Origin: Bacteriovoracia bacterium
GTDB lineage: Bacteria; Bdellovibrionota; Bacteriovoracia; Bacteriovoracales; Bacteriovoracaceae
Direction: 5' to 3'
DNA length: 64,000 bases
Assembly: GCA_030431635.1 (NCBI GenBank)
Contig: JAUIIL010000006.1
Coordinates: 1 to 64,000 of the forward strand
Shown: piece by piece, positions 1-64,000 of the stretch
How the letters are laid out: each line of letters starts with the position of its first letter
Position numbering within the stretch: position 1 is the stretch's first letter
Notes under the pieces: generated by a model
The model's database searches: none
Seen by the model: the letters and a program-made list of their open reading frames with translations, nothing else
What the model was told of the DNA's origin: nothing
Position numbers and translations under genes: made by a program

Positions 1-50
1 TGTAAGCGCTGTGAGGCGTTGAGCTGACCAATACTAAATACCCTTTTGCT
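1..50 (+). rRNA. 23S ribosomal RNA, 3' end (partial)
   Basis: The first ~50 bases contain the conserved 3'-terminal 23S block, with GGCGTTGAGCTGACC followed by ATACTAA, as in the last ~40 bases of most bacterial 23S genes. The rest of the gene lies left of the window. The mature 3' end is estimated; a T-run follows at about 50-58. Unusually, 5S does not follow at the usual ~100-base distance, because a protein gene intervenes. Confidence 0.85.
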
Positions 51-192
51 TTTTTTTATAAAATGTCTTGTAGATAGAACTTAGGATTCTTGATTTTGTT
101 TGGTCCTGTTTTTTGATTGTGTAAGATTTACCTCTTACTCCTTTCACTTAAAACTAAATTTAGAGAATAAAATACAGCTTTAGTATTTTGTT

Positions 193-221
193 TTGACTCG
201 TCGCACTCTCTTCTTTATGGT
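193..221 (+). promoter_or_regulatory. Candidate promoter for the gene at 228
   Basis: TTGACT (193-198), a 17-base spacer and TATGGT (216-221), 4 of 6 matches to the -10 consensus. The predicted start of transcription falls at about the ATG at 228, which has no Shine-Dalgarno sequence, so the mRNA may be leaderless. Confidence 0.45.
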
Positions 222-227
222 TTTTCC

Positions 228-1037
228 ATGAAGAAAAAAACTCTAGTTATTCTCTTTCTCTTATTTAGTTCAGTTAACTCATACTCTAAAGGAAGATCTC
301 TCTTCTACTACAGCATTGTTGCATCTATGAAGCCTGAATTTGTCTTGCACTTGACTCGTTCAGAGCTTGCAAAAGCGGCGGCCGAAGTAGCCGGAAGAAA
401 GTTGAGGTCCAATGAAGTTATTGAACTTAACCCAACTCTTTTTAGAAAAATTACTGAAATGTATATTGATAAAATTGAAAAGGGGCTAAAGGACGATATT
501 GAGGGTTATTTAAAAGTTAAGAGAGAAAAAGTTTTTGCGCAAATTGATAAAGATTATACTTTTATCGGAGAGGATAAAAGTTGGGAGTCAATTAAAAGCG
601 TTCTTGATTATAAGGTAGAGCCTAACAAAAATTATGATAGTTCATATGGCCTTTCTCTTTCTTACGAGACGTTAGAGACTCCAGAAATTACTATTGATGT
701 TCTTAGTTATTATAAGCCTAAGTTAGGAATAGAATTCTTTGAGATTGATAAAATCGAGTATCAGTTAAAGGCTCCAGGTGAAGGCTTGCAGGCCCTTGGG
801 GAGAGCATTAGTATAGATCCTTTAAAACTAGATATTTACCCTCAGAGCAGTGATTTTGGCGTACCCTTTAAAACACTAAGAGAAATAGATAAAGCGATGT
901 TTAAAAGCTCTCATGAACTAACAGAGGGAAGTCTTATTCTTTACCCTAAAGAGGGGCGTGGAAAACTTCCAAAGTCTATGGTTGTTTCAAGCCAGAGTTT
1001 AAAATATTGTCATTTTTTTAAGAAAAAAATGAAATAA
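228..1037 (+). CDS. Exported protein of unknown function encoded between 23S and 5S rRNA
   Basis: 269 residues. The first ~20 form a signal peptide (basic MKKK, hydrophobic core, cut near SYS/KG). The mature part is charged, with a Lys-rich helical stretch at about 80-110 and no domain I recognise; the C-terminus is very basic (KKKMK). No Shine-Dalgarno precedes the ATG; the bases before it are pyrimidine-rich, and a promoter-like element ends seven bases upstream. The gene lies on the same strand as the rRNA genes, between 23S and 5S. Codon use looks like that of neighbouring genes. The reading frame is clearly real by length and signal peptide; its function is unknown. Confidence 0.75.
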   Translation: MKKKTLVILFLLFSSVNSYSKGRSLFYYSIVASMKPEFVLHLTRSELAKAAAEVAGRKLRSNEVIELNPTLFRKITEMYIDKIEKGLKDDIEGYLKVKREKVFAQIDKDYTFIGEDKSWESIKSVLDYKVEPNKNYDSSYGLSLSYETLETPEITIDVLSYYKPKLGIEFFEIDKIEYQLKAPGEGLQALGESISIDPLKLDIYPQSSDFGVPFKTLREIDKAMFKSSHELTEGSLILYPKEGRGKLPKSMVVSSQSLKYCHFFKKKMK

Positions 1038-1051
1038 TTTTTAAAAAACTA

Positions 1052-1080
1052 TTGACTCAATAAATGAGTTATTCTATAAC
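1052..1080 (+). promoter_or_regulatory. Candidate dedicated 5S rRNA promoter
   Basis: TTGACT (1052-1057), a 17-base spacer and TATAAC (1075-1080). The predicted transcription start (about 1086-1087) is almost exactly the 5' end of mature 5S. A 5-5-5 inverted repeat, ACTCA/TGAGT (1055-1069), lies within it. Confidence 0.5.
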
Positions 1081-1083
1081 TTG

Positions 1084-1199
1084 GGTGTGTGTTGATAGCG
1101 GCAGTGAAACACCCGGTCCCATCCCGAACCCGGAAGTTAAGCCTGCTTGCGACGAAGGTAGTGCCAGGGTGACTTGGTGTGAGAATAGTTAAATGCACG
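1084..1199 (+). rRNA. rrf: 5S ribosomal RNA
   Basis: About 116 bases with the highly conserved core CCCATCCCGAACCCGGAAG near 1119-1137 and the GGTAGTGCCAGGGTGAC region near 1157-1173. The ends were set from the terminal helix: bases 1085-1090 pair with 1193-1198 with two G-U pairs. It lies ~1.03 kb after the 23S end, with a protein gene between them, a promoter directly upstream and a terminator directly downstream. Confidence 0.93.
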
Positions 1200-1207
1200 T
1201 CTTTTTT

Positions 1208-1238
1208 AAAGCTCTTCTTACGAAGAGCTTTTTTTTTG
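1208..1238 (+). terminator. Rho-independent terminator after 5S
   Basis: Perfect 10-bp stem (1208-1217 with 1222-1231, core GCTCTTC/GAAGAGC), 4-base loop TTAC, followed by a run of T. Confidence 0.9.
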
Positions 1239-1277
1239 CCTAAATATCAATCTTTAGAAAATTCCTGAACAATAAAA

Positions 1278-1805
1278 CTAGAATATGATCCCAAGACTCG
1301 CAATAAGTCCAAAACCATTTGAACTTCTTACTCTTAAAACCTCTGCTCCAGTTCCGATAACATAGGAAGCATTTTTACGGTGAAAAAGCCATTTGTGTTT
1401 GAGAATAAAACTAAGTCCTAAAGCAGAATCATCTTCTCTTAAATTAACACCATAAAGGTCGTGATAAGAATCATTAAAGCGTCTGTTTCTATCTATTCCA
1501 GTCTTAATGTAGACAATCGATGGATTAAGATAAATTCCATTGTGAGATGTCGACTCCTCAATTGTCCACTCTGCACCAGCAGAGAAAGAGCTAACAGCAG
1601 GATCTTGTCTTGTACCCATATTAACAACCACAGAAGCATAATCAAGATAGTTTCTTTGAAGGCTTACACCTGCCATTCCATGCTGGTAATTGATATTAAC
1701 AGCATTCTTTCTTACGACAGAACCCGATTCAACAGATCTTTTAGACTGAGAAATCTCGGCAATGGCCGCTAAGGCAAATAAAGAAAAAAGAATAAGAAAT
1801 TTCAT
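1278..1805 (-). CDS. Probable small outer-membrane beta-barrel protein
   Basis: 175 residues from the ATG at 1805, preceded by AAGGTGG; a longer frame opening 54 bases upstream is rejected because it buries the signal peptide. Residues 1-17 form the signal peptide (core LILFSLFALAAIA). The mature protein has alternating hydrophobic/polar strands, many Gly, Asn, Ser and aromatic residues, and ends in Ile-Ile-Phe. A C-terminal Phe is the usual BAM recognition feature of outer-membrane barrels. I do not recognise a family. It stands alone, convergent with the rRNA terminator. The barrel assignment is an inference from composition and C-terminus. Confidence 0.6.
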   Translation of the reverse strand: MKFLILFSLFALAAIAEISQSKRSVESGSVVRKNAVNINYQHGMAGVSLQRNYLDYASVVVNMGTRQDPAVSSFSAGAEWTIEESTSHNGIYLNPSIVYIKTGIDRNRRFNDSYHDLYGVNLREDDSALGLSFILKHKWLFHRKNASYVIGTGAEVLRVRSSNGFGLIASLGIIF

Positions 1806-1894
1806 AGAAACCACCTTTTGTCTTAAGGAGATTGTAGTATGTAGTATGACTACAAGCAACTTCTTATGAAAACATTATAGCCTGAAACACTTTT

Positions 1895-2857
1895 TCAATC
1901 GCTCTCTTGGCCGCTCGTTTGACGGTAAAAAAGTAATTTAAGATAGAGCTTTGGAGAGGCGGCAAATTTCTTAAGAAAGCTCTCTAAAGAATCCATTTCT
2001 TGGCATTGGTTGGATATCCAATGGGCCCCAAGATAAGTAGAAAAAAGGGATGTAAGAGAATAACGATGTTTTTCTAGGTCTATTTTTTTAGGGCTGGTAA
2101 GCCAACGGCCATAACTATTTGTAATTCTATGAAACTTGTAAAGAGAACTAAGAAGCAGAGGCATAACCTTTGCGAAGGTATTTTCCTTTATTTTCAAAGT
2201 AAGATAGGTGTTAACGTAGAAGTAGTATAAAGAAAAACCCAGCTGTTTCGTTGTATAACCTAAATCTTTTGGGTAGAGCTCTATTTGGTATTCTTGCTCT
2301 CTTAGAAATGAAGAGTTAAAAAAACTAAGCACTTTCTTAAAAACAAAAAATCGCTCATAAGAAGTGGAATCAGAGTAAAACATTTCTAAAAAATGAAGTT
2401 GAGCATTGTCTTCACTTGTATCTTGAAACATAACGGCCAGAACTTCCAAAGCGCTATCTTTGTCTTTCCAAAAACCTAGAGTGAATTCCCAGAGATTAAA
2501 TTCTTTCAAAAGACCTTGGTGGAGAGACTCTACTGATTCAAGAAGTGATGAAAAATAGATGTGAGTTTGTTCGTTCTCCCAAAGAGCTGTTAGTTTATTA
2601 AGGAAAAGAACTCCACCAGGATTTGAAAGCAGGGGATGGTAGTAGTCCATTATTTTCGTTAATGAGTTTACAGTTGAAGTACATTGCCCAAGGTATTTAC
2701 GAGAAAAATAAAAATAATTAACACACTTTAAGTTTAACAACGAACTGATCATGTTGTGGCTAATAAAATGTTTAAAATCTTTATTTTCCTGAGACCTGGC
2801 CCCAGGAATAAAACCTAAGGCCAGCAAACAGAAAAAAAATAGTAAAAGCCGTCTCAT
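1895..2857 (-). CDS. Exported protein of unknown function
   Basis: 320 residues. Residues 1-22 are a signal peptide (MRRLLLFFFCLLALGFIPGARS, then QEN). The rest looks mainly helical, rich in Leu, Phe, Ser and Tyr, with a few scattered Cys and no motif I recognise. It starts 13 bases after the stop of the upstream secreted-protein gene (2871-4058) with no good Shine-Dalgarno, so the two are probably one transcript and translation may be coupled. Function unknown. Confidence 0.6.
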   Translation of the reverse strand: MRRLLLFFFCLLALGFIPGARSQENKDFKHFISHNMISSLLNLKCVNYFYFSRKYLGQCTSTVNSLTKIMDYYHPLLSNPGGVLFLNKLTALWENEQTHIYFSSLLESVESLHQGLLKEFNLWEFTLGFWKDKDSALEVLAVMFQDTSEDNAQLHFLEMFYSDSTSYERFFVFKKVLSFFNSSFLREQEYQIELYPKDLGYTTKQLGFSLYYFYVNTYLTLKIKENTFAKVMPLLLSSLYKFHRITNSYGRWLTSPKKIDLEKHRYSLTSLFSTYLGAHWISNQCQEMDSLESFLKKFAASPKLYLKLLFYRQTSGQESD

Positions 2858-2870
2858 GCGAACAGTTGAA

Positions 2871-4058
2871 TTAAAGCTTTATTTGATTACTTTTAGCATT
2901 ATTAAAATAGCGACTTTCTTTAATGGAGATAGAGTATTTAAGGTCAACTTTCTTAACCTCTCGTCCATCCAGAGCGATACCAGTATTAATAACACTGCTA
3001 CTAAAATCAGTAACCTCAATATCATTAAAAGGAACTTCTGTTCCTTTATCAAACCAATTCCATTGTTTTTTATCAAAGACAATTACTCCTGAAACGACAA
3101 CGGCTCCTTGATTTTTCTTGATGTCATTTAAAACAGCTTGGTCAATATTAAAGTTAACCTGTGTTAAAGCAACATTTCCACCAGATTCACCAAGTTTTGC
3201 TTGAAGGAAGTTTGAAGGATTAATTCTCTTTCTCTCACCCTTAAGAGTGTAGTCAGTGTTTTGTCTATTAACATTAAAGTTATAAAATGTATTAGCAGTT
3301 TCAACTAAAACTGTTCTTGAATCACAGCTTAGTTTTGCTGTTAAAACTTCTTTTTCTTTATTAAGAGGTTCTATATTTAAATTAATTTTAATATCAACCT
3401 TTTCAAACTGTGCTGTTCTTTTACTGCGAACAACCCATTCTGATTTTTTCTCCCAAGTAGTCACTTTCCCTTTTACTAAGTAGCCAAGAGTTCTTTGGTT
3501 GCTTTCAGCCGAATCTTCAAGGTTGGAAACAAGTCCATTTAAATTATACTTTTGCTCGTATGTACGAGCTTGAGAAATGAAATTTTCCCAAGAAGATGGT
3601 CTCTTCATATTTACAATAAAGTTTTTATCGGCAAGGACACTTGCGTGCTCAGAACTGACACCTTTAAGAGAGTCTAAGAGCGCCATTCTCTTTTCCTTAG
3701 CACTGGATTGGTCATCATTACGTGCATCGTAGTACTTATCGTAAAAACTTGATTGACTTCCATCACCTTTAACTTCACCATCAATAACTTTTTTCTCTTC
3801 CCATGTTTTTTCAACTTTTGTGATCCAAATAGGTTCAAGTTCTAGTTGAGAAATAAAGTAGCTAGAGTCTTCTTTTGCCACTGCTTCAGCGTAACTTCTT
3901 CCTTCTCTTTTGCTGTTAATTTCAACTAATTTTTTTGAAAGAGTAATTGTTTGACTATCGTCATCGCAGCTTGTTTCAAATTGTCCGAAGCGCTCGTTTC
4001 TTCTTTCTTGAGCGAATAGGCTCGTTGCAACAAGCAAAATTAAGACGAAAAATTTCAT
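2871..4058 (-). CDS. Exported protein of unknown function
   Basis: 395 residues with a short signal peptide (1-16, ending SLFA/Q) and a good AGGAG site ahead of the ATG. The mature protein is charged in its N-terminal half (helices rich in Lys, Glu, Ser) and becomes beta-rich towards the C-terminus, with repeated KVDIKINLNIE-type strands. It has only two Cys, in the mature part. No domain is recognised. It is the first gene of a probable two-gene unit with the exported protein downstream. A periplasmic or surface location is likely from the signal peptide and absence of other membrane segments. Confidence 0.65.
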   Translation of the reverse strand: MKFFVLILLVATSLFAQERRNERFGQFETSCDDDSQTITLSKKLVEINSKREGRSYAEAVAKEDSSYFISQLELEPIWITKVEKTWEEKKVIDGEVKGDGSQSSFYDKYYDARNDDQSSAKEKRMALLDSLKGVSSEHASVLADKNFIVNMKRPSSWENFISQARTYEQKYNLNGLVSNLEDSAESNQRTLGYLVKGKVTTWEKKSEWVVRSKRTAQFEKVDIKINLNIEPLNKEKEVLTAKLSCDSRTVLVETANTFYNFNVNRQNTDYTLKGERKRINPSNFLQAKLGESGGNVALTQVNFNIDQAVLNDIKKNQGAVVVSGVIVFDKKQWNWFDKGTEVPFNDIEVTDFSSSVINTGIALDGREVKKVDLKYSISIKESRYFNNAKSNQIKL

Positions 4059-4209
4059 AGATTTTCTCCTGTTAAAAGATATTTTGGTGATAAAAGTTTA
4101 GACATCCCTGACTTATGAATGAACTTATAAAACAAAGTTTGCAATAAAGCTAACATTGCCATATTTTTTTTCTAGATAGTTATTATTAATTTTTTAAAGG
4201 TCGTTAAAA

Positions 4210-4665
4210 ATGAAGATAGAGATAATGAAAGCAAATGAAGCGATGCATTTGGAGCACATTGCACAGTTTCAGATTAAAATGGCCAGAGAGACTGAAGACT
4301 TGGAGTTAGATAAAGAAGTTGTATTAAAAGGAGTCGCAGCAGTTTTTCAAGATCCAACAAAGGGTCAATATTATGTTGCGTGTTACGATAAAAGGATAGT
4401 GGCCTCAACGCTCATTACTTTTGAGTGGAGCGATTGGAGGGCCAAAACAATTTGGTGGATACAATCTGTTTATGTTCTTCCTGAGTTAAGAGGAAGAAAA
4501 GTTTTTAGAGAGATGTATCATTATTTAAAAACCCGTGTTTTAGAAAGCTCAGACGTTGGAGGACTAAGACTTTACGTTGATAAATCTAATAAATTGGCCC
4601 AAAAAGTTTATACGGCAATTGGAATGAACGGAGAGCACTACCATCTTTTTGAGTGGCTTAAATGA
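4210..4665 (+). CDS. GNAT-family N-acetyltransferase
   Basis: 151 residues, the full length of a single GNAT domain. The fold can be followed: N-terminal EIMKANEAMHLEHIAQF, a central strand WWIQSVYVLPELRGRKVF in which PELRGRKV occupies the acetyl-CoA pyrophosphate-binding loop, and the C-terminal NKLAQKVYTAIGMNGEHYHLFEW, typical of the last helix and strand. The enzyme transfers an acetyl group from acetyl-CoA to an amine; its substrate cannot be told. The pyrophosphate loop departs from the Q/RxxGxG/A consensus (RGRKV). The ATG follows AAAGG, and the stop overlaps the start of the next gene by four bases. Confidence 0.8.
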   Translation: MKIEIMKANEAMHLEHIAQFQIKMARETEDLELDKEVVLKGVAAVFQDPTKGQYYVACYDKRIVASTLITFEWSDWRAKTIWWIQSVYVLPELRGRKVFREMYHYLKTRVLESSDVGGLRLYVDKSNKLAQKVYTAIGMNGEHYHLFEWLK

Positions 4666-4994
4666 AGCCGTTTGAAACTGAAAAAGAAAAAGCTAAATAC
4701 TTAAAAAAAATCAAATTAAAAATTTACTTATTAGTATGTTTTATTTTTGCTTCAATCGTAGGTTGGCTTATTGTTTACCGTTTTACGGAATCAGAGTCTT
4801 TTTATAAAGGAGATTGTCTTCTCTTTAAAAATGCGGATATTCTTAAAATTGTGAAGCTAAGTCCCTATGAAGAGGTTTATCAGTTGGAAATCCTTTATTC
4901 TAAAGTTGAAAACCAAGACTTTCTTTCATCAAGAATAACAAAAACCAAAAATGAAATAATAAGTTCTCTCAAAAAGAAAATAGAATGCCCTTAA
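4662..4994 (+). CDS. Small membrane-anchored protein, unknown function
   Basis: 110 residues: a basic, Lys-rich N-terminus (1-20), one membrane segment at about 22-42 (core LLVCFIFASIVGWLIVY), then a soluble domain with two Cys (near 53 and 109) that could form a disulfide if exported. Its ATG overlaps the stop of the acetyltransferase gene (ATGA), so the two are translated together. No family recognised. Confidence 0.6.
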   Translation: MKPFETEKEKAKYLKKIKLKIYLLVCFIFASIVGWLIVYRFTESESFYKGDCLLFKNADILKIVKLSPYEEVYQLEILYSKVENQDFLSSRITKTKNEIISSLKKKIECP

Positions 4995-5030
4995 TGAGTT
5001 GAAAGCACTATTGGTTGCACTTAGTCATTC

Positions 5031-5059
5031 TTGTCGAAGAGTGATTAACTTCATACTAT
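5031..5059 (+). promoter_or_regulatory. Candidate promoter of the leucine-degradation operon
   Basis: TTGTCG (5031-5036), a 17-base spacer and TACTAT (5054-5059). The predicted transcription start is near 5066, which supports translation from the ATG at 5093 rather than from the in-frame TTG at 5063. Confidence 0.45.
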
Positions 5060-5092
5060 AAATTGTCAATTTTTATCAGAGAAAGAGAGGCC

Positions 5093-6709
5093 ATGTTGGA
5101 AAGATTAACATCTAGAATTGATACAAGTTCTTCCGAGTTTAAAGAAAATAAAATCTACCATGAATCATTGGCCAGCAAGCTTAAAGCTTGTTTTGAAAAA
5201 GTGCAGGAAGGTGGTGGAGAAAAAGCTGTTGAAAAACACCGCTCTCGAAAAAAACTTCTCCCAAGAGAGAGAATTGAGAGAGTTATCGATCCAGGTAGTG
5301 CTTTTTTAGAACTCTCAACTCTTGCAGGTCATGAAGTGTATGATTTTGAGGTTCCAAGTGCTGGTGTTGTCACTGGAATTGGAAGAGTTCACGATATTGA
5401 ATGTATGTTTGTGGCCAACGATGCAACAGTCAAAGGGGGGACGTATTTTCCTTTAACTGTAAAAAAGCATTTAAGAGCACAAGAAATTGCTCTCCAAAAT
5501 AATCTTCCTTGTATTTATATTGTTGATTCAGGGGGAGCTTTTCTTCCAATGCAAGATGAAGTTTTCCCGGATAAAGAACACTTTGGAAGAATTTTCTACA
5601 ACCAAGCTCAAATGAGTGCAAAAGGGATTGCCCAAATTGCTGTTGTCTGTGGTTCATGCACTGCTGGGGGAGCTTATGTTCCGGCCATGAGTGATGAGAC
5701 TATAATTGTTAAAGGAAATGGGACTATTTTCTTAGGAGGACCGCCTTTAGTTAAAGCGGCCACTGGAGAAGAAGTTAGCGCGGAAGAGTTAGGAGGCGCT
5801 TTAGTTCACTCTGCAGAATCAGGTGTAACTGACCATTTTGCTGAAGATGAAGAAGAAGCGTTTTTGATTTGTAGAGATGTTGTTGAAAATCTCAATAACA
5901 GAAATAGTGAGAAAAAAGAGTCTGCTCATCCAATTCAAGATCCTTTATATTCAACTGAGGAAATCTATGGAATTTTACCCAAGGATTTTAGAAAGCCAAT
6001 TGATGCCAGAGAGATAATTGCTCGCTTGGTTGATGGTTCTGAGTTTCATGAATTTAAAAAGCTCTATGGAACAACACTTATTTGTGGTTTTGCTAAAATT
6101 TATGGAAGACCAATTGGTATTATTGCTAATAATGGAATTCTCTTTTCAGAGAGTTCTTTAAAGGGAGCTCACTTTGTTGAGCTTTGTTCGAAGAGAAAAA
6201 TACCTCTTTTATTTTTACAAAATATTACGGGTTTTATGGTCGGAAAGGATTATGAAGCCCAGGGAATAGCTAAAAATGGAGCGAAGCTTGTTACGGCAGT
6301 TTCAACAACAAATGTTCCCAAGTTTACAGTTGTGATTGGTGGATCTTTTGGAGCAGGGAACTACGGGATGTGCGGTAGGGCCTTTAACCCGCGTTTCTTG
6401 TGGATGTGGCCAAATGCTAAAATCTCAGTCATGGGAGGAGAGCAAGCAGCGACAGTTTTAAGTACTGTTAAGCAAGACTCTTTAAAGTATTTGGGTAAAA
6501 AACAAATGAATGAATCAGAAGTCGCAGAATTTCAGAAACCTATCCTTGAAAAATATGAAAAAGAAGGCAGTGCTTATTATTCGACAGCCCGTATTTGGGA
6601 TGATGGAATTATTCTTCCTCACCAAACACGAGATATTTTAGGTATAGCGATAAGTAGTGCTCTTAATAAGGAAATAGAAGAGACGAACTTTGGTGTTTTT
6701 AGGATGTAG
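5093..6709 (+). CDS. liuB: Methylcrotonyl-CoA carboxylase, carboxyltransferase (beta) subunit
   Basis: 538 residues, the family's usual length. It moves CO2 from biotin to 3-methylcrotonyl-CoA to give 3-methylglutaconyl-CoA in leucine degradation. Signature blocks are [17 protein letters not shown] (N-terminal crotonase-like half), [20 protein letters not shown], and [20 protein letters not shown] and [10 protein letters not shown] (C-terminal half); these match MCC beta rather than propionyl- or acetyl-CoA carboxylases. The ATG at 5093 follows GAGAGG; an in-frame TTG at 5063 lies upstream of the likely transcription start. It is the first gene of a six-gene unit and abuts the hydratase gene with no gap. 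Confidence 0.93.
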
Positions 6710-7489
6710 ATGATGAATTTTATTATTGTGGAAAAGAAGCAAAATTATGCAGAAGTTTTTTTAAATAGGGAAGAAATCCACAATGCCTTTAATGATGAAC
6801 TTATCAATGAGTTAAAAACGACTTTTTTAGATTTAGAGAAAGACTCCAATATTCGCGTCGTGGTTTTAACAGGTAAAGGACGCTCTTTTTGCGCAGGCGC
6901 TGACTTAAATTGGATGAAGTCCATGGTTGATTATTCTTTTGAAGAAAATAAAAAAGATAGTGAGAACTTAGAGAGTTTATTTCAGGTTATTAATAGTTTT
7001 AAAAAGCCTTTGATTGGAAAAATCAATGGGCACGCTCTAGGTGGAGGAGTTGGTCTTGTTAGTGTATGTGATTATGCCATAACACATGAGAAGGCCAAGT
7101 TTGGTTTCACTGAAGCAAGACTTGGGCTTATCCCTGCTGTTATCTCTCCTTATGTGATTCGAAAAATTGGTGAGTCTCAAGCGAGAGCATGGTTTCTCTC
7201 TGGTGAGCGTTTTGATGCATCGGAAGCGATGAGAATGAATCTTATTCATCAAGTAACAACTCTTGAAGAATTTGAAGAAAAAAGCAAAGAAGTGATTGAT
7301 TCATTTCTGCAGGCTGCTCCAAACGCTTCGATGGCCGCGAAAAGACTTATTACAGAGGTTTTAGGGAGACGTCCTGAAGAAGTTCGTGACTATACGACAA
7401 GTGCCATCGCTGATAAGAGAACTTCAGAGGAAGGGCAGGAAGGAATGAAAGCAATGTTAGAAAAAAGGAAGGCAAATTGGCTAAAATAA
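6710..7489 (+). CDS. liuC: Methylglutaconyl-CoA hydratase (enoyl-CoA hydratase family)
   Basis: 259 residues, a single crotonase domain. SFCAGADLNWMKSM near 58-71 and GHALGGGVGLVSVCDYAI near 105-122 form the CoA-binding and oxyanion-hole regions; EARLGLIPAVISPYV near 132-146 carries the acidic catalytic position. The AGADLNWM form is typical of methylglutaconyl-CoA hydratases (AUH/LiuC), which make HMG-CoA from the MCC product. It lies between the carboxylase subunit genes, as in known liu operons. The ATG directly follows the beta-subunit stop; the 3' end overlaps the next gene by 13 bases. Confidence 0.88.
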   Translation: MMNFIIVEKKQNYAEVFLNREEIHNAFNDELINELKTTFLDLEKDSNIRVVVLTGKGRSFCAGADLNWMKSMVDYSFEENKKDSENLESLFQVINSFKKPLIGKINGHALGGGVGLVSVCDYAITHEKAKFGFTEARLGLIPAVISPYVIRKIGESQARAWFLSGERFDASEAMRMNLIHQVTTLEEFEEKSKEVIDSFLQAAPNASMAAKRLITEVLGRRPEEVRDYTTSAIADKRTSEEGQEGMKAMLEKRKANWLK

Positions 7490-8958
7490 AAAAAATTCTT
7501 ATTGCAAATAGAGCCGAAATCGCGGTTAGAGTTATCTCAACTGCGAGAGAGATGGGAATAAAGACTGTTACTCTTTTTTCTGAACATGATAAAAACTTAC
7601 CTCACGCCTATCTTGCTGATGAATCTTATTTTTTAGAAGGTGAAACATTAGCACAAACTTATCTCAACCAAGAGAAAATCCTTCAAATCGCAAAAGAAAC
7701 CAAAGCTGATGCGATTCATCCAGGCTATGGCTTTTTATCAGAAAACGCAGGTTTTGCTGATAAGGTGAAAAAAGCGGGCCTTATTTTTATTGGGCCAAGT
7801 TCTGAATCCATTATTGTCATGGGTGATAAAAAAGGCTCTAAAGAAACCTTGGAGAAAATAGGGACTCCTTTGATTCCTGGTTATCATGGAGAAAAACAAG
7901 ACGCGGACTTTTTGCTCCTAGAAGCTAAAAAAATAGGTTTCCCCGTTCTTATTAAAGCAAGTGCTGGTGGTGGTGGAAAGGGAATGAGAATAGTCCATCA
8001 GGAAAGTGAATTTCATGAAGCACTTTCCTCTGCTAAAAATGAAGCTCAAAAAGCTTTTGGAAATGATATTGTTTTGATTGAAAAATACCTCGAAGGCCCC
8101 AGACATATTGAAGTTCAAGTCTTTGGAGATGAACATGGAAATGTGGTGCATTTTTTTGAAAGAGAGTGCTCTGTTCAAAGGCGCTATCAAAAAATTGTTG
8201 AAGAGTCTCCTTCTCCAGCATTAAGTGAGGATTTAAGAGAAAAAATTTGTCAAACAGCAGTTGAGATTGCCCAGGGAATTAACTATGTGGGAGCTGGAAC
8301 TGTTGAAATGATTTTAGATAAGCATAAAAATTTCTATTTTTTAGAAATGAATACGAGACTTCAGGTTGAGCATCCTGTGACTGAAATGCTTACGGGGGTT
8401 GACTTGGTGAGACTTCAAATTCTGGTTGCTCAAGGGGAAAAACTTCCCTTTAAGCAAGACGAAATTAGATCACGAGGTCATGCCCTTGAAGTGAGGATTT
8501 ACGCTGAAGATCCCGATAATAATTTTTTGCCAGTCATTGGAACAGTTTATAAGATAGGTAATTCACTCTCTACTCACGTGAGACTTGATACTGGAATTGA
8601 GAATGGTACTGCGATAACTCCTTTTTATGACCCTATGATAGCCAAACTTCTGACTTATGGGGAAATTCGTGAGGTTAATATTGAAAGGATGCTAAGTGCG
8701 ATTGATGATCATCCTTTTTTAGGACTCACAACCAACAGAGATTATCTAAAAAGAGTTTTGAAAAATTCTTTTTTTAGAAAAGGGGACTATACGACCCATT
8801 TCATCCAAGAAAATAAATTAGAGAAAGAAAAAATAGATGATGAAAAGAAAGCAGCGGCCCTTGCTGCAGCAATACTTTTATCCTCTTCGTCGACATCCGT
8901 ATCCAAACAATCTGTGGTGAGCGTTTGGGATAAAATTGGTAGTTTTAGGAATATATAA
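7477..8958 (+). CDS. liuD: Methylcrotonyl-CoA carboxylase, biotin carboxylase part of the alpha subunit
   Basis: 493 residues. Biotin carboxylase N-domain (IKKILIANRAEIAVR at the start), ATP-grasp domain with the glycine loop KASAGGGGKGMRIV near 155-168, and EMNTRLQVEHPVTEML near 290-305 with catalytic and metal-binding residues. It charges biotin with CO2 using ATP and bicarbonate. Typical MCC alpha subunits (about 655-670 residues) continue into a linker and biotinyl domain; here the protein stops at the domain boundary and the next gene encodes the rest. The start is TTG at 7477, supported by AAGGAAGG upstream and by alignment to the family N-terminus. AccC of acetyl-CoA carboxylase is the alternative, disfavoured by operon context. 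Confidence 0.88.
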   Translation: MAKIKKILIANRAEIAVRVISTAREMGIKTVTLFSEHDKNLPHAYLADESYFLEGETLAQTYLNQEKILQIAKETKADAIHPGYGFLSENAGFADKVKKAGLIFIGPSSESIIVMGDKKGSKETLEKIGTPLIPGYHGEKQDADFLLLEAKKIGFPVLIKASAGGGGKGMRIVHQESEFHEALSSAKNEAQKAFGNDIVLIEKYLEGPRHIEVQVFGDEHGNVVHFFERECSVQRRYQKIVEESPSPALSEDLREKICQTAVEIAQGINYVGAGTVEMILDKHKNFYFLEMNTRLQVEHPVTEMLTGVDLVRLQILVAQGEKLPFKQDEIRSRGHALEVRIYAEDPDNNFLPVIGTVYKIGNSLSTHVRLDTGIENGTAITPFYDPMIAKLLTYGEIREVNIERMLSAIDDHPFLGLTTNRDYLKRVLKNSFFRKGDYTTHFIQENKLEKEKIDDEKKAAALAAAILLSSSSTSVSKQSVVSVWDKIGSFRNI

Positions 8959-9446
8959 TGAAAATGAAACTTAGTTTGAATCAAGAGGAAGTAGAAGTTT
9001 TTATCAAGAAGAAAACGCCAGGAATGGTAGCATTTGAATTTAACGGAAAAGATTATTGTTTTAAATTAAAAAAAGAACAAGAATCAGAGTTTATTTTGGA
9101 AAGAGAGGCAGGCTCTCTTTTCTCTGGATTAATTGCTCGAGATGAAAAAGAACAAAAAACTCATATAGGATTATCTGGTGAGAATTTTGAAGTTGTTTCT
9201 TTACAAGGAAGAAGAAAAGAGAGTGCTGCCGCAGTCGGTTCACTTAAATCTCCTATGCCTGGAAAAATATTTAAAGTCCTAGTGAAAGAAGGACAGAAAG
9301 TGAAAACTGGAGAAGCCTTAATTATAGTTGAGGCCATGAAAATGGAACATACAATAAAATCCAATAAAGATGGAGTGATTAAAAAAATCTTTTTTCAAGA
9401 AGGCCAACAAGTTCAAGGACAAGTGCTTTTGGCAGAGATTGAATAA
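8958..9446 (+). CDS. Methylcrotonyl-CoA carboxylase, biotin carboxyl carrier part of the alpha subunit
   Basis: 162 residues. The C-terminal ~75 are a biotinyl/lipoyl domain: SPMPGKIFKVLVKEGQKV, then EAMKMEH near 125-131, whose Lys is the biotinylation site. The N-terminal ~85 residues are beta-rich and correspond to the linker (BT) region of fused alpha subunits. Added to the preceding 493 residues this gives 655, the length of one normal alpha subunit. The junction is TAATG, so translation of the two halves is coupled. It forms the holoenzyme with the products at 7477 and 5093. Confidence 0.88.
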   Translation: MKMKLSLNQEEVEVFIKKKTPGMVAFEFNGKDYCFKLKKEQESEFILEREAGSLFSGLIARDEKEQKTHIGLSGENFEVVSLQGRRKESAAAVGSLKSPMPGKIFKVLVKEGQKVKTGEALIIVEAMKMEHTIKSNKDGVIKKIFFQEGQQVQGQVLLAEIE

Positions 9447-10375
9447 TGTTTGAACAAAAATACCCAGAGATTAAAATTGTTGAAGTTGGTCCTAGAGATG
9501 GACTTCAAAATGAAAAAAAAGCAATAGCCACTGAAGATAAAATCTCTTTTATCAATGCTTTGGCAGAAGCTGGACTTCAAAACATCGAAGCTACAAGTTT
9601 TGTTAAACCTCAGGCAGTCGCTCAAATGAGTGATAGCTCAGAGGTCTTTGAACAAGTTTTTTCTCCCTTGTCTCAAAAAGGGAAAGTTATCTCTGCCTTA
9701 ATTCCAAATATGAAAGGTTTTGAACAGGCCCTCGCTTTAGGAATTAAAGATATTGCCTTATTTACAGCGACCTCTGAGTTATTTAATAAAAAAAATATAA
9801 ACGCAACGATTGATGAGAGCTTTGAAAGGCAAAAACTAGTGGCCCAAGAAGCAAAGAAAAGAGGAATCAATATTAGAGTGTATATTTCAACAGCTTTTGG
9901 TTGCCCTTATGAAGGAGAAATCCCTGTTTCACAAGTGTTAAATATTTATAAGAGAGCTTTAGAAGAATTGAGTGCTGATGAGGTTGCTGTTTCAGATACA
10001 ATCGGAAGCGCAACTCCTAAACATGTCCAAACAGTTATTAAGGCCGTTAAAAAGGATTTTGGTTTGAAAAAATGTGCTCTTCATTTTCATGATACTCGCG
10101 GAATGGCTTTATGTAATATCCTGACGGCCTTAGAAAACGAGATTTATATTTTTGATTCAGCAGCTGGAGGTCTTGGAGGATGTCCTTATGCCAAAGGAGC
10201 GACAGGAAATGTGGCCACAGAAGATCTGGTGTATCTACTAGAATCTTTAGGTGTTTCAACTGGAATTGATATGGATAAATTAAGCCAAGCGAGCTCTTTT
10301 ATCTTCGAAAAAATAGAAAAGTCTTCAACTTCCAAGTTTTTAACTTCTTATTTAAAGGCCAAGCAGAGTGTATAA
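9446..10375 (+). CDS. liuE: Hydroxymethylglutaryl-CoA lyase
   Basis: 309 residues, normal for the family. It cleaves HMG-CoA to acetoacetate and acetyl-CoA, the last step of the leucine route. The TIM-barrel start VEVGPRDGLQNEK (near 12-24) carries the substrate/metal Arg-Asp pair. SDTIGSATP follows at about 180-188 and the family signature GGLGGCPYAKGATGN near 232-246 contains the catalytic Cys; the metal ligand motif LHFHDTRG lies near 210-217. The start overlaps the carrier-protein stop (TAATG). The acetoacetate made here can be activated by the ligase encoded at 18429. Confidence 0.93.
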   Translation: MFEQKYPEIKIVEVGPRDGLQNEKKAIATEDKISFINALAEAGLQNIEATSFVKPQAVAQMSDSSEVFEQVFSPLSQKGKVISALIPNMKGFEQALALGIKDIALFTATSELFNKKNINATIDESFERQKLVAQEAKKRGINIRVYISTAFGCPYEGEIPVSQVLNIYKRALEELSADEVAVSDTIGSATPKHVQTVIKAVKKDFGLKKCALHFHDTRGMALCNILTALENEIYIFDSAAGGLGGCPYAKGATGNVATEDLVYLLESLGVSTGIDMDKLSQASSFIFEKIEKSSTSKFLTSYLKAKQSV

Positions 10376-11177
10376 TCAAAAATTTATCGATATTAAACTT
10401 CAAAAACAAAATAATCTCTTATGGCTAAGTCTTAATAGGGCCCAAGCAAGAAACGCTATCACTCTTGATATGGTTGATTCGCTGGAAAAGATTCTACCCT
10501 ACGCAGATAATGACCCTGAAGTTCGAGTCATTATCTTAACAGGTGAAGGTGAGTCTTTTTGTGCTGGGGGAGATATCAAGAACATGCTGGAAGAAAAAGA
10601 AATGTTCGCGGGGCAGTCAAATGAGCTGAGGATGCGCTATCGCAACGGTATTCAAAAAATTCCTGAACTCATTCATAGGCTTAATACACCACTGGTTGCG
10701 ATGGTCAATGGCCATGCGATAGGGGCAGGATGTGATCTTGTGGCCATGGCCGATATTGCGATTGCAAGTGATAAGTCTAAGTTTGGAGAAACTTTTAATA
10801 AATTGGCCCTCGTTCCAGGGGATGGGGGAACTTATTTTCTACAAAGAAAGATTGGGTTTTCTAAGGCCATGGAGATGTATCTGACTTGTGATATTTATAA
10901 CTCTCAAGATGCTCTTAATATGGGACTAGTGAACTTTGTCTGCAGGCCAGAGGAGTTAAAGCAAAAAACCATCGAGTTGGCCGAGAAAATTGCCTCTCAT
11001 GCTCCTATTGCGACAAGCATGACAAAGAGGGCGATGATCCATGGTTATGAGTCAAATCTTACATCTCAATTAGATTTATTGGCCGCCTTCCAAGGAATTT
11101 CTCAAAGAACTCTAGATCATAAAGAAGCTCTCAGAGCGACTCTTGAAAAAAAGCAACCAGATTTTAAAAACTTATAA
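10368..11177 (+). CDS. Enoyl-CoA hydratase/isomerase family protein
   Basis: 269 residues, one crotonase domain: ILTGEGESFCAGGDIKNM near 56-73, GHAIGAGCDLVAMADIAIAS near 113-132 and GETFNKLALVPGDGGTYFL near 138-156, with the acidic catalytic residue positions of true hydratases. The start is GTG at 10368, overlapping the lyase gene by eight bases, so it belongs to the leucine operon. Known liu operons have one crotonase; this is a second, distinct in sequence. It may act on another branched or short-chain enoyl-CoA. Exact substrate unknown. The operon ends here at an AT-rich terminator. Confidence 0.85.
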   Translation: MYNQKFIDIKLQKQNNLLWLSLNRAQARNAITLDMVDSLEKILPYADNDPEVRVIILTGEGESFCAGGDIKNMLEEKEMFAGQSNELRMRYRNGIQKIPELIHRLNTPLVAMVNGHAIGAGCDLVAMADIAIASDKSKFGETFNKLALVPGDGGTYFLQRKIGFSKAMEMYLTCDIYNSQDALNMGLVNFVCRPEELKQKTIELAEKIASHAPIATSMTKRAMIHGYESNLTSQLDLLAAFQGISQRTLDHKEALRATLEKKQPDFKNL

Positions 11178-11189
11178 GAGTTTTTTTTT
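11167..11189 (+). terminator. Terminator of the leucine operon
   Basis: AAAACT/AGTTTT 6-bp stem with a TATAAG loop directly at the stop codon, followed by nine T in all. The stem is GC-poor, so strength is uncertain. Confidence 0.5.
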
Positions 11190-11216
11190 GACATCCTTTG
11201 TTTTGCCCCTCATCAT
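11188..11216 (+). promoter_or_regulatory. Candidate promoter for the lipoprotein gene at 11255
   Basis: Perfect TTGACA (11188-11193), 17-base spacer, CATCAT (11211-11216, 4 of 6). It begins inside the T-run of the preceding terminator. Confidence 0.5.
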
Positions 11217-11254
11217 ATTGTTATCACCTAAGTAATAATTAACAAGGATGTCAG

Positions 11255-11605
11255 ATGGTGAAGAAGGTTAGCCTTTTTCTTACATTTCTTTGTTTGCTGA
11301 GCTCGTGCTCAACCATACACTACGCCACCTCAACAAAACCAGTTGCGCAGGTGAGTTTTTCTGAAAACCCCAATAATACTCAAGAAGTTTCTTTTCAAAT
11401 TGAAAGAGAATTTGTGATGTGGGGCTTAATTCCATCACACCAAACCATTTATCTCGATAAGGAAATTAAGCTTCAGGGTTATGAAACACTTTCTCAAATA
11501 AAAATTAACGATAAAAGAACCACTGGGGATATGTTGTACCACTTATTCACATTTGGTTTTTATAATCCGAGAACAATTATCATTTCTGGCTTTACAGAAA
11601 AGTAG
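11255..11605 (+). CDS. Small lipoprotein, possibly Bor-like
   Basis: 116 residues with a type II signal peptide: hydrophobic core then LLSSC, the Cys near residue 18 being the lipidation site. The C-terminal half has a strand-turn pattern (GDMLYHLFTFGFYNPRTIII) reminiscent of Bor/Iss-type small lipoproteins, where a TLGIYxP segment occupies the same place. That resemblance is weak. ATG follows AAGGA. It is transcribed alone from a TTGACA promoter and followed by a short hairpin. The product is probably attached to the inner leaflet of the outer membrane. Confidence 0.7.
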   Translation: MVKKVSLFLTFLCLLSSCSTIHYATSTKPVAQVSFSENPNNTQEVSFQIEREFVMWGLIPSHQTIYLDKEIKLQGYETLSQIKINDKRTTGDMLYHLFTFGFYNPRTIIISGFTEK

Positions 11606-11663
11606 GGCCATAAGTGTCAGGAGGACTCATCTAGGAAGGGTCACAATTGCTCAGGCAGTTAGG

Positions 11664-11686
11664 TAAGCCAAGGACGGCTTCTTTTT
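11664..11686 (+). terminator. Possible terminator after the lipoprotein gene
   Basis: AAGCC/GGCTT 5-bp stem (11665-11669 with 11676-11680), 6-base loop, then CTTTTT. It is short and close to the convergent gene ending at 11690. Confidence 0.45.
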
Positions 11687-11689
11687 ATC

Positions 11690-12133
11690 TCACATTTCTC
11701 TTATTTCAATCACCGAATTCCTATAATACCTTTCGCTAAATTCAGTAATATTTCCTTGAAATTTCTTTATTATTTTTTGAGAAGAAGAATCATAAATAGT
11801 CCAAGTCATGCTCATTTGAGAATATTTACCAGAAACTTTAATTGAATTTTTTTCATTATGACATTCAACCATTGGGATAAAATAATGATTTTCTTCTTCG
11901 TTCTGAAAAGCATTATACCCCATATTGGGCAGGGCAAACCGGCAACCATGAAGATGACTTGTTTCTTCTAGCAGATGGAGATAGAGCGCGAAGACTTTTT
12001 TCTTATCAGATGAAGTGAAGTTTTTCTCTAAAAGGATTTTGATCGTGCTTTCTTGGGTTTCAAAACTATTTTGAGCGTATACCCCGTATAAGAAGAAGCT
12101 ACTTAAAAGAGAAAATTTTAATAAGAAACTCAT
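11690..12133 (-). CDS. Small exported protein of unknown function
   Basis: 147 residues. Signal peptide 1-20 (core LLKFSLLSSFFLYGVYA, then QNS). The mature part has two Cys (near 59 and 89) that may form a disulfide and a C-terminal region rich in charged and aromatic residues (TEFSERYYRNSVIEIREM). AAGGA lies six bases before the ATG. No family recognised. It is transcribed alone, towards the lipoprotein gene. Confidence 0.6.
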   Translation of the reverse strand: MSFLLKFSLLSSFFLYGVYAQNSFETQESTIKILLEKNFTSSDKKKVFALYLHLLEETSHLHGCRFALPNMGYNAFQNEEENHYFIPMVECHNEKNSIKVSGKYSQMSMTWTIYDSSSQKIIKKFQGNITEFSERYYRNSVIEIREM

Positions 12134-12255
12134 AAAAATCCTTAAAATGTCTAAAAGTTAAACGTTTTTTTTCACAAAATTTGTCTTAACTAATATTTTT
12201 TTGCTTTTAAGGAATTAAGGTTGCATAAATAGTGCCAAAAGTAGCATTAAAAAAA

Positions 12256-14283
12256 TTAATCAAGAGAGCTGAGAAGGTCAGCAAAAAAATCTTGCTTATA
12301 CTTTTGGGCTTCTTCTTCGCTGAGGTGACCAAAGGTAGTCCTGTCTTGGTGGGTGAATAGATCATCAAGTTCAAGTAAAAAACGAGATCGGTGTCTCGGG
12401 ACAACTTTTCCGTAGAGCTTTCTCTCTTTAGTGTAGGTCATAATTAGTTTTTTCTTGGCCCTTGTAATCCCCACATAGCAAAGTCTTCTTTCCTCATCAA
12501 TATCTTCACCAAGCTGAATGACTCTTTTATGAGGAAGTAACTCCTCTTCCATTCCAATGAGATAAACTTGTTCAAATTCTAATCCTTTTGAAGAGTGAAG
12601 AGTCATAAGAGTGACTTCATTTTTTTGTTCACCTTCTTCTTTAGAATCTTGAGAGTCGGCCAAAAGGATTTTTTCTAAAAAATTTGCCAGGGTTGCTTGA
12701 TTCTCGAAACGAGCTTCAAATCTTTCAGCTGAAAGGATAAGTTGCTCAACATCAAGTTTACGGTAAGAAGCCTGTGTGGTGTTATCGTAGGTCTTATCAA
12801 TATAGGAATAAAAATCTATCTTCTCCACCAGATATTTAATTCCTTGGCTCAATCCTTTTTCTTTGAAAATCCCTCTGAGAGAAAAAATAAGATCAGGGAA
12901 TTGAGAAAATTTATTTGAGTTTTTTGAAGGGTGGTTAAGAGCAACATAAGAGAGTGACTTAAGAAAAGAAATATTTCTTTCTTGGGAAACACTGATGACT
13001 TTCTTAAGTGTAACACTTCCCACACCACGATGAGGAACATTAATGATTCTTCTTAAAGAAATTTGATCTTTAGGATTTCTAATAATGCATAAGTATGCAA
13101 TAAGGTCTTTGATCTCTTTTTTCTCATAAAGCTTTTGTCCACCAATGACCTTATAAGGCAGTTGAGAGAGTCTTAGTTGGTCTTCAATAGCAGGAATTTG
13201 TGTGTTTGAACGATAGAGAATAGCGAAGTCAAAGAGTTTACGTCCTTCTCTTTGTTCTTGAACAATATCTTCAACGACAATGGCCGCTTCATGGGCAGAG
13301 TCTTGCGTGGCCCAAAGGAGTGGTTTTACTTTGGAAATAGTGTGAGTAAACATTGTCTTATCGGTTCTCTTCTTATTCTGTTTAATCACTTTATTGGCCA
13401 GGGAGAGAATCTCCTGTGTTGAGCGATAGTTTTGTTCGAGTTTAATCACCTTACAGTTTTGAAACTGTTTTTCAAAATTGAGAATGTTGCGAATATCAGC
13501 TCCTCTAAAGGCATAAATAGACTGGTCATCATCTCCAACTACACAAATATTAGAATGAGTGGAGGTGAGTGCTTTGACTATTTCAAATTGTAACTCATTC
13601 GTATCTTGATACTCATCAATCATAATGTATTGAAACTTTTGAGAGTATTCTTTCGCGACTTCTGGAAATTGCTTGAATAGTTTGACTGTTAAAAAAAGAA
13701 TATCATCAAAATCAACAGCATTAAAGAAGCGAAGTTTCTCCTGGTAATAATCATAGAGGTACTCCGTGGCCAAATCATAATCATTGCCTGAATCAAAATA
13801 CCTCGTACGGGAAAATTCATGGGGAGCTATCGCTTTGTTCTTTAAAAAAGAAATTTTAGATTGAATTTGTTTTTTATCGTAACTCTCTTTAGAACTTCTA
13901 TAAGTCTTAAGTCCCTCACGGATGATGGCAAGAGAGTCATTGGTATCATAAATAGAAAAACGCTTATCATATCCAAGTTTTGTAATTTGTTCTTTAAGAA
14001 GTTGAAGTCCAAGAGAGTGAAAAGTTGATAGCGTCATGGCCTTAGATTTCGCTCCACCGATAAGGGCCCTGACTCTTTCCTTCATTTCAGAAGCCGCTTT
14101 GTTGGTGAAACTAACAGCGAGTATATTCTTAGGAGCGATACCTAAGTTCTCAACCATATGAGCAATCCGGTAGGTGACTGTTCGGGTTTTTCCAGAGCCA
14201 GCACCTGCTAAAAGTAGCAGAGGTCCCTCGATCGTCTCCGCTGCCATTTTTTGCTCAAGGTTAAGTTCGCTTAAATTTATCAT
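12256..14283 (-). CDS. rep: ATP-dependent DNA helicase, Rep/UvrD family
   Basis: 675 residues, close to E. coli Rep (673). Superfamily 1 motifs in order: Q-motif LNLEQKMAAE (7-16), Walker A AGAGSGKTRT (26-35), Ia VSFTNKAASEMKERV (59-73), Walker B MIDEYQDTNELQ, motif III VVGDDDQSIYAFRGAD, motif IV LEQNYRS, and motif VI YVGITRAKKKL near the C-terminus. TLSTFHSLGLQLLKE is closer to Rep than to UvrD. It unwinds 3'-5' and acts in replication restart or repair. Rep versus PcrA/UvrD is not settled by eye. There is no Shine-Dalgarno before the ATG; a promoter-like element ends eight bases upstream. Confidence 0.88.
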   Translation of the reverse strand: MINLSELNLEQKMAAETIEGPLLLLAGAGSGKTRTVTYRIAHMVENLGIAPKNILAVSFTNKAASEMKERVRALIGGAKSKAMTLSTFHSLGLQLLKEQITKLGYDKRFSIYDTNDSLAIIREGLKTYRSSKESYDKKQIQSKISFLKNKAIAPHEFSRTRYFDSGNDYDLATEYLYDYYQEKLRFFNAVDFDDILFLTVKLFKQFPEVAKEYSQKFQYIMIDEYQDTNELQFEIVKALTSTHSNICVVGDDDQSIYAFRGADIRNILNFEKQFQNCKVIKLEQNYRSTQEILSLANKVIKQNKKRTDKTMFTHTISKVKPLLWATQDSAHEAAIVVEDIVQEQREGRKLFDFAILYRSNTQIPAIEDQLRLSQLPYKVIGGQKLYEKKEIKDLIAYLCIIRNPKDQISLRRIINVPHRGVGSVTLKKVISVSQERNISFLKSLSYVALNHPSKNSNKFSQFPDLIFSLRGIFKEKGLSQGIKYLVEKIDFYSYIDKTYDNTTQASYRKLDVEQLILSAERFEARFENQATLANFLEKILLADSQDSKEEGEQKNEVTLMTLHSSKGLEFEQVYLIGMEEELLPHKRVIQLGEDIDEERRLCYVGITRAKKKLIMTYTKERKLYGKVVPRHRSRFLLELDDLFTHQDRTTFGHLSEEEAQKYKQDFFADLLSSLD

Positions 14284-14291
14284 AGAGTGGG

Positions 14292-14320
14292 AGTTTAATG
14301 AGTGCTATGTCCTTTGAAAA
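14292..14320 (-). promoter_or_regulatory. Candidate promoter of the helicase gene
   Basis: On the minus strand: TTTTCA, 17-base spacer, TAAACT. The -10 ends eight bases before the ATG, so the leader would be about 0-2 bases. Confidence 0.3.
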
Positions 14321-14371
14321 GCAGTAAAGAGTTTTTCAATAATTCAAGTTTAAGTGTCAGAAAATTTTATT

Positions 14372-14399
14372 TTGCCTCGCTGCCCTAAGAGCATAAAAT
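14372..14399 (+). promoter_or_regulatory. Candidate promoter of mepA, leaderless
   Basis: TTGCCT (14372-14377), 16-base spacer, TAAAAT (14394-14399). Transcription should begin at about 14406-14407, the A of the ATG itself; no Shine-Dalgarno is present. Confidence 0.5.
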
Positions 14400-14406
14400 A
14401 AGTTTA

Positions 14407-15234
14407 ATGAAGATTTTGTTAAGCTTGTTATTACTCAGTGTGTCGCTTTGCGCTCAAACACTTCCACGTTCTCCGCTACCTGGAGTCGCTGAGTCAATTG
14501 GGAGTTATTCTAGTGGATGCCTTATCGGTGCAGAGGCCATGAACATCGATATGGAAGGAATTCATCAAATGAGAATATCTCGGGGAAAGTTTTGGGGACA
14601 CCCAGAGCTTATTGGTTATTTGAGTGAAACAGCACTGAAAGTAAAAAAAGAATTGGGACGTGATTTACTCGTGAGTGATTTAGGTCTTGCTCGCGGAGGA
14701 CCGAATTTAACAGGACATGTTTCTCACCAAAACGGTCTTGATGCAGATGTTTGGTTTAAAACAATTCCAACTCAGGCTCCCTTAAGTTTATCTGAGAGAG
14801 AATTAATGGGAGCCTATTCTGTGGTGAAAAATATTATAGAGTTAGAGACAAGTCTATGGGTTCAATTAAATAGAGATGTTTCTCGAATTCTTGCCAGTGA
14901 TGAGAGGATTCAAAGAATTTTTGTTCATCCCGTCGTTAAGAAAGATTTATGCGAAAACTCAGGCTTTAGTGATGAGCTTCTTTCAAAGTTTCGTCCATGG
15001 TACGGGCACGATGATCATTACCATGTGCGTATAAGATGTCCTATAGGTAGCCCTGATTGTCGCCCTCAAGCTGAAGTTCCTGATGGAAACGGTTGTGATG
15101 AACTCGATTGGTGGTTTGAAGAACTGCAAAGAGATGATGAAGGAAGTTCTACTGATACTAGAACTCCAGAAGAGCGTTACCGCGATAGGCTTGATGCACT
15201 TCCACAAATATGCAAAGAAGTTCTTGAGCTTTAA
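14407..15234 (+). CDS. mepA: Penicillin-insensitive murein endopeptidase (MepA, LAS family)
   Basis: 275 residues. Signal peptide 1-17 (ending SLCA/Q) places it in the periplasm or outside. Zinc-ligand motifs of the family are present: GHVSHQNGLDADVWF near 101-115 and GHDDHYHVRIRCP near 200-212, together with SIGSYSSGCLIGAEAM near the mature N-terminus. It hydrolyses D-alanyl-meso-diaminopimelyl cross-links in peptidoglycan and resists beta-lactams. The C-terminal ~40 residues are an acidic extension with many Asp, Glu and Arg. Transcribed alone, probably as a leaderless mRNA. In a predatory bacterium such an enzyme could also cut prey wall; that is inference. Confidence 0.92.
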   Translation: MKILLSLLLLSVSLCAQTLPRSPLPGVAESIGSYSSGCLIGAEAMNIDMEGIHQMRISRGKFWGHPELIGYLSETALKVKKELGRDLLVSDLGLARGGPNLTGHVSHQNGLDADVWFKTIPTQAPLSLSERELMGAYSVVKNIIELETSLWVQLNRDVSRILASDERIQRIFVHPVVKKDLCENSGFSDELLSKFRPWYGHDDHYHVRIRCPIGSPDCRPQAEVPDGNGCDELDWWFEELQRDDEGSSTDTRTPEERYRDRLDALPQICKEVLEL

Positions 15235-15298
15235 CAAGACAATTTCTAATCTCAAGTGTACATTATTGGTGATTTAAATTTAAAAAAAAGGATTTGTC

Positions 15299-16696
15299 AT
15301 GAGCGAATTTCGTACAGAAAAAGACTCGATGGGAGAAGTCAAAGTTCCCTCTAATGCCCTTTATCAAGCCCAAACTCAAAGGGCCGTTGATAATTTTCCT
15401 ATAAGTGGAATTAGACAAAAAAGAGATGTGATTAAGGCTTTAGGGATCATCAAAAAATCAGCAGCTGTTGCGAATCTAGAACTTGGTCTTATCGATAAAA
15501 GTGTAAGTGAGTTGATTCAACTTGCTTCAGATGAAGTCATCAACGGTAAACTTGATAACGAATTTCCTATTGATATTTATCAAACTGGTTCAGGAACTTC
15601 ATCAAATATGAATACGAATGAAGTTGTTTCAACGAGAGCGAATCAACTAGCCAAAGAAAAAGGTGTTGATGTTTTTGTTCACCCGAATGATCATGTGAAT
15701 TTTGGTCAGAGTTCAAACGATGTTTATCCAACTGCTTTAAGAATTGCAGCAGTTTTGACTCTTAATGAAATTTTCTATCCTGGTTTAGAGAATCTTTCAA
15801 AATCTCTTAAGGCCCAAGGAAAGAAATACGCTCATGTGGCCAAAACGGGAAGAACTCACTTGATGGATGCGATGCCTGTAACTTTTGAGCAAGTTTTTGG
15901 TGGGTATGCCCATCAAGTTGATCTGGGAATTAAGAGAGTGCAAAACGTCACAGAGAGAATTAGCGAACTTCCTCAAGGGGGGACTGCTGTTGGAACAGGG
16001 ATTAATACTCACGAAAACTTTGGAAAAAAGTTTGCAGCAGCTGTCTCTAGAGAAACAGGTTATCAATTCACTGAGGCTCAAAACCATTTTGAGGCCCAGG
16101 CAACTTTGGATTCTCCTGTTGAATTAAGTGGAATGCTTAAGACTTACGCTGTGTCTTTAATGAAAATTGCTAACGATTTTCGTTGGATGAACTCTGGTCC
16201 AAACTCTGCTGTTTCTGATATTAAACTGGCCCCACTTCAACCAGGCTCATCTATTATGCCAGGAAAAGTGAACCCTGTTATTGAAGAATCTGTCACCATG
16301 GTTTGCGCGCAAGTCATGGGAAATGATGTGACTGTTAATATTGCGGGACAATCAGGAAACTTTGAACTTAACGTTATGTATCCAGTTGCTTGTCATAACT
16401 TGATTGAGTCTATTGAGCTTTTAGGAAGAGTCTCTTTAAACTTTGCTCAGAAATCAGTCGATCTTCTCACTGTGAATGAAGAAAATTGCAAAGATAAACT
16501 TTTTAAAAATCCAATTTTAGTAACAGCACTTAATCCTATCATTGGTTATGATTTGGCAGCTAAAATTGCCAAAAGAGCTTACGCTGAGAATAGAAGCCTG
16601 ATTGATGTGGCCTTAGAAGATACAGATCTTTCTAAAGAGGATTTAGAGAAATACCTCGACCCAGTGAAGATGACTAAAGGTGGGTTCACAAACTAA
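15299..16696 (+). CDS. fumC: Fumarate hydratase, class II
   Basis: 465 residues, as expected. It interconverts fumarate and L-malate in the TCA cycle. Family signatures: GSGTSSNMNTNEV near 98-110, TGRTHLMDAMPVTF near 185-198 and the superfamily signature GSSIMPGKVNPV near 317-328, whose Ser is the catalytic loop residue. AAAAGGA lies eight bases before the ATG. Its stop overlaps the metG start (TAATG), so TCA-cycle and translation genes share a transcript. Confidence 0.96.
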   Translation: MSEFRTEKDSMGEVKVPSNALYQAQTQRAVDNFPISGIRQKRDVIKALGIIKKSAAVANLELGLIDKSVSELIQLASDEVINGKLDNEFPIDIYQTGSGTSSNMNTNEVVSTRANQLAKEKGVDVFVHPNDHVNFGQSSNDVYPTALRIAAVLTLNEIFYPGLENLSKSLKAQGKKYAHVAKTGRTHLMDAMPVTFEQVFGGYAHQVDLGIKRVQNVTERISELPQGGTAVGTGINTHENFGKKFAAAVSRETGYQFTEAQNHFEAQATLDSPVELSGMLKTYAVSLMKIANDFRWMNSGPNSAVSDIKLAPLQPGSSIMPGKVNPVIEESVTMVCAQVMGNDVTVNIAGQSGNFELNVMYPVACHNLIESIELLGRVSLNFAQKSVDLLTVNEENCKDKLFKNPILVTALNPIIGYDLAAKIAKRAYAENRSLIDVALEDTDLSKEDLEKYLDPVKMTKGGFTN

Positions 16697-18387
16697 TGAA
16701 AAAACTATTAGTCACAAGCGCTCTTCCATATGCTAATGGGCCACTTCATTTTGGTCATATAACGGGAGTTTATCTTCCTGCAGATATCTATGTTCGTCAT
16801 AAGAGGTTGCAGGGTCATCAAGTGCTTCATATCTCTGGTTCAGATGAACATGGTGTGGCCATTATGCAAAATGCTCAGAAGAAAAAGAAGCCTTATAAAA
16901 AATATGTCGATGGTTGGCACCAAAAACATAAGGCCCTTTTTGCAAAATATGACATTGAGTTTAGTTACTTTGGTCAAACAAGTGAGCCTTACCATCATGA
17001 GGAAACACTTAAATGGTTTAACAAGCTTTATGCAGAAGGGGCCATTGAAAAACAAGATGAGAAACAACTTCAGTGCCAAAACTGCTCAAACTATTTACCT
17101 GATAGGTACGTTGAAGGGACTTGTTATGTTTGTAAGTATGAAAAAGCCAGAGGGGATGAGTGCCCTAATTGTGGGACTTGGATAGAGCCACTTAAACTTA
17201 TCGATCCTGAGTGTAAGTTTTGTGAATCCCACGATATTAAAGCGGTGGATGTTTTTCAGTGGTATTTAAAACTTTCAAAATACCACTCACCGTTTAGAAA
17301 ATGGTTTGAAACAAAAAAAGGTGTCTGGCGTAAAAGCGTGACTTCTTTTGTTGATTCTCTTTCTAAAGATGAACTAGTCGATAGGGCCATTACAAGAGAT
17401 TTGGATTGGGGAATCGATGTTCCTTTGGAAGAAGCGAAAGGAAAAAAGCTCTACGTTTGGTTTGATGCTCCTATTGGTTATGTGAGTAATACGAAGAAAT
17501 ACTTAGAAGAAACGGGTTCAAAAGAAGATTATCTGAAGGATTGGTGGCACAACGATGAAGTAGAGCTTACTCATTTTATTGGAAAAGATAACATTATTTT
17601 TCACTCTATTATTTTCCCTGTGATGAGTATGGGATCAGGTAGAGTCAAGATGGTTGATAACCTTCCGGCCAATCAGTATCTTAATTTAAAAGGTAAGCAG
17701 TTTTCAAAATCCCAAGGTTGGTATGTCGACGCAGATGAAGCAGTTAATGAGTTTGGAAGTGATAATCTACGCTATTACTTAACAACTCTGATCCCTGAGA
17801 GTGCGGATTCAAGTTTTACTTGGGAGGGGTTTGAAGCAAGAGTGAATAATGAGCTGGCCAATAATATTGGAAACTTTGTGAATCGTTCAATGTCTTTTTT
17901 CTATAAGAATTGGGAAAAAGGGATTGGGCAAGAGAAGTTTGATGTTTTCTTTGGAAGTGATAGGCAAAAAGAATTAGAAGAAAAAATAAAGCAGTATCAT
18001 GAAGCGGTTGATCATTTTCACATTAAAAAAGGGCTTGAGATTTTAATGGGAATTGGAAATGAAGCGAACCTTTATTTTAGTGAAGAAGCTCCATGGGCGC
18101 AATTCAAAGAAGACCCTGACAAAGCAGCGGCAACCATTGCTATCTCGGCCATTTATACGGCCATTTTAAGTGTGCTTTTTGCTCCCTATTTACCGAACCT
18201 TTCTCAGAAAATGATGGCCTATTTTGGAGAGTCTTTAGAAAAAGTTTCAAGTCGAGTTTATGCAGGTGACTTAGAAGCTTTAAAAGAAGTCTTTCAAGGT
18301 CAGGTGATTTTGGCCAAAAAACCTAAGGGACTTGTGAAAAAGATTGAAAACGATAGAGTCAAAGAACTAGAAGAGCAATTTAGTTAA
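16696..18387 (+). CDS. metG: Methionyl-tRNA synthetase
   Basis: 563 residues. HIGH-type motif HFGHITGVYLPAD near 16-28; a zinc insertion with four C-x2-C pairs between about 126 and 178 (the two-zinc MetRS type); and the KMSKS loop as QFSKSQG near 334-340. It charges tRNA-Met. The C-terminal tRNA-binding (EMAP-II-like) domain found in E. coli MetRS is absent; it ends after the anticodon-binding helices, as in many bacteria. Translationally coupled to fumC. Its alanine GCC codons lie almost always after codons ending in G (see findings). Confidence 0.96.
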   Translation: MKKLLVTSALPYANGPLHFGHITGVYLPADIYVRHKRLQGHQVLHISGSDEHGVAIMQNAQKKKKPYKKYVDGWHQKHKALFAKYDIEFSYFGQTSEPYHHEETLKWFNKLYAEGAIEKQDEKQLQCQNCSNYLPDRYVEGTCYVCKYEKARGDECPNCGTWIEPLKLIDPECKFCESHDIKAVDVFQWYLKLSKYHSPFRKWFETKKGVWRKSVTSFVDSLSKDELVDRAITRDLDWGIDVPLEEAKGKKLYVWFDAPIGYVSNTKKYLEETGSKEDYLKDWWHNDEVELTHFIGKDNIIFHSIIFPVMSMGSGRVKMVDNLPANQYLNLKGKQFSKSQGWYVDADEAVNEFGSDNLRYYLTTLIPESADSSFTWEGFEARVNNELANNIGNFVNRSMSFFYKNWEKGIGQEKFDVFFGSDRQKELEEKIKQYHEAVDHFHIKKGLEILMGIGNEANLYFSEEAPWAQFKEDPDKAAATIAISAIYTAILSVLFAPYLPNLSQKMMAYFGESLEKVSSRVYAGDLEALKEVFQGQVILAKKPKGLVKKIENDRVKELEEQFS

Positions 18388-18428
18388 TAGTCATTCGAAT
18401 TGAACCAAGGCAAGCAAGAGGAAGTTTT

Positions 18429-20324
18429 ATGAGCTTATGGAGTCCATCACAGAAGCGAGTATCTGAAAGTTTGATGTTTCAGTATATGAAGAAGATGGGC
18501 AAGAACTCTTACTCTGAACTTCATCAGTGGTCAGTTGAGCGTAATGAAGATTTTTGGGAATCACTTTTTGATTATTTTGAAGTTAATTATCAAGGTGAGA
18601 GTAGACCAGCTAACCCCAAGCAAGATTTTCTAAATTATGAGTGGTTTGAGAATGTCAAACTCAACTTTGCTGAAAACCTTTTGCGCTTTAAAAATTCAAA
18701 TCATACAGCTCTGCACTTAATCCATGAGTCTGGTCTTAAAAAGAAAATTTCCTATCAAGAACTCTACCAACAAGTTGCTTCTGTTCAAAAAGAGCTTTCA
18801 AAATATATTAAAAAAGGGGATGTGGTTGCGGCCTATATGCCTAATACCATTGAAACAGTTGTGACAATGCTAGCAACAACTTCTCTTGGAGGAGTTTTTA
18901 CTTCCACCAGTAGTGACTTTGGTGTGGGGGGAGTTATCGATCGTTTTGGGCAATCTCAGCCTAAAGTCATGGTCAGTGCCGTTAGCTATCAATATAACGG
19001 GAAAACGATTTCCCAAATAGACAAACTTGAAGAAATTAAGAGTAAACTGGAAGGAATTGAAAAAATTATTACCGTGGATTTTTTAAATTCAGGTCTAAAG
19101 CTCGCTGGTGCTATTTCTTGGGAAGAGATTTTAAAAGAAGATGGGGGAGAGATTGCCTTTGAGCTAATGAAATTCTCAGACCCCTTGTATATTATGTACT
19201 CCTCCGGAACGACAGGAAAACCTAAATGTATCGTTCACTCAACGGGAGGAGTTCTACTTCAGCACTTAAAAGAGTTGGGTCTTCATTGTAATCTCACTCC
19301 TGAGAAGAAGATTTTTTATTTCACGACTTGTGGTTGGATGATGTGGAACTGGCTTGTTTCATCTCTTTATTTTGGGGCCGAGGTGGTTTTGTATGAAGGC
19401 TCTCCAGCTTACCCATCACTTGAATCTTTTATGAAAAAAATAGATGAAGAGAAAATTAATATTTGGGGAACTTCACCTAAATTTCTTAAGGCCTTGGAGT
19501 CTTATACAAAAGAGCTTAACTGTCAGTTTGATAGTTTAGAAACGATTCTCTCTACAGGTGCCCCATTAATGCCAGAGCAGTTTGATTATGTTTATAAAAA
19601 CATTAAATCAGATGTTCAGCTCTCTAGTATCTCTGGAGGAACAGATATCCTAGGCTGCTTTATGCTAGGAAACCCTATCCTTCCAGTGAAGCGGGGTGAA
19701 ATCCAATGCTTAGGTCTTGGGATGGATGTCTCTTGTTTTAACGAAAAAGGTGAAGAACTTATTGGTGTTGAAGGAGAGCTGGTTTGTCGTAAAAGTTTTC
19801 CGTCTCAACCTTTGGGGTTTTTAAATGATGATAGTCAGGAAAAGTTCAGAAGCGCTTATTTTGATAAGTTTGATGGGATTTGGTATCACGGAGACTTTGT
19901 GACAATCACAAAAGAGAAATCAGTGATTGTTTATGGCCGCTCGGATGCCACTTTAAATCCAGGGGGAGTCAGAATTGGGACCGCCGAGATTTATAGGCAA
20001 ATAGAGAAACTTGAATATATTGATGATGGCCTCTGTGTGGGAAAACAAGTTGATGGTGATGTTGAGGTCGTTTTATTTGTGAAGTTAAAAGAGAGTGAAA
20101 AGCTAAGTGATAGCAGAGTGAAGGAAATCAAAACTCAAATAAAAAGCGGGACAACTCCAAGACATGTCCCTTCTCAAGTTTTTCAAGTCAAAAATATCCC
20201 CTACACTCGCAGTGGCAAAAAAATGGAGCTCGCAGTGACAAGAGTTATCAATGGGAGAGAGCTTACTAACCTTGAGGCCATGTCAGATCCTAAGGCCATT
20301 GAAGAGTATAAAGAGTATGTTTGA
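18429..20324 (+). CDS. Acetoacetyl-CoA synthetase (acetoacetate-CoA ligase)
   Basis: 631 residues, an ANL-superfamily ligase. The ATP loop YSSGTTGKPKCIVHSTGG lies near 257-274, SGGTDILGCF near 399-408, the hinge region YGRSDATLNPGGVRIGTAE near 501-519 and the acceptor-Lys loop YTRSGKKMELAV near 592-603. The N-terminal YEWFENVKLNFAENLL and the HSTGGVLLQH segment match acetoacetyl-CoA rather than acetyl-CoA synthetases. It makes acetoacetyl-CoA from the acetoacetate released by HMG-CoA lyase (9446), completing leucine use. It lies 41 bases after metG and leads into a small membrane-protein gene and the glycosylase gene. Confidence 0.92.
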   Translation: MSLWSPSQKRVSESLMFQYMKKMGKNSYSELHQWSVERNEDFWESLFDYFEVNYQGESRPANPKQDFLNYEWFENVKLNFAENLLRFKNSNHTALHLIHESGLKKKISYQELYQQVASVQKELSKYIKKGDVVAAYMPNTIETVVTMLATTSLGGVFTSTSSDFGVGGVIDRFGQSQPKVMVSAVSYQYNGKTISQIDKLEEIKSKLEGIEKIITVDFLNSGLKLAGAISWEEILKEDGGEIAFELMKFSDPLYIMYSSGTTGKPKCIVHSTGGVLLQHLKELGLHCNLTPEKKIFYFTTCGWMMWNWLVSSLYFGAEVVLYEGSPAYPSLESFMKKIDEEKINIWGTSPKFLKALESYTKELNCQFDSLETILSTGAPLMPEQFDYVYKNIKSDVQLSSISGGTDILGCFMLGNPILPVKRGEIQCLGLGMDVSCFNEKGEELIGVEGELVCRKSFPSQPLGFLNDDSQEKFRSAYFDKFDGIWYHGDFVTITKEKSVIVYGRSDATLNPGGVRIGTAEIYRQIEKLEYIDDGLCVGKQVDGDVEVVLFVKLKESEKLSDSRVKEIKTQIKSGTTPRHVPSQVFQVKNIPYTRSGKKMELAVTRVINGRELTNLEAMSDPKAIEEYKEYV

Positions 20325-20475
20325 AAAGTTAAAAAAATTATTTAAAAATGACTCTTTTTTAATTCTTTTTTTTATGCTTTTTTTATGTAGTATTATTTTC
20401 GTGAGAACTCATTTTCTTTATGAAGAAAAATTAAAAGATACAAAACTGCAAAGAAAAAGAGTTATCATTCCATGA
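20317..20475 (+). CDS. Small single-pass membrane protein
   Basis: 52 residues: basic N-terminus (MFEKLKKLFKN), one membrane segment at about 13-31 (FLILFFMLFLCSIIFV), and a basic tail rich in Lys and Arg. The chosen ATG overlaps the synthetase stop by eight bases; a longer in-frame start 66 bases upstream inside that gene is rejected. Its own stop overlaps the next start (ATGA). Position and coupling support it as real; function unknown. Confidence 0.55.
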   Translation: MFEKLKKLFKNDSFLILFFMLFLCSIIFVRTHFLYEEKLKDTKLQRKRVIIP

Positions 20476-21092
20476 AAACATTTAATTATGCTCTCTATTC
20501 AAAAACTCTTTTAAAAGATAAAAAACTAGCACCTATCATTAAAAAAGTAGGGCCATGTGATATCGAAATTCCACAAAGAGTTGGTCTTTTCCCACGGTTG
20601 GCCAGAACTATTGCCTATCAACAGCTCACAGGGAAAGCAGCGGCCACTATTTGGTCTAGAGTTTTGGATTTTCTTAAGACAAATAACCAAAAGCTCTCTC
20701 CTGAAATGCTTGAAAATATAACTGTAACTCAGTTAAGAAGTTGTGGTCTTTCCCAGGCCAAGGCCCTGGCCTTACTAGACTTATCGCTGAAGTGCATGAA
20801 TAAAGAGCTACCCACAATGGGGAAGCTAAGAAAAATGAATAATGAAGATGTTATTACGGCTCTTACTAGCGTCAGAGGGATTGGTCCTTGGTCGGCCCAG
20901 ATGTTTCTTATTTTTACCTTGGGTCGAGAGGATGTGGTCGCTGCGGGAGATCTGGGACTACGTAAAGGTTTTTCTCTCATTCATAAAAAGAAAGAGCTAG
21001 TGACTGAAGAAGAGTTCATTAAAGGAACTCAGAAGTGGTCTCCTTATAGGAGTATTGCCAGTTGGTATTTATGGAGGGCCTTAGAACTTTAG
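20472..21092 (+). CDS. DNA-3-methyladenine glycosylase II (AlkA-like, HhH-GPD)
   Basis: 206 residues, the HhH-GPD core without the AlkA N-terminal beta domain, as in yeast Mag1 and many bacterial homologues. The helix-hairpin-helix is LTSVRGIGPWSAQMFLIF near 131-148, followed by the catalytic Asp in VVAAGDLGLRKGF near 155-167. AYQQLTGKAAATIW near 56-69 is the conserved first helix region. It removes alkylated purines in base-excision repair. It is coupled to the upstream small gene and converges with 21089-21613, overlapping it by four bases. Confidence 0.9.
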   Translation: MKTFNYALYSKTLLKDKKLAPIIKKVGPCDIEIPQRVGLFPRLARTIAYQQLTGKAAATIWSRVLDFLKTNNQKLSPEMLENITVTQLRSCGLSQAKALALLDLSLKCMNKELPTMGKLRKMNNEDVITALTSVRGIGPWSAQMFLIFTLGREDVVAAGDLGLRKGFSLIHKKKELVTEEEFIKGTQKWSPYRSIASWYLWRALEL

Positions 21093-21613
21093 TGCTGGCC
21101 TTGATAGACTAATTGAACTTTATTTTTACCTGTGAAATCTTCAAACCGGCTTCTATCCCAAGTTTTAACGACACTACCAGACTGAGGATCCACCAAGGCC
21201 CTAAAAGTCGAGGTGCCAAGAGTGGAGTGCTTCATTTGAACAACTACTTTTTTCATAAGAAGAGTTTTATTATTGGCCTTAACAATTTCATCTTCAATAG
21301 AGTGAATTTCTATTTCGGCCTTTAGTCCTTCTGAAGTTAATTTAGAAACAAGCTCATCCTGCCAATTCTTATCAACATAATTATCATAAGAAATCACCTG
21401 GTTCGCTGGTTGACGAGAAGGGGCTGCAGGCAGTTGAGTTTGCGCAGCTTGACCCTTTTTATTCATTAAACTGAGAGTTGTAAATTTCTTTTGTGTTTGC
21501 TCCTTTACTTTTTTTTGGACCAATGAAGGCTTTTTTTCAGGTAAGGTCTGAAAGACGGCCGTAAAAATGAGAGCAAAAAGAAAAAGAAAAGAATACTTAG
21601 TTTTATTTTTCAT
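21089..21613 (-). CDS. Exported PepSY-like protein, possible partner of the adjacent metallopeptidase
   Basis: 174 residues. N-terminal hydrophobic segment (about 7-21, SFLFLFALIFTAVF) after a basic start: a signal anchor or signal peptide. A Lys/Gln/Ala/Pro-rich linker follows, then a C-terminal domain of ~90 residues. Its end, STFRALVDPQSGSVVKTWD, resembles the closing strand and turn of PepSY/FTP propeptide domains (VDA-x-TG-x-V). Its ATG overlaps the stop of the 882-residue metallopeptidase (TAATG), so the two are made together. PepSY domains are classic inhibitors and chaperones of thermolysin-like peptidases. The PepSY call is tentative. Confidence 0.55.
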   Translation of the reverse strand: MKNKTKYSFLFLFALIFTAVFQTLPEKKPSLVQKKVKEQTQKKFTTLSLMNKKGQAAQTQLPAAPSRQPANQVISYDNYVDKNWQDELVSKLTSEGLKAEIEIHSIEDEIVKANNKTLLMKKVVVQMKHSTLGTSTFRALVDPQSGSVVKTWDRSRFEDFTGKNKVQLVYQGQH

Positions 21614-24261
21614 TAGTCAATCACCGTGAATTTAAAATCAATAACTTTAAAAGGTTTCTCTCCCGTATAAAGATATTCAGGATAATCATCATTACTATTA
21701 TTGGTATCATGATAACAGTTATCACAATTAGAAAAACGCACTCTAAACCTACACATAAAGGTCGTTCCTGGACTAACCCATTTATTGACTTCCATTAAGA
21801 CTGCTGCTGAAGAATTAAAAGTAGGGGAGCTATCTCCTCCTTCTTGAATTGTTTCGGCCCAAGTTTTTTGTGGATTAAGAAGAGAGAAATAAGCTTGATT
21901 GGCCCCTGGGAGAACTCTTAAAAGACAACTGTCTCCATCAAAGGTTAAAGTGTTATCTTTACCTAAACATTCGTTATCAGTCAGGGCCATTTGGGTTTTA
22001 CGATACTCATTTTGTGAGACCCATACTGTCTCGTTACTTTGCCTTTTTTGAACCATACAAATAGGTTTTAATTCATCAATCAGACCATCGGCCACAGGAT
22101 CACCAGCGGCGAAAGGAGTTTGATAATTTTTTTGATTATCAACAATATCAATTTCACTGTAGGCGACTGAGTTAATGGTGACATTGGCCGCATCAATAAC
22201 CCCGTTATTATTAAGATCGATATCTATTTCACTACCACCTAGAGTATTCATATAACCTTGACCAACATAGTGCTCACACCCTCCGGAAAGAGTCGAGTTG
22301 GTTGTACTTGCAGCTCCTTCGCTTGAAAGAGGAAAGTTATTAATTTGGCATGGTTTATAATAAGTCCCTTCTTTTCTCATATGATCCCAGTCGTTGGCCA
22401 AAACTTGAACTCCTCCAATTTGAGAATTGGAGTCATTAACAAGGTTAAGGACGAGACCTACAACTTCCCCTGGAGAAATTTTTCCATTACTGTTATTAAA
22501 ACTGGTATCCGCAAGTCCAGAGGTGACTTGAACTTGAGCCCCTTTAAAGGTGAGGTCATTAACTAGTTCTGGAATACTAAACTGATCGTCAAAAACAAAA
22601 GCAGGCTGACGACCTTTAGGATCAGTATCAGTTTGTGGAAGTCTGATAAAGTCTTTTGAAACAAGAACAGTACGTAATCTATTATTACTATCAACATTCG
22701 TTGTATTTGAAAAATAAGGAGAATTCTCTAGCGCTACAAGATCCAGGTCGTTATCGTAGGTTTTAAATAAAAGAAGGCCATAGCTATCGAGAAGCCTTTC
22801 TAAGTCTTGCTGAGTGATTTTAAATAAACACTCGTTCTCAACGATTTTATGATAAAAGTGCTTACTAAAAATTTTAATAAAGCGTCTGAAGTTTCCTGGG
22901 TTATTAATTTCAGATTGCTCAACGGAGTAGAAAGGAACAAGGTTATTTTTAAAATTATTATCTAGAAAGAAAGGAGAGGTTGAAAAGAAGATAGGGTCAG
23001 AGAGTTCTGAACTTAAGTCTCCTATTTCACCAAGAGCTTCACTAATAAAATAGAGAACACGGTCTTCTGCTTGAGCATGATCCATCTGGCAGCGGCTTCT
23101 GATCATTTCCGTTGTCGCAACCAGAAAATGAGAAATCACTTGTCCCGAATAGTGAATATCTTCAACTTGGAGATCCTTATTATTGGCATTATAATTAACA
23201 TAATGAGGATAATAGAGCCTTCCTGCATCGGTTTTGGCCAATCCACCACCATGAACATTTCCTACGGGATGCCCGGGGTAATTTTCATTAATATTCTCAG
23301 TCATTGAACGACCAGCATTGTAGTATTTCTGCATGGCCCATTCACCGATAAATGGACGATCGGTCATAACATAAGAAAAGTAATCAGCGATCCCTTCATT
23401 AATAGCACCGGCTTCATCATAAAAAAGGCTACCTAGATCAGACTTGATATTTGAAGTAGAAAATTCATTTCTCACATTCATCATAATTTTAACAAAGGCG
23501 TGACCTAGTTCATGATAAATAACAGTAGGGTCTTGAGAGAACGCGAAACCAGGGATATTGCTATCAATTCCCATACAAATTGATGGCCCTGTGGCGTTTG
23601 ATAAAGGAGCCGGTCTAAAAACAGCATTTTGCTCTAGGGTACTACAACGAGTATATAAAGTAAGATTTTTATAAGTTCCGGCGATATTAAACCAAAAGGT
23701 CGTAGGGTCAAAAGGCATGGTTGGGAAATGATCTTTTACTGCAGCAGAGTAGGGGAAATCAACATAATCAACTGAGTATTTATAACTAAATTCTAAAAAT
23801 TTCAAAAATCTATCAATGGCGAAATTGGCGTGATAAAAGCCATTCACTTGCAGGAACGAATCCGTATTGGCATCAAACCCCCAATTACCAGAAGAGTTCC
23901 TTTGAAGCCTTTGCCCAGGCAGACTCACATCATCATTAGCGACACTTAGGCAATTACTTGCTGTCTTGGAAGAACTGGCCGTGAACTTAGATGAGTAAGA
24001 AAAATCACAATCTTTATCAAGGAAGGGTTTATCAGTGATAAACGTTCCAACTCGTGACTGAACTTTATTCATATCAGTACTAACACTAAGATTATTGGCC
24101 ATAATAACAGGGTTATCAGAGAGAACCTTTGCTTGATCAGTGGATATCCCAGAGAGGTTAGTAGTCGTAGTTCCTTCTTCAGGTGAAGTAATAGAGTTAC
24201 AGGACAGTTGTAATAAAACAATTCCTAATAACAAAATCCTTTTTAAAAAAACTCCATCCAT
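21613..24261 (-). CDS. Lipoprotein zinc metallopeptidase (gluzincin-like)
   Basis: 882 residues. A type II signal peptide ends in LLQLSC, the Cys (about residue 21) being lipidated. The peptidase motif is YHELGHAFVKIM near 249-260, followed by NEGIADYFSYVM near 288-299; HExxH plus a downstream Glu in NEG-x-ADYF is the gluzincin arrangement of the M4/M36 families. After the catalytic region comes a long beta-rich part with a Ca-binding-like DIDLNNNGVIDAAN segment and several Cys, ending in WVSPGTTFMCRFRV strands. It is probably a surface or periplasmic protease. No attached propeptide is evident; the next gene may supply one. The gene is probably transcribed with 24319-27300. Confidence 0.78.
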   Translation of the reverse strand: MDGVFLKRILLLGIVLLQLSCNSITSPEEGTTTTNLSGISTDQAKVLSDNPVIMANNLSVSTDMNKVQSRVGTFITDKPFLDKDCDFSYSSKFTASSSKTASNCLSVANDDVSLPGQRLQRNSSGNWGFDANTDSFLQVNGFYHANFAIDRFLKFLEFSYKYSVDYVDFPYSAAVKDHFPTMPFDPTTFWFNIAGTYKNLTLYTRCSTLEQNAVFRPAPLSNATGPSICMGIDSNIPGFAFSQDPTVIYHELGHAFVKIMMNVRNEFSTSNIKSDLGSLFYDEAGAINEGIADYFSYVMTDRPFIGEWAMQKYYNAGRSMTENINENYPGHPVGNVHGGGLAKTDAGRLYYPHYVNYNANNKDLQVEDIHYSGQVISHFLVATTEMIRSRCQMDHAQAEDRVLYFISEALGEIGDLSSELSDPIFFSTSPFFLDNNFKNNLVPFYSVEQSEINNPGNFRRFIKIFSKHFYHKIVENECLFKITQQDLERLLDSYGLLLFKTYDNDLDLVALENSPYFSNTTNVDSNNRLRTVLVSKDFIRLPQTDTDPKGRQPAFVFDDQFSIPELVNDLTFKGAQVQVTSGLADTSFNNSNGKISPGEVVGLVLNLVNDSNSQIGGVQVLANDWDHMRKEGTYYKPCQINNFPLSSEGAASTTNSTLSGGCEHYVGQGYMNTLGGSEIDIDLNNNGVIDAANVTINSVAYSEIDIVDNQKNYQTPFAAGDPVADGLIDELKPICMVQKRQSNETVWVSQNEYRKTQMALTDNECLGKDNTLTFDGDSCLLRVLPGANQAYFSLLNPQKTWAETIQEGGDSSPTFNSSAAVLMEVNKWVSPGTTFMCRFRVRFSNCDNCYHDTNNSNDDYPEYLYTGEKPFKVIDFKFTVID

Positions 24262-24318
24262 GTTTTAACTATCTCTTCCTTAAAACAAACTCACTTTCCT
24301 TGAGTCGTTATTGTTTTT

Positions 24319-27300
24319 TTACTTTCCAAAAACCCAGCTTGCTGGTTGTCTTTGGTTATTTCCGTTACCAAAAAAGTTAAGTGAATTGGAATCGAGTCCA
24401 TTTCCTCTTTGTTCACCCACTTGTGCCGTACAAAGGGCAATGTCACTTTCACCCATATCAGAGAACTTAAGGTTTATATCCCCTGTGCTTGATGCGTTCA
24501 CATTTCTGTTATAAACCGCAATGGCCTGAGCAAACTTATCGGCATAATCTGAAAAATCGCTTGATATCTTCTTTACTTTTCCATTTCCATTGTCAGTATC
24601 TACTTCAATGTCTTTAATTGCGTGCTTACTTGCGTAACTAACACAGTTAATATCTGGATTTTGTTTTAAAATAAACTCTAAAGCTTCCTTTTGCTTTGAA
24701 TCATTGCCTGTTCCCTCACATAGCTTTAGTAAATCAGAATGAAATTTATCCAATTTAATTTCGAGCGCCACGTAGTTTGAGGGAACTGTATAGTAAGTGT
24801 TTCCACTTCCTTCATCTTCATTATTAAAACTATTACAATACTTCTCCATTTTTTCGACATTATTAATATCAGAAGGGCTTAGTCTGGCAACGACTTTGGC
24901 TGCATCTTCATAAAGATCTTTAGCTAGACCACACCCTGCTCCTGGGTGTTCAGCTCCTGCGACAGCGTTATATTTTTGGCAAAAAACACCCACATCTTTG
25001 GCCACTTCCATCGCTTGCTTTTGCTGCTCTTGATAAGCGTTATTATTTTGAGTATTGGCATTGGCAATAAAATTATCGACTGCACCAGAGCAAGTAGAAG
25101 CAACTTTAGACCAAAACCCCATCTCTTGATTGATTTGTTGTTCAATCACTTTCACTCTATCTCTACCTTCAGCGACAAGTTTCTTATTTTGATCTTGTAC
25201 TGATTTGATGAGAAGGTCGTATCTTGCGTTAAGATTATTAATATACTCTTTCATTTGTCTTTCATCTGTCATATCAACTTGCAAGTTTTGGTCAAAAACA
25301 ACTTGAGGCTCTTTCAGAGGAAGTTTAGAGTAATCCACTGGAGGCATATCAGGTGGAGAAGGGAAGTAACGAGTATAGAGCTTTGCCATATCTTTGACTT
25401 GATTCTCCATGGCCTGAAAAAGTTGTTTGTTCTGTTTAGTAAAATTATTGAAATTTTTATTATACTGATAAGAAATTTTTTGTTTCTCTTTAAGTTTGTC
25501 ATTAATAACGTCTTGAACTTTTTTCTCACATGACTTCATATTAACTGAACAAGTGATAGCATTTTTTAAACAAAAACTTGAATTTCCTTCAAAGTTTAGC
25601 TGACTTCTATCACAAGAGTTTACTTCAGGTGTTCCTTTACAATTAATCATTCTATCAATAAGGTCATCATGAACATCTTTTTGGTAGTTATTAACAGTCT
25701 TATCATAACTTTTTCTTAATTTTTTAAGGTTTGTAATAATATCATCTGTTGAGTAGTTACTACCATCTCTATCTCTTGACTTGAAGATTCTCTCACAGGA
25801 AGCTCTATATCCGTCAAAGAGGCTTGCAACAGAGTGAACTTGCTTCGTATCTCTTGTCCCTTGTTCTTGAATTTCTTCAGATGTTTTATCAACATCACTT
25901 AAAGGCCCTACGGAACCAGAGCCAAAAAAGAAAATATCACTATAACCTTTTTTCTGAGCATAAGTTTTAATTCTTGAAATTCTCTCCTTTAAAGGAATAT
26001 CATTATCTCCAAGAACCGTTGCAATATATTCTTGAAGATCATGTCCTCTTGTTGAACGGTTTCCAAGTCTTGAGTTATTACTTCTAAACTTTCCTACAAA
26101 AGCGTCTACATCACTTGAGGAGAGCTCGGCTGAATTATTGCCAAACATCTGCCTATTAATACATTTGGTGTATTCTCTGTTTTCCCATTTTTGAAGCTCA
26201 TCATCAAAATTCACATCAGGGTCTTGCAAGTGCATAGCGATAGGATCCGAACTCATACCAAGTTTCTTTACCTGACGACCCAGATTTGTTCTCTCAGCAC
26301 TGTAGTTAGCATAACTATTATTAATGACTTCTTTAAAAACACTTGAATCTTGAATATTAAATTGAGAGGTGAATTCACTTTCAAATCCACCAGCTTTTGA
26401 ACCTGAGTCAATTTGACTAACACCTACATTACCAAGATAGTCTTTTAATTTTGTAGCAGTCGTTTTAATATCTTTTCTTATTGTTCCTTGGTTTTTTCTG
26501 ATATAGTCTGCTAAGTCCCCCTGCTCACCTGCTCCTGGAATTGGTCCTCTTTTTTGGTTTTCAATATGGGCCATAAGACCATTAAGACCTTTTTTCCCAC
26601 TGACTCCATCTCTGGCAGCAGATTTAAAGCCAGAGTCATCAACAAAAATACTTCGACATTGCTTATCGTTGAAAGCCTTATTGTATAAAGTGGCCAGTTC
26701 ATTCTCATCAATATTTTTTCCATCAATAAGATTTTGAAGTTTTTCAATATTTCTTTTATCTAGTTCTGCTTGTGTCTCAAAGTTTGTTCTAAGTTCATTA
26801 ATCTTATTTTTCATTTCAGTAAGTTGTTTTTCTCTTTGAAGAAGGATATTTTCCATATCTTTCAAACCATCTTCCAAACAAGTCATCCCTTCAAGAGTTC
26901 CAGGAGCTTGTCTTGCAAGATAATTTTGAAAAGTATTCACATTCTCTTGGGCCACTCGCTGAAGTTTTTCAGCTTCAACTTGTGATTGAGGATCTCCCAC
27001 CTGGCAGTAAGGTTCAAAAGGTCTATCTCCTTTAGCATTAAAGACTTTACATTTTCTCCCCAAGAAGCCTTCGGTGTGAGTTTTCGCAACAAAAGTGAGG
27101 TTTCCCATTTGTTGAGAACCACCCATTAGGCCAGTACTTTGAAGCAATCCTCCCACTTGACTAATACCTTGGGTGATATCAGTTATCGTCTGTGAACGAT
27201 TGAACTGACCTTGTCCATTGTTGGCCATAGACACAGCGGGTGTGAAAACCAAACTCAGGTTTAAGAGGAAACACAATAATTTAAAACTCATCTTTTTCAT
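24319..27300 (-). CDS. Large exported helical protein of unknown function
   Basis: 993 residues from the ATG at 27300, which follows AAGGAC; an upstream in-frame ATG at 27330 is rejected because it lacks a site and lengthens the signal peptide. Signal peptide ~1-27 (ends SMA/NNG). Several long charged coiled-coil stretches (about 140-200 and 570-640), Gln/Asn-rich sections and more than fifteen Cys. A proline-rich turn (RYFPSPPDMPPVDYSK) lies near 640. No family recognised. It sits upstream of the metallopeptidase gene on the same strand with a 57-base gap, suggesting one operon, and shares a divergent 255-base region with the FHA protein gene. That region holds no other gene. Confidence 0.75.
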   Translation of the reverse strand: MKKMSFKLLCFLLNLSLVFTPAVSMANNGQGQFNRSQTITDITQGISQVGGLLQSTGLMGGSQQMGNLTFVAKTHTEGFLGRKCKVFNAKGDRPFEPYCQVGDPQSQVEAEKLQRVAQENVNTFQNYLARQAPGTLEGMTCLEDGLKDMENILLQREKQLTEMKNKINELRTNFETQAELDKRNIEKLQNLIDGKNIDENELATLYNKAFNDKQCRSIFVDDSGFKSAARDGVSGKKGLNGLMAHIENQKRGPIPGAGEQGDLADYIRKNQGTIRKDIKTTATKLKDYLGNVGVSQIDSGSKAGGFESEFTSQFNIQDSSVFKEVINNSYANYSAERTNLGRQVKKLGMSSDPIAMHLQDPDVNFDDELQKWENREYTKCINRQMFGNNSAELSSSDVDAFVGKFRSNNSRLGNRSTRGHDLQEYIATVLGDNDIPLKERISRIKTYAQKKGYSDIFFFGSGSVGPLSDVDKTSEEIQEQGTRDTKQVHSVASLFDGYRASCERIFKSRDRDGSNYSTDDIITNLKKLRKSYDKTVNNYQKDVHDDLIDRMINCKGTPEVNSCDRSQLNFEGNSSFCLKNAITCSVNMKSCEKKVQDVINDKLKEKQKISYQYNKNFNNFTKQNKQLFQAMENQVKDMAKLYTRYFPSPPDMPPVDYSKLPLKEPQVVFDQNLQVDMTDERQMKEYINNLNARYDLLIKSVQDQNKKLVAEGRDRVKVIEQQINQEMGFWSKVASTCSGAVDNFIANANTQNNNAYQEQQKQAMEVAKDVGVFCQKYNAVAGAEHPGAGCGLAKDLYEDAAKVVARLSPSDINNVEKMEKYCNSFNNEDEGSGNTYYTVPSNYVALEIKLDKFHSDLLKLCEGTGNDSKQKEALEFILKQNPDINCVSYASKHAIKDIEVDTDNGNGKVKKISSDFSDYADKFAQAIAVYNRNVNASSTGDINLKFSDMGESDIALCTAQVGEQRGNGLDSNSLNFFGNGNNQRQPASWVFGK

Positions 27301-27555
27301 AACTAAGTCCTTAATGAGGCCTTTATTCATCTTTTTATCGGCACTTTGTGGCGAAAAATTTAAATTGGCCTTACGTTTCTGTTTTTATTTTAATACCTGA
27401 GCGTTTTAGTCTCTAGGGATACTTCGGACTTTGGTAATTAAAATTTTTCAGTTAAACTAAAAGAGAGTTATTACAAGGACTTCCAAAGCACTGAAATATA
27501 TTTTATTGAGTCATCAAGATAAGATATAGAGTGCCAATAAAAATGGTCAAAATAA

Positions 27556-29634
27556 ATGAGTAGGCATTTTTTTATTCAATTCGACAAACTCCCCGGAGCT
27601 CCCAAGCATAAGCTAAAAGGGGAGATGATTGTTGGTAGCGAAGAAGGGGATATTATCCTTAAGGGAAAAAACCGAGTTTCGGCCAAGCATTGTAGTTTAA
27701 AAGTGGAGGGAGATGTCGTTTGTCTTACTGACTTTAATTCTGATTCTGGAACTTTTGTGAACGGGCAAGAAATTAGGGCCAATAAAATTTTTCTACTCAA
27801 TGTCGGTGATCTGGTTAAAGTCGGATCGATTAGTTTTACATTAAAAACCGATAGTCCTCAAGAACTTCCAGCAGTGGACTCCCATTTTGAGAAAGAAGAA
27901 AAGAAACCTCAACTTAAGTCTTTAGAAAATCAAGAACCTGAAAAAAATCAAATGAATGAGCTCTCTGAGTTAATACCAGCGAATGAAGAAGAAATCGATA
28001 TCACTCAGGAGAAGAGTAAGAAGAAGAACAAAAAGCGCGCTGGAACTTGGGCAAGTTTTAAAGCTGTTGCTGTTTTCATGGATTTTCTCATGGCCATGAC
28101 ACTTGATACATTGATTGGGCCTTATCTTTTTTATCAACAAATTAACTCTCAAATTGAATCTATATTGAAAGCTTTGTTTGAACCACTTTCAAAGAAAACA
28201 GAAATCACTCATGAGATTTTTTTATTAGTTGTCCCTTACTTTAAATTTGTTCTCCTCTATTTCCTCATCAGATTTTTAGGGGCCATTATTTTCTCAGTTT
28301 CTCCAGGTCAGTTTTTGATGGGTATGAGAAACTTTGCTTCGGCCAGTATGGGAAGGGCAAGCGCAGTTGCAAGGACCTTCATTGAAATTTTAACCACACC
28401 TTTTTTGATATTTGATCTGCCTTCACTTTTTAATCTCAGAACTTTTAAAGAGGTCATCACTTTTTCGCAAGTCGGGATTAAGTATAAGGCCTATACTTTT
28501 ATTGGAATTACTCTTATTCTGCCAACTCTAGCTCTGCTGGCTCTTGCATCACCACTTTATAAAGGCTTTCAAGTAAGAAACTCTGTTGATTTAAAAAGCT
28601 ATGACCCAGGTCTTCACTTTCCTAAAGGAGAAATACAAAAAAGCTACAGTGAGTTTTTAAATCTCGATTTGTCTTATGAGAGGACAATGAAAATGTATCC
28701 TTTCTTTGAGTTATCTGAAAAAAAAGGGAAAAAGCAGCTTGTGTTTAAACTCAGAGTTTATGATTCTCAAAATAAATCTAGTGCTTTCTTTTCTTTAGTG
28801 AAAACGTTTTCTTTTAAAAAACTTTTTCAAATTGCAGCAGAAATGAATCCTCTTTTTCATATTCACTATCCACATGTTAACAATTACATAAAAGATGTGA
28901 GTTCAGAGAACAAAAACTTTAGAGAACATCAGTGGAGTGAGAATGATAAAGAACAAATCTCTAGAGAGATGCAATTAGTGATAGAGGAATCTTTTCAACT
29001 ATCAGGACAAAATCTTATCAATCATATTCAAAAGAGAGGTCCCTTCATTAAGGGACATATTGATTTCGCTGATACCTTAAGAGAATTATTTGATGAAGAA
29101 ATTACTGGAGTACAATTAATAACCCTTGATGAAGTTCGTTATATGAGAGCTATAGTTGATAAGTCAGGAAGCGCTCTTAAGCACTATCTGATTCCTTTGA
29201 TGGCCCAGAAAGGGCATATTTTTATGATGGAATTTTATTCAAGAGATAATGTCAAAAACTTCTATCAAAACTTTTTGAGCGGTCTAAAATTAAAAGATGA
29301 AAAATCAGTTCAACAAGTACGACAGGCCAATCTTTTGACCATTGCTGATGATGTTATGAAAGATCGTATCAATGAGGAGCTCTTTAATAGTTATGGACAG
29401 TTCGTGTTTAAAACGTATTACAACAGAGCGAGTGAAACTTTGAAAACAGGTGATATGAAGCAATTTGCAATTATCCATGAAAGTTTAAAAAGCTTAGTTC
29501 AAATTTTTGAAATTCAATTAAGAAAGTTTGAACAAGGGAATAAAAACTTTGGGCAAAAAGTAAAAGTAAATCTTCATGATCTTCTTCAAGCTGTTGAGGA
29601 TAAAAATACCGAGTTCTTCTCAAGTGGAGAGTAA
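27556..29634 (+). CDS. FHA-domain and RDD-like integral membrane protein
   Basis: 692 residues. An N-terminal FHA domain (about 5-98) has the phosphothreonine-binding pattern: NRVSAKHCSL (Ser and His) and DSGTFVNGQEI (Asn-Gly). An acidic/Lys-rich linker (115-160) precedes an RDD-like membrane domain (about 165-340, GTWASFKAVAVFMDFLMAM then three more segments), followed by a ~350-residue soluble C-terminal domain of unknown type. Phosphopeptide recognition joined to a membrane module suggests control by Ser/Thr kinases. It is followed without gap by uppP and divergent from the 993-residue protein gene. There is no clear Shine-Dalgarno. The RDD call is by topology and weaker than the FHA call. 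Confidence 0.75.
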   Translation: MSRHFFIQFDKLPGAPKHKLKGEMIVGSEEGDIILKGKNRVSAKHCSLKVEGDVVCLTDFNSDSGTFVNGQEIRANKIFLLNVGDLVKVGSISFTLKTDSPQELPAVDSHFEKEEKKPQLKSLENQEPEKNQMNELSELIPANEEEIDITQEKSKKKNKKRAGTWASFKAVAVFMDFLMAMTLDTLIGPYLFYQQINSQIESILKALFEPLSKKTEITHEIFLLVVPYFKFVLLYFLIRFLGAIIFSVSPGQFLMGMRNFASASMGRASAVARTFIEILTTPFLIFDLPSLFNLRTFKEVITFSQVGIKYKAYTFIGITLILPTLALLALASPLYKGFQVRNSVDLKSYDPGLHFPKGEIQKSYSEFLNLDLSYERTMKMYPFFELSEKKGKKQLVFKLRVYDSQNKSSAFFSLVKTFSFKKLFQIAAEMNPLFHIHYPHVNNYIKDVSSENKNFREHQWSENDKEQISREMQLVIEESFQLSGQNLINHIQKRGPFIKGHIDFADTLRELFDEEITGVQLITLDEVRYMRAIVDKSGSALKHYLIPLMAQKGHIFMMEFYSRDNVKNFYQNFLSGLKLKDEKSVQQVRQANLLTIADDVMKDRINEELFNSYGQFVFKTYYNRASETLKTGDMKQFAIIHESLKSLVQIFEIQLRKFEQGNKNFGQKVKVNLHDLLQAVEDKNTEFFSSGE

Positions 29635-30444
29635 GTGAATTATTTTATTGCAACAATTTATGGTATTATTCAAGGAATCACTGAATTTGCTCCCGTGAGT
29701 AGTAGTGGACACTTGGCCATCCTTCCTCGTTTTATGCAGATAGAGGATCCTGGAGTTTTCTTTGATCTGATGATGCATTTAGGTACTGCTCTTGCTGTTA
29801 TTGTTTATTTTAGAAATGACATCAAGACTTATTGCAAATGTTTGCTTCCTGCTCTTTTTTCAAAAAAATCAACAGGCCAAAACATCAATTTTGTCAGAAA
29901 TTTTGTCTTGGCCACAATGGCGAGTGTCATAGTAATTCTTCTGATTAAAGATTTTGCTAAGAGCTTTGGACGCGATCCTCTTTTTATCGCTTTTAACCTT
30001 TCTTTTTTTGGTCTTCTCCTGTGGCTTAGTGATCGTTTTGAAAATAAAACTGATAGTGAAGAAGTCATGAAAACAAAACTGCAATGGAAGCACAGCTTTC
30101 TTATCGGAGCTTCTCAGGCCTTGGCCATCTTTCCTGGAGTCAGTCGTTCTGGGATTACTATTTCGGCAGCGAGATGTATGGGACTCAATAGAGAACAGGC
30201 CAGCTCTTTTTCTTTTCTTCTCTCCCTTCCGATTATTTTTGCAGGAATTTTGTATAAAATTCCTGAATACATGCAAGCAGGACAAGGTGAGTCCTCTTTC
30301 TTGTTACTATGGGGAGTTTTTACCTCTTTTGTCTTTGGACTTTTAACGATTCATTTTTTCTTGAAAATGATCAAAAAAATGGGCTTTGGTAGTTTTTTTA
30401 TTTACCGTTTGATTTTAAGTGCAATTCTTTTTTCTTTTCTTTAG
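29635..30444 (+). CDS. uppP: Undecaprenyl-diphosphatase (UppP/BacA)
   Basis: 269 residues, about eight membrane segments. Motif 1 is ITEFAPVSSSGHLAI near 15-29 (E-F-x-P-x-SSSGHL) and motif 2 is PGVSRSGITISAA near 172-184; both are the catalytic signatures of the family. It recycles the lipid carrier for peptidoglycan and surface polymers. The start is GTG, immediately after the stop of the FHA gene, so the two are co-transcribed. It converges with the 1710-residue lipoprotein gene and overlaps it by four bases. Confidence 0.95.
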   Translation: MNYFIATIYGIIQGITEFAPVSSSGHLAILPRFMQIEDPGVFFDLMMHLGTALAVIVYFRNDIKTYCKCLLPALFSKKSTGQNINFVRNFVLATMASVIVILLIKDFAKSFGRDPLFIAFNLSFFGLLLWLSDRFENKTDSEEVMKTKLQWKHSFLIGASQALAIFPGVSRSGITISAARCMGLNREQASSFSFLLSLPIIFAGILYKIPEYMQAGQGESSFLLLWGVFTSFVFGLLTIHFFLKMIKKMGFGSFFIYRLILSAILFSFL

Positions 30445-33400
30445 AGTGAACCACCACTTCCTCCTGAAGCATCTTGCCCCTGACAAATATCGATGCCCCC
30501 TTCAAAGTCAGCAGGGACGCAGTAGAGGTGATTATTCCATTTAAGTTTGGCATTAAATTTATCAGCAATATTTCCTGTTATATTGTTGTTATCAGTATTT
30601 CCATCAGAATAGAGGAAGCGTCTTGTTCTTGCATTAGAATTGACCTCAGCTCCAGGAACAAAAAGTTCACTGATGGCCACTCCATAGGCAACACGACAAG
30701 AGCAGCAGATATTTTTAAGGTTGGCCACTGTGAGGGCATCTCCTGGATTTTTTAAGTATCCAGTTGATGGCTCAAATAAAGTTTCACTTAAAGTGTTGGC
30801 CTCTGAAGAGACATAGCGGTTTAAATAAAGAGTGACATCAGTAAAGTCTTCCAAACAACAACGATTACCATACTTTTTTCCTGTACAGCATTGCTGACTA
30901 CTAATGTTGGCCGCAATAGGAGTATTAAGTGGAGTACTTGGTTGGCAGCAAGTAACTTTCTTTTCATCAAACATCATTTTAAGACCAGACTCACTTGTGA
31001 GATTGAAATTCTCAGAGTCACTAGCAGAAAGGTAATTTCCTCCAGCATCAGAGTATTCAGCAGTGGCCGCACTTTTAATAGTGTTGGGAACTGGAGTTGA
31101 AGCTGCGGCAGCATCTTGATCATCACTTCCATCACCATCAACAAGACATTGGACTCCGTTTGAGTGCGATGCTGTTTCAATCATGATTTGAGGAATTCCT
31201 AAGAGCTCTAACTTCGCGAGCCAATTAAGATAGCGGTTCTCATCACTTCCACTAATATTTCTTACTTCACACTCAGCTGTATTCCAGAAACTAGAGTCGC
31301 ACGTATAAGGAGTTGTTCCATTTCCTGAGTAATCAATACTTGTATCATTGGCCTGCCATGAAAGACAGCGTAATCCTGATTTATTAAAGCCTTGCATTTT
31401 TGATTGGGTCCAATGATGGCCACCTCCATTATCACTATGGAAATTTCTTACCCAATTCTGGGTACAACATGTTCGACTGGCGATGGTGTCAAATGTTTTG
31501 TATTGTCCTTCAAGACTGAGGTTAGCGCTTGATAGGGCAGAATCTGTATTAGGTTTAATAAGATAGTCTTGAACAGGTAAGACTCCACTATCTTTTGTTC
31601 CTAAGATATCAGCAGCTGTATTAAGTCTGGAGTAACGAAGGTTACTATTTAAATCAATTCCAATTCCTGCTATATTTTTAGCATCAAAGCTTGGTGCCGT
31701 ATAATCAGCGGTATAGATGGTCATCTCTTTTCCAACCTCACGACAACACCTGTTTTGTTTTAAATCATAATCAGGATTTGCTTGAATGCTATAGGGTAGT
31801 CTTTTTTGTTCAGGGCCAGAGCAAATAAGTGGCTCTTGCCAGAAAGAGAGTTCGGCTTCACTTAAACTTGTTGCAGTTGAAATTTGAGTCACTTCATTAG
31901 CAATAAAACTATTAGGAGCACATTCATAGTCAGAAAAACAAGAAGCCCCAGCTGCTTTCATACAAGTGTTTTCTCTTACTCCCACTTCAGAGAACATGGC
32001 ACTACTATCTTTAAAAAGATCGAGAGAGCTAAACTCAGAGTGCTTTAAACTTTGAGTGAGAATGTTTTGTGAAGCAGAGTACTTACGAATATTTTCATTA
32101 CTTGGTGCGATGAGATTGTTATCATAACTAATATCTTTGATGAAATAGTTTTTATCCTCATCTAGGGTTGGACAGGCTGAATAAAGAAAGTCAGCTTGAG
32201 TTGTTGAAGCAGGTGATGGACCTATAGAGAGAATCTTATCTGCTTCAGTACTAGTCGTGGCGTTTAATGTTTCAAAATCAACAGCTGCTTGAGAGGCATC
32301 TTTACCTGGCAAGCATAGTCCAGAGATATTAAGCTGAGCATTTTGAAAATGAGCAACTGTATCAGCAGGAATGTCTTGATTGCCTAAATAATTATAAGGG
32401 CGACCCGCTAGTCTCGCGGAATGTCCCACTAGGTCAGTACAATCATTATTATCAGAGTCGTCTGTTTGGCAATGAAGAGCATTCTGATTCACTGGAGCGC
32501 CGGCAAAACGAGCGATGGTAGTGTTAAACTTATTACTAGAAGTCACTTCTTCACAATGATAATTAGGAGCACACATATGGGCCGAAACATGAGTTGTCTT
32601 GGCATAAGAAAGAGAGCTATCAGATAGAGGTGCATAAATATTATCTTGGCAAGGAGCTCCTTTTCCCCTGTAAAGACAGCGCTTGGTGTATCCGTTACTT
32701 CCTCCATCAAGGAGTGATGTCAAAGAAAGAGTAGAGCTTTGTCCCGGAACTTCATTTCCTGAGTTATCAAATAAAGGCCAGCTCGTTTTTAGATTTGTTA
32801 CATTTGAGCAGACATAGTCATGGCCAAGTTGAGTGATACAATCAGAGTCTGTTTCACAAAGGTGGTAGTTTTGGCATTGAGCTCCACTACTATTTAAATC
32901 GTCTTCAATATCTTCTTCATTACTTGAGAAGTCAGTCACTTCAGAGATAACAACTTTAAAACTATTGTTAACTGTTAAATCTCCCATCATGGAGTTTGTT
33001 GCAAAGTAGAGTTTATTACTCTTGGCAGTCGTCTTTCTTCTATTTCCAATAGAGAACCAGCGAACACCATCATAAGAAGCAATAAGAGATCCATAGTCAA
33101 ATCCAAACCAATCACGGTTATATCCATTGGCCTGATAAATATGTTGGGCCTTAAGTCTTGCGAGTCTTTGCTGTTGAGTGGTTGAGTAAGATGCATGGGA
33201 CCAAGGAAGCATTGTTAAAGGAACAAAGCAAGCTCTTCCAAAAAGAATATCATCTTGTCTCATTGTACTTAGATTATCCGTTGGATTTGTCACGACAGGA
33301 TCAGGAATTAATCCTCCACCTTTTTCACTAAAAGTTTCAGGGAAAAGTCTTTTAATCCCTGAGTAGTAATCTACTCCACAGTTAAGACAAGAGCTAAAAC

Positions 33401-35573
33401 CACCTTGGTCGACATAAATATTATAAACTCTTCCTTTTTTGACATCTAGTTTAACAGGAGGTCTAGGAGCATTATCAGGAACGTAAGTTGATTCAGAAAC
33501 ACTTGGACTTGCATTCTCATCAGTCAGTAAATTCATGTTCCCATAAACTTCATTTGGGCCGATGTATGTTGGTGCTAAACTCGCTGAAACATTATTAGGC
33601 TTAAGTTTATTTCCTTCTTTATAATAAAAAGGATTTCCTTCTTGGATGGCCGTTTGGGAGTCGATTTGATCATAGGCCACACCACTGATGTCAAAAAAGC
33701 GCATAGGAATACTTTTAGAGGGAACATAAATAGTTTTTTGTAAAGGCTGCTCTGGAGTGGCATCATTAGGGTAAGAGCATTTATAGTCGATAACAACATC
33801 AACACCATTTTGCTCTTCAGTCACTTCTTCTAGATTACAATCAGAGTCAGAAGCGCAGCCACACATTGTATTCACCTCACTTTGGGCCAGAGATTTTGAT
33901 GCAATGACGGCTTGGGCTTCGTTCACTCCAGCAGTAGCAACGTTATCTTGGACAAAGTAGGTGATTTCTACGACCTGATTAGGATAAACGCTTTGAGTGA
34001 AACTTATTTGCTGTCCACCTATATCTCTTTGCCAAGTTGAAGCAGATTCAGGGATGATTGTATCCCCAACTTTAACAATCACATTAAAGTTCAGGTTAGC
34101 ATAACTAGGCATCTTAAAATTCATGTTACTCGAACCATGATCACTTGGAAGTGTGGGACATGAACTCTGTCCTTGAACATAATATTTTTTACATTGAGAA
34201 AAACTTCCATTAAGTTTTTTACAAGTTCCATCAACTCGGTATTTAATTTTTAAGTAATCTTCATCACTATTTGTGGTTGTTTTTTTGATATTAACAGATT
34301 GAGCAGTTGTCTGATCATCATTAATAAGCCCAGCATTCAGTTCACCATCAGAAGAATTAAAATCAACTTCACATTCTTTATAAAGAGTAGAGCCTCCAAA
34401 GTTAACTTCGACAATATTATTTTTTGAACCAAGGGTACATGGGCCACAAGCAGTATTAACATCAGAGTTAATACTGCTAAAGTTAATATCATCAACACCA
34501 ACAGAGAAGTCTGCCCCTAAAGCTCCGCCTGCGCTCACTTGAGAAGAGACATTACTAAACTCAACACTACAATAAGAAGTTTCATCAGAGTCAGATATTG
34601 GGTTCAAGCACTCATGAAGATTCTTCATATTTTCAAATCTTTTTTGCGCCTGGGCCTCTTCATCAATAACATCTTCTTCTTGATCATTGGCCGGAGAGCG
34701 AGATGGGCAAATATAATAAAACTCAGGATAGTTTTTATAGGATGCAGGGGAGCTAATGACTTCATTTTGAGCAGTCAAGAAATCATTAGAGGAGATATTC
34801 ACTGAACTTTTAACAGCACCATCATTCACACATTGACCTTGAAGACAACAATCATAGTTTTGACTCAAACAAGTTGAATCTGTTGAACATGAACCAAAAG
34901 ATCCATTATTATTTGAGTTGAGTGAGTTGGTGACGTTAAGTCTCACTAGTCCCGTTTGGATTTGAGTAATACTAGCGCCTGAGTTGTTATAGATTTCTAA
35001 AGGTTGTGCTGCAATAGAAGAGCAGTTTGGACATAGCTCTGAGAGTTTATAAGCGATGGCGAGAGTTGAGTATCTTGCATTCAAAGCATTTGAGAGAGAG
35101 ATTGTAAGGCAATCATTTTGATTTCTCTCTTTATCATCGGGAAAGACTTTAAAGTAATACTCGCTCTCACCCGTTGAAAAATTATAAAAAGAGCTCTTCA
35201 CAGCAGAGAGAACAAGAATTTTCTTTGAAAGAGAAGAAGGAAAGTAGCTAATCATGCAAAGCTTGCTACTTGATGAGATAACTTGAAGATAAGAATGAAC
35301 ACTTGGGCCTCTGAGATAAAAAGAATCATTAAAATCTGAGTTAAGAGTGAGAGCGGTTGTTGTTTGTACACTTCCTTCTTGGAGGTAAAGACTTTGTGTG
35401 CTTGAACCAGAGCCAGATTGAGAGCTGTTACCATTGGCGTTGGATGTCCCAACAGTTTGATTTCCCTTATCAGTTGATAAGTTTCTAGTAGTTGTCTCAG
35501 GTGTACAACTTGAGAGGGCCATAAAAATGGTCCCTGTGGCAATTATTTGTGTCAAATACTCAAACTTTCTCAT
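30441..35573 (-). CDS. Very large Cys-rich lipoprotein, unknown function
   Basis: 1710 residues. The signal peptide ends in FMALSSC, so the Cys near residue 23 should be lipidated. A Gly/Ser/Asn-rich linker follows. The protein holds dozens of Cys, with short repeats of the form C-x2-D-x2-C, for example SCSTDSTC near 230, CASDSDC near 575, CETDSDC near 895 and CFSDYEC near 1215, several continuing to CC or to a further Cys. This resembles small disulfide modules found in large surface proteins of myxobacteria and relatives. CCQP, QQCC and CCLED clusters lie near the C-terminus. Probably exposed at the cell surface and stabilised by disulfides. It is transcribed alone. Confidence 0.75.
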   Translation of the reverse strand: MRKFEYLTQIIATGTIFMALSSCTPETTTRNLSTDKGNQTVGTSNANGNSSQSGSGSSTQSLYLQEGSVQTTTALTLNSDFNDSFYLRGPSVHSYLQVISSSSKLCMISYFPSSLSKKILVLSAVKSSFYNFSTGESEYYFKVFPDDKERNQNDCLTISLSNALNARYSTLAIAYKLSELCPNCSSIAAQPLEIYNNSGASITQIQTGLVRLNVTNSLNSNNNGSFGSCSTDSTCLSQNYDCCLQGQCVNDGAVKSSVNISSNDFLTAQNEVISSPASYKNYPEFYYICPSRSPANDQEEDVIDEEAQAQKRFENMKNLHECLNPISDSDETSYCSVEFSNVSSQVSAGGALGADFSVGVDDINFSSINSDVNTACGPCTLGSKNNIVEVNFGGSTLYKECEVDFNSSDGELNAGLINDDQTTAQSVNIKKTTTNSDEDYLKIKYRVDGTCKKLNGSFSQCKKYYVQGQSSCPTLPSDHGSSNMNFKMPSYANLNFNVIVKVGDTIIPESASTWQRDIGGQQISFTQSVYPNQVVEITYFVQDNVATAGVNEAQAVIASKSLAQSEVNTMCGCASDSDCNLEEVTEEQNGVDVVIDYKCSYPNDATPEQPLQKTIYVPSKSIPMRFFDISGVAYDQIDSQTAIQEGNPFYYKEGNKLKPNNVSASLAPTYIGPNEVYGNMNLLTDENASPSVSESTYVPDNAPRPPVKLDVKKGRVYNIYVDQGGFSSCLNCGVDYYSGIKRLFPETFSEKGGGLIPDPVVTNPTDNLSTMRQDDILFGRACFVPLTMLPWSHASYSTTQQQRLARLKAQHIYQANGYNRDWFGFDYGSLIASYDGVRWFSIGNRRKTTAKSNKLYFATNSMMGDLTVNNSFKVVISEVTDFSSNEEDIEDDLNSSGAQCQNYHLCETDSDCITQLGHDYVCSNVTNLKTSWPLFDNSGNEVPGQSSTLSLTSLLDGGSNGYTKRCLYRGKGAPCQDNIYAPLSDSSLSYAKTTHVSAHMCAPNYHCEEVTSSNKFNTTIARFAGAPVNQNALHCQTDDSDNNDCTDLVGHSARLAGRPYNYLGNQDIPADTVAHFQNAQLNISGLCLPGKDASQAAVDFETLNATTSTEADKILSIGPSPASTTQADFLYSACPTLDEDKNYFIKDISYDNNLIAPSNENIRKYSASQNILTQSLKHSEFSSLDLFKDSSAMFSEVGVRENTCMKAAGASCFSDYECAPNSFIANEVTQISTATSLSEAELSFWQEPLICSGPEQKRLPYSIQANPDYDLKQNRCCREVGKEMTIYTADYTAPSFDAKNIAGIGIDLNSNLRYSRLNTAADILGTKDSGVLPVQDYLIKPNTDSALSSANLSLEGQYKTFDTIASRTCCTQNWVRNFHSDNGGGHHWTQSKMQGFNKSGLRCLSWQANDTSIDYSGNGTTPYTCDSSFWNTAECEVRNISGSDENRYLNWLAKLELLGIPQIMIETASHSNGVQCLVDGDGSDDQDAAAASTPVPNTIKSAATAEYSDAGGNYLSASDSENFNLTSESGLKMMFDEKKVTCCQPSTPLNTPIAANISSQQCCTGKKYGNRCCLEDFTDVTLYLNRYVSSEANTLSETLFEPSTGYLKNPGDALTVANLKNICCSCRVAYGVAISELFVPGAEVNSNARTRRFLYSDGNTDNNNITGNIADKFNAKLKWNNHLYCVPADFEGGIDICQGQDASGGSGGSL

Positions 35574-35727
35574 TCTTTTCTCTCGACTCTTGGTTCGGGA
35601 TAAAAGCGCTTTTTTTATACCTCTGGGTTCTCAATAGGCAGAAATAACCTAGTAAAAGAGGTGACATAGAATCTCTGCCGCTTTGACCGAAAAAGGATCT
35701 AGGGTAGAATTCTCAGAAGGGGTTCAT

Positions 35728-35994
35728 ATGAAGATTTGTTTTATCGTTTTTCTCTGCTTTTCCTTAACTTCGGTTTTTGCCTTTCAAGAAAAAGCTGAAA
35801 TTCAATCAGTTATTAACAAAATGGTAGAACAAGGAGTTATCACCTCTGAACAGGCCCAAGAGGCCATTGTAAGAGCTTCTGATATAAATAAGGAGAAGTG
35901 GAGTGATCTTGTTCAAAAAGCCCAAGAGACACTTAAAGAAGGGCATCACTTCCAAAATCAAAAAGCAGCGCGCTCAATTGCTTCAGAAAATTAA
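35728..35994 (+). CDS. Small exported protein of unknown function
   Basis: 88 residues from the ATG at 35728, preceded by AGAAGGGG; an earlier TTG start at 35683 would add a non-hydrophobic leader and is rejected. Signal peptide ~1-18 (core CFIVFLCFSLTSVFA). The mature part is a short helical protein (KMVEQGVITSEQAQEAIVRA, an EF-hand/SHOCT-like helix-turn-helix pattern) with a basic tail. No family is assigned. It converges with marC, overlapping by four bases. Confidence 0.6.
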   Translation: MKICFIVFLCFSLTSVFAFQEKAEIQSVINKMVEQGVITSEQAQEAIVRASDINKEKWSDLVQKAQETLKEGHHFQNQKAARSIASEN

Positions 35995-36620
35995 TTTGAA
36001 AAAATCTGTTTAATTCCACCAGTGACAAACTCTACACCAATGGCCATTAGAATAAGCCCCATAATTCTTGTCATGACGTTCACTCCAATTCGACCAACTC
36101 TTGCTGAAATTGTTCTGGAGAAAGAAAGGCTTAGATAAGTTATAACACTAATAAGCAGTAGAGAAATAATGGCTCCAGACCAACTAACTGTTCCATGCAG
36201 ACGTTCTGAATAGATAATAGATGTTGAAATAGCACCTGGTCCAGCAAGAAGAGGGATAGCTAGTGGGACTATACCAAGTTCACTGAGATCTTCTTTTGTT
36301 TTAAGAATTTCTTTTTTATTAAGTTTGGATTCGTTTCTTTGACCTCTGATCATATTAATGGCGTTCATTCCGATAAGAATTCCCCCTCCAATACGAAAGG
36401 AGTCAATCGTGATTCCAAAAACCTCTAGGATATATTGACCGGCCAAAAGAGAAGTACAAATAGTGATAAAAATAGCAATGGCACAAGTTCTGGCAATAAT
36501 TTTAATCTCTTCATTTGAGTGATCGACTGTTAGAGAGAGAAAAACAGGGATGGCCCCAATTGGGTTAATAATTGAGACGATAGCTATCGCAAATTTTGTG
36601 ATTTCTTGAATTGATTCCAT
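35991..36620 (-). CDS. MarC-family integral membrane protein
   Basis: 209 residues, six predicted membrane segments. Family features: IVSIINPIGAIPVFLSLT near 15-32, FRIGGGILIGMNAINMIRGQ near 77-96 and PLAIPLLAGPGAIS near 116-129. MarC proteins (E. coli MarC, YchE, YhgN) are inner-membrane proteins of unknown transport role; the old link to multiple antibiotic resistance has been withdrawn. It begins two bases after the cinA stop and is probably in the same operon. Confidence 0.9.
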   Translation of the reverse strand: MESIQEITKFAIAIVSIINPIGAIPVFLSLTVDHSNEEIKIIARTCAIAIFITICTSLLAGQYILEVFGITIDSFRIGGGILIGMNAINMIRGQRNESKLNKKEILKTKEDLSELGIVPLAIPLLAGPGAISTSIIYSERLHGTVSWSGAIISLLLISVITYLSLSFSRTISARVGRIGVNVMTRIMGLILMAIGVEFVTGGIKQIFSN

Positions 36621-36621
36621 A

Positions 36622-37878
36622 TTAGTTATTATCCAATATTTTTAATAATGTAAAAAGGGCCTTTTGAGAAAAACGAGATTTTAATAGAAGTCTACTCCCA
36701 TTAAACTGATAAATGCTTGATTCTTGTTGCCCTTTTTTGGTTGCTAGAGCAATGCCAATTGTTCCAACGGGCTTCTCTTCACTGCCTCCTCCTGGGCCAG
36801 CGATTCCAGTTGTCGCAATTGCGATATCACAATCAAAAAGTTTGAGGGCCCCGTTGGCCATTTCTTGAGCGGTTTGAGTGCTAACGGCTCCAAACTCTTT
36901 AAGAGTAGATTCTTTAACTCCAAGAGTTTTCATTTTGGCTTCATTGGAGTAAGTCACGGCACTTCCCATAAAAACAGCAGATGAGCCAGGGATATCAGTG
37001 ATTCGGGAGGCGTTTAATCCTCCAGTGCATGATTCAGCAAAAGAAAAAGTGAGCTTCTTCTCTTTAGCTCTATTTACAATAGTTTCTTCAAGAGAAATAT
37101 TCTCTAGTTGCCAAATATATTCCTTTAACTCAGTTGTGAGGATAAAGTCGTGAATCTCTTCTTTTATTTCTTGTAATTCTTTTTGAGTTGAAGACTCAAT
37201 GAGAAGGCTTAAATCTACACTTTGGTTTTGGGGAAGAGAGCTGAGTTGTCCAAAACTTGAAAGCTCTTCCCACAGCGAGGGTCTTAGGGTTTTAAAAATT
37301 CTCTCTTCAGCAATACCAACGGTTCTAATGGTGACAATCTCTTTAAATTTATCTTTTCTCACTTTGGGAAGTAAAAGATGTGGATAAATATTTTGCTCAA
37401 ACATACTTTCAAATTCGTGAGGAACACCCGGAAGAGCAAAGATAAGCTTCTCTCCAAATTCATAATGAAGTCCTGGTGCAAAGCCTGTTGGGTTATCCAG
37501 AGCTTGAAAACCTTGAGGGATATGATGATAAAAACTCTGCTTAGGATTATATTCTCTTTTTTGTCTTTGGTAATTTTGAACACTTATTTCTAGAGCTTGT
37601 TGGCTTTTATGTAGAGGGAGAGAAAAGAAAGAAGCCAGAGCTCTTTTTGTGAGGTCATCTTCAGTAGGGCCCAGACCACCACTGATAAGAACAATTTTGT
37701 TACTTTGAAGTGCTTTCTGTAGGGCCAAATGCAATTCGTTTTCGCTATCTTTAATAATAGAGAGTCTAGATAATGAAATATTTTTAGATTGAATAAAATG
37801 GGCCAACCAAGGACCATTTTTATCAGCGATTTTACCTTGTAAAAGCTCATTTCCTACGATAATGAGTTCAAGATTCAT
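36622..37878 (-). CDS. cinA: CinA family protein (MoCF-like domain plus nicotinamide-nucleotide amidase domain)
   Basis: 418 residues, full length for a two-domain CinA. The N-terminal MoCF/COG1058 domain carries IVGNELLQGKIADKNGPWLA (7-26) and ISGGLGPTEDDLTKRAL near 65-81. The C-terminal amidase domain (about 260-418) has FAESCTGGLNASRITDIPGS and IATTGIAGPGGGSEEKPVG. The C-terminal domain deamidates NMN to NaMN in the pyridine-nucleotide salvage cycle; the N-terminal domain has ADP-ribose pyrophosphatase activity in some members. GGGGAG lies six bases before the ATG. It is upstream of marC. Confidence 0.93.
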   Translation of the reverse strand: MNLELIIVGNELLQGKIADKNGPWLAHFIQSKNISLSRLSIIKDSENELHLALQKALQSNKIVLISGGLGPTEDDLTKRALASFFSLPLHKSQQALEISVQNYQRQKREYNPKQSFYHHIPQGFQALDNPTGFAPGLHYEFGEKLIFALPGVPHEFESMFEQNIYPHLLLPKVRKDKFKEIVTIRTVGIAEERIFKTLRPSLWEELSSFGQLSSLPQNQSVDLSLLIESSTQKELQEIKEEIHDFILTTELKEYIWQLENISLEETIVNRAKEKKLTFSFAESCTGGLNASRITDIPGSSAVFMGSAVTYSNEAKMKTLGVKESTLKEFGAVSTQTAQEMANGALKLFDCDIAIATTGIAGPGGGSEEKPVGTIGIALATKKGQQESSIYQFNGSRLLLKSRFSQKALFTLLKILDNN

Positions 37879-37900
37879 GGCTACTCCCCAAACTATCAGC

Positions 37901-37906
37901 TATAAT
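37901..37906 (+). promoter_or_regulatory. Possible -10 element for the flavoprotein gene at 37932
   Basis: Perfect TATAAT in the 53-base gap between the divergent cinA and flavoprotein genes. No convincing -35 at 16-18 bases. Confidence 0.3.
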
Positions 37907-37931
37907 GAATTCATACACGAGATAGGGAAAG

Positions 37932-39464
37932 ATGTCACAAAAACTTGAATTAAAATTAAACTTCGATGTGAATCTTGATGAATACTTAAAGAAGCATCAT
38001 CCAAATATTACAGACTATCACATCTTGACGAAGAGTTTAGATTCCAGGGGGGCCCCTAGAGGAAAAAAACCTGTTTACTTTTATATTCTAGAAGTGGTGA
38101 AAAAAGGGGGTTCTTTTCAAGAAGAGAGTGAGAGCTTTAAAACGAAAAAACTCTCTTCTACTCCTATTATTATTGGCGCGGGGCCTGCGGGACTTTTTGC
38201 GGCCTTAAGGTTTCAAGAATATGGAATCAAGTGCAAGATTATTGAACGGGGGCAAGTTGCGACGAAAAGAATGCTTGATATTAGTCAGTACTGGAAGAAA
38301 GGAATTTTAAATACAGAGAGTAATGTTTGTTACGGGGAAGGGGGAGCTGGACTTTTTAGTGATGGTAAACTCATTACTCGTGTAAAATCAGATTATATTT
38401 CTTATGTCATGAAAAAGTTAGTTGAGTTTGGAGCACCTGAAGAGACGGCCTATATTTCAAATCCACATCTTGGGTCAAATAAAATTAGGGTTATTATTAC
38501 CAAGATTACTGATTATCTTAAAGAAAAGGGACATGAGTTTTTCTATAACATCAGGGTCGATGAACTTCTCTATGAAGCTGATAAAGTTATAGGAGTGAAA
38601 CTTTCTGATGGGAGAGAACTTAGAAGTGAACATATTCTTTTAGCAACAGGACATTCGGCCAAAGAGATGTATTATCATTTGAATGAAAATAAAGTTGCGA
38701 TGAAGGCCAAGAGTTTCGCAGTTGGTGTGAGAATAGAGCACCCAAGAAAAAAACTCGATCGGATGCAACACGGAAAGTTCGCCGATGAGTTAGAGGCCGC
38801 TCGTTATCGCCTAAGTTATCATGATAAACAATCAGATAAAGGGGCCTATAGTTTTTGTATGTGTCCAGGAGGGTATGTTCTATCTTCTGGAACAGATAGT
38901 GATGGTATAGTCGTTAATGGGATGAGTAACTTTGCTAGAAACTCCCCTTGGTCAAATTCGGCCATTGTTGTGAGTGTAAAAAGTCCTGAAGACGTTGGAG
39001 AAGATTTATTTGCTGGACTTCGTTTTCAAGAATCTATTGAGAAAAAGGCCTATGAACTCTCAAAAGAATTAGCAACAGGTAGAGAGCTCCCAGCAATGAC
39101 AGTGGGGGAGTTTTTAAAAGAGAAACTCAATTCAAAAGATCTTCCTGTGAGTTCATCTCCTTCTAAAATTATTAAGGCCAATTTTATTTCTATTTTTCCT
39201 CGTTTTGTCGTCGAGCACTTGAAAGTGGCCCTCAAGGAATTCGATCGCAAAATTCAAGGATTTCTCGATCATGAGGCCCTTTTAATCGCTCCTGAGACGA
39301 GAACTTCGGCCCCTCTGACAATCTTAAGAGATAAAGACACTCTTGAATCTATTTCCCATCAAGGGCTCTATCCTTGTGGCGAAGGAGCTGGCTATGCTGG
39401 TGGAATCACATCCGCGGCCGTGGATGGAATTCGAGTTGTTGAATCAATTCTGAAGAAAAACTAG
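37932..39464 (+). CDS. FAD-dependent oxidoreductase of the COG2509 family
   Basis: 510 residues. The FAD-binding Rossmann motif is PIIIGAGPAGLFAALRFQEYG near 78-97, followed by the acidic residue in KIIERG. Family blocks are ESNVCYGEGGAGLFSDGKL near 133-151, FCMCPGGYVLSSGTD near 303-317 and YPCGEGAGYAGGITSAAVDG near 478-497. COG2509 proteins are widespread but of unproven function; the ~75-residue N-terminal domain is typical of them. AGGGAAAG precedes the ATG. It converges with the papain-like peptidase gene, overlapping by four bases. Confidence 0.9.
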   Translation: MSQKLELKLNFDVNLDEYLKKHHPNITDYHILTKSLDSRGAPRGKKPVYFYILEVVKKGGSFQEESESFKTKKLSSTPIIIGAGPAGLFAALRFQEYGIKCKIIERGQVATKRMLDISQYWKKGILNTESNVCYGEGGAGLFSDGKLITRVKSDYISYVMKKLVEFGAPEETAYISNPHLGSNKIRVIITKITDYLKEKGHEFFYNIRVDELLYEADKVIGVKLSDGRELRSEHILLATGHSAKEMYYHLNENKVAMKAKSFAVGVRIEHPRKKLDRMQHGKFADELEAARYRLSYHDKQSDKGAYSFCMCPGGYVLSSGTDSDGIVVNGMSNFARNSPWSNSAIVVSVKSPEDVGEDLFAGLRFQESIEKKAYELSKELATGRELPAMTVGEFLKEKLNSKDLPVSSSPSKIIKANFISIFPRFVVEHLKVALKEFDRKIQGFLDHEALLIAPETRTSAPLTILRDKDTLESISHQGLYPCGEGAGYAGGITSAAVDGIRVVESILKKN

Positions 39465-40600
39465 AATTGTTCAAGAAAAGAAAGATCGATTCCTTGCTTG
39501 AAAAAAAACTCGGCACTCATAACTTGTTCCCCTGATTTACCTACAGATGGGCCATATGAGTTCTTAATTTTAACGTATTCAAGCTCATTTTTTTCGTTAA
39601 GTTTATAACCAATCAAAACAACTTGATGTGGACCTGTATCATCTTCCTCAAATACCTGATTATAATTAAGAAGGTATCTTGAATGGTTGAGTTTATAAGG
39701 CACTTCATAAGCAAAAAGAAGAGGGAGGTTGTTATTAATTTTTTCTATAAGAGTTTGAATGATAAGTTCTTTGTTTTCGTAAAAATCAATACTCACCATG
39801 CGGTACTGGCTTAGGTTTTGATCCTCCTCTGTTAAGGGTGGAGTCTTAGGTAGATTGAGACTTTTATCAAATAACAGATAAGTTTTCTCTTTAAACTCAG
39901 AGATAAGATTATCTAATTTTTGAGTATAAAGATTAAATTGCTTTGTGTGTTCAGGGTTTGGATTTGATGAGTTCAGATAATCGAAGAAATTTAATTGTTC
40001 GTATAAAGCCTCCACTGCATACTCCCAATGCTTAGTATGAGCGAGTTCATCTTGAATTTCAGTTAATGTGTAACTTAAAATCTTTTCTTGTTGAATTGAT
40101 TGAAAAAAATCAAGAGCAAGGAGTGACCACTCAGTATTATAAGCCTTAATTAACCGGTCAAATTTTTTCTTAAATAATTTAACTCCCCAAAGAGTATGAA
40201 AAGTACTTTTTTTGACTTTAAAATCGTTATAGTAAACGAAAGGATACTTTTGAAAAAGAGAAAAGAATTCTTTCGGTTCAGAGCTTTCCTGAATTAAAGT
40301 GGGACGATCAGTAAATAAATTCTGATGAATATAAATATCTCTTTTTTCTAAATGCTCTAAAAAGTTATCCCTTAGAAAACTTGTGTAGTAGAAATCATAA
40401 GAGAGTTGGTTTTTATTATGGAAATAAAGCTGAGTATAAGTACAGGCACTGGCCACACTACAACCACCCCAAAAACCTTGATTAAATGATTTTGCAGTTT
40501 GAGTAAGCTCTCTGGTCATTGGTATTTGACGACTAAAGAGATGAAAGCAGGCCATCGAAGCGTTACTGAATAATAAAATAATGAGGATGTGTTTTCTCAC
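39461..40600 (-). CDS. Exported papain-like cysteine peptidase
   Basis: 379 residues from the GTG at 40600; an upstream TTG (40636) is the alternative and neither has a good Shine-Dalgarno. The N-terminal hydrophobic segment HILIILLFSNASMA is a signal peptide. The clan CA pattern is complete: Gln-x5-Cys in NQGFWGGCSVASA (Gln ~41, Cys ~47), then near the C-terminus GPHQVVLIGY (His ~325) and VKIKNSYGPSVGKSGE (Asn ~347), which parallels the KNSWGxxWGxxG of C1 peptidases. The middle ~250 residues are unlike papain and mostly helical. It probably degrades proteins outside the cytoplasm. Confidence 0.78.
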   Translation of the reverse strand: MRKHILIILLFSNASMACFHLFSRQIPMTRELTQTAKSFNQGFWGGCSVASACTYTQLYFHNKNQLSYDFYYTSFLRDNFLEHLEKRDIYIHQNLFTDRPTLIQESSEPKEFFSLFQKYPFVYYNDFKVKKSTFHTLWGVKLFKKKFDRLIKAYNTEWSLLALDFFQSIQQEKILSYTLTEIQDELAHTKHWEYAVEALYEQLNFFDYLNSSNPNPEHTKQFNLYTQKLDNLISEFKEKTYLLFDKSLNLPKTPPLTEEDQNLSQYRMVSIDFYENKELIIQTLIEKINNNLPLLFAYEVPYKLNHSRYLLNYNQVFEEDDTGPHQVVLIGYKLNEKNELEYVKIKNSYGPSVGKSGEQVMSAEFFFKQGIDLSFLEQF

Positions 40601-40736
40601 GAGTGGAAAACTAGCATCAAGAAGGCTTTGCGTCAACTGTATAAGTGTTTGATATTACAATGTTCTTAGGATGTAGGGTTAAAGGAGCTTAAGTTTTATG
40701 ATTCCTGAGCCGATAAGTCAGGTATAGGAGTAAGTT

Positions 40737-41015
40737 ATGCTACACCGACTGGCCTTTGTTTTATTTTTTCTTCTAAGCCTTAGCCCTAATACTTTTGCTA
40801 AAAAGGAATTCAAGGATTTTCACCAAAAGCTTTTTGAAGATATTGAAAAAACAAAAGGCAACGAGCATATCTACCGTAAAGGACGCTTTCCAGCTTCTGT
40901 AGAAGAGCAAGATGAGTCACAAAGAACTAATGTTCAAAACTTTGAAGAAGAGAGAAAAGATAAAATTCAAGAAAGAAATACCAATCAAAACAGCACTGGG
41001 CTTAAAAATTGGTGA
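40737..41015 (+). CDS. Small exported hydrophilic protein
   Basis: 92 residues. Signal peptide 1-21 (core LAFVLFFLLSLSPNTFA), then a highly charged mature part rich in Glu, Lys, Asn and Gln without Cys, ending in LKNW. It is probably partly disordered. TAGGAG lies six bases before the ATG. It is divergent from the papain-like peptidase gene and convergent with 41077-41961. No family recognised. Confidence 0.6.
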   Translation: MLHRLAFVLFFLLSLSPNTFAKKEFKDFHQKLFEDIEKTKGNEHIYRKGRFPASVEEQDESQRTNVQNFEEERKDKIQERNTNQNSTGLKNW

Positions 41016-41076
41016 TTCAAGCTCTATAGAATTCCCCAAATTTCTAAATCTTCGACTTCACAGGAAACTAGAGACC

Positions 41077-41961
41077 TTAATTTTGCTTATAAGATCTTAT
41101 TTGAATTTTATATTTTGGACTATCTAAATACTCTATAACTATTTTTTCAAAACTACCTTTTCCTTGAATATTTAGATTTGGGGTATAATTTAATGTTGAT
41201 GCTTCGAGCATGTTCATAACTTGGTTACCTAAATCCAGAGCTTCTCCTAATAATTTTGCGCTCTCTTCACTACCTTCTTCAAGGCCAAATTCTCTCATGA
41301 GTTCAGACATAAATTCCATTTGCTCCCCCATGCTCTCTAACTCTTGCCCCATCCCTCCAATTTGAGAGCTCGTACTCCATGAAGAGTCTGAATGGCCTTT
41401 TTTTATTGATTCAAGCAATTGCAAGGAGGCATCTTTAGCCCCATTGGCTGTAGTTGAAAATTCAACATCAGCTCCGACTTGCCAAGCTTGGATATTTCCT
41501 TTTTTAAACTCAATTGGAACTTTGATGAAAGAGTGAAAACCTCCTTGTCCCAATTCTCCGCCTAAGGGGCCTGCTTCGTAAATGGACCATGTTTCCTCTA
41601 GAAGTAAGTAAGGCATTCCGTCTATCTCTTCAAGTTTCATTTTAGCATAACTTCCATTTTCAAATCGAACAGCAATACCGTTCTTAATCTTGTCCATTGA
41701 CCATAGGTTAGTATTGCTTTTATTAGAATCGAGAAGAGGATTCTTGATATTTTCAATATTTATGCTTTCCGTTCTTCTGGTTGTTGCTATTCCCTCGCCA
41801 GAAGCAAACTCCGTATAACCTGATGTAAAGGTATATTCATCGTGTCTTTCAGTAAGAACTTCTCTTTCACTATTCATTAAATCATTACATATATTTTTAT
41901 CTTTATTGTCTGCAATGGCATTGAGGGATGAAAGTAGTATCAGAAGAGAAAGAAATTTCAT
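41077..41961 (-). CDS. Exported protein of unknown function
   Basis: 294 residues from the ATG at 41961, which follows GGAG; an in-frame TTG 57 bases upstream is rejected because it hides the signal peptide (1-17, core LSLLILLSSLNAIA). A beta-rich N-terminal ~175 residues (WSIYEAGPLGGELGQGGFHS in the middle) is followed by a Gly/Ser/Met-rich acidic helical region (EQMEFMSELMREFGLEE, about 205-250) and a short C-terminal strand pair. One Cys in the mature part. No family recognised. The 281-base region upstream, shared with the divergent gene at 42243, holds no other gene. Confidence 0.62.
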   Translation of the reverse strand: MKFLSLLILLSSLNAIADNKDKNICNDLMNSEREVLTERHDEYTFTSGYTEFASGEGIATTRRTESINIENIKNPLLDSNKSNTNLWSMDKIKNGIAVRFENGSYAKMKLEEIDGMPYLLLEETWSIYEAGPLGGELGQGGFHSFIKVPIEFKKGNIQAWQVGADVEFSTTANGAKDASLQLLESIKKGHSDSSWSTSSQIGGMGQELESMGEQMEFMSELMREFGLEEGSEESAKLLGEALDLGNQVMNMLEASTLNYTPNLNIQGKGSFEKIVIEYLDSPKYKIQIRSYKQN

Positions 41962-42071
41962 TTTTATTAGCTCCATTTTGCTTATGCAAAGATTAATAAC
42001 ACTTCCAGTAGTCCACAATCCAACATTTCTAATAAACGTAATGCACGCATTATCTCAGCTTTTGAAATTTG

Positions 42072-42106
42072 ACACCACTCTATTGCTCACATTTACATAG
42101 TGGTGT
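42072..42106. repeat. Widely spaced perfect inverted repeat in a divergent intergenic region
   Basis: ACACCACT (42072-42079) and AGTGGTGT (42099-42106), 8 bp each, separated by 19 bases, overlapping a TTGACA hexamer at 42069-42074. It lies between the divergent genes starting at 41961 and 42243. It could be a two-site operator or form a hairpin in RNA. Confidence 0.45.
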
Positions 42107-42242
42107 GTAAAAAGTAGCTATAAAACTCCGTTATCGTCTCACTTTTTGAATTAGATACTTAGAACCGAACCAGCTCTCTTTCTCATATAAAATTTTCACT
42201 TAGAGTGAGTCATTCCTAAAAAGCGTGCTATATCTCTAGGCC

Positions 42243-42872
42243 ATGAAATATATTCTTTTGTTCTTTTTGATTTCTATCTCAAGCTTTGCTCAAACTGATG
42301 AGTCTCTTCAAAGTGAAGTAATGTCTCGATTTATGATGGAAAATCATCAATCTAATGAGAAGGAAAGAGAAGGAAAGAGGTATGGTGTTTCCCTGGGGGC
42401 TTTTGTTAAGTATTCTGGCTATAGTTCACAGAGTATTCAATTTGACTATTATTACGATCAAAATAATTTAATTGGGCTGGGTTATACTCATGTTCCAGAG
42501 AATATTGATTTTCATTATTATAAGGCAGATGTGTTTGATGTGAGTTGGAAGCATTTTACAAGTGATACATTTTATATCACAAGTTCGCTTTATTACCGAG
42601 ATGCCGAAGAAGAGACATCTCAAACATACAGATTTTCTTTATTTTATGATGAGGATTTTGGAGTCACGACAAATACAGCAAGGTACCAAGATATGGGAGT
42701 TGGGTTAACGATCGGAAACCAATGGCAATGGGAAAACTTCAACATAAGTTGTAACTGGATTGGAGTTAATCAATCTCTCGTTACTTTAAGTAATGATAGA
42801 GATGAGAGAGATACGGACTTTAGAAAAAGAACTCTAACATTACTTAATCTCAACCTTGGTTGGGCCTTCTAA
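42243..42872 (+). CDS. Probable outer-membrane beta-barrel protein
   Basis: 209 residues. Signal peptide 1-16 (ISISSFA/Q). The mature protein alternates aromatic and polar residues in strands such as [20 protein letters not shown] and [12 protein letters not shown] and ends in Phe, typical of outer-membrane barrels; length and pattern suggest about eight strands. Only one Cys in the mature part. A TCACT-TAG-AGTGA palindrome (42197-42209) lies upstream. It converges with the slipin gene, overlapping by four bases. No specific family recognised. Confidence 0.68.
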
Positions 42873-43618
42873 CTTTTCTTTTCTAATAACTTCGTAAAAA
42901 TATCAATAGGGATAGGAAAGAAAGTCGTATTGGTTCCGCCCTGCCCAGAGATTTCTCTCATGGTATCAAGGTAGCGCAAAGTAATAGCATCTTTTTGCTC
43001 ACCTAAGACTCTTGCTGCCTCAGCAAGCTTCTCTGAAGCTTGAAGTTCACCTTCAGCACTAATAATTTTTGCTCTCTTCTCTCTCTCTGCTTCAGCTTGT
43101 CTGGCCATGGCCCTTTGCATTTCAATAGGAAGATCGATGGCCTTAACCTCAACGTTAGAAACTTTAATCCCCCAAGGCTCTGTCTGATCATCAAGGATGG
43201 TTTGAAGTTTAGAGTTAATCTCATCTCTGTGGGAGAGAATCTGATCCATTTCAAACTGACCAATGACAGATCTAAGTGTTGTTTGAGATATTTGGCTTGT
43301 GGCATGGATATAGTTTTCAACGCTAATAACAGCTTTTTCAGGAGATTGCACATTAAAATATACAACGCCATTCACTTTAAGTGTAACGTTATCTTTGGTA
43401 ATAACATCTTGAAAGGGAACATCGAGAGTCAAAACTCTCAGATCAACTTTTTGCATTTTTTCAATTCCTGGAATTAAAATAATAAGCCCTGGACCACGAA
43501 CGGCCGTGAATTTTCCAAGCCTAAAGACAACACCTCTCTCGTACTCATTAAGAATTTTAATCGTACTAAAAATAAGGGTAGCTCCAATAATAATAAATGG
43601 AATGTAATTTAAAATCAT
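42869..43618 (-). CDS. Slipin (SPFH/band 7, stomatin-like membrane protein)
   Basis: 249 residues. An N-terminal membrane segment (3-20) is followed by [20 protein letters not shown] near 24-43, the stomatin signature, then the band 7 core ([20 protein letters not shown]) and a C-terminal coiled coil rich in Ala and Glu ([17 protein letters not shown]). Slipins form membrane scaffolds and act with NfeD-type proteases. Here the ATG overlaps the stop of the NfeD gene (ATGA), the classic nfeD-slipin operon. Confidence 0.93.
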
Positions 43619-44928
43619 GATGACCTCTCTATATGTGGTTCTAGTTCAAGTATTAAATTTGTATTATCTTGCTTTATGATTTTGACAAAATCACCTTGTC
43701 TATATTTTTGAAGTGAACGAGCTTTCCAATGAGTTCCTCCAATTTTGACTTGGAAGTAGAAGTGACCTTCTTTTTCTTCACTAAACTCAACAACTTCAGC
43801 TGTTTTGTTTACCAGACTAAAAAATTGAGTGTCTCCTTGATTTTGTTTTTTATCTTTTAAAATAACATAAATAATTAAAAGAATAAGAACTCCAATACCA
43901 GAAACAGATGAAAAAATAAGAGACTTTTCTAAAACAATAAGTCCTTCATCTGAACGATAGAGAAATAGAGAACCACTCACGAGAGAGGCAATAGCAGCAA
44001 TAGTAAGAATTCCATAGCTTGTTATATAAACTTCAAGGAAAAAAAGAATAAAAGAGAGAATAATAAGACCTAAGGCTCCCCAGTTAAGAGGAAGAACCTG
44101 AAAACCAAGGCCTGCGAAAATAAGAAAGAGAACTCCAATAGAGCCAGAGATAAATCCACCAGGAGCTTGCATTTCAAAATAAAGGAGGGCCGCTCCAATC
44201 AGAAATAAAATATAGGCTAGAGAGGGATCGGCTAAGATATTTAAAAGTTTCTGTCCTTTATCCATTTCAAAAACTTCGATTTTAAAAGTGGGAGAAAAAG
44301 TAAGGACTGTGTCTTGTCCTAGGATTTTAATTTTTTTCCCTTCAGAAAAAGAAATAATATCTTCCGTTTTATTTGCTAAGGAGTTAATAATTCCCTTTTC
44401 AAAAGCTTCTTTGGATTTATATGAAGCCGCGTTTGAGATCATTTGAGCAAAGGCCTTGGAGTTTCTCCCTCTGGCTTCACTTAAACTACTTGTTAAAGCA
44501 ACAAGATCGTTGACTGCTTTTGAACGAGCATCTTTTTCAATATCTTTTCCTATTTGAATTGGTGTGGCCGCACCGATATTGGTTCCTTCTGACATGAAAA
44601 GTAGGTGAGCACTACTTGAAATAATTGCACCAGCACTAGTGGCCGAAGCCCCTTCTGGTGTTACCCAGATAATAACAGGAGCAGTTCCTTCTCCAAGAAG
44701 AGTTAATATCTCTTTTGTTGTGGAAACAAGTCCTCCTGGAGTATTCATCTTGATCAGTAAAGCGCTTCTGGGGTTTTGACTAGTTTTTTTATAAGCTTCT
44801 TTAAGATAACTTAAAGTCGAAGGGTTAATAGAGGAGTTGATTTGAAGTTCATAAAGCGTATCAATCTCTCTACTTGTTTGAGCAAAAGCACTTGAGAGAA
44901 GAAAAACAGCGATAATCAAGAATCTCAT
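43615..44928 (-). CDS. NfeD-family membrane serine protease (long NfeD1b type)
   Basis: 437 residues. Signal peptide 1-16. A ClpP-like domain (about 20-215) carries [14 protein letters not shown] near 60-73, the catalytic Ser region [19 protein letters not shown] near 92-110 and a downstream Lys. Four or five membrane segments (about 228-350) follow, then a C-terminal OB-fold NfeD domain (about 370-437). These proteases cleave membrane-associated hydrophobic substrates, including the C-terminus of the partner slipin in archaeal homologues. It is upstream of and coupled to the slipin gene. No Shine-Dalgarno precedes the ATG. Confidence 0.92.
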
Positions 44929-44979
44929 GAATTGACTGTACGATTTTTTTTCTCATCCGTATAGATTGAGAGCAACAAA

Positions 44980-45750
44980 CTAGATATCAATTTCAAGAAT
45001 TAAAGGGCAATGATCACTTCCCATCACCTGAGGTTGATAATAGCAGTCTTTCACCAGGTGAATAAACTCCTTTGGAAGATAAAAATAGTCGATACGCCAT
45101 CCTATATTGCGTTCTCTGCAGTCTCCTCTATATGTCCACCAGGAATAATGACCTTCCTCGTTAGGATGAAGGAAGCGAAAGACATCAACGAAGCCGAAAC
45201 TTTCAAGTTTGTCTAACCAAGCTCTCTCAATTTCGAGGAAACCAGTTGTTTTGGTGTTGGATTTAGGATTGGCCAGATCAATTGCTTCATGAGCTGTATT
45301 AAAGTCACCACATAAAATAACAGGTTTTATGGTATTATTCATTAATTCGAGAGAATAATTTAAAATACTCTCGCTATATTCAAGTTTAAAGGGCACACGA
45401 TTGAGATCCCTCTGGCCATTAGGGTAATAGCCATTAATAAGAATAAAAGAATCATATTCGCATATTACTGTTCGGCCTTCATTATCGAATTTAGGAATGT
45501 CAATGGAGGTTTTTACATTTTGCGGAGAAATTTTTGTCTGAACTAAAGTTCCTGAATAACCTCTTTTAACAGCGCTCGCAGAAAAAATTTGATATTTCTG
45601 ACTCATCATTTCTGGTGGAAATTGCTCGGGTTGGGCCTTGGTTTCTTGTAAGGATACGATATCTGGTGATTCTTTAGTAAGCCAGTCAACGTATCCCTTG
45701 TTGACACAGGCACGAATTCCATTGACGTTCCACGACGCAAGTCTTTTCAA
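44980..45750 (-). CDS. xthA: Exodeoxyribonuclease III (AP endonuclease)
   Basis: 256 residues from the TTG at 45750, which is preceded at six bases by a perfect GGAGG; a longer upstream start is therefore rejected. Exo III motifs: ASWNVNGIRACV (N-terminus), LQETKAQPEQF, GYYPNGQRDLNR, CGDFNTAHEAIDLANP, RNIGWRIDYF and GSDHCPL at the C-terminus, with all catalytic Asp, Asn, Glu and His residues present. It repairs abasic and 3'-blocked DNA ends in the cytoplasm. It is divergent from the XRE regulator gene. Confidence 0.94.
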   Translation of the reverse strand: MKRLASWNVNGIRACVNKGYVDWLTKESPDIVSLQETKAQPEQFPPEMMSQKYQIFSASAVKRGYSGTLVQTKISPQNVKTSIDIPKFDNEGRTVICEYDSFILINGYYPNGQRDLNRVPFKLEYSESILNYSLELMNNTIKPVILCGDFNTAHEAIDLANPKSNTKTTGFLEIERAWLDKLESFGFVDVFRFLHPNEEGHYSWWTYRGDCRERNIGWRIDYFYLPKEFIHLVKDCYYQPQVMGSDHCPLILEIDI

Positions 45751-45820
45751 TTTTTTCCTCCAATTTTTTTTTCTCAAAACTTCTATAATATATTTTTTTA
45801 TATCCGTTAATAAATGGTGA

Positions 45821-45848
45821 ATGACATTTAAAAAAAAACTGATATATT
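45821..45848 (+). promoter_or_regulatory. Candidate promoter of the XRE regulator gene
   Basis: ATGACA (45821-45826, 5 of 6), 16-base spacer, TATATT (45843-45848, 5 of 6). The leader would be about 27 bases with GGAG before the ATG. Confidence 0.45.
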
Positions 45849-45880
45849 AACCACCCAGAAGAAAAAATTTAGGAGAACTC

Positions 45881-46249
45881 ATGCGTTGTTTTAAGAATAT
45901 TGCCTACCTTATTCGCACGAAAAGAATTAATCATCCAAAAGGTTATTCTCAATCAGAGTTATCGAATCTATTAGGTTATAAGAATGGGCAGTTTATCAGC
46001 AACGTTGAGAGAGCTCTTTGTAATATTCCATTAAAGATGTTGAAAAAAGTTTCAGAGGTGCTTGATATCTCCTCTGAAGAGTTAAAAGATGCTATTTTAA
46101 AAGATCAAGAAGAAACTCTTAATAACTACCTTAGTTCTGGTTCTGGAAAGGTTAACACAACATCTGCCTCTCATACGGAAAATGAATCAACTCTTGCAAC
46201 AGGGACTGACTCTATGGCCGCAACAGGAACTGGTTACAGAAGTTTTTAA
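45881..46249 (+). CDS. XRE-family helix-turn-helix protein with Ser/Thr/Gly tail
   Basis: 122 residues. The N-terminal HTH_3 domain (about 1-70) has YSQSELSNLLGYKNGQFISN with the recognition helix near 37-46, then PLKMLKKVSEVLDISSEEL. Residues 85-122 form a low-complexity Ser/Thr/Gly/Ala tail that looks disordered. It probably binds DNA as a dimer; targets are unknown, autoregulation is possible. AGGAG lies before the ATG. It converges with the basic protein gene, overlapping by four bases. Confidence 0.8.
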   Translation: MRCFKNIAYLIRTKRINHPKGYSQSELSNLLGYKNGQFISNVERALCNIPLKMLKKVSEVLDISSEELKDAILKDQEETLNNYLSSGSGKVNTTSASHTENESTLATGTDSMAATGTGYRSF

Positions 46250-46752
46250 ATTCTCGAGTCTTTGTATTTTAGATAATCGTCCATTGTTCCAACACTCTCT
46301 TGAGTGTCTCGACTAAAATCCTCTCTCTCAAGTTGCTCTTGAGTTATGTGAGGGTTTTTAAAAGGACCGTTGGGTGGAGCTTCTCCCTGAAGACCTGTGT
46401 TGTGAGCTTCTGAAAAAATAGTATCAAGTTTATAGGCATTAATTTTTTTCTCTAGAGTTTCTCTTTGCCAGTCTTCAAGCTTTTCTTCAAAACGCCTTAA
46501 GTTTTCGAGAGATTCATCAAAGATTTTTTTGAGTTTTCTCAAATTTCCATCACTGGCCCTATGAAACATTTCAAAATACTTACGCCTGGCTTGTAAATGT
46601 TGTTCAAGAAGGTTGTCATATTTTTGAATGATTTTTCCACCTGAAAGAGGCTTCTTAGAAAATCTTTTTTGACCACTTTTTCTCGCATTATTTTTATTAC
46701 GATGACGAGGGCGGTGGCGTGAGTTATTTTTGTTATTTTGCATAAATCCCAT
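46246..46752 (-). CDS. Basic cytoplasmic protein of unknown function
   Basis: 168 residues. The first ~40 are extremely basic (Arg, Lys, His, Asn: RHRPRHRNKNNARKS), suggesting nucleic-acid binding; residues 45-115 form a charged helix or coiled coil (LRKLKKIFDESLENLRRFEE); the rest is acidic and polar. It has no signal peptide and no Cys. Two in-frame ATGs (46752 and 46743) are possible and neither has a strong site. It is divergent from mdh. A role with RNA or ribosomes is a guess from composition. Confidence 0.6.
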   Translation of the reverse strand: MGFMQNNKNNSRHRPRHRNKNNARKSGQKRFSKKPLSGGKIIQKYDNLLEQHLQARRKYFEMFHRASDGNLRKLKKIFDESLENLRRFEEKLEDWQRETLEKKINAYKLDTIFSEAHNTGLQGEAPPNGPFKNPHITQEQLEREDFSRDTQESVGTMDDYLKYKDSRI

Positions 46753-46774
46753 CTTAAGAAACTACCGGCAAAGT

Positions 46775-46806
46775 GTCCAGGCATTGATTGATTTAAGCGC
46801 CTGGAC
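46775..46806. promoter_or_regulatory. Candidate operator: perfect inverted repeat on the mdh promoter
   Basis: GTCCAGGC (46775-46782) and GCCTGGAC (46799-46806), 8-bp arms separated by 16 bases. The repeat encloses the -35 hexamer and its right arm abuts the -10, so a protein bound here would block mdh transcription. Confidence 0.5.
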
Positions 46807-46812
46807 TATACT
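46784..46812 (+). promoter_or_regulatory. Candidate mdh promoter
   Basis: TTGATT (46784-46789), 17-base spacer, TATACT (46807-46812). It precedes the GAAGGAG site of mdh. Confidence 0.55.
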
Positions 46813-46844
46813 CAAAAAGTTATAAATTGAATCGAAGGAGACGT

Positions 46845-47828
46845 ATGTCAAAGAAAGTTAAAGTCGCCGTTACAGGTGCAGCTGGTCAAATTGGTTATGC
46901 TATTGTTTTTAGGATTGCTTCCGGCCAAATGTTTGGGCCTGATACGCAAGTTGAGCTCTCTTTATTAGAACTCCCTCAGGCCTTGGGTGCCCTTGAAGGA
47001 GTCAAAATGGAGCTGGATGACTGCGCTTTTCCACTTCTTAAAGGAATTACTTGTACAGATAAGCTTGATGTGGCCGTTAAAGATTGCAACTGGGTACTGG
47101 CCATTGGAGCTGTTCCAAGAAAGGATGGAATGGAGAGAGGGGATCTTCTCAAAGTCAATGGAGGGATCTTTGGCCCATTAGGAAAAGCAATCGCGAGTCA
47201 CGGTGCCAGTGATTGTAAACTTTTTGTTGTTGGTAACCCTTGTAATACAAACTGCTTGATTGCTATGGAATCATCTGGTTTAGATAAGAGCCGCTTTTTT
47301 GCTATGACTGCTCTAGATGAAAATAGGGCCAAAACTCAGCTAGCGCAAAAAGCTGGAGTTGATGTAACTGAAGTCACGAACCTCACTATCTGGGGAAATC
47401 ACTCTGCGACTCAATACCCGGACTTTTATAATGCTAAGATTGGTGGAAAGCCAGCGGCCGAAGTCATTAAAGATGAAGCTTGGCTTAAAGGTGAGTTTAT
47501 TGAAACTGTTCAAAAACGTGGTGCTGCTATTATTAAAGCAAGAGGAGCATCTTCAGCAGCTTCAGCAGCTAATGCTTGTGTTCAAGGAGTTTATAGTCTC
47601 ACTCACGATACTCCGGCGGGAGAAACTTTTTCAATGTGTCTTGCCTCAAATGGTCAGTATGGAGTTGATGAAGGACTTATTTTCTCTTATCCTTGTCGTG
47701 TAGAAGGCGGAGTTCTTAAAATTGTTGCAGGGATTAATCATAATGAATTTGGACAAAACAAATTTAACAAGACCCTTGATGAATTAAGAGTAGAAAGAGA
47801 TACCGTTAAATCTTTAGGACTTATTTAA
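46845..47828 (+). CDS. mdh: Malate dehydrogenase, cytosolic (type 2) form
   Basis: 327 residues from the ATG at 46845, preceded by GAAGGAG; an upstream start at 46827 is rejected. NAD-binding motif [14 protein letters not shown] (6-19), substrate Arg region [14 protein letters not shown] near 89-102, [10 protein letters not shown] and the catalytic His in [13 protein letters not shown] near 182-194. It oxidises malate to oxaloacetate in the TCA cycle. The MDH1-like type is common in many bacteria. The downstream small gene begins one base after the stop. Confidence 0.95.
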
Positions 47829-47829
47829 T

Positions 47830-48144
47830 TTGAAATTAATACTGCTTTTTCTTTTATTCGCATTCTCTGCCATTTGTGTCGAGAGTGCGAATAATGTCAT
47901 CATCAACAAGGCCAATAAAGCTTACTTTTTAAATCACGGACAGAAAGTTGCGATTTCTCTTACTGGAACGATGAGGGAACAGTTTATTTCTAGATGGGAA
48001 GTTAAAAAAGAGGAAATTCCAAACGGTTACCAGGTTTTAGATTTTGCTCGACTGCTTGACACTCAAAAACCTGGTTTACAAAAAAATAAAAATAATAGAA
48101 AAGAGATATCTGCTAAAACACCGAAACTCGATGGGGTTTTATAA
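47830..48144 (+). CDS. Small exported protein of unknown function
   Basis: 104 residues from a TTG start one base after the mdh stop. Signal peptide 1-19 (core LILLFLLFAFSAICVESA). A small beta-rich mature domain (ANKAYFLNHGQKVAISLTGT) follows, then a Lys/Asn-rich, probably disordered tail. No family recognised. It lies between mdh and speD, 11 bases before speD, so the three are likely co-transcribed. Confidence 0.55.
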   Translation: MKLILLFLLFAFSAICVESANNVIINKANKAYFLNHGQKVAISLTGTMREQFISRWEVKKEEIPNGYQVLDFARLLDTQKPGLQKNKNNRKEISAKTPKLDGVL

Positions 48145-48155
48145 AAGGTTGAGAT

Positions 48156-48929
48156 ATGGATTTTAAGGAAAGTGCACAAACTAAGATTAAGCTCTCTGGC
48201 TTTAATAACTTAACAAAAGTATTAAGTTTCAACCTTTACGATTTTTGTATCACGACAGATGAAAAACAAAAAGATGACTATGTTAAGTATATTGATGAAG
48301 AGTATAATGCTAAAAAAATCCTGCAAATTTCAGAAAAAATATGCAATATCATTGAGGCCAATATCCTCAATGTTTCTATTCAAGACTATGATCCGGTAGG
48401 GGCTTCAACGATGGTTCTTATGAGTGATGTAAAAGGAGGGAAGTGGGATCATACTCCTCAAGTCAACCTCCACCTTGATAAGTCTCACATCACGGCCCAT
48501 ACATATCCAGATGCACTTGCTCCTGATGGTATTTGTTCTTTTCGTGTTGATATTGATATTGCAACTTGTGGAGAAATTATTCCACTAGATGCTATTAACT
48601 ATTTATTTGAAGCTTTTCACTGTGACGTTGTTTTTATCGACTATGTCGTGAGAGGTTTTACTAGAACAGCTGAAGGGAAGAAGATATATAACGATCATTA
48701 TTTTAATTCTATTCAAGATTTCATTAAACCTGAAATCCTTGAAAACTTTCAATACCGAACTGATATTAATCTGGGGCATGAAAATATTTGGCAAACAAAA
48801 CTCATGGTTAAAAACTTTGGGCCAGAGAGGTATGTGATGGAACCCAAATATGCGTCTCACCCGGATATTGATAAAAAAATGCAGCTTCTTCATCAAGAAA
48901 TGAGAGAAGTTTTTCATCTTAATAGTTAA
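48156..48929 (+). CDS. speD: S-adenosylmethionine decarboxylase proenzyme (proteobacterial type)
   Basis: 257 residues, near E. coli SpeD (264). The N-terminal KLSGFNNLTKVLSFNLYDFC matches the class 1A enzyme. The self-cleavage site is LDKSH near 109-113: the Ser becomes the pyruvoyl cofactor. IATCGEI carries the catalytic Cys near 138, and IDYVVRGFTRTAEGKK and HENIWQTKLMVKNF match conserved C-terminal blocks. It makes decarboxylated SAM for spermidine synthesis. No speE is seen beside it. The 3' end overlaps the convergent gene by four bases. Confidence 0.95.
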   Translation: MDFKESAQTKIKLSGFNNLTKVLSFNLYDFCITTDEKQKDDYVKYIDEEYNAKKILQISEKICNIIEANILNVSIQDYDPVGASTMVLMSDVKGGKWDHTPQVNLHLDKSHITAHTYPDALAPDGICSFRVDIDIATCGEIIPLDAINYLFEAFHCDVVFIDYVVRGFTRTAEGKKIYNDHYFNSIQDFIKPEILENFQYRTDINLGHENIWQTKLMVKNFGPERYVMEPKYASHPDIDKKMQLLHQEMREVFHLNS

Positions 48930-50185
48930 GCACTTTTTTTAATTTTACTCTGATAGTTTCCTAGAACTTTGGAGAAGTCTTTAAATTCTTTATGGTAAAA
49001 AGATTGATAAACATTATGAATAAGGCCTTTGCAGCCAATACCAAGCATTAAGTTTCTAATGGCCATAGCATCATGAATAGAGACTTCGTCAGATTCTCCA
49101 TGGGCCAAAATTCCTCTGATTTCTAAAATTTTATTGCTCTTTAAAATGGTGCTCAAATCGTTGGTGACAAAATCAACAAAAGGTTTATGGGGTTGAAAAG
49201 CCTTCTTAAGACAAAAGTTTGTTTGATGAGCTTTTTGGAGAAAGTAAACCAGTTGCCCAATGGAGTAGTTTTTTTGAAATGCAGATATAGGGATGAGGTT
49301 TTCACTGGCCTGCTCAAGGTAGAGCTTGGGAGGCATCGAGGTCGCGTCTACAAAAAACTCATCTCCAAAGCCTTGTCTTTTTAAATGATGAATGACGAGA
49401 TCATTCATAATAATTTCAAAGGCCTTAATATAACTAAAAGCAATTCTTTTATTGTTGTGGTGTCTATTTTCAAGAATATCAATTTCAGCAATTTCAATCT
49501 CGGCCCTAGCTGAATGAGGGAGTTTCTTATAAAGTTTTTCTGGTAGAGCGTAGGAGTGAATGTATTTTAAAACTTGAAGCGAAGCCATATTATTAATGGC
49601 AGGATGGCCTTGTAAAATAAGGTGAGAGAATTCTGTTTCATCAACTTCATCAAAAAAAGCTTCTTCACTCAAGTCCTGCACAAAAGCAGGATAGGAAATA
49701 CCTGTTGTATAAGGAGAGATTTCATCAATTTTTAATGATGAATACTCGTTATCAATATAGAGTTCACTTAATTTTTGAGCGCTAGACTCAGGGTGATGCT
49801 CTAGAAGAGTAAAATCTGTTATTTTAAACCAAATTTCAACTTTTTTATCTTCATAGAAAGAGAGAGTCTTGAGTTTTTTAGGTTTTTCTGAAGACACGCT
49901 TTCAACCTTACCCACCCAAAGGTTATTAAAATCTGTAATATACAGATGAGTACTTGCATTAAGTAATTTATTCTTCTCTATCGTTTCTTCAAATTTTTTA
50001 ATCTCTAACTTAGATTCTCTTGAGCTTCCAATGATTTTTCCCCAATAGAGGTAGGCCTCTTGAGGATTTGTTTTCACCTCATTTAAAAGCCTCTCATAAA
50101 ACTCATGGGCTTGAGTATAATGAGGTTCTTCGTGATTATTTAAATAAGGATTAAACGTTAAATAAAAATGAATAGGTGAACTCAT
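48926..50185 (-). CDS. Protein of unknown function with a HEPN-like C-terminal domain
   Basis: 419 residues, no signal peptide, few Cys. The N-terminal ~150 residues are mixed alpha/beta (ASTHLYITDFNNLWVGKVES). The C-terminal ~190 are helical: IEIAEIDILENRHHNNKRIA, a long helix ending HHLKRQGFGDEF, then EIRGILAHGESDEVS in which Arg ~357 and His ~362 form the R-x4-H motif of HEPN ribonucleases, followed by a further helix. HEPN domains occur in toxins, abortive-infection and CRISPR effectors, and also in plain housekeeping proteins. No antitoxin-like partner gene is adjacent. The HEPN call rests on one short motif and helix pattern. Confidence 0.5.
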   Translation of the reverse strand: MSSPIHFYLTFNPYLNNHEEPHYTQAHEFYERLLNEVKTNPQEAYLYWGKIIGSSRESKLEIKKFEETIEKNKLLNASTHLYITDFNNLWVGKVESVSSEKPKKLKTLSFYEDKKVEIWFKITDFTLLEHHPESSAQKLSELYIDNEYSSLKIDEISPYTTGISYPAFVQDLSEEAFFDEVDETEFSHLILQGHPAINNMASLQVLKYIHSYALPEKLYKKLPHSARAEIEIAEIDILENRHHNNKRIAFSYIKAFEIIMNDLVIHHLKRQGFGDEFFVDATSMPPKLYLEQASENLIPISAFQKNYSIGQLVYFLQKAHQTNFCLKKAFQPHKPFVDFVTNDLSTILKSNKILEIRGILAHGESDEVSIHDAMAIRNLMLGIGCKGLIHNVYQSFYHKEFKDFSKVLGNYQSKIKKSA

Positions 50186-50275
50186 AATTACCCATATCGG
50201 ATTTTTTCAAGAAAACTTGATAAAAAAAGTAAAGATTTTTCTTAAGCTTTTTCGCTACCTTACCGAACAGTAGGC

Positions 50276-50863
50276 ATGAAAAAATACAAATATTGGTTAT
50301 TCATCTTTTTATTTTCTCAACTCTCTCTTGCTCAAGAGGTTATCCTTTGCTCCTTTAAGTTTGATATGGGAGCTTTATACCAAAATAAGGATAAATTTAG
50401 GGAGCCATATATTAGTTTAATGCTTAATCAAGAGAACAACTATAAAGCAGAGGGAGAGTACTACGAAGATGGATATGAAAAGGGTTGGTTTTCTGGACCA
50501 CCAAGAAGAAAGGTTCTTCTATCCTATGATAAAGAGTCAAAAGAGCTTAAGGTAAAATTTAAAACTAGGCACACAACTTCAGCAGCACTTTCTCACCACT
50601 CAGGCTCCTCTTTCTTAAAAATAGGAAGTGAAGGGAAAACCTTTCTCACCAATAGTAGCGGAAAAGATTATGATGTTCATTACTTGTGTTTAGATATCAA
50701 AGAAGTCGAAAAAATTCTCTCTAACACTCCCAATGAAGGAACTCTTCTTTATGAGTTATATGAAAATTTCAACCACGCCAGAGAAGAAGGAAAAGTAACA
50801 GGCAGTAGTGGTAAAGGATTAGGAGAGGGAAATAACTCTGATCAAAAAAGTTCAGGACGATAA
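50276..50863 (+). CDS. Exported protein of unknown function
   Basis: 195 residues. Signal peptide 1-19 (core WLFIFLFSQLSLA, then QEV). The mature N-terminus is a small beta-rich domain with two Cys (near 25 and 142) that could pair; the C-terminal ~35 residues are Gly/Ser/Lys-rich and probably disordered. No family recognised. It converges with the methyltransferase gene, overlapping by 12 bases. Confidence 0.6.
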   Translation: MKKYKYWLFIFLFSQLSLAQEVILCSFKFDMGALYQNKDKFREPYISLMLNQENNYKAEGEYYEDGYEKGWFSGPPRRKVLLSYDKESKELKVKFKTRHTTSAALSHHSGSSFLKIGSEGKTFLTNSSGKDYDVHYLCLDIKEVEKILSNTPNEGTLLYELYENFNHAREEGKVTGSSGKGLGEGNNSDQKSSGR

Positions 50864-52033
50864 TTTTGTCGCGAAAATGCCGATATTTCTCGGGGAGAGC
50901 TCTCTTTTAAAAAGCTCAAACACTTCAACGTTATATTTTTTTTCTTGCAAATAGATTGCTCTATCTAAAATAATATAAAGCTCAAGAGCACGACCTAGTA
51001 GGTTTCTAATAAGACTTAAACGAATATAAAAACAAACTTCATGAGACTTTTCTTCAAAATATTGGTTGAGAAATTCTTCACAAAAAGTGTGTTCGATACC
51101 AACTTTTTGAAATTGAATATTGGCATACTCAGCAAAACTCAGCTCATACTCAGTAGGGTGTGCGTTTCCTAGAGTGATAAAATGGGGTGCGAGCTGATGG
51201 TCTTGAGTGAGCATATGAAGGCTATAGCGGTATCTTTTAACTTTTTCTCGGCGGATTAAATCTTTTGGTTCGACTATCGTATGACTTCTTGTTGCAAGCA
51301 TCAACGCGTGCTGTGAAAGGGGAAGTGGATCTCCTTGTGAGAGTTGACTCAGATTATACTCATCTGAAACCTTATGGTAGCAACAGCCAAAATTCAAAAG
51401 CATTGTGGCCGAGCTCTCTTCAAAGTATCTGATAACTTGGTTACTTAAATTCCCGCAGCTATGTAACCCAAGACAAAGAGAGCCTGGATGAATCATACTG
51501 ATTAGAGTCTTTCTATCTTTAATAATATCTGCTTGTCTAAATTCAATAAGAGGAGAGTTTACCTGGCGACCTTTTGAAATAAGAGTTCTATCTGAATCAA
51601 GACATAAGCACTGAATTTTATTTTTTGTCGTTAAGCAGTGACTTAAATGACCAGCTCCACCAGCGAAATCCAAGGCCCTACCAGGAGATTTATTCTGAAG
51701 AAAAGAACTCACACATTCAATTTCATGATGTTTCTTAAGAGTGACTCCTGGTTTTAATTGACTCTCTTCAAGAGAGGGTACTTTGTTAGGAAGTTGAATC
51801 AGATCTTTCAACTCCTTTAGAAAAGATTGAAAAGAAGCCTCTGCCTGTAAAAAATTTAGTTTATTCTCAAGTTCAGTAAAAGAGTCGAAAGAATAATGAG
51901 CGAGGTCTTGGGCCCATTGAGTGTATTCTTCTTGAGGGAGGGTAGGATAGCGTTCAATGATTTCCATTTCCCATAAATAGTGATATTTCTTGAGAAAATC
52001 TCGAATATGAATAAATCTTTGTTTTATATCCAT
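50852..52033 (-). CDS. METTL25/RRNAD1-like SAM-dependent methyltransferase
   Basis: 393 residues, cytoplasmic. SAM-binding motif I is ALDFAGGAGHLSHCL near 117-131, motif II LCLDSDRTLI. Then come GLHSCGNLSNQVIRYF near 188-203 and LNFGCCYHKVS near 213-223, followed by PLSQHA; this LHxCG / GCCYH / PLS series is the mark of the Methyltransf_32 group, which includes eukaryotic METTL25 and RRNAD1. The substrate is unknown in bacteria. An N-terminal helical ~95-residue region precedes the catalytic domain. It is divergent from murD, 42 bases apart. Confidence 0.75.
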   Translation of the reverse strand: MDIKQRFIHIRDFLKKYHYLWEMEIIERYPTLPQEEYTQWAQDLAHYSFDSFTELENKLNFLQAEASFQSFLKELKDLIQLPNKVPSLEESQLKPGVTLKKHHEIECVSSFLQNKSPGRALDFAGGAGHLSHCLTTKNKIQCLCLDSDRTLISKGRQVNSPLIEFRQADIIKDRKTLISMIHPGSLCLGLHSCGNLSNQVIRYFEESSATMLLNFGCCYHKVSDEYNLSQLSQGDPLPLSQHALMLATRSHTIVEPKDLIRREKVKRYRYSLHMLTQDHQLAPHFITLGNAHPTEYELSFAEYANIQFQKVGIEHTFCEEFLNQYFEEKSHEVCFYIRLSLIRNLLGRALELYIILDRAIYLQEKKYNVEVFELFKRELSPRNIGIFATKLSS

Positions 52034-52075
52034 AATGTTATTTAACAGAGTTTTAAAAAGGTTTAAAGAGGATTT

Positions 52076-53347
52076 ATGGCCCTGGGAATATTAGGATTAG
52101 GAGTTTCTGGACTCGCAGCTCTTAAGCTTGCGCTTAAAAACCAAGAACAGGTTTATGCTATTAATCAAGGGGAGCCAGAGAGTTGGGAATGTTACTCTGA
52201 GCTAGAATCTCTTATGAATACTCAGCATATGCTTGCTCAAAAAGAGGAACTTGAAGTAGAGCTAGATGAGCTCATAATTAGTCCAGGAGTAGACCCTCGA
52301 ATTCCCTTTATTTCAAAACTGCGCTCAAAAGGAGTGAAGATAATTTCTGAAATTGAGTACGCTTCGCGTTTTATTGAAATTCCTATTATTGGTATTACGG
52401 GAACAAATGGAAAAACGACAACATGTACTTTACTGGCCTTAGCACTTGAGATGCTAGGAAAAAAAACGTTCTTAGGAGGAAATATTGGCAATGCACTTAG
52501 TTTGCTCCCATTAAGTTCTGAAGAATTTGATTACGCTGTTGTTGAACTCTCTAGTTTTCAACTAGAGGCCATAGAGACTTTTAGACCTAAAGTTGCCTGT
52601 ATCCTTAATATTAGTAAAAGCCATTCTGAGCGTTATGAAAACTCGATAGAGTATGCTCAAGCAAAATTTAATATTATTAAAAATTTACAAAACACAGATG
52701 TTTTCATTTACCCTCAAAACTGTTTTGGTCTCGATGAGAAAGTTTTCAATCACTATTGTCATAAAGTTGAAGTGACTCAAGAGATGATCATGGCCACTCA
52801 AACTTTACTTGATTTTAGTCAAATGAAAGTCGTTGGTGAACATTACCCGGAGATGTTTACTTTTCTAAGACTTATTCTTGAAAAACTCAATCTTTTTTCA
52901 ACAGAAGCCTTAGAAGAGATTATCAAAAATTTCACTGGTCTTGAGCACCGAATTGAGTTTGTAAAAGATGATGGGAAGCGAGTTTTTTATAATGATTCTA
53001 AAAGTACAAACCTTGCTTCAACGGTTAATGCGATACGCTCTTTTAAAGGCCCTGTCCACTTAATCATGGGTGGACAGTTAAGAGAGAATGATATCAGTGA
53101 TTTTGAACGATTAATTAATATTCAGGAGAGAATCTCCTCTCTTTTCCTCTTTGGTGAGTCAAGTGATTTGATTATGCAAAACTTTCCACATGCATTTAGG
53201 TACAAAAAAATTGAACAATTTGTAGACGCTTTTGAAGATGTTACAGAAGGAGTTCTTCTTTACTCGCCTGGATTTCCTTCTTTTGATATGTTTAAAAACT
53301 ATAAAGAAAGAGGAAAAAGCTTTAAAAATGCGGTTTTGAAAGTATGA
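52076..53347 (+). CDS. murD: UDP-N-acetylmuramoyl-L-alanine--D-glutamate ligase
   Basis: 423 residues, slightly short for MurD (about 440-450). The N-terminal UDP-binding Rossmann region is GILGLGVSGLAALKLA (3-18), ISPGVDPRIPF follows, the ATP loop is GITGTNGKTTTCTLLA near 106-121, then GGNIGNAL, LSSFQLEAIE, and NDSKSTNLASTVNAI near 300-314. It adds D-Glu to UDP-MurNAc-L-Ala in peptidoglycan synthesis. No other mur/dcw genes are adjacent, so it is outside the usual cluster. AGAGGA precedes the ATG; the stop overlaps the next start (ATGA). Confidence 0.93.
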   Translation: MALGILGLGVSGLAALKLALKNQEQVYAINQGEPESWECYSELESLMNTQHMLAQKEELEVELDELIISPGVDPRIPFISKLRSKGVKIISEIEYASRFIEIPIIGITGTNGKTTTCTLLALALEMLGKKTFLGGNIGNALSLLPLSSEEFDYAVVELSSFQLEAIETFRPKVACILNISKSHSERYENSIEYAQAKFNIIKNLQNTDVFIYPQNCFGLDEKVFNHYCHKVEVTQEMIMATQTLLDFSQMKVVGEHYPEMFTFLRLILEKLNLFSTEALEEIIKNFTGLEHRIEFVKDDGKRVFYNDSKSTNLASTVNAIRSFKGPVHLIMGGQLRENDISDFERLINIQERISSLFLFGESSDLIMQNFPHAFRYKKIEQFVDAFEDVTEGVLLYSPGFPSFDMFKNYKERGKSFKNAVLKV

Positions 53348-54177
53348 TTTATAAATTTCTTTTTTTTCTATTAATATTACCGGTTTTATCCTTTTCAGGT
53401 GTTAACTGCTCATTAATCAATAAATTAAACCCTGATTGTTTTCAAAAGCGAGTAGAGGCCAGACTTAATATAGCTCTCCTTTATTATGGAGAGCAAATGA
53501 TAGAAGAAGAACTACAGGATATCGGCGACCGATTAAAAGAGGAATTCAAAAAAAGTACTAGGAATCTTATTTCTCTTAATGTTAAAGATATAAAAAGAAT
53601 TAGTTTTGAAGACAAATTGCCTAAAAACTTTCAAATCCCAGGTGTTCATGATGAAGAAGATTTAATGAATCTATGGCATCATGGCTTCTATAGAGGAAAC
53701 CTTATCTCTAAAGTCTATGAGGTTTATAAAAAAAGAGTTTCTCAAAAAAAATTAAAAGAAATAGATGCCATTGTCGTTATCACAAGCGCTCAGTTTGAAG
53801 ACTTGGCCCTCTCTTATGGAAGATTAGCTGTTATTGAATATCCGACCTACGGTCGATGGGGGCACCCAGGGGAAATGGTTATCTTTTATCCTTCACAGAC
53901 AATGTTAGTTGATACTCTTATTCACGAAGTTGGGCATATCTTGGGGTTAAAACATTCAAGTGAAGAATGTTTTGATCTTGAGACAGAAGAGCAAAGAGCG
54001 CAGTGCTGCGCTGAAGATCCTAATAGTGAAGGGGTTATGAGTCATTGTAGAAATCGTTATTCACCAGAAGTTGTGCATGAATTTAGTCAGTGTCAAATTG
54101 AGAATATAGAAAAAAGTATTTTACCGAGTTTGCTCAAGGGTAAAAAGCATCAAGCTTTATTCAGAGAGAAATGTTAG
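53344..54177 (+). CDS. Exported metzincin zinc metallopeptidase
   Basis: 277 residues. Signal peptide ~1-17 (core FLFFLLILPVLSFS). The metzincin zinc site is LIHEVGHILGLKH near 195-207 (HExxHxxGxxH), followed by a Cys-rich segment and a Met-turn candidate GVMSHC near 235-240. Eight or so Cys suggest disulfides outside the cytoplasm. The N-terminal half (Lys/Glu-rich helices, then a strand region VIITSAQFEDLALSYGRL) resembles archaemetzincin or matrixin-like catalytic domains. Its ATG overlaps the murD stop, an unexpected pairing of a peptidoglycan gene with a secreted protease. Confidence 0.8.
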   Translation: MIYKFLFFLLILPVLSFSGVNCSLINKLNPDCFQKRVEARLNIALLYYGEQMIEEELQDIGDRLKEEFKKSTRNLISLNVKDIKRISFEDKLPKNFQIPGVHDEEDLMNLWHHGFYRGNLISKVYEVYKKRVSQKKLKEIDAIVVITSAQFEDLALSYGRLAVIEYPTYGRWGHPGEMVIFYPSQTMLVDTLIHEVGHILGLKHSSEECFDLETEEQRAQCCAEDPNSEGVMSHCRNRYSPEVVHEFSQCQIENIEKSILPSLLKGKKHQALFREKC

Positions 54178-54335
54178 TTAATTTCGTGTGGAATTTCAGT
54201 CGCCGAAATTTTTCTTACTTGGTGAGATTGTTCAATCTCTCTTGGTCGATTTGAAGCAAAAGAAACTTCGAGAGTGATTTTGACGAAAAATATTCCAAGT
54301 ATAACAACAACGAGTGAACTAATTCTCTTATCCAT
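54174..54335 (-). CDS. Very small single-pass membrane protein
   Basis: 53 residues, found by reading the gap between two genes. MDKRIS is followed by a hydrophobic segment (SLVVVILGIFFVKITLEV, about 6-24) and a polar tail ending IPHEIN. AAGGG lies nine bases before the ATG. The frame has no internal stop, overlaps the end of the metallopeptidase gene by four bases, and sits upstream of nothing on its strand. Function unknown; existence moderately supported. Confidence 0.45.
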   Translation of the reverse strand: MDKRISSLVVVILGIFFVKITLEVSFASNRPREIEQSHQVRKISATEIPHEIN

Positions 54336-54422
54336 CTTTGGCCCTTTTTAAATAGATAACTTTCACCATTCATGTCGGTTAAGTAGTGGAAATACTTTAG
54401 GAAAAAATAGTAACCTATTGAT

Positions 54423-55592
54423 TTAGTTGGTTTTGAGGCGAGAGAAAAACTCTTCAATATCACTCTTATCTGTATAGAGGGCAAATCCTAAGCGGAGGCG
54501 GTTGTTCCGGTAGTCACATAGGATTTTGTGCTCTTTAAGCCTATTATAGGCTTCCTGGGCCTCATGTGAGCTCTTAAATTCATGAACAAAAAAATGTCCA
54601 TGGCCATTTAAATCTTCAAGTAAGAGTTTACTTGAGTTTAGTAGTGTTGAAGTTTTTTTTAATAGAGATAAGTATTCTTTTTGTCTTTCTTGAACATATT
54701 GATGGATTTTCTCAACTGTTATGTTGTTTTCAAAAAACATTTTCCAAATATAGCTAAAGCGGTAAAAACCTGTTGGCTCGATTGTTGAACCCCAAAAGCG
54801 CATTCCATCTTTGGCGAATTGAACTTTTTGAGGTTGCTCTCCAGAGAGTTCATCAAACCCAGAAAACCAACCTGTACTAAGCGGTCTAAGTTGGCAGTTA
54901 GGAGGAAGAGTCATAAAACAAACTCCTTCACCTGCTTGAAGATACTTATAGCCTCCTCCCAAATAGAAAATACGGTTTTCCCACCTTGAGATATCTACAG
55001 GAAGAGCACCAACGCAGTGATAGCCATCGATACAAATAATCGTTTCACTATTGTTCACAGAGCTAATGATTCTATCAATTTGCTCTGAGCTCAGAGCGTA
55101 ACCAGAATTAAAAAAGACATGAGAAAAATAAATAAAATCATAGTCCTGAGAGTTAATTTCTTGAATAAAGCTTTGAACAAACTCATCAAGTCCTCTCGCT
55201 GTTGTTATTTTTGTTGAGTTTACTTTTTCCCATTCTTGAAGTCTTCTGAGTTGTCTATCAAAGGAGTAGAATTCAGAGTCACTTGTGAGGATACGGATGT
55301 GATCTTTTTCAAAAAGAGTGGAGAGAAGTTTAAAAACCAGTTCGTGAGTATTTGTTGCAAAAGAGATGTCACTTGGACGTGAAAAATTTAAGATTTTGGC
55401 CAAAAGAGTTTGGCAACTAGGAATAATTTTTTCAAAAAATTTATCCCACTTATCATCAACTAACTCGCAAGCATCTCTCCAGCAGTCATTAACTGCTTGA
55501 TGGGCAACATCTGGCCAATAGTGATGGGAGTGAGCTGCCAAGTGGATATGGCTTTTTTGGGTCTCAAGAAAATGTTGGTAAAACTCTTTCAT
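54423..55592 (-). CDS. kynU: Kynureninase-like PLP enzyme (aminotransferase class V)
   Basis: 389 residues, fold type I. PLP-binding features: ICIDGYHCVGALPVDIS near 188-204 (Asp and His contacting the pyridine ring) and YLGGGYKYLQAGEG near 212-225, whose Lys carries PLP. The N-terminal LAAHSHHYWPDVAHQAV and the C-terminal LRLGFALYTDKSDIEEFF match kynureninase-type proteins. With the upstream tryptophan dioxygenase it would cleave kynurenine to anthranilate and alanine. Its ATG overlaps the dioxygenase stop by four bases. No kynurenine formamidase is adjacent. Kynureninase is inferred from the pairing; a generic class V aminotransferase is the alternative. Confidence 0.78.
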   Translation of the reverse strand: MKEFYQHFLETQKSHIHLAAHSHHYWPDVAHQAVNDCWRDACELVDDKWDKFFEKIIPSCQTLLAKILNFSRPSDISFATNTHELVFKLLSTLFEKDHIRILTSDSEFYSFDRQLRRLQEWEKVNSTKITTARGLDEFVQSFIQEINSQDYDFIYFSHVFFNSGYALSSEQIDRIISSVNNSETIICIDGYHCVGALPVDISRWENRIFYLGGGYKYLQAGEGVCFMTLPPNCQLRPLSTGWFSGFDELSGEQPQKVQFAKDGMRFWGSTIEPTGFYRFSYIWKMFFENNITVEKIHQYVQERQKEYLSLLKKTSTLLNSSKLLLEDLNGHGHFFVHEFKSSHEAQEAYNRLKEHKILCDYRNNRLRLGFALYTDKSDIEEFFSRLKTN

Positions 55593-56683
55593 CGGTTTTT
55601 GTAGAAGCCAAACCCAAGCTCACGTTTGAGAGTTTCTGGGAGTTCGGGCCTAAGAGATTTTGGAATAAGAAAAGTGGCCAGGTTAAAAAAATCAAGAAAA
55701 ACACGAGAGTTCTCTGTTGTTTTCTTCAAGTACTCATGCCCAGAAGATCCTCCTGTTCCGATCTTAGAACCAAGAAGCCGATGGGCCATAATAGCATGGC
55801 GATAGCGCCATGTTGTAAAGAGCTCATCAATATCAATAAGTGATTGCAATAAATCAAAGGGAAGAGAGAGAATAGGCTCATCGCGGTTAAGAAGAATGAA
55901 AACGGCAGCAAGAGTGGCCTTCCTCGATAAGCGTCTTTGTCCTGTTTTGAGAATTTTGTCGTACTCTTCGTCGTTAAAAAGAACATCAAAAGAGTGTTGT
56001 GTTTGAACAAGGTTATTAAGTTCTAAAGCTTTGAGTTCTTGATTTAAGAAGGGGTTATTCTCAATAGTGACTCTATCTCTTTGAAACATTCCAATCACTA
56101 TTTGTTGAAATTTATGCCAATAATCAAATCCCTCGATGTCGGTAAAGGGCATTCTCTCAAGCCATCTTTCAACAAGGCTAAAAAGTCCAGGTTGCTTTTC
56201 CACATCGGCCAAAGCCTTCTTGTCTACCTCATTAAGTCTTGAGTTAAAAAACTTCTTCTCCATAGGTGTTCGGTACTCACTTTTGAGTCCAAGTTTCACT
56301 TCCACAAAACGAAACTGGAGAGATTGAAAACCAGAAGCAGGTAAAAGGTAATCCCTGAAATCCATAAAATCCAAAGGAGTCATTGTTTCCATGACTCTAA
56401 TTTGCTCAATTAGAATTTTTTGAATCTCAACCACTCTCTTAAGTCTTGAGACAATTGTATGTAAAGACTCTTCGGCCACGAAGTTCTCTTTAAAAATATG
56501 AATCATGGAGTCAAGTTCATGAATAATTTGTTTAAACCAAAGTTCATAGGTTTGGTGAGTAATGATGAAAAGCGTTTCATCATGGGCCTGTTCTCCAAAC
56601 TTCGCACTTTCACAATCCTGGGCATTAAGGATTTTGTTCAGTTGGAGGTAGTCTGGATAATAGAGGGGTTGTTTTTCAATCAT
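55589..56683 (-). CDS. kynA: Tryptophan 2,3-dioxygenase
   Basis: 364 residues. It opens the indole ring of L-tryptophan to N-formylkynurenine using heme iron. Conserved blocks: YPDYLQLNKILNAQ near 9-22, ITHQTYELWFKQIIHEL near 41-57, FRDYLLPASGFQSLQFR near 108-124 and WRYRHAIMAHRLLGSKIGTG near 291-310, which contains the proximal heme His. Heme and substrate residues (Arg, His, Thr) look intact. It is translationally coupled to the kynureninase-like gene downstream and divergent from the aminopeptidase gene. Confidence 0.95.
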   Translation of the reverse strand: MIEKQPLYYPDYLQLNKILNAQDCESAKFGEQAHDETLFIITHQTYELWFKQIIHELDSMIHIFKENFVAEESLHTIVSRLKRVVEIQKILIEQIRVMETMTPLDFMDFRDYLLPASGFQSLQFRFVEVKLGLKSEYRTPMEKKFFNSRLNEVDKKALADVEKQPGLFSLVERWLERMPFTDIEGFDYWHKFQQIVIGMFQRDRVTIENNPFLNQELKALELNNLVQTQHSFDVLFNDEEYDKILKTGQRRLSRKATLAAVFILLNRDEPILSLPFDLLQSLIDIDELFTTWRYRHAIMAHRLLGSKIGTGGSSGHEYLKKTTENSRVFLDFFNLATFLIPKSLRPELPETLKRELGFGFYKNR

Positions 56684-56759
56684 GAATAATAACTTGCCTG
56701 TAAAATTCCAAATTGTCAGTAAATTGTGGTATAACCTATGGGAAGAAAGGAATTATACT

Positions 56760-58505
56760 ATGCAAAATAATCTTAATCTCACCCATATTCAAATAAAAAA
56801 ATATATTGATGCTTTGAAAGACTTTATGCGCCAAGAAAAACTAGAGGGCTTTTATATTTCAAGTTTTGATAAGTATATCAGTGAATATAATCCACTAGAG
56901 GATTGTCACCGTTACTACTTTACGGGCTTTACCGGTTCAATGGCCGAAGTTTTAGTTCTACCTGAAGCCAAGGTTAAGCTCTACGTTGATGGAAGGTACT
57001 GGGAGCAAGCTGATAATGAAGTAGATTTAAATGAGGTTGAAGTGGTAAAGTGTGAAACACATCCCGCTCAAGAACTTGTTGATACGTTATCTCGTCTTAA
57101 ATTAAAAAATATTGCCGTTGAATCAGAGAGAACCCCCTTATCTTTTGCTCAAAAACTTGAAGCCCAGTGGAACATTTCCTATATCCCAACCACTAAACTG
57201 CAAAGTCTTATTCCTTTTAAAGGGTATAGCTCTCAAAAGCCAGTTGAATTCTTGGCCCCTGAGTTTAGAGGTCCAGATACACAAGAGAAACTTAACCGAA
57301 TTATTTCAGATGATTCAGAAGGTTTTTTTACTGCGGCTTTAGATAGTGTTGCTTGGATTACAAATTGCCGAGGATACCATCTGCCAAATCAAAGTAGTTT
57401 TATGGGAAGGGCCTTATTAACGAAAAATAAGGTTTATGTTTTGGTAGATGAAGGAATTAATGTTTCACAAGAAGCACAGGCGCAAAGTGGGCTTGCTTTT
57501 ATTTGGATTAAGGAAGGGCAATTACTAAAAGTATTGCAAGAAATCCAAGCAAAAGAGAAATTAACTTTTGTAAAATATGATAAAACTCAGATTAACTCAG
57601 CGGACTTTAACGATCTCAAAAAAACTTTTGGTGAGTCTTCTCTTATTAATCATACCGGAGGTCTTACAACTTATCATTGTATAAAAGAAGCCTCTGAAGT
57701 AGCAGAAATAGAAAGGTCATTTGAAAAGGCCAACAAAGCTATTTACAACACAATCAACTATGTCAAAGAAATGGTAGGAGAGGGTAAAAAAATCACGGAA
57801 CTTGATATTTATCATCAGACAAGCAAAGAGTATAAAAAAATGGGAGCGAAGTCTCAAAGCTTTAATACAATTGCTGGAGTTGGGAGTAATAGTTCTATCA
57901 TCCACTTCTCTTCTCCTTCTGATGAAAGAGTCGTGAAAAATAGTGATTTTATCCTCCTTGATTCAGGAGGATACTTTGACGGAGGGTTCGCCACAGATAC
58001 CACCAGGACATTCTTGGCCGATGACTCTATTGCAGCCGATAAAAAATTTATCAAAATGTACACTCTTGTCCTTAAAGGATTAATCACGCTTCAAAACTCA
58101 ACTTTTCCAGAAGGAGTGCCTGGAAGTGTCATTGATGGTTTTACTCGTTATGCTCTTTACCAAGAGGGATTCGATTATAAGCATGGAACAGGTCATGGTG
58201 TTGGTATTCATGTTCATGAACCAGGAGTGAGAATTAGTACTGTTTCTCAAGTTCCGATGAAGGAAGGACAACTCGTTTCCCTAGAGCCAGGTTGTTATGA
58301 GCCAGGTTACGGAGGAGTGAGGCTTGAAAACATTGCTTTGGTTATAAAGAATGAAGAGAAACCAGGGTTTTTAAAGTTTAAAAACCTTGTCTGGATAGGT
58401 TTTGAAGAAGAACTTATTGATGAGTCTTTACTCAATTATCAAGAGAGACAATGGCTTGAGCAGTATGAAGCTGAGTGCGAGAAAAGAGGAAACAGTTTTC
58501 GTTAG
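56760..58505 (+). CDS. pepP: Xaa-Pro aminopeptidase (M24, aminopeptidase P type)
   Basis: 581 residues from the ATG at 56760, preceded by AAAGGA; an in-frame ATG at 56682 is rejected because it overlaps the divergent kynA start and lies before a likely promoter. Two creatinase-like N-terminal domains are followed by the pita-bread metal site: LLDSGGYFDGGFATDTTRTF (two Asp), KHGTGHGVGIHVHEP (His), LEPGCYEPG (Glu) and GGVRLEN (Glu). The three-domain architecture (~580-600 residues) matches eukaryotic-type APP1. It removes N-terminal residues ahead of proline, cytoplasmic as no signal is seen. Confidence 0.9.
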   Translation: MQNNLNLTHIQIKKYIDALKDFMRQEKLEGFYISSFDKYISEYNPLEDCHRYYFTGFTGSMAEVLVLPEAKVKLYVDGRYWEQADNEVDLNEVEVVKCETHPAQELVDTLSRLKLKNIAVESERTPLSFAQKLEAQWNISYIPTTKLQSLIPFKGYSSQKPVEFLAPEFRGPDTQEKLNRIISDDSEGFFTAALDSVAWITNCRGYHLPNQSSFMGRALLTKNKVYVLVDEGINVSQEAQAQSGLAFIWIKEGQLLKVLQEIQAKEKLTFVKYDKTQINSADFNDLKKTFGESSLINHTGGLTTYHCIKEASEVAEIERSFEKANKAIYNTINYVKEMVGEGKKITELDIYHQTSKEYKKMGAKSQSFNTIAGVGSNSSIIHFSSPSDERVVKNSDFILLDSGGYFDGGFATDTTRTFLADDSIAADKKFIKMYTLVLKGLITLQNSTFPEGVPGSVIDGFTRYALYQEGFDYKHGTGHGVGIHVHEPGVRISTVSQVPMKEGQLVSLEPGCYEPGYGGVRLENIALVIKNEEKPGFLKFKNLVWIGFEEELIDESLLNYQERQWLEQYEAECEKRGNSFR

Positions 58506-58513
58506 AAAATTTT

Positions 58514-59356
58514 TTACTTATTTTTTAGATAAAGAAAACTTCTTTTTGTCAGTCCCACGAGAAGAAATCCTAGTAAAATAAGGGCAAAAGAAAAGCCAGT
58601 AGGATTACGAGGCTCATTTTCTTCATCAATTCTTTTAATGGTTCCAAATAGCCCACAACCATCAAGTTTAACAGGATAAAGATAAGAAACGCCAAGAGCA
58701 TCATCCACTGTCAGAGCTGTCCTGACGCCAAGACTTTGCTCGTACATGAGAGAGTGAGTTTGTTCACTATGTCCAAGACCAACGGCATGGCCTAGTTCAT
58801 GAGCAACGATAGCGATAATTTCACTGGCACTTTTATCTTTAATGGCCACACTCGAGTCAGCTGTGTTCATTAAAACAACAGAACCTACAATATTAGTTCC
58901 AGAGAGATTATTCATCGTTGTTGCGGCCAGAATACTTGTACTATAAGTACCTGTTTGAGGAAAATTTTGATTATCATTTGCGTTTGTACTACAGGCAACA
59001 TAAATTCCAGAAACTTGTGGAACTTTGGTTGCATTCGTACAATCTGATGGCGGGTAGCTAGCATCCCAGTTACAAAGCTCTCCTGTTGTAAAATCCGTTG
59101 AACTTCCACTGACTTTTCCAGCAGGAACGAGGACTAGTTTACTAGTTGAGACACTATTCCACATACGTGTGGCTTCTTCTACATAACCAACGAGATCATC
59201 TTCAGTGAAGTTTCCATGAGCACAAGCATTGTTTCCTTCATCGACAACATAAACAGGAACTTCATGATGGCCAAACTGCAGAGTGACGTTGGCAAAAAGA
59301 GTAAACCCCCAAACATGGAGAGGAAGAGTGGAGAGAAGTGAAATCCATTTCATCAT
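58514..59356 (-). CDS. Matrixin-like metzincin with C-terminal membrane anchor
   Basis: 280 residues. The signal peptide is short (about 1-21, ending FANV or nearby). Zinc site AHELGHAVGLGHSEQTHSLMY near 186-206: HExxHxxGxxH, with SLMY providing the Met-turn. Disulfide-capable Cys pairs lie in the N-terminal half. After a linker (NEPRNPTG) comes a C-terminal membrane segment (FSFALILLGFLLVGL, about 255-270) and a basic tail, a layout like CTERM-type sorting signals. It overlaps the upstream outer-membrane protein gene by four bases. Probably a surface-anchored protease. Confidence 0.82.
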   Translation of the reverse strand: MMKWISLLSTLPLHVWGFTLFANVTLQFGHHEVPVYVVDEGNNACAHGNFTEDDLVGYVEEATRMWNSVSTSKLVLVPAGKVSGSSTDFTTGELCNWDASYPPSDCTNATKVPQVSGIYVACSTNANDNQNFPQTGTYSTSILAATTMNNLSGTNIVGSVVLMNTADSSVAIKDKSASEIIAIVAHELGHAVGLGHSEQTHSLMYEQSLGVRTALTVDDALGVSYLYPVKLDGCGLFGTIKRIDEENEPRNPTGFSFALILLGFLLVGLTKRSFLYLKNK

Positions 59357-59961
59357 TGGCTTAAATCCCAGGAATAGTTAATACTTAAAGTGTAGCTATA
59401 TTGAGTTTTTTCGCTATCAAAGATGGAGTAGGCAATAAGTTGCGCTCTTGCACCCCATTCTTGGTTAAAGCGGTACTCAGCACCTAAATCAAAAGTGTTA
59501 TTGTAAGTTGTTTGCGTGAGTTCAGGGCGATAGAAAGTCGTTGAACTTCCAGCGTTACCAAGAGTTGTGGTTCCGCCATTTCCTTTCATGATCATCATCA
59601 TGATACTGCTACCAATAAGAAGTTTTAGTCTTCCTCCTAAAACTCTATAAGCAAAGTCAGAACGTAAAAATAAAGTGTAGAGAGTAAGCGCCTCATCAGC
59701 AGTTGTTTCGGGAACGGTAAGTCCTCCTTCAACTGTAATAAACCAGTCTTCAGGAAGAGTGTATTCGAGACCGCCTGCAAAATAGGGATGAAAATCAAAA
59801 CTACTTGATTTCGTTCCGGCCGTATCAATTTGATATTCCCCAGGAAACTGGGTAAGTGAGCCAAAAGTAAAATACCCGCGGTTAAGTTCATAATCAGCAG
59901 TCTGCTCAGCTAAAGCAGCTAAATGCAGCAAAATAAGACAGACAAGAACAATCAGTTTCAT
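59353..59961 (-). CDS. Probable outer-membrane beta-barrel protein
   Basis: 202 residues. Signal peptide 1-18 (core LIVLVCLILLHLAALA). The mature protein has regularly alternating strands rich in Tyr, Thr and Gly (GGLEYTLPEDWFITVEGGL, YSYTLSINYSWDLSQ) with turns between them; it ends in Ser-Gln rather than an aromatic residue, which weakens the barrel call. CTGGAGAG precedes the ATG. It is translationally coupled to the matrixin-like peptidase gene, so the two may work together at the surface. Confidence 0.65.
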   Translation of the reverse strand: MKLIVLVCLILLHLAALAEQTADYELNRGYFTFGSLTQFPGEYQIDTAGTKSSSFDFHPYFAGGLEYTLPEDWFITVEGGLTVPETTADEALTLYTLFLRSDFAYRVLGGRLKLLIGSSIMMMIMKGNGGTTTLGNAGSSTTFYRPELTQTTYNNTFDLGAEYRFNQEWGARAQLIAYSIFDSEKTQYSYTLSINYSWDLSQ

Positions 59962-60030
59962 GGGTTTTCCGCTCTCCAGAAAAAATTATCTCATGAGGGC
60001 CTATGGGAAAAAAGTGAGCAAAATTAGACC

Positions 60031-60059
60031 TTTTGAAACAGAAAGAGAAAGGCTATAAT
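60031..60059 (+). promoter_or_regulatory. Candidate serC promoter
   Basis: Perfect TATAAT at 60054-60059. The -35 is TTGAAA at 60033-60038, giving a short 15-base spacer; TTTTGA two bases earlier gives 17. Confidence 0.5.
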
Positions 60060-60086
60060 GCCGCCATAATCAAATAAGGAGACCTC

Positions 60087-61202
60087 ATGTTTGAAAACTT
60101 TACTGTCCCTAAAGAGCTTATTCCTTCAGATCCAAGGTTTGGAAGTGGTCCAGCTCTTATTCCGGTTAAACACTTAAACTCTATGGCCGAGACGGGGACT
60201 AAGCTTTTTGGTACAAGTCACAGACAATCTGCAGTCAGAAACCTTGTTAAAGAAGTACAAGAAGGAATGAGAAATTATTTTAACCTCCCAAAGGATTATG
60301 AAGTTGTCTTAGGAAATGGAGGGGCAACATTTTTGTGGGATATGATTGGAACAGGAATGGTCCAGAAAAAATCGACTCATTATGTTTGTGGAGAGTTTTC
60401 TCAAAAATGGTATAAGGCCCACAAAAATATTCCATGGATAGAAGCGGTTGAAAAAAAGGTTGATTTTGGAAAAGGAATTAACCCACAAAATGATCGTGAT
60501 TCAGATATAATTTGCACAACTCTTAACGAAACTTCAACTGGAGTGCAGTTAAGTTCTCTTTGTGAGGTGGATGACTCAACTCTTTTAGCAGTTGATGCCA
60601 CTTCTGGAGCGGGACAAGTTCCATGTGATATTTCTAAAACAGATTTTTTCTATCTCTCTCCTCAAAAGGTTTTCTCAGGAGAGGGTGGTCTTTTTATTTC
60701 CTTTATGTCACCTAAGGCAATTGAGAGAACAGAGAAAATAGCAGCTGATTCTTCTCGCTACCGTCCTATTATTATGGATTGGAAGCAGGCCATTGATAAT
60801 TCAAAAAAGAATCAAACATACAACACTCCTGGTATTTGTGGAATTTATCTTATTAACGAGACTCTTAAGGAGATGAATGCTCTTGGTTATGATAAGGTTT
60901 GTGAACTCGCTCAGAAAAAAGCACAACTTGTTTATGGTTGGGCCGAAAGTAAAGACTATCTTTCTTGTTATATTCAAGAAAAAGAGTTTCGCTCTCAAGC
61001 TGTTGCAACCATCGATGTGGATGAAAAAATACCGGTTGATGATCTCATCAAAAAGCTTAGAGCAGATAATATTGTTTATGATATTGATGCTTATAGAAAA
61101 TTAGGACGTAACCAGTTTAGAATTTCTTTGTTTCATAATGTGAAATATGAAGATCTAGAAAAACTAACAAAGCTCATTTCTTTTGCGATTGAATCTTTAT
61201 AG
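60087..61202 (+). CDS. serC: Phosphoserine aminotransferase (actinobacterial/archaeal type)
   Basis: 371 residues. It forms phosphoserine from 3-phosphohydroxypyruvate and glutamate in serine synthesis. FGSGPALIPVKHLNSM near 18-33, LGNGGATFLWDMIGTGMV near 75-92, VDATSGAGQVPCDIS near 171-185 and YLSPQKVFSGEGGL near 191-204, whose Lys binds PLP. Length and these blocks fit the group found in mycobacteria, not E. coli SerC (362 residues, different motifs). AAGGAG precedes the ATG, downstream of a strong -10. A hairpin terminator follows. Confidence 0.92.
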   Translation: MFENFTVPKELIPSDPRFGSGPALIPVKHLNSMAETGTKLFGTSHRQSAVRNLVKEVQEGMRNYFNLPKDYEVVLGNGGATFLWDMIGTGMVQKKSTHYVCGEFSQKWYKAHKNIPWIEAVEKKVDFGKGINPQNDRDSDIICTTLNETSTGVQLSSLCEVDDSTLLAVDATSGAGQVPCDISKTDFFYLSPQKVFSGEGGLFISFMSPKAIERTEKIAADSSRYRPIIMDWKQAIDNSKKNQTYNTPGICGIYLINETLKEMNALGYDKVCELAQKKAQLVYGWAESKDYLSCYIQEKEFRSQAVATIDVDEKIPVDDLIKKLRADNIVYDIDAYRKLGRNQFRISLFHNVKYEDLEKLTKLISFAIESL

Positions 61203-61223
61203 AAAAGAATTATATTTAAAATG

Positions 61224-61255
61224 AAAAAGCCAGGTTATTAAGCCTGGTTTTTTTT
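61224..61255. terminator. Bidirectional terminator between serC and tgt
   Basis: CCAGG/CCTGG stem extended by A-T pairs (61224-61234 with 61243-61253), 8-base loop, flanked by A-run and T-run. It overlaps the 3' end of the tgt gene. Confidence 0.75.
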
Positions 61256-62389
61256 CATATAGCCCTCTAAAAATTCTTTCTTAAACTCTAAAAAACGATC
61301 CTCAAGAATTGCTTCTCGTGCTCTCTCAGCGAGAGATTTATAAAAAGAAATATTATGTTGAGTAACAAGAATGGCCCCAAGAATTTCATTAGAGTCAAAC
61401 AGATGCTTGATATAACTTCTCGTGAAATTTTTATTTACATAATCATCTAAGGTTGGGTCGAGAGGAAAAAAATCTCTTCTATAATTCTTGTGTTGAATTC
61501 TTATTTTTCCTCTATTGGTAAAGACAGTTCCACCTCTGGCAAACTTCGTTGGAATAATACAATCACTCATATCAATTCCGTTTTCCCAAATCATCAAGAG
61601 ATCCTCAGGATTTCCGACTCCCATCACATAACGAGGTTTATCTTTTGGCATTAGGGGAGCAGTGTAACTAACTATCTTCTCCATTAACTCTGGGCCTTCT
61701 CCTACAGAAACTCCTCCAATGGCGTAACCCGGGAGATCTCTAGAGCAAACTTCTTGAATACATTCGCTGCGGTAGTCATCATAAATAGAGCCTTGAATAA
61801 TCCCAAACAGAGCTTGCTTTGGATTTGTCCAGCTTGCGATACAGCGATCGAGCCAACGGTGAGTTCTATCAATAGAGTTTTTAGTATAGTTTCTATCAGC
61901 AGGGTAGGGAATACACTCATCAAAGGCCATCATAATATCTGAGCCAAGGTTTTGCTGAATTCCAATAGAAGTCTCGGGAGTTAAAAGAATCTTTTTTCCT
62001 TTATGATCCTTAAATGTAGAGCCTTCTTCAGTGATACTGTTTCCTTGAAGAGAGAAAACTTGAAATCCACCTGAGTCAGTTAAAATAGGTCTATCCCAGC
62101 CCATCCATTTGTGAAGTCCTCCAGCTTTGGCCACAAGATCTGAGCCAGGAGAGAGATGCAAGTGGTAGGTATTTGAGAGAATAATCTTAGTATCCATCTC
62201 TTCAAGCATCTTAGGTTGAAGGGCCTTTACCGCAGCATGAGTTCCAACTGGCATAAAGACGGGAGTTGGAATGACTCCATGGGGAGTAATGATTTCTCCA
62301 GCTCTTGCACCTGAGTTTTTGTCCACATGAACGAGTCTAAATTGGAAATGCTCTTTAACTTCCTCTTGAATTTTCAATGGTTTCTCCAT
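61238..62389 (-). CDS. tgt: Queuine/preQ1 tRNA-ribosyltransferase lacking zinc cysteines
   Basis: 383 residues from the ATG at 62389; an earlier TTG is rejected. TIM-barrel family blocks are intact: MPVGTHAAVKALQP, DSGGFQVFSL (general-base Asp), MMAFDECIPYPADR, YAIGGVSVGEGPELM, YVMGVGNPEDL and DMSDCIIPTKFARGG, with the nucleophilic Asp. The structural zinc site is not: the usual C-x-C-x2-C after LD is replaced by LDPTLDDYVNKNFTRSYIKH, with no Cys at any of the three positions, though the TQHN His remains. The enzyme normally exchanges guanine-34 of GU(N) tRNAs for preQ1. Whether it is active, a paralogue or Zn-independent is open. Confidence 0.88.
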   Translation of the reverse strand: MEKPLKIQEEVKEHFQFRLVHVDKNSGARAGEIITPHGVIPTPVFMPVGTHAAVKALQPKMLEEMDTKIILSNTYHLHLSPGSDLVAKAGGLHKWMGWDRPILTDSGGFQVFSLQGNSITEEGSTFKDHKGKKILLTPETSIGIQQNLGSDIMMAFDECIPYPADRNYTKNSIDRTHRWLDRCIASWTNPKQALFGIIQGSIYDDYRSECIQEVCSRDLPGYAIGGVSVGEGPELMEKIVSYTAPLMPKDKPRYVMGVGNPEDLLMIWENGIDMSDCIIPTKFARGGTVFTNRGKIRIQHKNYRRDFFPLDPTLDDYVNKNFTRSYIKHLFDSNEILGAILVTQHNISFYKSLAERAREAILEDRFLEFKKEFLEGYMKKNQA

Positions 62390-62439
62390 TTTATTATTTT
62401 TCTTACCCTTGCATACAATAGTTTCCAAGGAGTGTCACC

Positions 62440-62991
62440 TTGAGTCAAGTAAGTCCCTTAGGCTCCCATTTTTTTCTTCTTGTTCTTATGGTGACACTCT
62501 TTCTTCCTGTTATTGAAGAGGATCAAAAGACAGGATATGGGGTTGTCACTCAAGTAATTGACGGAGATACAATTACGGTTCGCAGAAAAAATTCAAGTCT
62601 TATGCGTGTAAGATTGGCCTACATCGACGCACCAGAAAAAGACCAAAAAGATCTAGGACATAAGCACTTAATAGGGAAGTGGTCTTCTCAGTTTTTAAGA
62701 GAGTTAATTGAAGGAAGGGAAGTTAAATGGGAGGTGATAAAAAAAGATATGTATGGACGCTTTATTGGTAGGATCTTTAGAAATCATCAGGATATTAATT
62801 TAGAGATGATTAAAAATGGCTTGGCCATTATTTATCCTTTTGCTCAATTTAGTACTGTTGAAGATAAAAATTCTTATACCATTCATTTTTATCAAGCTTA
62901 TGCAAAAGCGAAAGGAATTTGGTCAACTGAAGGAATGTTAAACCCTTACTACCATAGAAAGCAGAAAAAAAATTCTACTGGCCGCAAATAA
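62440..62991 (+). CDS. Staphylococcal-nuclease-like (SNase) protein, exported or membrane-anchored
   Basis: 183 residues from a TTG start preceded by AAGGAG. An N-terminal hydrophobic segment (about 7-23, SHFFLLVLMVTLFLPVI) is a signal peptide or anchor. The SNase domain (about 32-165) has VIDGDTITV (Ca-binding Asp), VRLAYIDAPEKDQ (Arg and Glu) and DMYGRFIGRIF (Arg), the catalytic set of micrococcal nuclease. It would cut DNA or RNA outside the cytoplasm, useful for nutrient scavenging. It is divergent from tgt. Confidence 0.88.
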   Translation: MSQVSPLGSHFFLLVLMVTLFLPVIEEDQKTGYGVVTQVIDGDTITVRRKNSSLMRVRLAYIDAPEKDQKDLGHKHLIGKWSSQFLRELIEGREVKWEVIKKDMYGRFIGRIFRNHQDINLEMIKNGLAIIYPFAQFSTVEDKNSYTIHFYQAYAKAKGIWSTEGMLNPYYHRKQKKNSTGRK

Positions 62992-63000
62992 GAACTCCAT

Positions 63001-63006
63001 TATAAT
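63001..63006 (+). promoter_or_regulatory. Possible -10 element for the gene at 63034
   Basis: Perfect TATAAT, 28 bases before the ATG. No clear -35 at standard distance. Confidence 0.35.
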
Positions 63007-63033
63007 GATTGATATTAGGAAAGGAGTTTAGGG

Positions 63034-64000
63034 ATGAAGTTACTTTTAACTTTTGTATTATTATTGTCTTCACTGGAAGTCTTTGCAACTACAACCAGAG
63101 CAAGTTTAGATCGCTATTGGTTAATGCATGATAGGGTTAATACTGACGACTTAATGAGACCTTATAAGAGAGACTACTTTCGTCTTAACGTCGACGCCGC
63201 TTTGAGTGCTGACTTTCAAGATTTTGCTGATGAAGTTACTGAGGCCATTGATAACAACAGTAACTCGGCTCTAGAAGCTGCTGTTGAGAAATACAAGAAT
63301 ACTGAGCATTTTGTGAAAGCTGATGTTGGGTTAGGGATTTGGCTTCCAGGCTGGAATATGGGAGAAGTTGAAGCACTACCGTCGCTTAGAGCTGAAGTGA
63401 GTGTTGGTGGTTTGTTAACTGCCAACGGATCATCCATTGACCTCTCTAGTTACTGTGCGGAGTACGGAATTCCAGCAGCAGACTGTCCTAGTTCTTCTAC
63501 AAGTTCTCTTTTTCTTGATGCTTATGTACAAGGAACTGGAAAAGTTGGTTTTGATATAGAACTATCCCATGAAAATAAGTGGAAGTCTGATATCTATCTT
63601 TATGGGATGGTGAGAACTGACCAGATTAAGGCACTAGACGCGGCCACAGCAGCGACACAAACTGAAGATATTGATTTTAATGCTGATGAAACAAAGACAA
63701 CGACTGCTAACCTTGATTTTAATATTGGTTTTGATGATGGGACATCGAAGTTTTTTGCAGGAGTCTATGAATTAAGACTTAAAGAAATAGAGGGGGACGA
63801 TGATAGAAAAAGTGAAGTAGCAAACGCTAGACCACTTTATGTTGGTAACAGCCCTCTATATAGAGCTCATGCAGAGAGAAAATTTGAGTTCTTGGCCACA
63901 GAAATTACTCCCTTTGCTGGAGTTCACTATAGAGAGCAATATAAGTTAGATGATGGTTACTATGCTGGTTTAAAACTTCTCTGGGGGTGGAGAGCTCTTC
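63034..64000 (+). CDS. Probable large outer-membrane protein (3' end outside the window)
   Basis: At least 322 residues, open to the window edge. GGAAAGGAG lies nine bases before the ATG. Signal peptide 1-19 (core LLLTFVLLLSSLEVFA). The mature protein alternates short polar turns with strands such as FVKADVGLGIWLPGWNMGE, VGFDIELSHENKWKSDIYLYG and EITPFAGVHYREQYKLDDGY, typical of a porin-like barrel. Two Cys (near 147 and 156) flank a short loop. The C-terminus, which would decide the barrel call, is missing. No specific family recognised. Confidence 0.68.
   Translation, partial: MKLLLTFVLLLSSLEVFATTTRASLDRYWLMHDRVNTDDLMRPYKRDYFRLNVDAALSADFQDFADEVTEAIDNNSNSALEAAVEKYKNTEHFVKADVGLGIWLPGWNMGEVEALPSLRAEVSVGGLLTANGSSIDLSSYCAEYGIPAADCPSSSTSSLFLDAYVQGTGKVGFDIELSHENKWKSDIYLYGMVRTDQIKALDAATAATQTEDIDFNADETKTTTANLDFNIGFDDGTSKFFAGVYELRLKEIEGDDDRKSEVANARPLYVGNSPLYRAHAERKFEFLATEITPFAGVHYREQYKLDDGYYAGLKLLWGWRAL

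What the first reader, a model, noticed from the sequence alone, without database searches (positions are those of the whole stretch)
1..1240. 5S rRNA is separated from 23S by a protein gene and has its own promoter
The 23S end is at ~50 and 5S at 1084, with a full signal-peptide protein gene (228-1037) between them. Directly before 5S is TTGACT-17-TATAAC, whose predicted transcription start is the 5' end of mature 5S, and a strong terminator directly follows 5S. So 5S looks like an independent transcription unit. Unlinked rRNA genes are known in some bacteria, but 5S with a promoter set exactly on its mature end would need little or no 5' processing.
Basis: partly seen in the sequence, partly recalled or inferred. 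Interest (0 to 1): 0.55.

Follow-up and report, generated by a model that had tools for sequence, protein, structure and literature searches.

The report
Lone 5S rRNA gene, own promoter
In this bacterium the gene for the smallest ribosomal RNA has been cut off from the operon that makes the other two and appears to be switched on by its own promoter, an uncommon arrangement that some of its relatives have also reached.

Summary
The contig opens in the 23S 3' end; a complete 5S gene follows at 1085-1201, behind a coding 269-aa ORF. TTGACT-17-TATAAC lies at 1052-1080, a strong terminator at 1208-1231. Beyond the finding: it is the only 5S found in the 3.32-Mb assembly, although two 23S 3' ends are seen; the other runs 23S - DUF72 gene - lspA - ftsK without 5S. 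In the family, 44 of 71 examined 5S loci lie 77-320 nt after 23S and six are separated: this one, one of two copies in sister genus G034 (three genes between), and the four held genomes of genus g32, where 5S keeps its neighbour ftsK but no 23S lies within 3.3-7 kb upstream. Close to 5S, five of the six score above all 39 linked genomes for a promoter; the sixth does not. The cut lies just behind the pre-23S processing-stem arm. An independent 5S unit is well supported; a start exactly on the mature end is not shown (predicted 1086-1088, mature about 1083-1085). Stand-alone 5S genes are known in Leptospira, some mycoplasmas and Crenarchaeota: a new member of a known kind.

The parts
1..57 (+). 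3' end of 23S rRNA (contig begins inside the gene)
   Evidence: tail motif from 20; end near 57 by homology to relatives' Rfam LSU ends
58..127 (+). 23S 3' flank shared exactly by both rrn copies; homologous to the 3' arm of the pre-23S processing stem
   Evidence: first 127 bases identical between C15 and C16; stem energies -79.8 and -71.0 kcal/mol in G136 and G002 against shuffled means -35.5 and -33.6; alignment
193..221 (+). promoter-like TTGACT-17-TATGGT before the 269-aa ORF
   Evidence: promoter-like sites in the region are not above chance (4 found, 5.6 expected)
228..1037 (+). 269-aa protein gene between 23S and 5S (signal peptide by eye); no Pfam or NCBIfam match; no match in the 128 other family genomes searched
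1052..1080 (+). sigma-70-type promoter of 5S, TTGACT-17-TATAAC
   Evidence: not listed by the standard scan
1085..1201 (+). 5S rRNA gene, the only one found in the assembly (helix I may extend to 1083/1202)
1208..1231 (+). intrinsic terminator of the 5S unit (T-run follows)
1278..1859 (-). convergent gene; a homologue also follows the linked 5S of G034 (41.7% identity), so 5S keeps its old downstream neighbour

Best explanation
This is a stand-alone 5S rRNA transcription unit: sigma-70-type promoter, 5S, intrinsic terminator. It is the only 5S gene found in a genome with two 23S copies, so it most likely supplies 5S for ribosomes made from both. The ancestor had 5S directly behind 23S. At this locus DNA with a protein gene came to lie between the pre-23S processing stem and 5S; at the second locus (before lspA-ftsK) 5S was lost. 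23S keeps its 3' processing arm; 5S is transcribed alone, with a 5' end at or within a few nt of the mature end and a 3' end trimmed back from the terminator. Shown: anatomy, copy numbers in the held assembly, repetition in relatives, promoter matches. Inferred: promoter activity, start site, processing, supply of both operons, and that each 23S is joined to a 16S.
For: Only one 5S in the assembly (75 candidates, 75 scored) against two 23S 3' ends; 12 kb behind the second has no 5S. Contigs C15 and C16 share exactly 127 bases at their starts, as several other contig ends do, which marks a collapsed repeat and two real exits from it (inference). Contigs C6 and C17 share another 127-base end behind TTGACC-17-TATATT and TTGACA-17-TATTTT (motif picks, not tested against chance); C17 has tRNA-Ala(TGC), which precedes 16S in G002 and G136. 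Family: of 71 5S loci examined (of 93 matches), 44 linked with gaps of 77-320, 6 separated, 21 not classed. G034: 23S, three genes, 5S, lspA, start of ftsK at C3, and a linked 5S at C63. Genus g32: 4 of 4 held genomes have 5S before ftsK with no 23S in 3.3-7.0 kb upstream. Promoter score with the -10 within 20 bp of 5S: 6 separated against 39 linked genomes, one-sided p 0.00013; per genus 3 against 24, p 0.0038; over the whole 75 bp the values are 0.0007 and 0.023. In g32 the hexamers are invariant at 10 of 12 sites against 2 of 17 in the spacer.
Against: No transcript data. The -10 lacks its usual last T, and the standard scan misses the site. In G034 the separated copy scores no better than the linked one (both 5.9). 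Three linked genomes (G002 and G093 of g3, G021 of g22) and the two G010 copies (g11, 23S off the contig) score 8.1-9.0 in the wider 75-bp region. The matrix is recalled, and the g32 conservation test is biased because the hexamers were picked for resembling a consensus. 16S and 23S bodies are not in the held assembly, and contig C7 (2,444 bases) reads N, so a hidden second 5S is not excluded. Copy counts in relatives come from a search with stricter filters (25 candidates scored per genome).
Confidence: 0.75

Rival explanations
1. Read-through: 5S is still made from the 23S transcript, which reads through the 269-aa gene; the promoter match is minor or accidental, and this is a long spacer with a gene in it.
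For: No consensus-type terminator is found between 23S and 5S (only an A+T-rich hairpin at about 164-194). The ORF and 5S lie on the same strand as 23S. rRNA operons are antiterminated (recalled).
Against: The second 23S has no 5S behind it within 12 kb. In g32 no 23S lies in the 3.3-7.0 kb upstream of 5S. Promoter-like sites recur before five of six separated 5S genes. A strong terminator belongs to 5S alone.
Confidence: 0.15
2. Assembly effect: a further, linked 5S exists in a contig that is missing or masked.
For: 16S and 23S bodies are absent from the held assembly; contig C7 reads N. The contig breaks exactly at the rRNA repeat.
Against: Two exits from the repeat are held and neither has 5S next to 23S. 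Exactly two contig ends carry the candidate 16S leader. G034 shows the same kind of junction in a separate assembly.
Confidence: 0.07
3. 5S is transcribed as the tail of the protein gene's own mRNA from the promoter-like site at 193-221.
For: TTGACT-17-TATGGT precedes the ORF, and no terminator-like site was listed between the ORF and 5S.
Against: Promoter-like sites in the region are not above chance. Tying 5S to an ORF found in none of the 128 other family genomes would be a poor supply route.
Confidence: 0.03

Closest known systems
Leptospira interrogans rRNA genes (passages of PMC3037291 seen)
   Same: One serovar is reported with two 16S, two 23S and one 5S gene, physically apart; one 5S gene serves more than one 23S gene.
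   Different: There all three genes are apart. Here two 23S copies keep flanks, and the genome has two leader-like ends, consistent with 16S-23S operons; 5S stays about 1 kb behind one of them.
Mycoplasma flocculare (passage of PMC4357767 seen)
   Same: 5S gene separated from a 16S-23S operon.
   Different: One copy of each gene; this genome has two 23S copies and one 5S, and the old synteny can still be read.
Crenarchaeota and Thermoplasma 5S genes (passages of PMC8339473 seen)
   Same: 5S physically separate and independently transcribed.
   Different: Archaea; here a bacterial sigma-70-type site.
Stand-alone oversized 5S gene of Desulfallas gibsoniae (passages of PMC7812874 seen)
   Same: 5S outside an operon.
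   Different: [quoted passage not shown] here it is the only 5S found and of normal length.

Membership tests
Stand-alone (unlinked) 5S rRNA gene | 5S not within the normal short spacer behind 23S; other genes between | tested here: met
   about 1,030 nt and a coding ORF; family norm 77-320 nt from the 23S tail motif in 44 loci
Stand-alone (unlinked) 5S rRNA gene | own promoter | tested here: inconclusive
   strong in-silico match for location and score, but missed by the standard scan; activity not testable
Stand-alone (unlinked) 5S rRNA gene | own terminator | tested here: met
   1208-1231
Stand-alone (unlinked) 5S rRNA gene | separate primary transcript | not testable with these tools
   needs dRNA-seq or RT-PCR
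Stand-alone (unlinked) 5S rRNA gene | sole source of 5S in the genome | tested here: inconclusive
   only one found, but the assembly lacks the rRNA bodies and one contig reads N
Ordinary 16S-23S-5S operon | 5S directly behind 23S in each operon | tested here: not met
   neither of the two 23S 3' ends held has it
Leptospira-type fully dispersed rRNA genes | 16S and 23S also apart | tested here: inconclusive
   operon bodies not held; two leader-like ends and two 23S ends fit two 16S-23S operons

The most novel reading that the evidence does not exclude
The 5S promoter sits so close that transcription starts on the mature 5' end within 2 nt, so 5S needs no 5' nuclease. One gene feeds two 23S copies, with 5S supply freed from the rRNA operon promoters. 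A like separation was reached on another branch, in g32; in the two genomes whose junction is held (this one and G034) the cut falls just behind the pre-23S processing stem.
Probability: 0.3. Interest if true: 0.6.

Novelty: new member of a known kind. Interest (0 to 1): 0.45.

Why it matters
Bacteria are thought to keep 16S, 23S and 5S in one transcript to hold them in equal amounts and to share processing. A family in which 5S appears to have left that transcript on two branches, with intermediates still readable (linked; one copy of two separated; separated only), lets one ask how 5S dosage is matched to 23S when 5S has its own promoter and half the gene copies, and what 5' processing remains.

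Tried and rejected
Origin of the 269-aa ORF: no Pfam or NCBIfam match, no match in the other 128 family genomes. The one match in the named genome collection (30 residues, 58%, in a Chitinophagaceae MAG) lies opposite a long ORF of the other strand, and I take it as chance. The organism's name was not established.

Idea that a 5S promoter was already present in linked spacers: genera g3 and g11 have promoter-like sites with 17-base spacers 22-31 nt before 5S. By eye these overlap a hairpin whose arms change together (GACTCT/AGAGTC, GATTC/GAATC, GACCGG/CCGGTT; sequences), so promoter and RNA stem cannot be told apart. Left open; no pair count was run.

G034 as a within-genome contrast failed: separated and linked copies score the same (5.9).

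23S-tail pattern hits in G098, G100 and G114 had no LSU match and were dropped as chance. The 2,147-nt '23S gap' printed for G107 was a loose motif hit; the covariance search found no 23S there.

Rows left out: one search gave 93 5S matches in the family; I examined 71. Of the other 22, one (G005) is linked but part-masked, and 21 begin at a contig edge, so their upstream side is not held (coordinates; 10 of them on the reverse strand checked against contig lengths). Of the 71, 21 were not classed: 19 have 119 bases or fewer upstream, and two (G062, G019 C48) look linked by other evidence but were not counted.

Literature: listings showed no report of this in this group; one search listed 20 of 34 papers on unlinked rRNA genes. 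Only open-access papers are held; Brewer et al. 2020 is not held and was not read.

Full report
What is there. The window is the first 64 kb of contig C15 of a 3.32-Mb, 19-contig assembly. It opens inside the 23S 3' end. Next come a flank of about 70 bases, a 269-aa ORF (228-1037), a promoter-like TTGACT-17-TATAAC (1052-1080), a full 5S gene (1085-1201, 92.8 bits) and a strong terminator (1208-1231). The ORF has coding-type codon use in its own frame only.

Is the promoter more than chance? On a recalled sigma-70 matrix the site scores 9.3. Sites of 9.2 or more occur 7 times in 127,930 positions of the window's two strands, so 0.0016 are expected in the 30 positions before 5S; against 300 dinucleotide shuffles of the 75 bases p is 0.013. 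The standard scan does not list it, since it demands T at the last base of the -10, and that scan finds no excess of promoter-like sites in the region.

Other rRNA loci of the genome. No other 5S was found (all 75 candidates scored). A second 23S 3' end opens contig C16; it is identical to C15 for exactly 127 bases and then differs. Other contig ends also share exactly 127 bases, which is what a k=127 assembly leaves at collapsed repeats (inference). Behind the second 23S come a DUF72 gene on the other strand, lspA and ftsK, and no 5S in 12 kb. Contigs C6 and C17 share a 127-base end behind TTGAC-17-TAT motifs (picked by pattern, not tested against chance); C17 has tRNA-Ala(TGC) there, as the complete operons of G002 and G136 have before 16S. 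I read these as the two operon starts. The 16S and 23S bodies are not in the held assembly, and contig C7 reads N.

The family. In 129 genomes, 69 have a 5S match, 93 matches in all (stricter filters). I examined 71 of the 93: 44 loci of 39 genomes lie 77-320 nt after the 23S tail motif (the motif ends about 20 nt before the Rfam 23S end), 21 could not be classed, and 6 are separated. Of the 22 not examined, one is linked (G005) and 21 start at a contig edge. The six are this one; G034 C3, which opens with the 23S end, followed by a peptidase M1 gene, two further genes, 5S, lspA and the start of ftsK; and the single 5S found in each of the four held g32 genomes, with no 23S in 3.3-7.0 kb upstream and ftsK directly downstream. 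ftsK follows 5S, within the 1-2 kb mostly held, in 23 of the 71 loci, over 13 genera, so I take 5S-ftsK as the old order: in g32 5S stayed and 23S is no longer before it; in this genome 5S was lost from that locus. The gene after this window's 5S has a homologue (41.7% identity) after the linked 5S of G034 C63, so this 5S also seems to sit at its old site, with the ORF between it and 23S.

Where the cut lies. In G136 and G002 the two flanks of 23S form a long stem (-79.8 and -71.0 kcal/mol against shuffled means of -35.5 and -33.6). In G136 the 3' arm runs, by my reading, to about a GATTGT that the window has at 115-120. The two copies in this genome part at 127, and those of G034 at 141 of their contigs, just behind that motif. 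23S therefore keeps its processing arm and 5S alone is cut off. For this genome the 5' arm is not held, so its own stem is inferred; for g32 no junction is held.

Promoters of separated 5S genes. With the -10 within 20 bp of 5S, the six separated loci score 11.4, 10.0, 9.3, 8.8, 8.8 and 5.9 against at most 7.3 in 39 linked genomes (one-sided p 0.00013; one value per genus, 3 against 24, p 0.0038). Over the whole 75 bp the p values are 0.0007 and 0.023, since linked g3 copies reach 9.0 and G021 8.1; the unclassed G010 copies reach 8.9. G034 C3 (5.9) is no better than linked copies. In g32 the hexamers are invariant at 10 of 12 sites, the spacer at 2 of 17 and the 40 bases upstream at 6 of 40; the hexamers were chosen for consensus likeness, so this is biased towards my reading.

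History. An FtsK tree of 30 rows puts this genome beside G034 (100/100) and g32 beside G108 (98/94), whose 5S is linked at 227 nt. The label 'separated' (G034 counted as separated for its C3 copy) needs two changes, both forced by well-supported branches: two gains, or one gain and a return, which seems less likely.

Start site. With the -10 ending at 1080, the usual start is about 1087 (1086-1088). The mature end by helix I and homology is about 1083-1085 (E. coli numbering recalled). By the same count the g32 genes would carry a leader of about 8-10 nt.

Known cases. Separate 5S genes are reported for Leptospira (one serovar with two 16S, two 23S, one 5S; passages of PMC3037291), Mycoplasma flocculare (passage of PMC4357767) and Crenarchaeota (passages of PMC8339473). 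The listings of my searches for Bacteriovorax with rRNA operon and 5S (a group guessed from recall) and for bacterial 5S with an own promoter showed no such report, in an open-access library only. The kind is known; this lineage and its readable intermediates appear to be new.

Noticed in passing
G000 contig ends: starts of C2, C4, C6, C17; ends of C9, C14, C16 and start of C5: Two shared end sequences with G+C-rich palindromes recur at four contig ends each, as if they were the two ends of one multi-copy element of at least four copies.
   Followed up: no
L015, L084, L077, L086, L013 (23S-5S spacers of genera g3 and g11): Promoter-like sites with 17-base spacers overlap a hairpin whose arms seem to change together between species; promoter or RNA stem is open.
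   Followed up: partly
window 1053-1071: The -35 of the 5S promoter lies in a short dyad, TGACTCA-5-TGAGTTA (read by eye); it could be an operator or a weak terminator for the ORF, or chance.
   Followed up: no
window 193-228: Promoter-like TTGACT-17-TATGGT would start transcription at about the ATG of the 269-aa ORF, so its mRNA could be leaderless.
   Followed up: no
L178:1049-1070: The 5S gene behind 23S in G005 is partly N in the held record, which explains its low score.
   Followed up: yes
L008 (G056, another family of the phylum): 23S-5S gap of about 600 nt, longer than the 76-309 of the nine other loci outside the family with a measured gap; content not examined.
   Followed up: no
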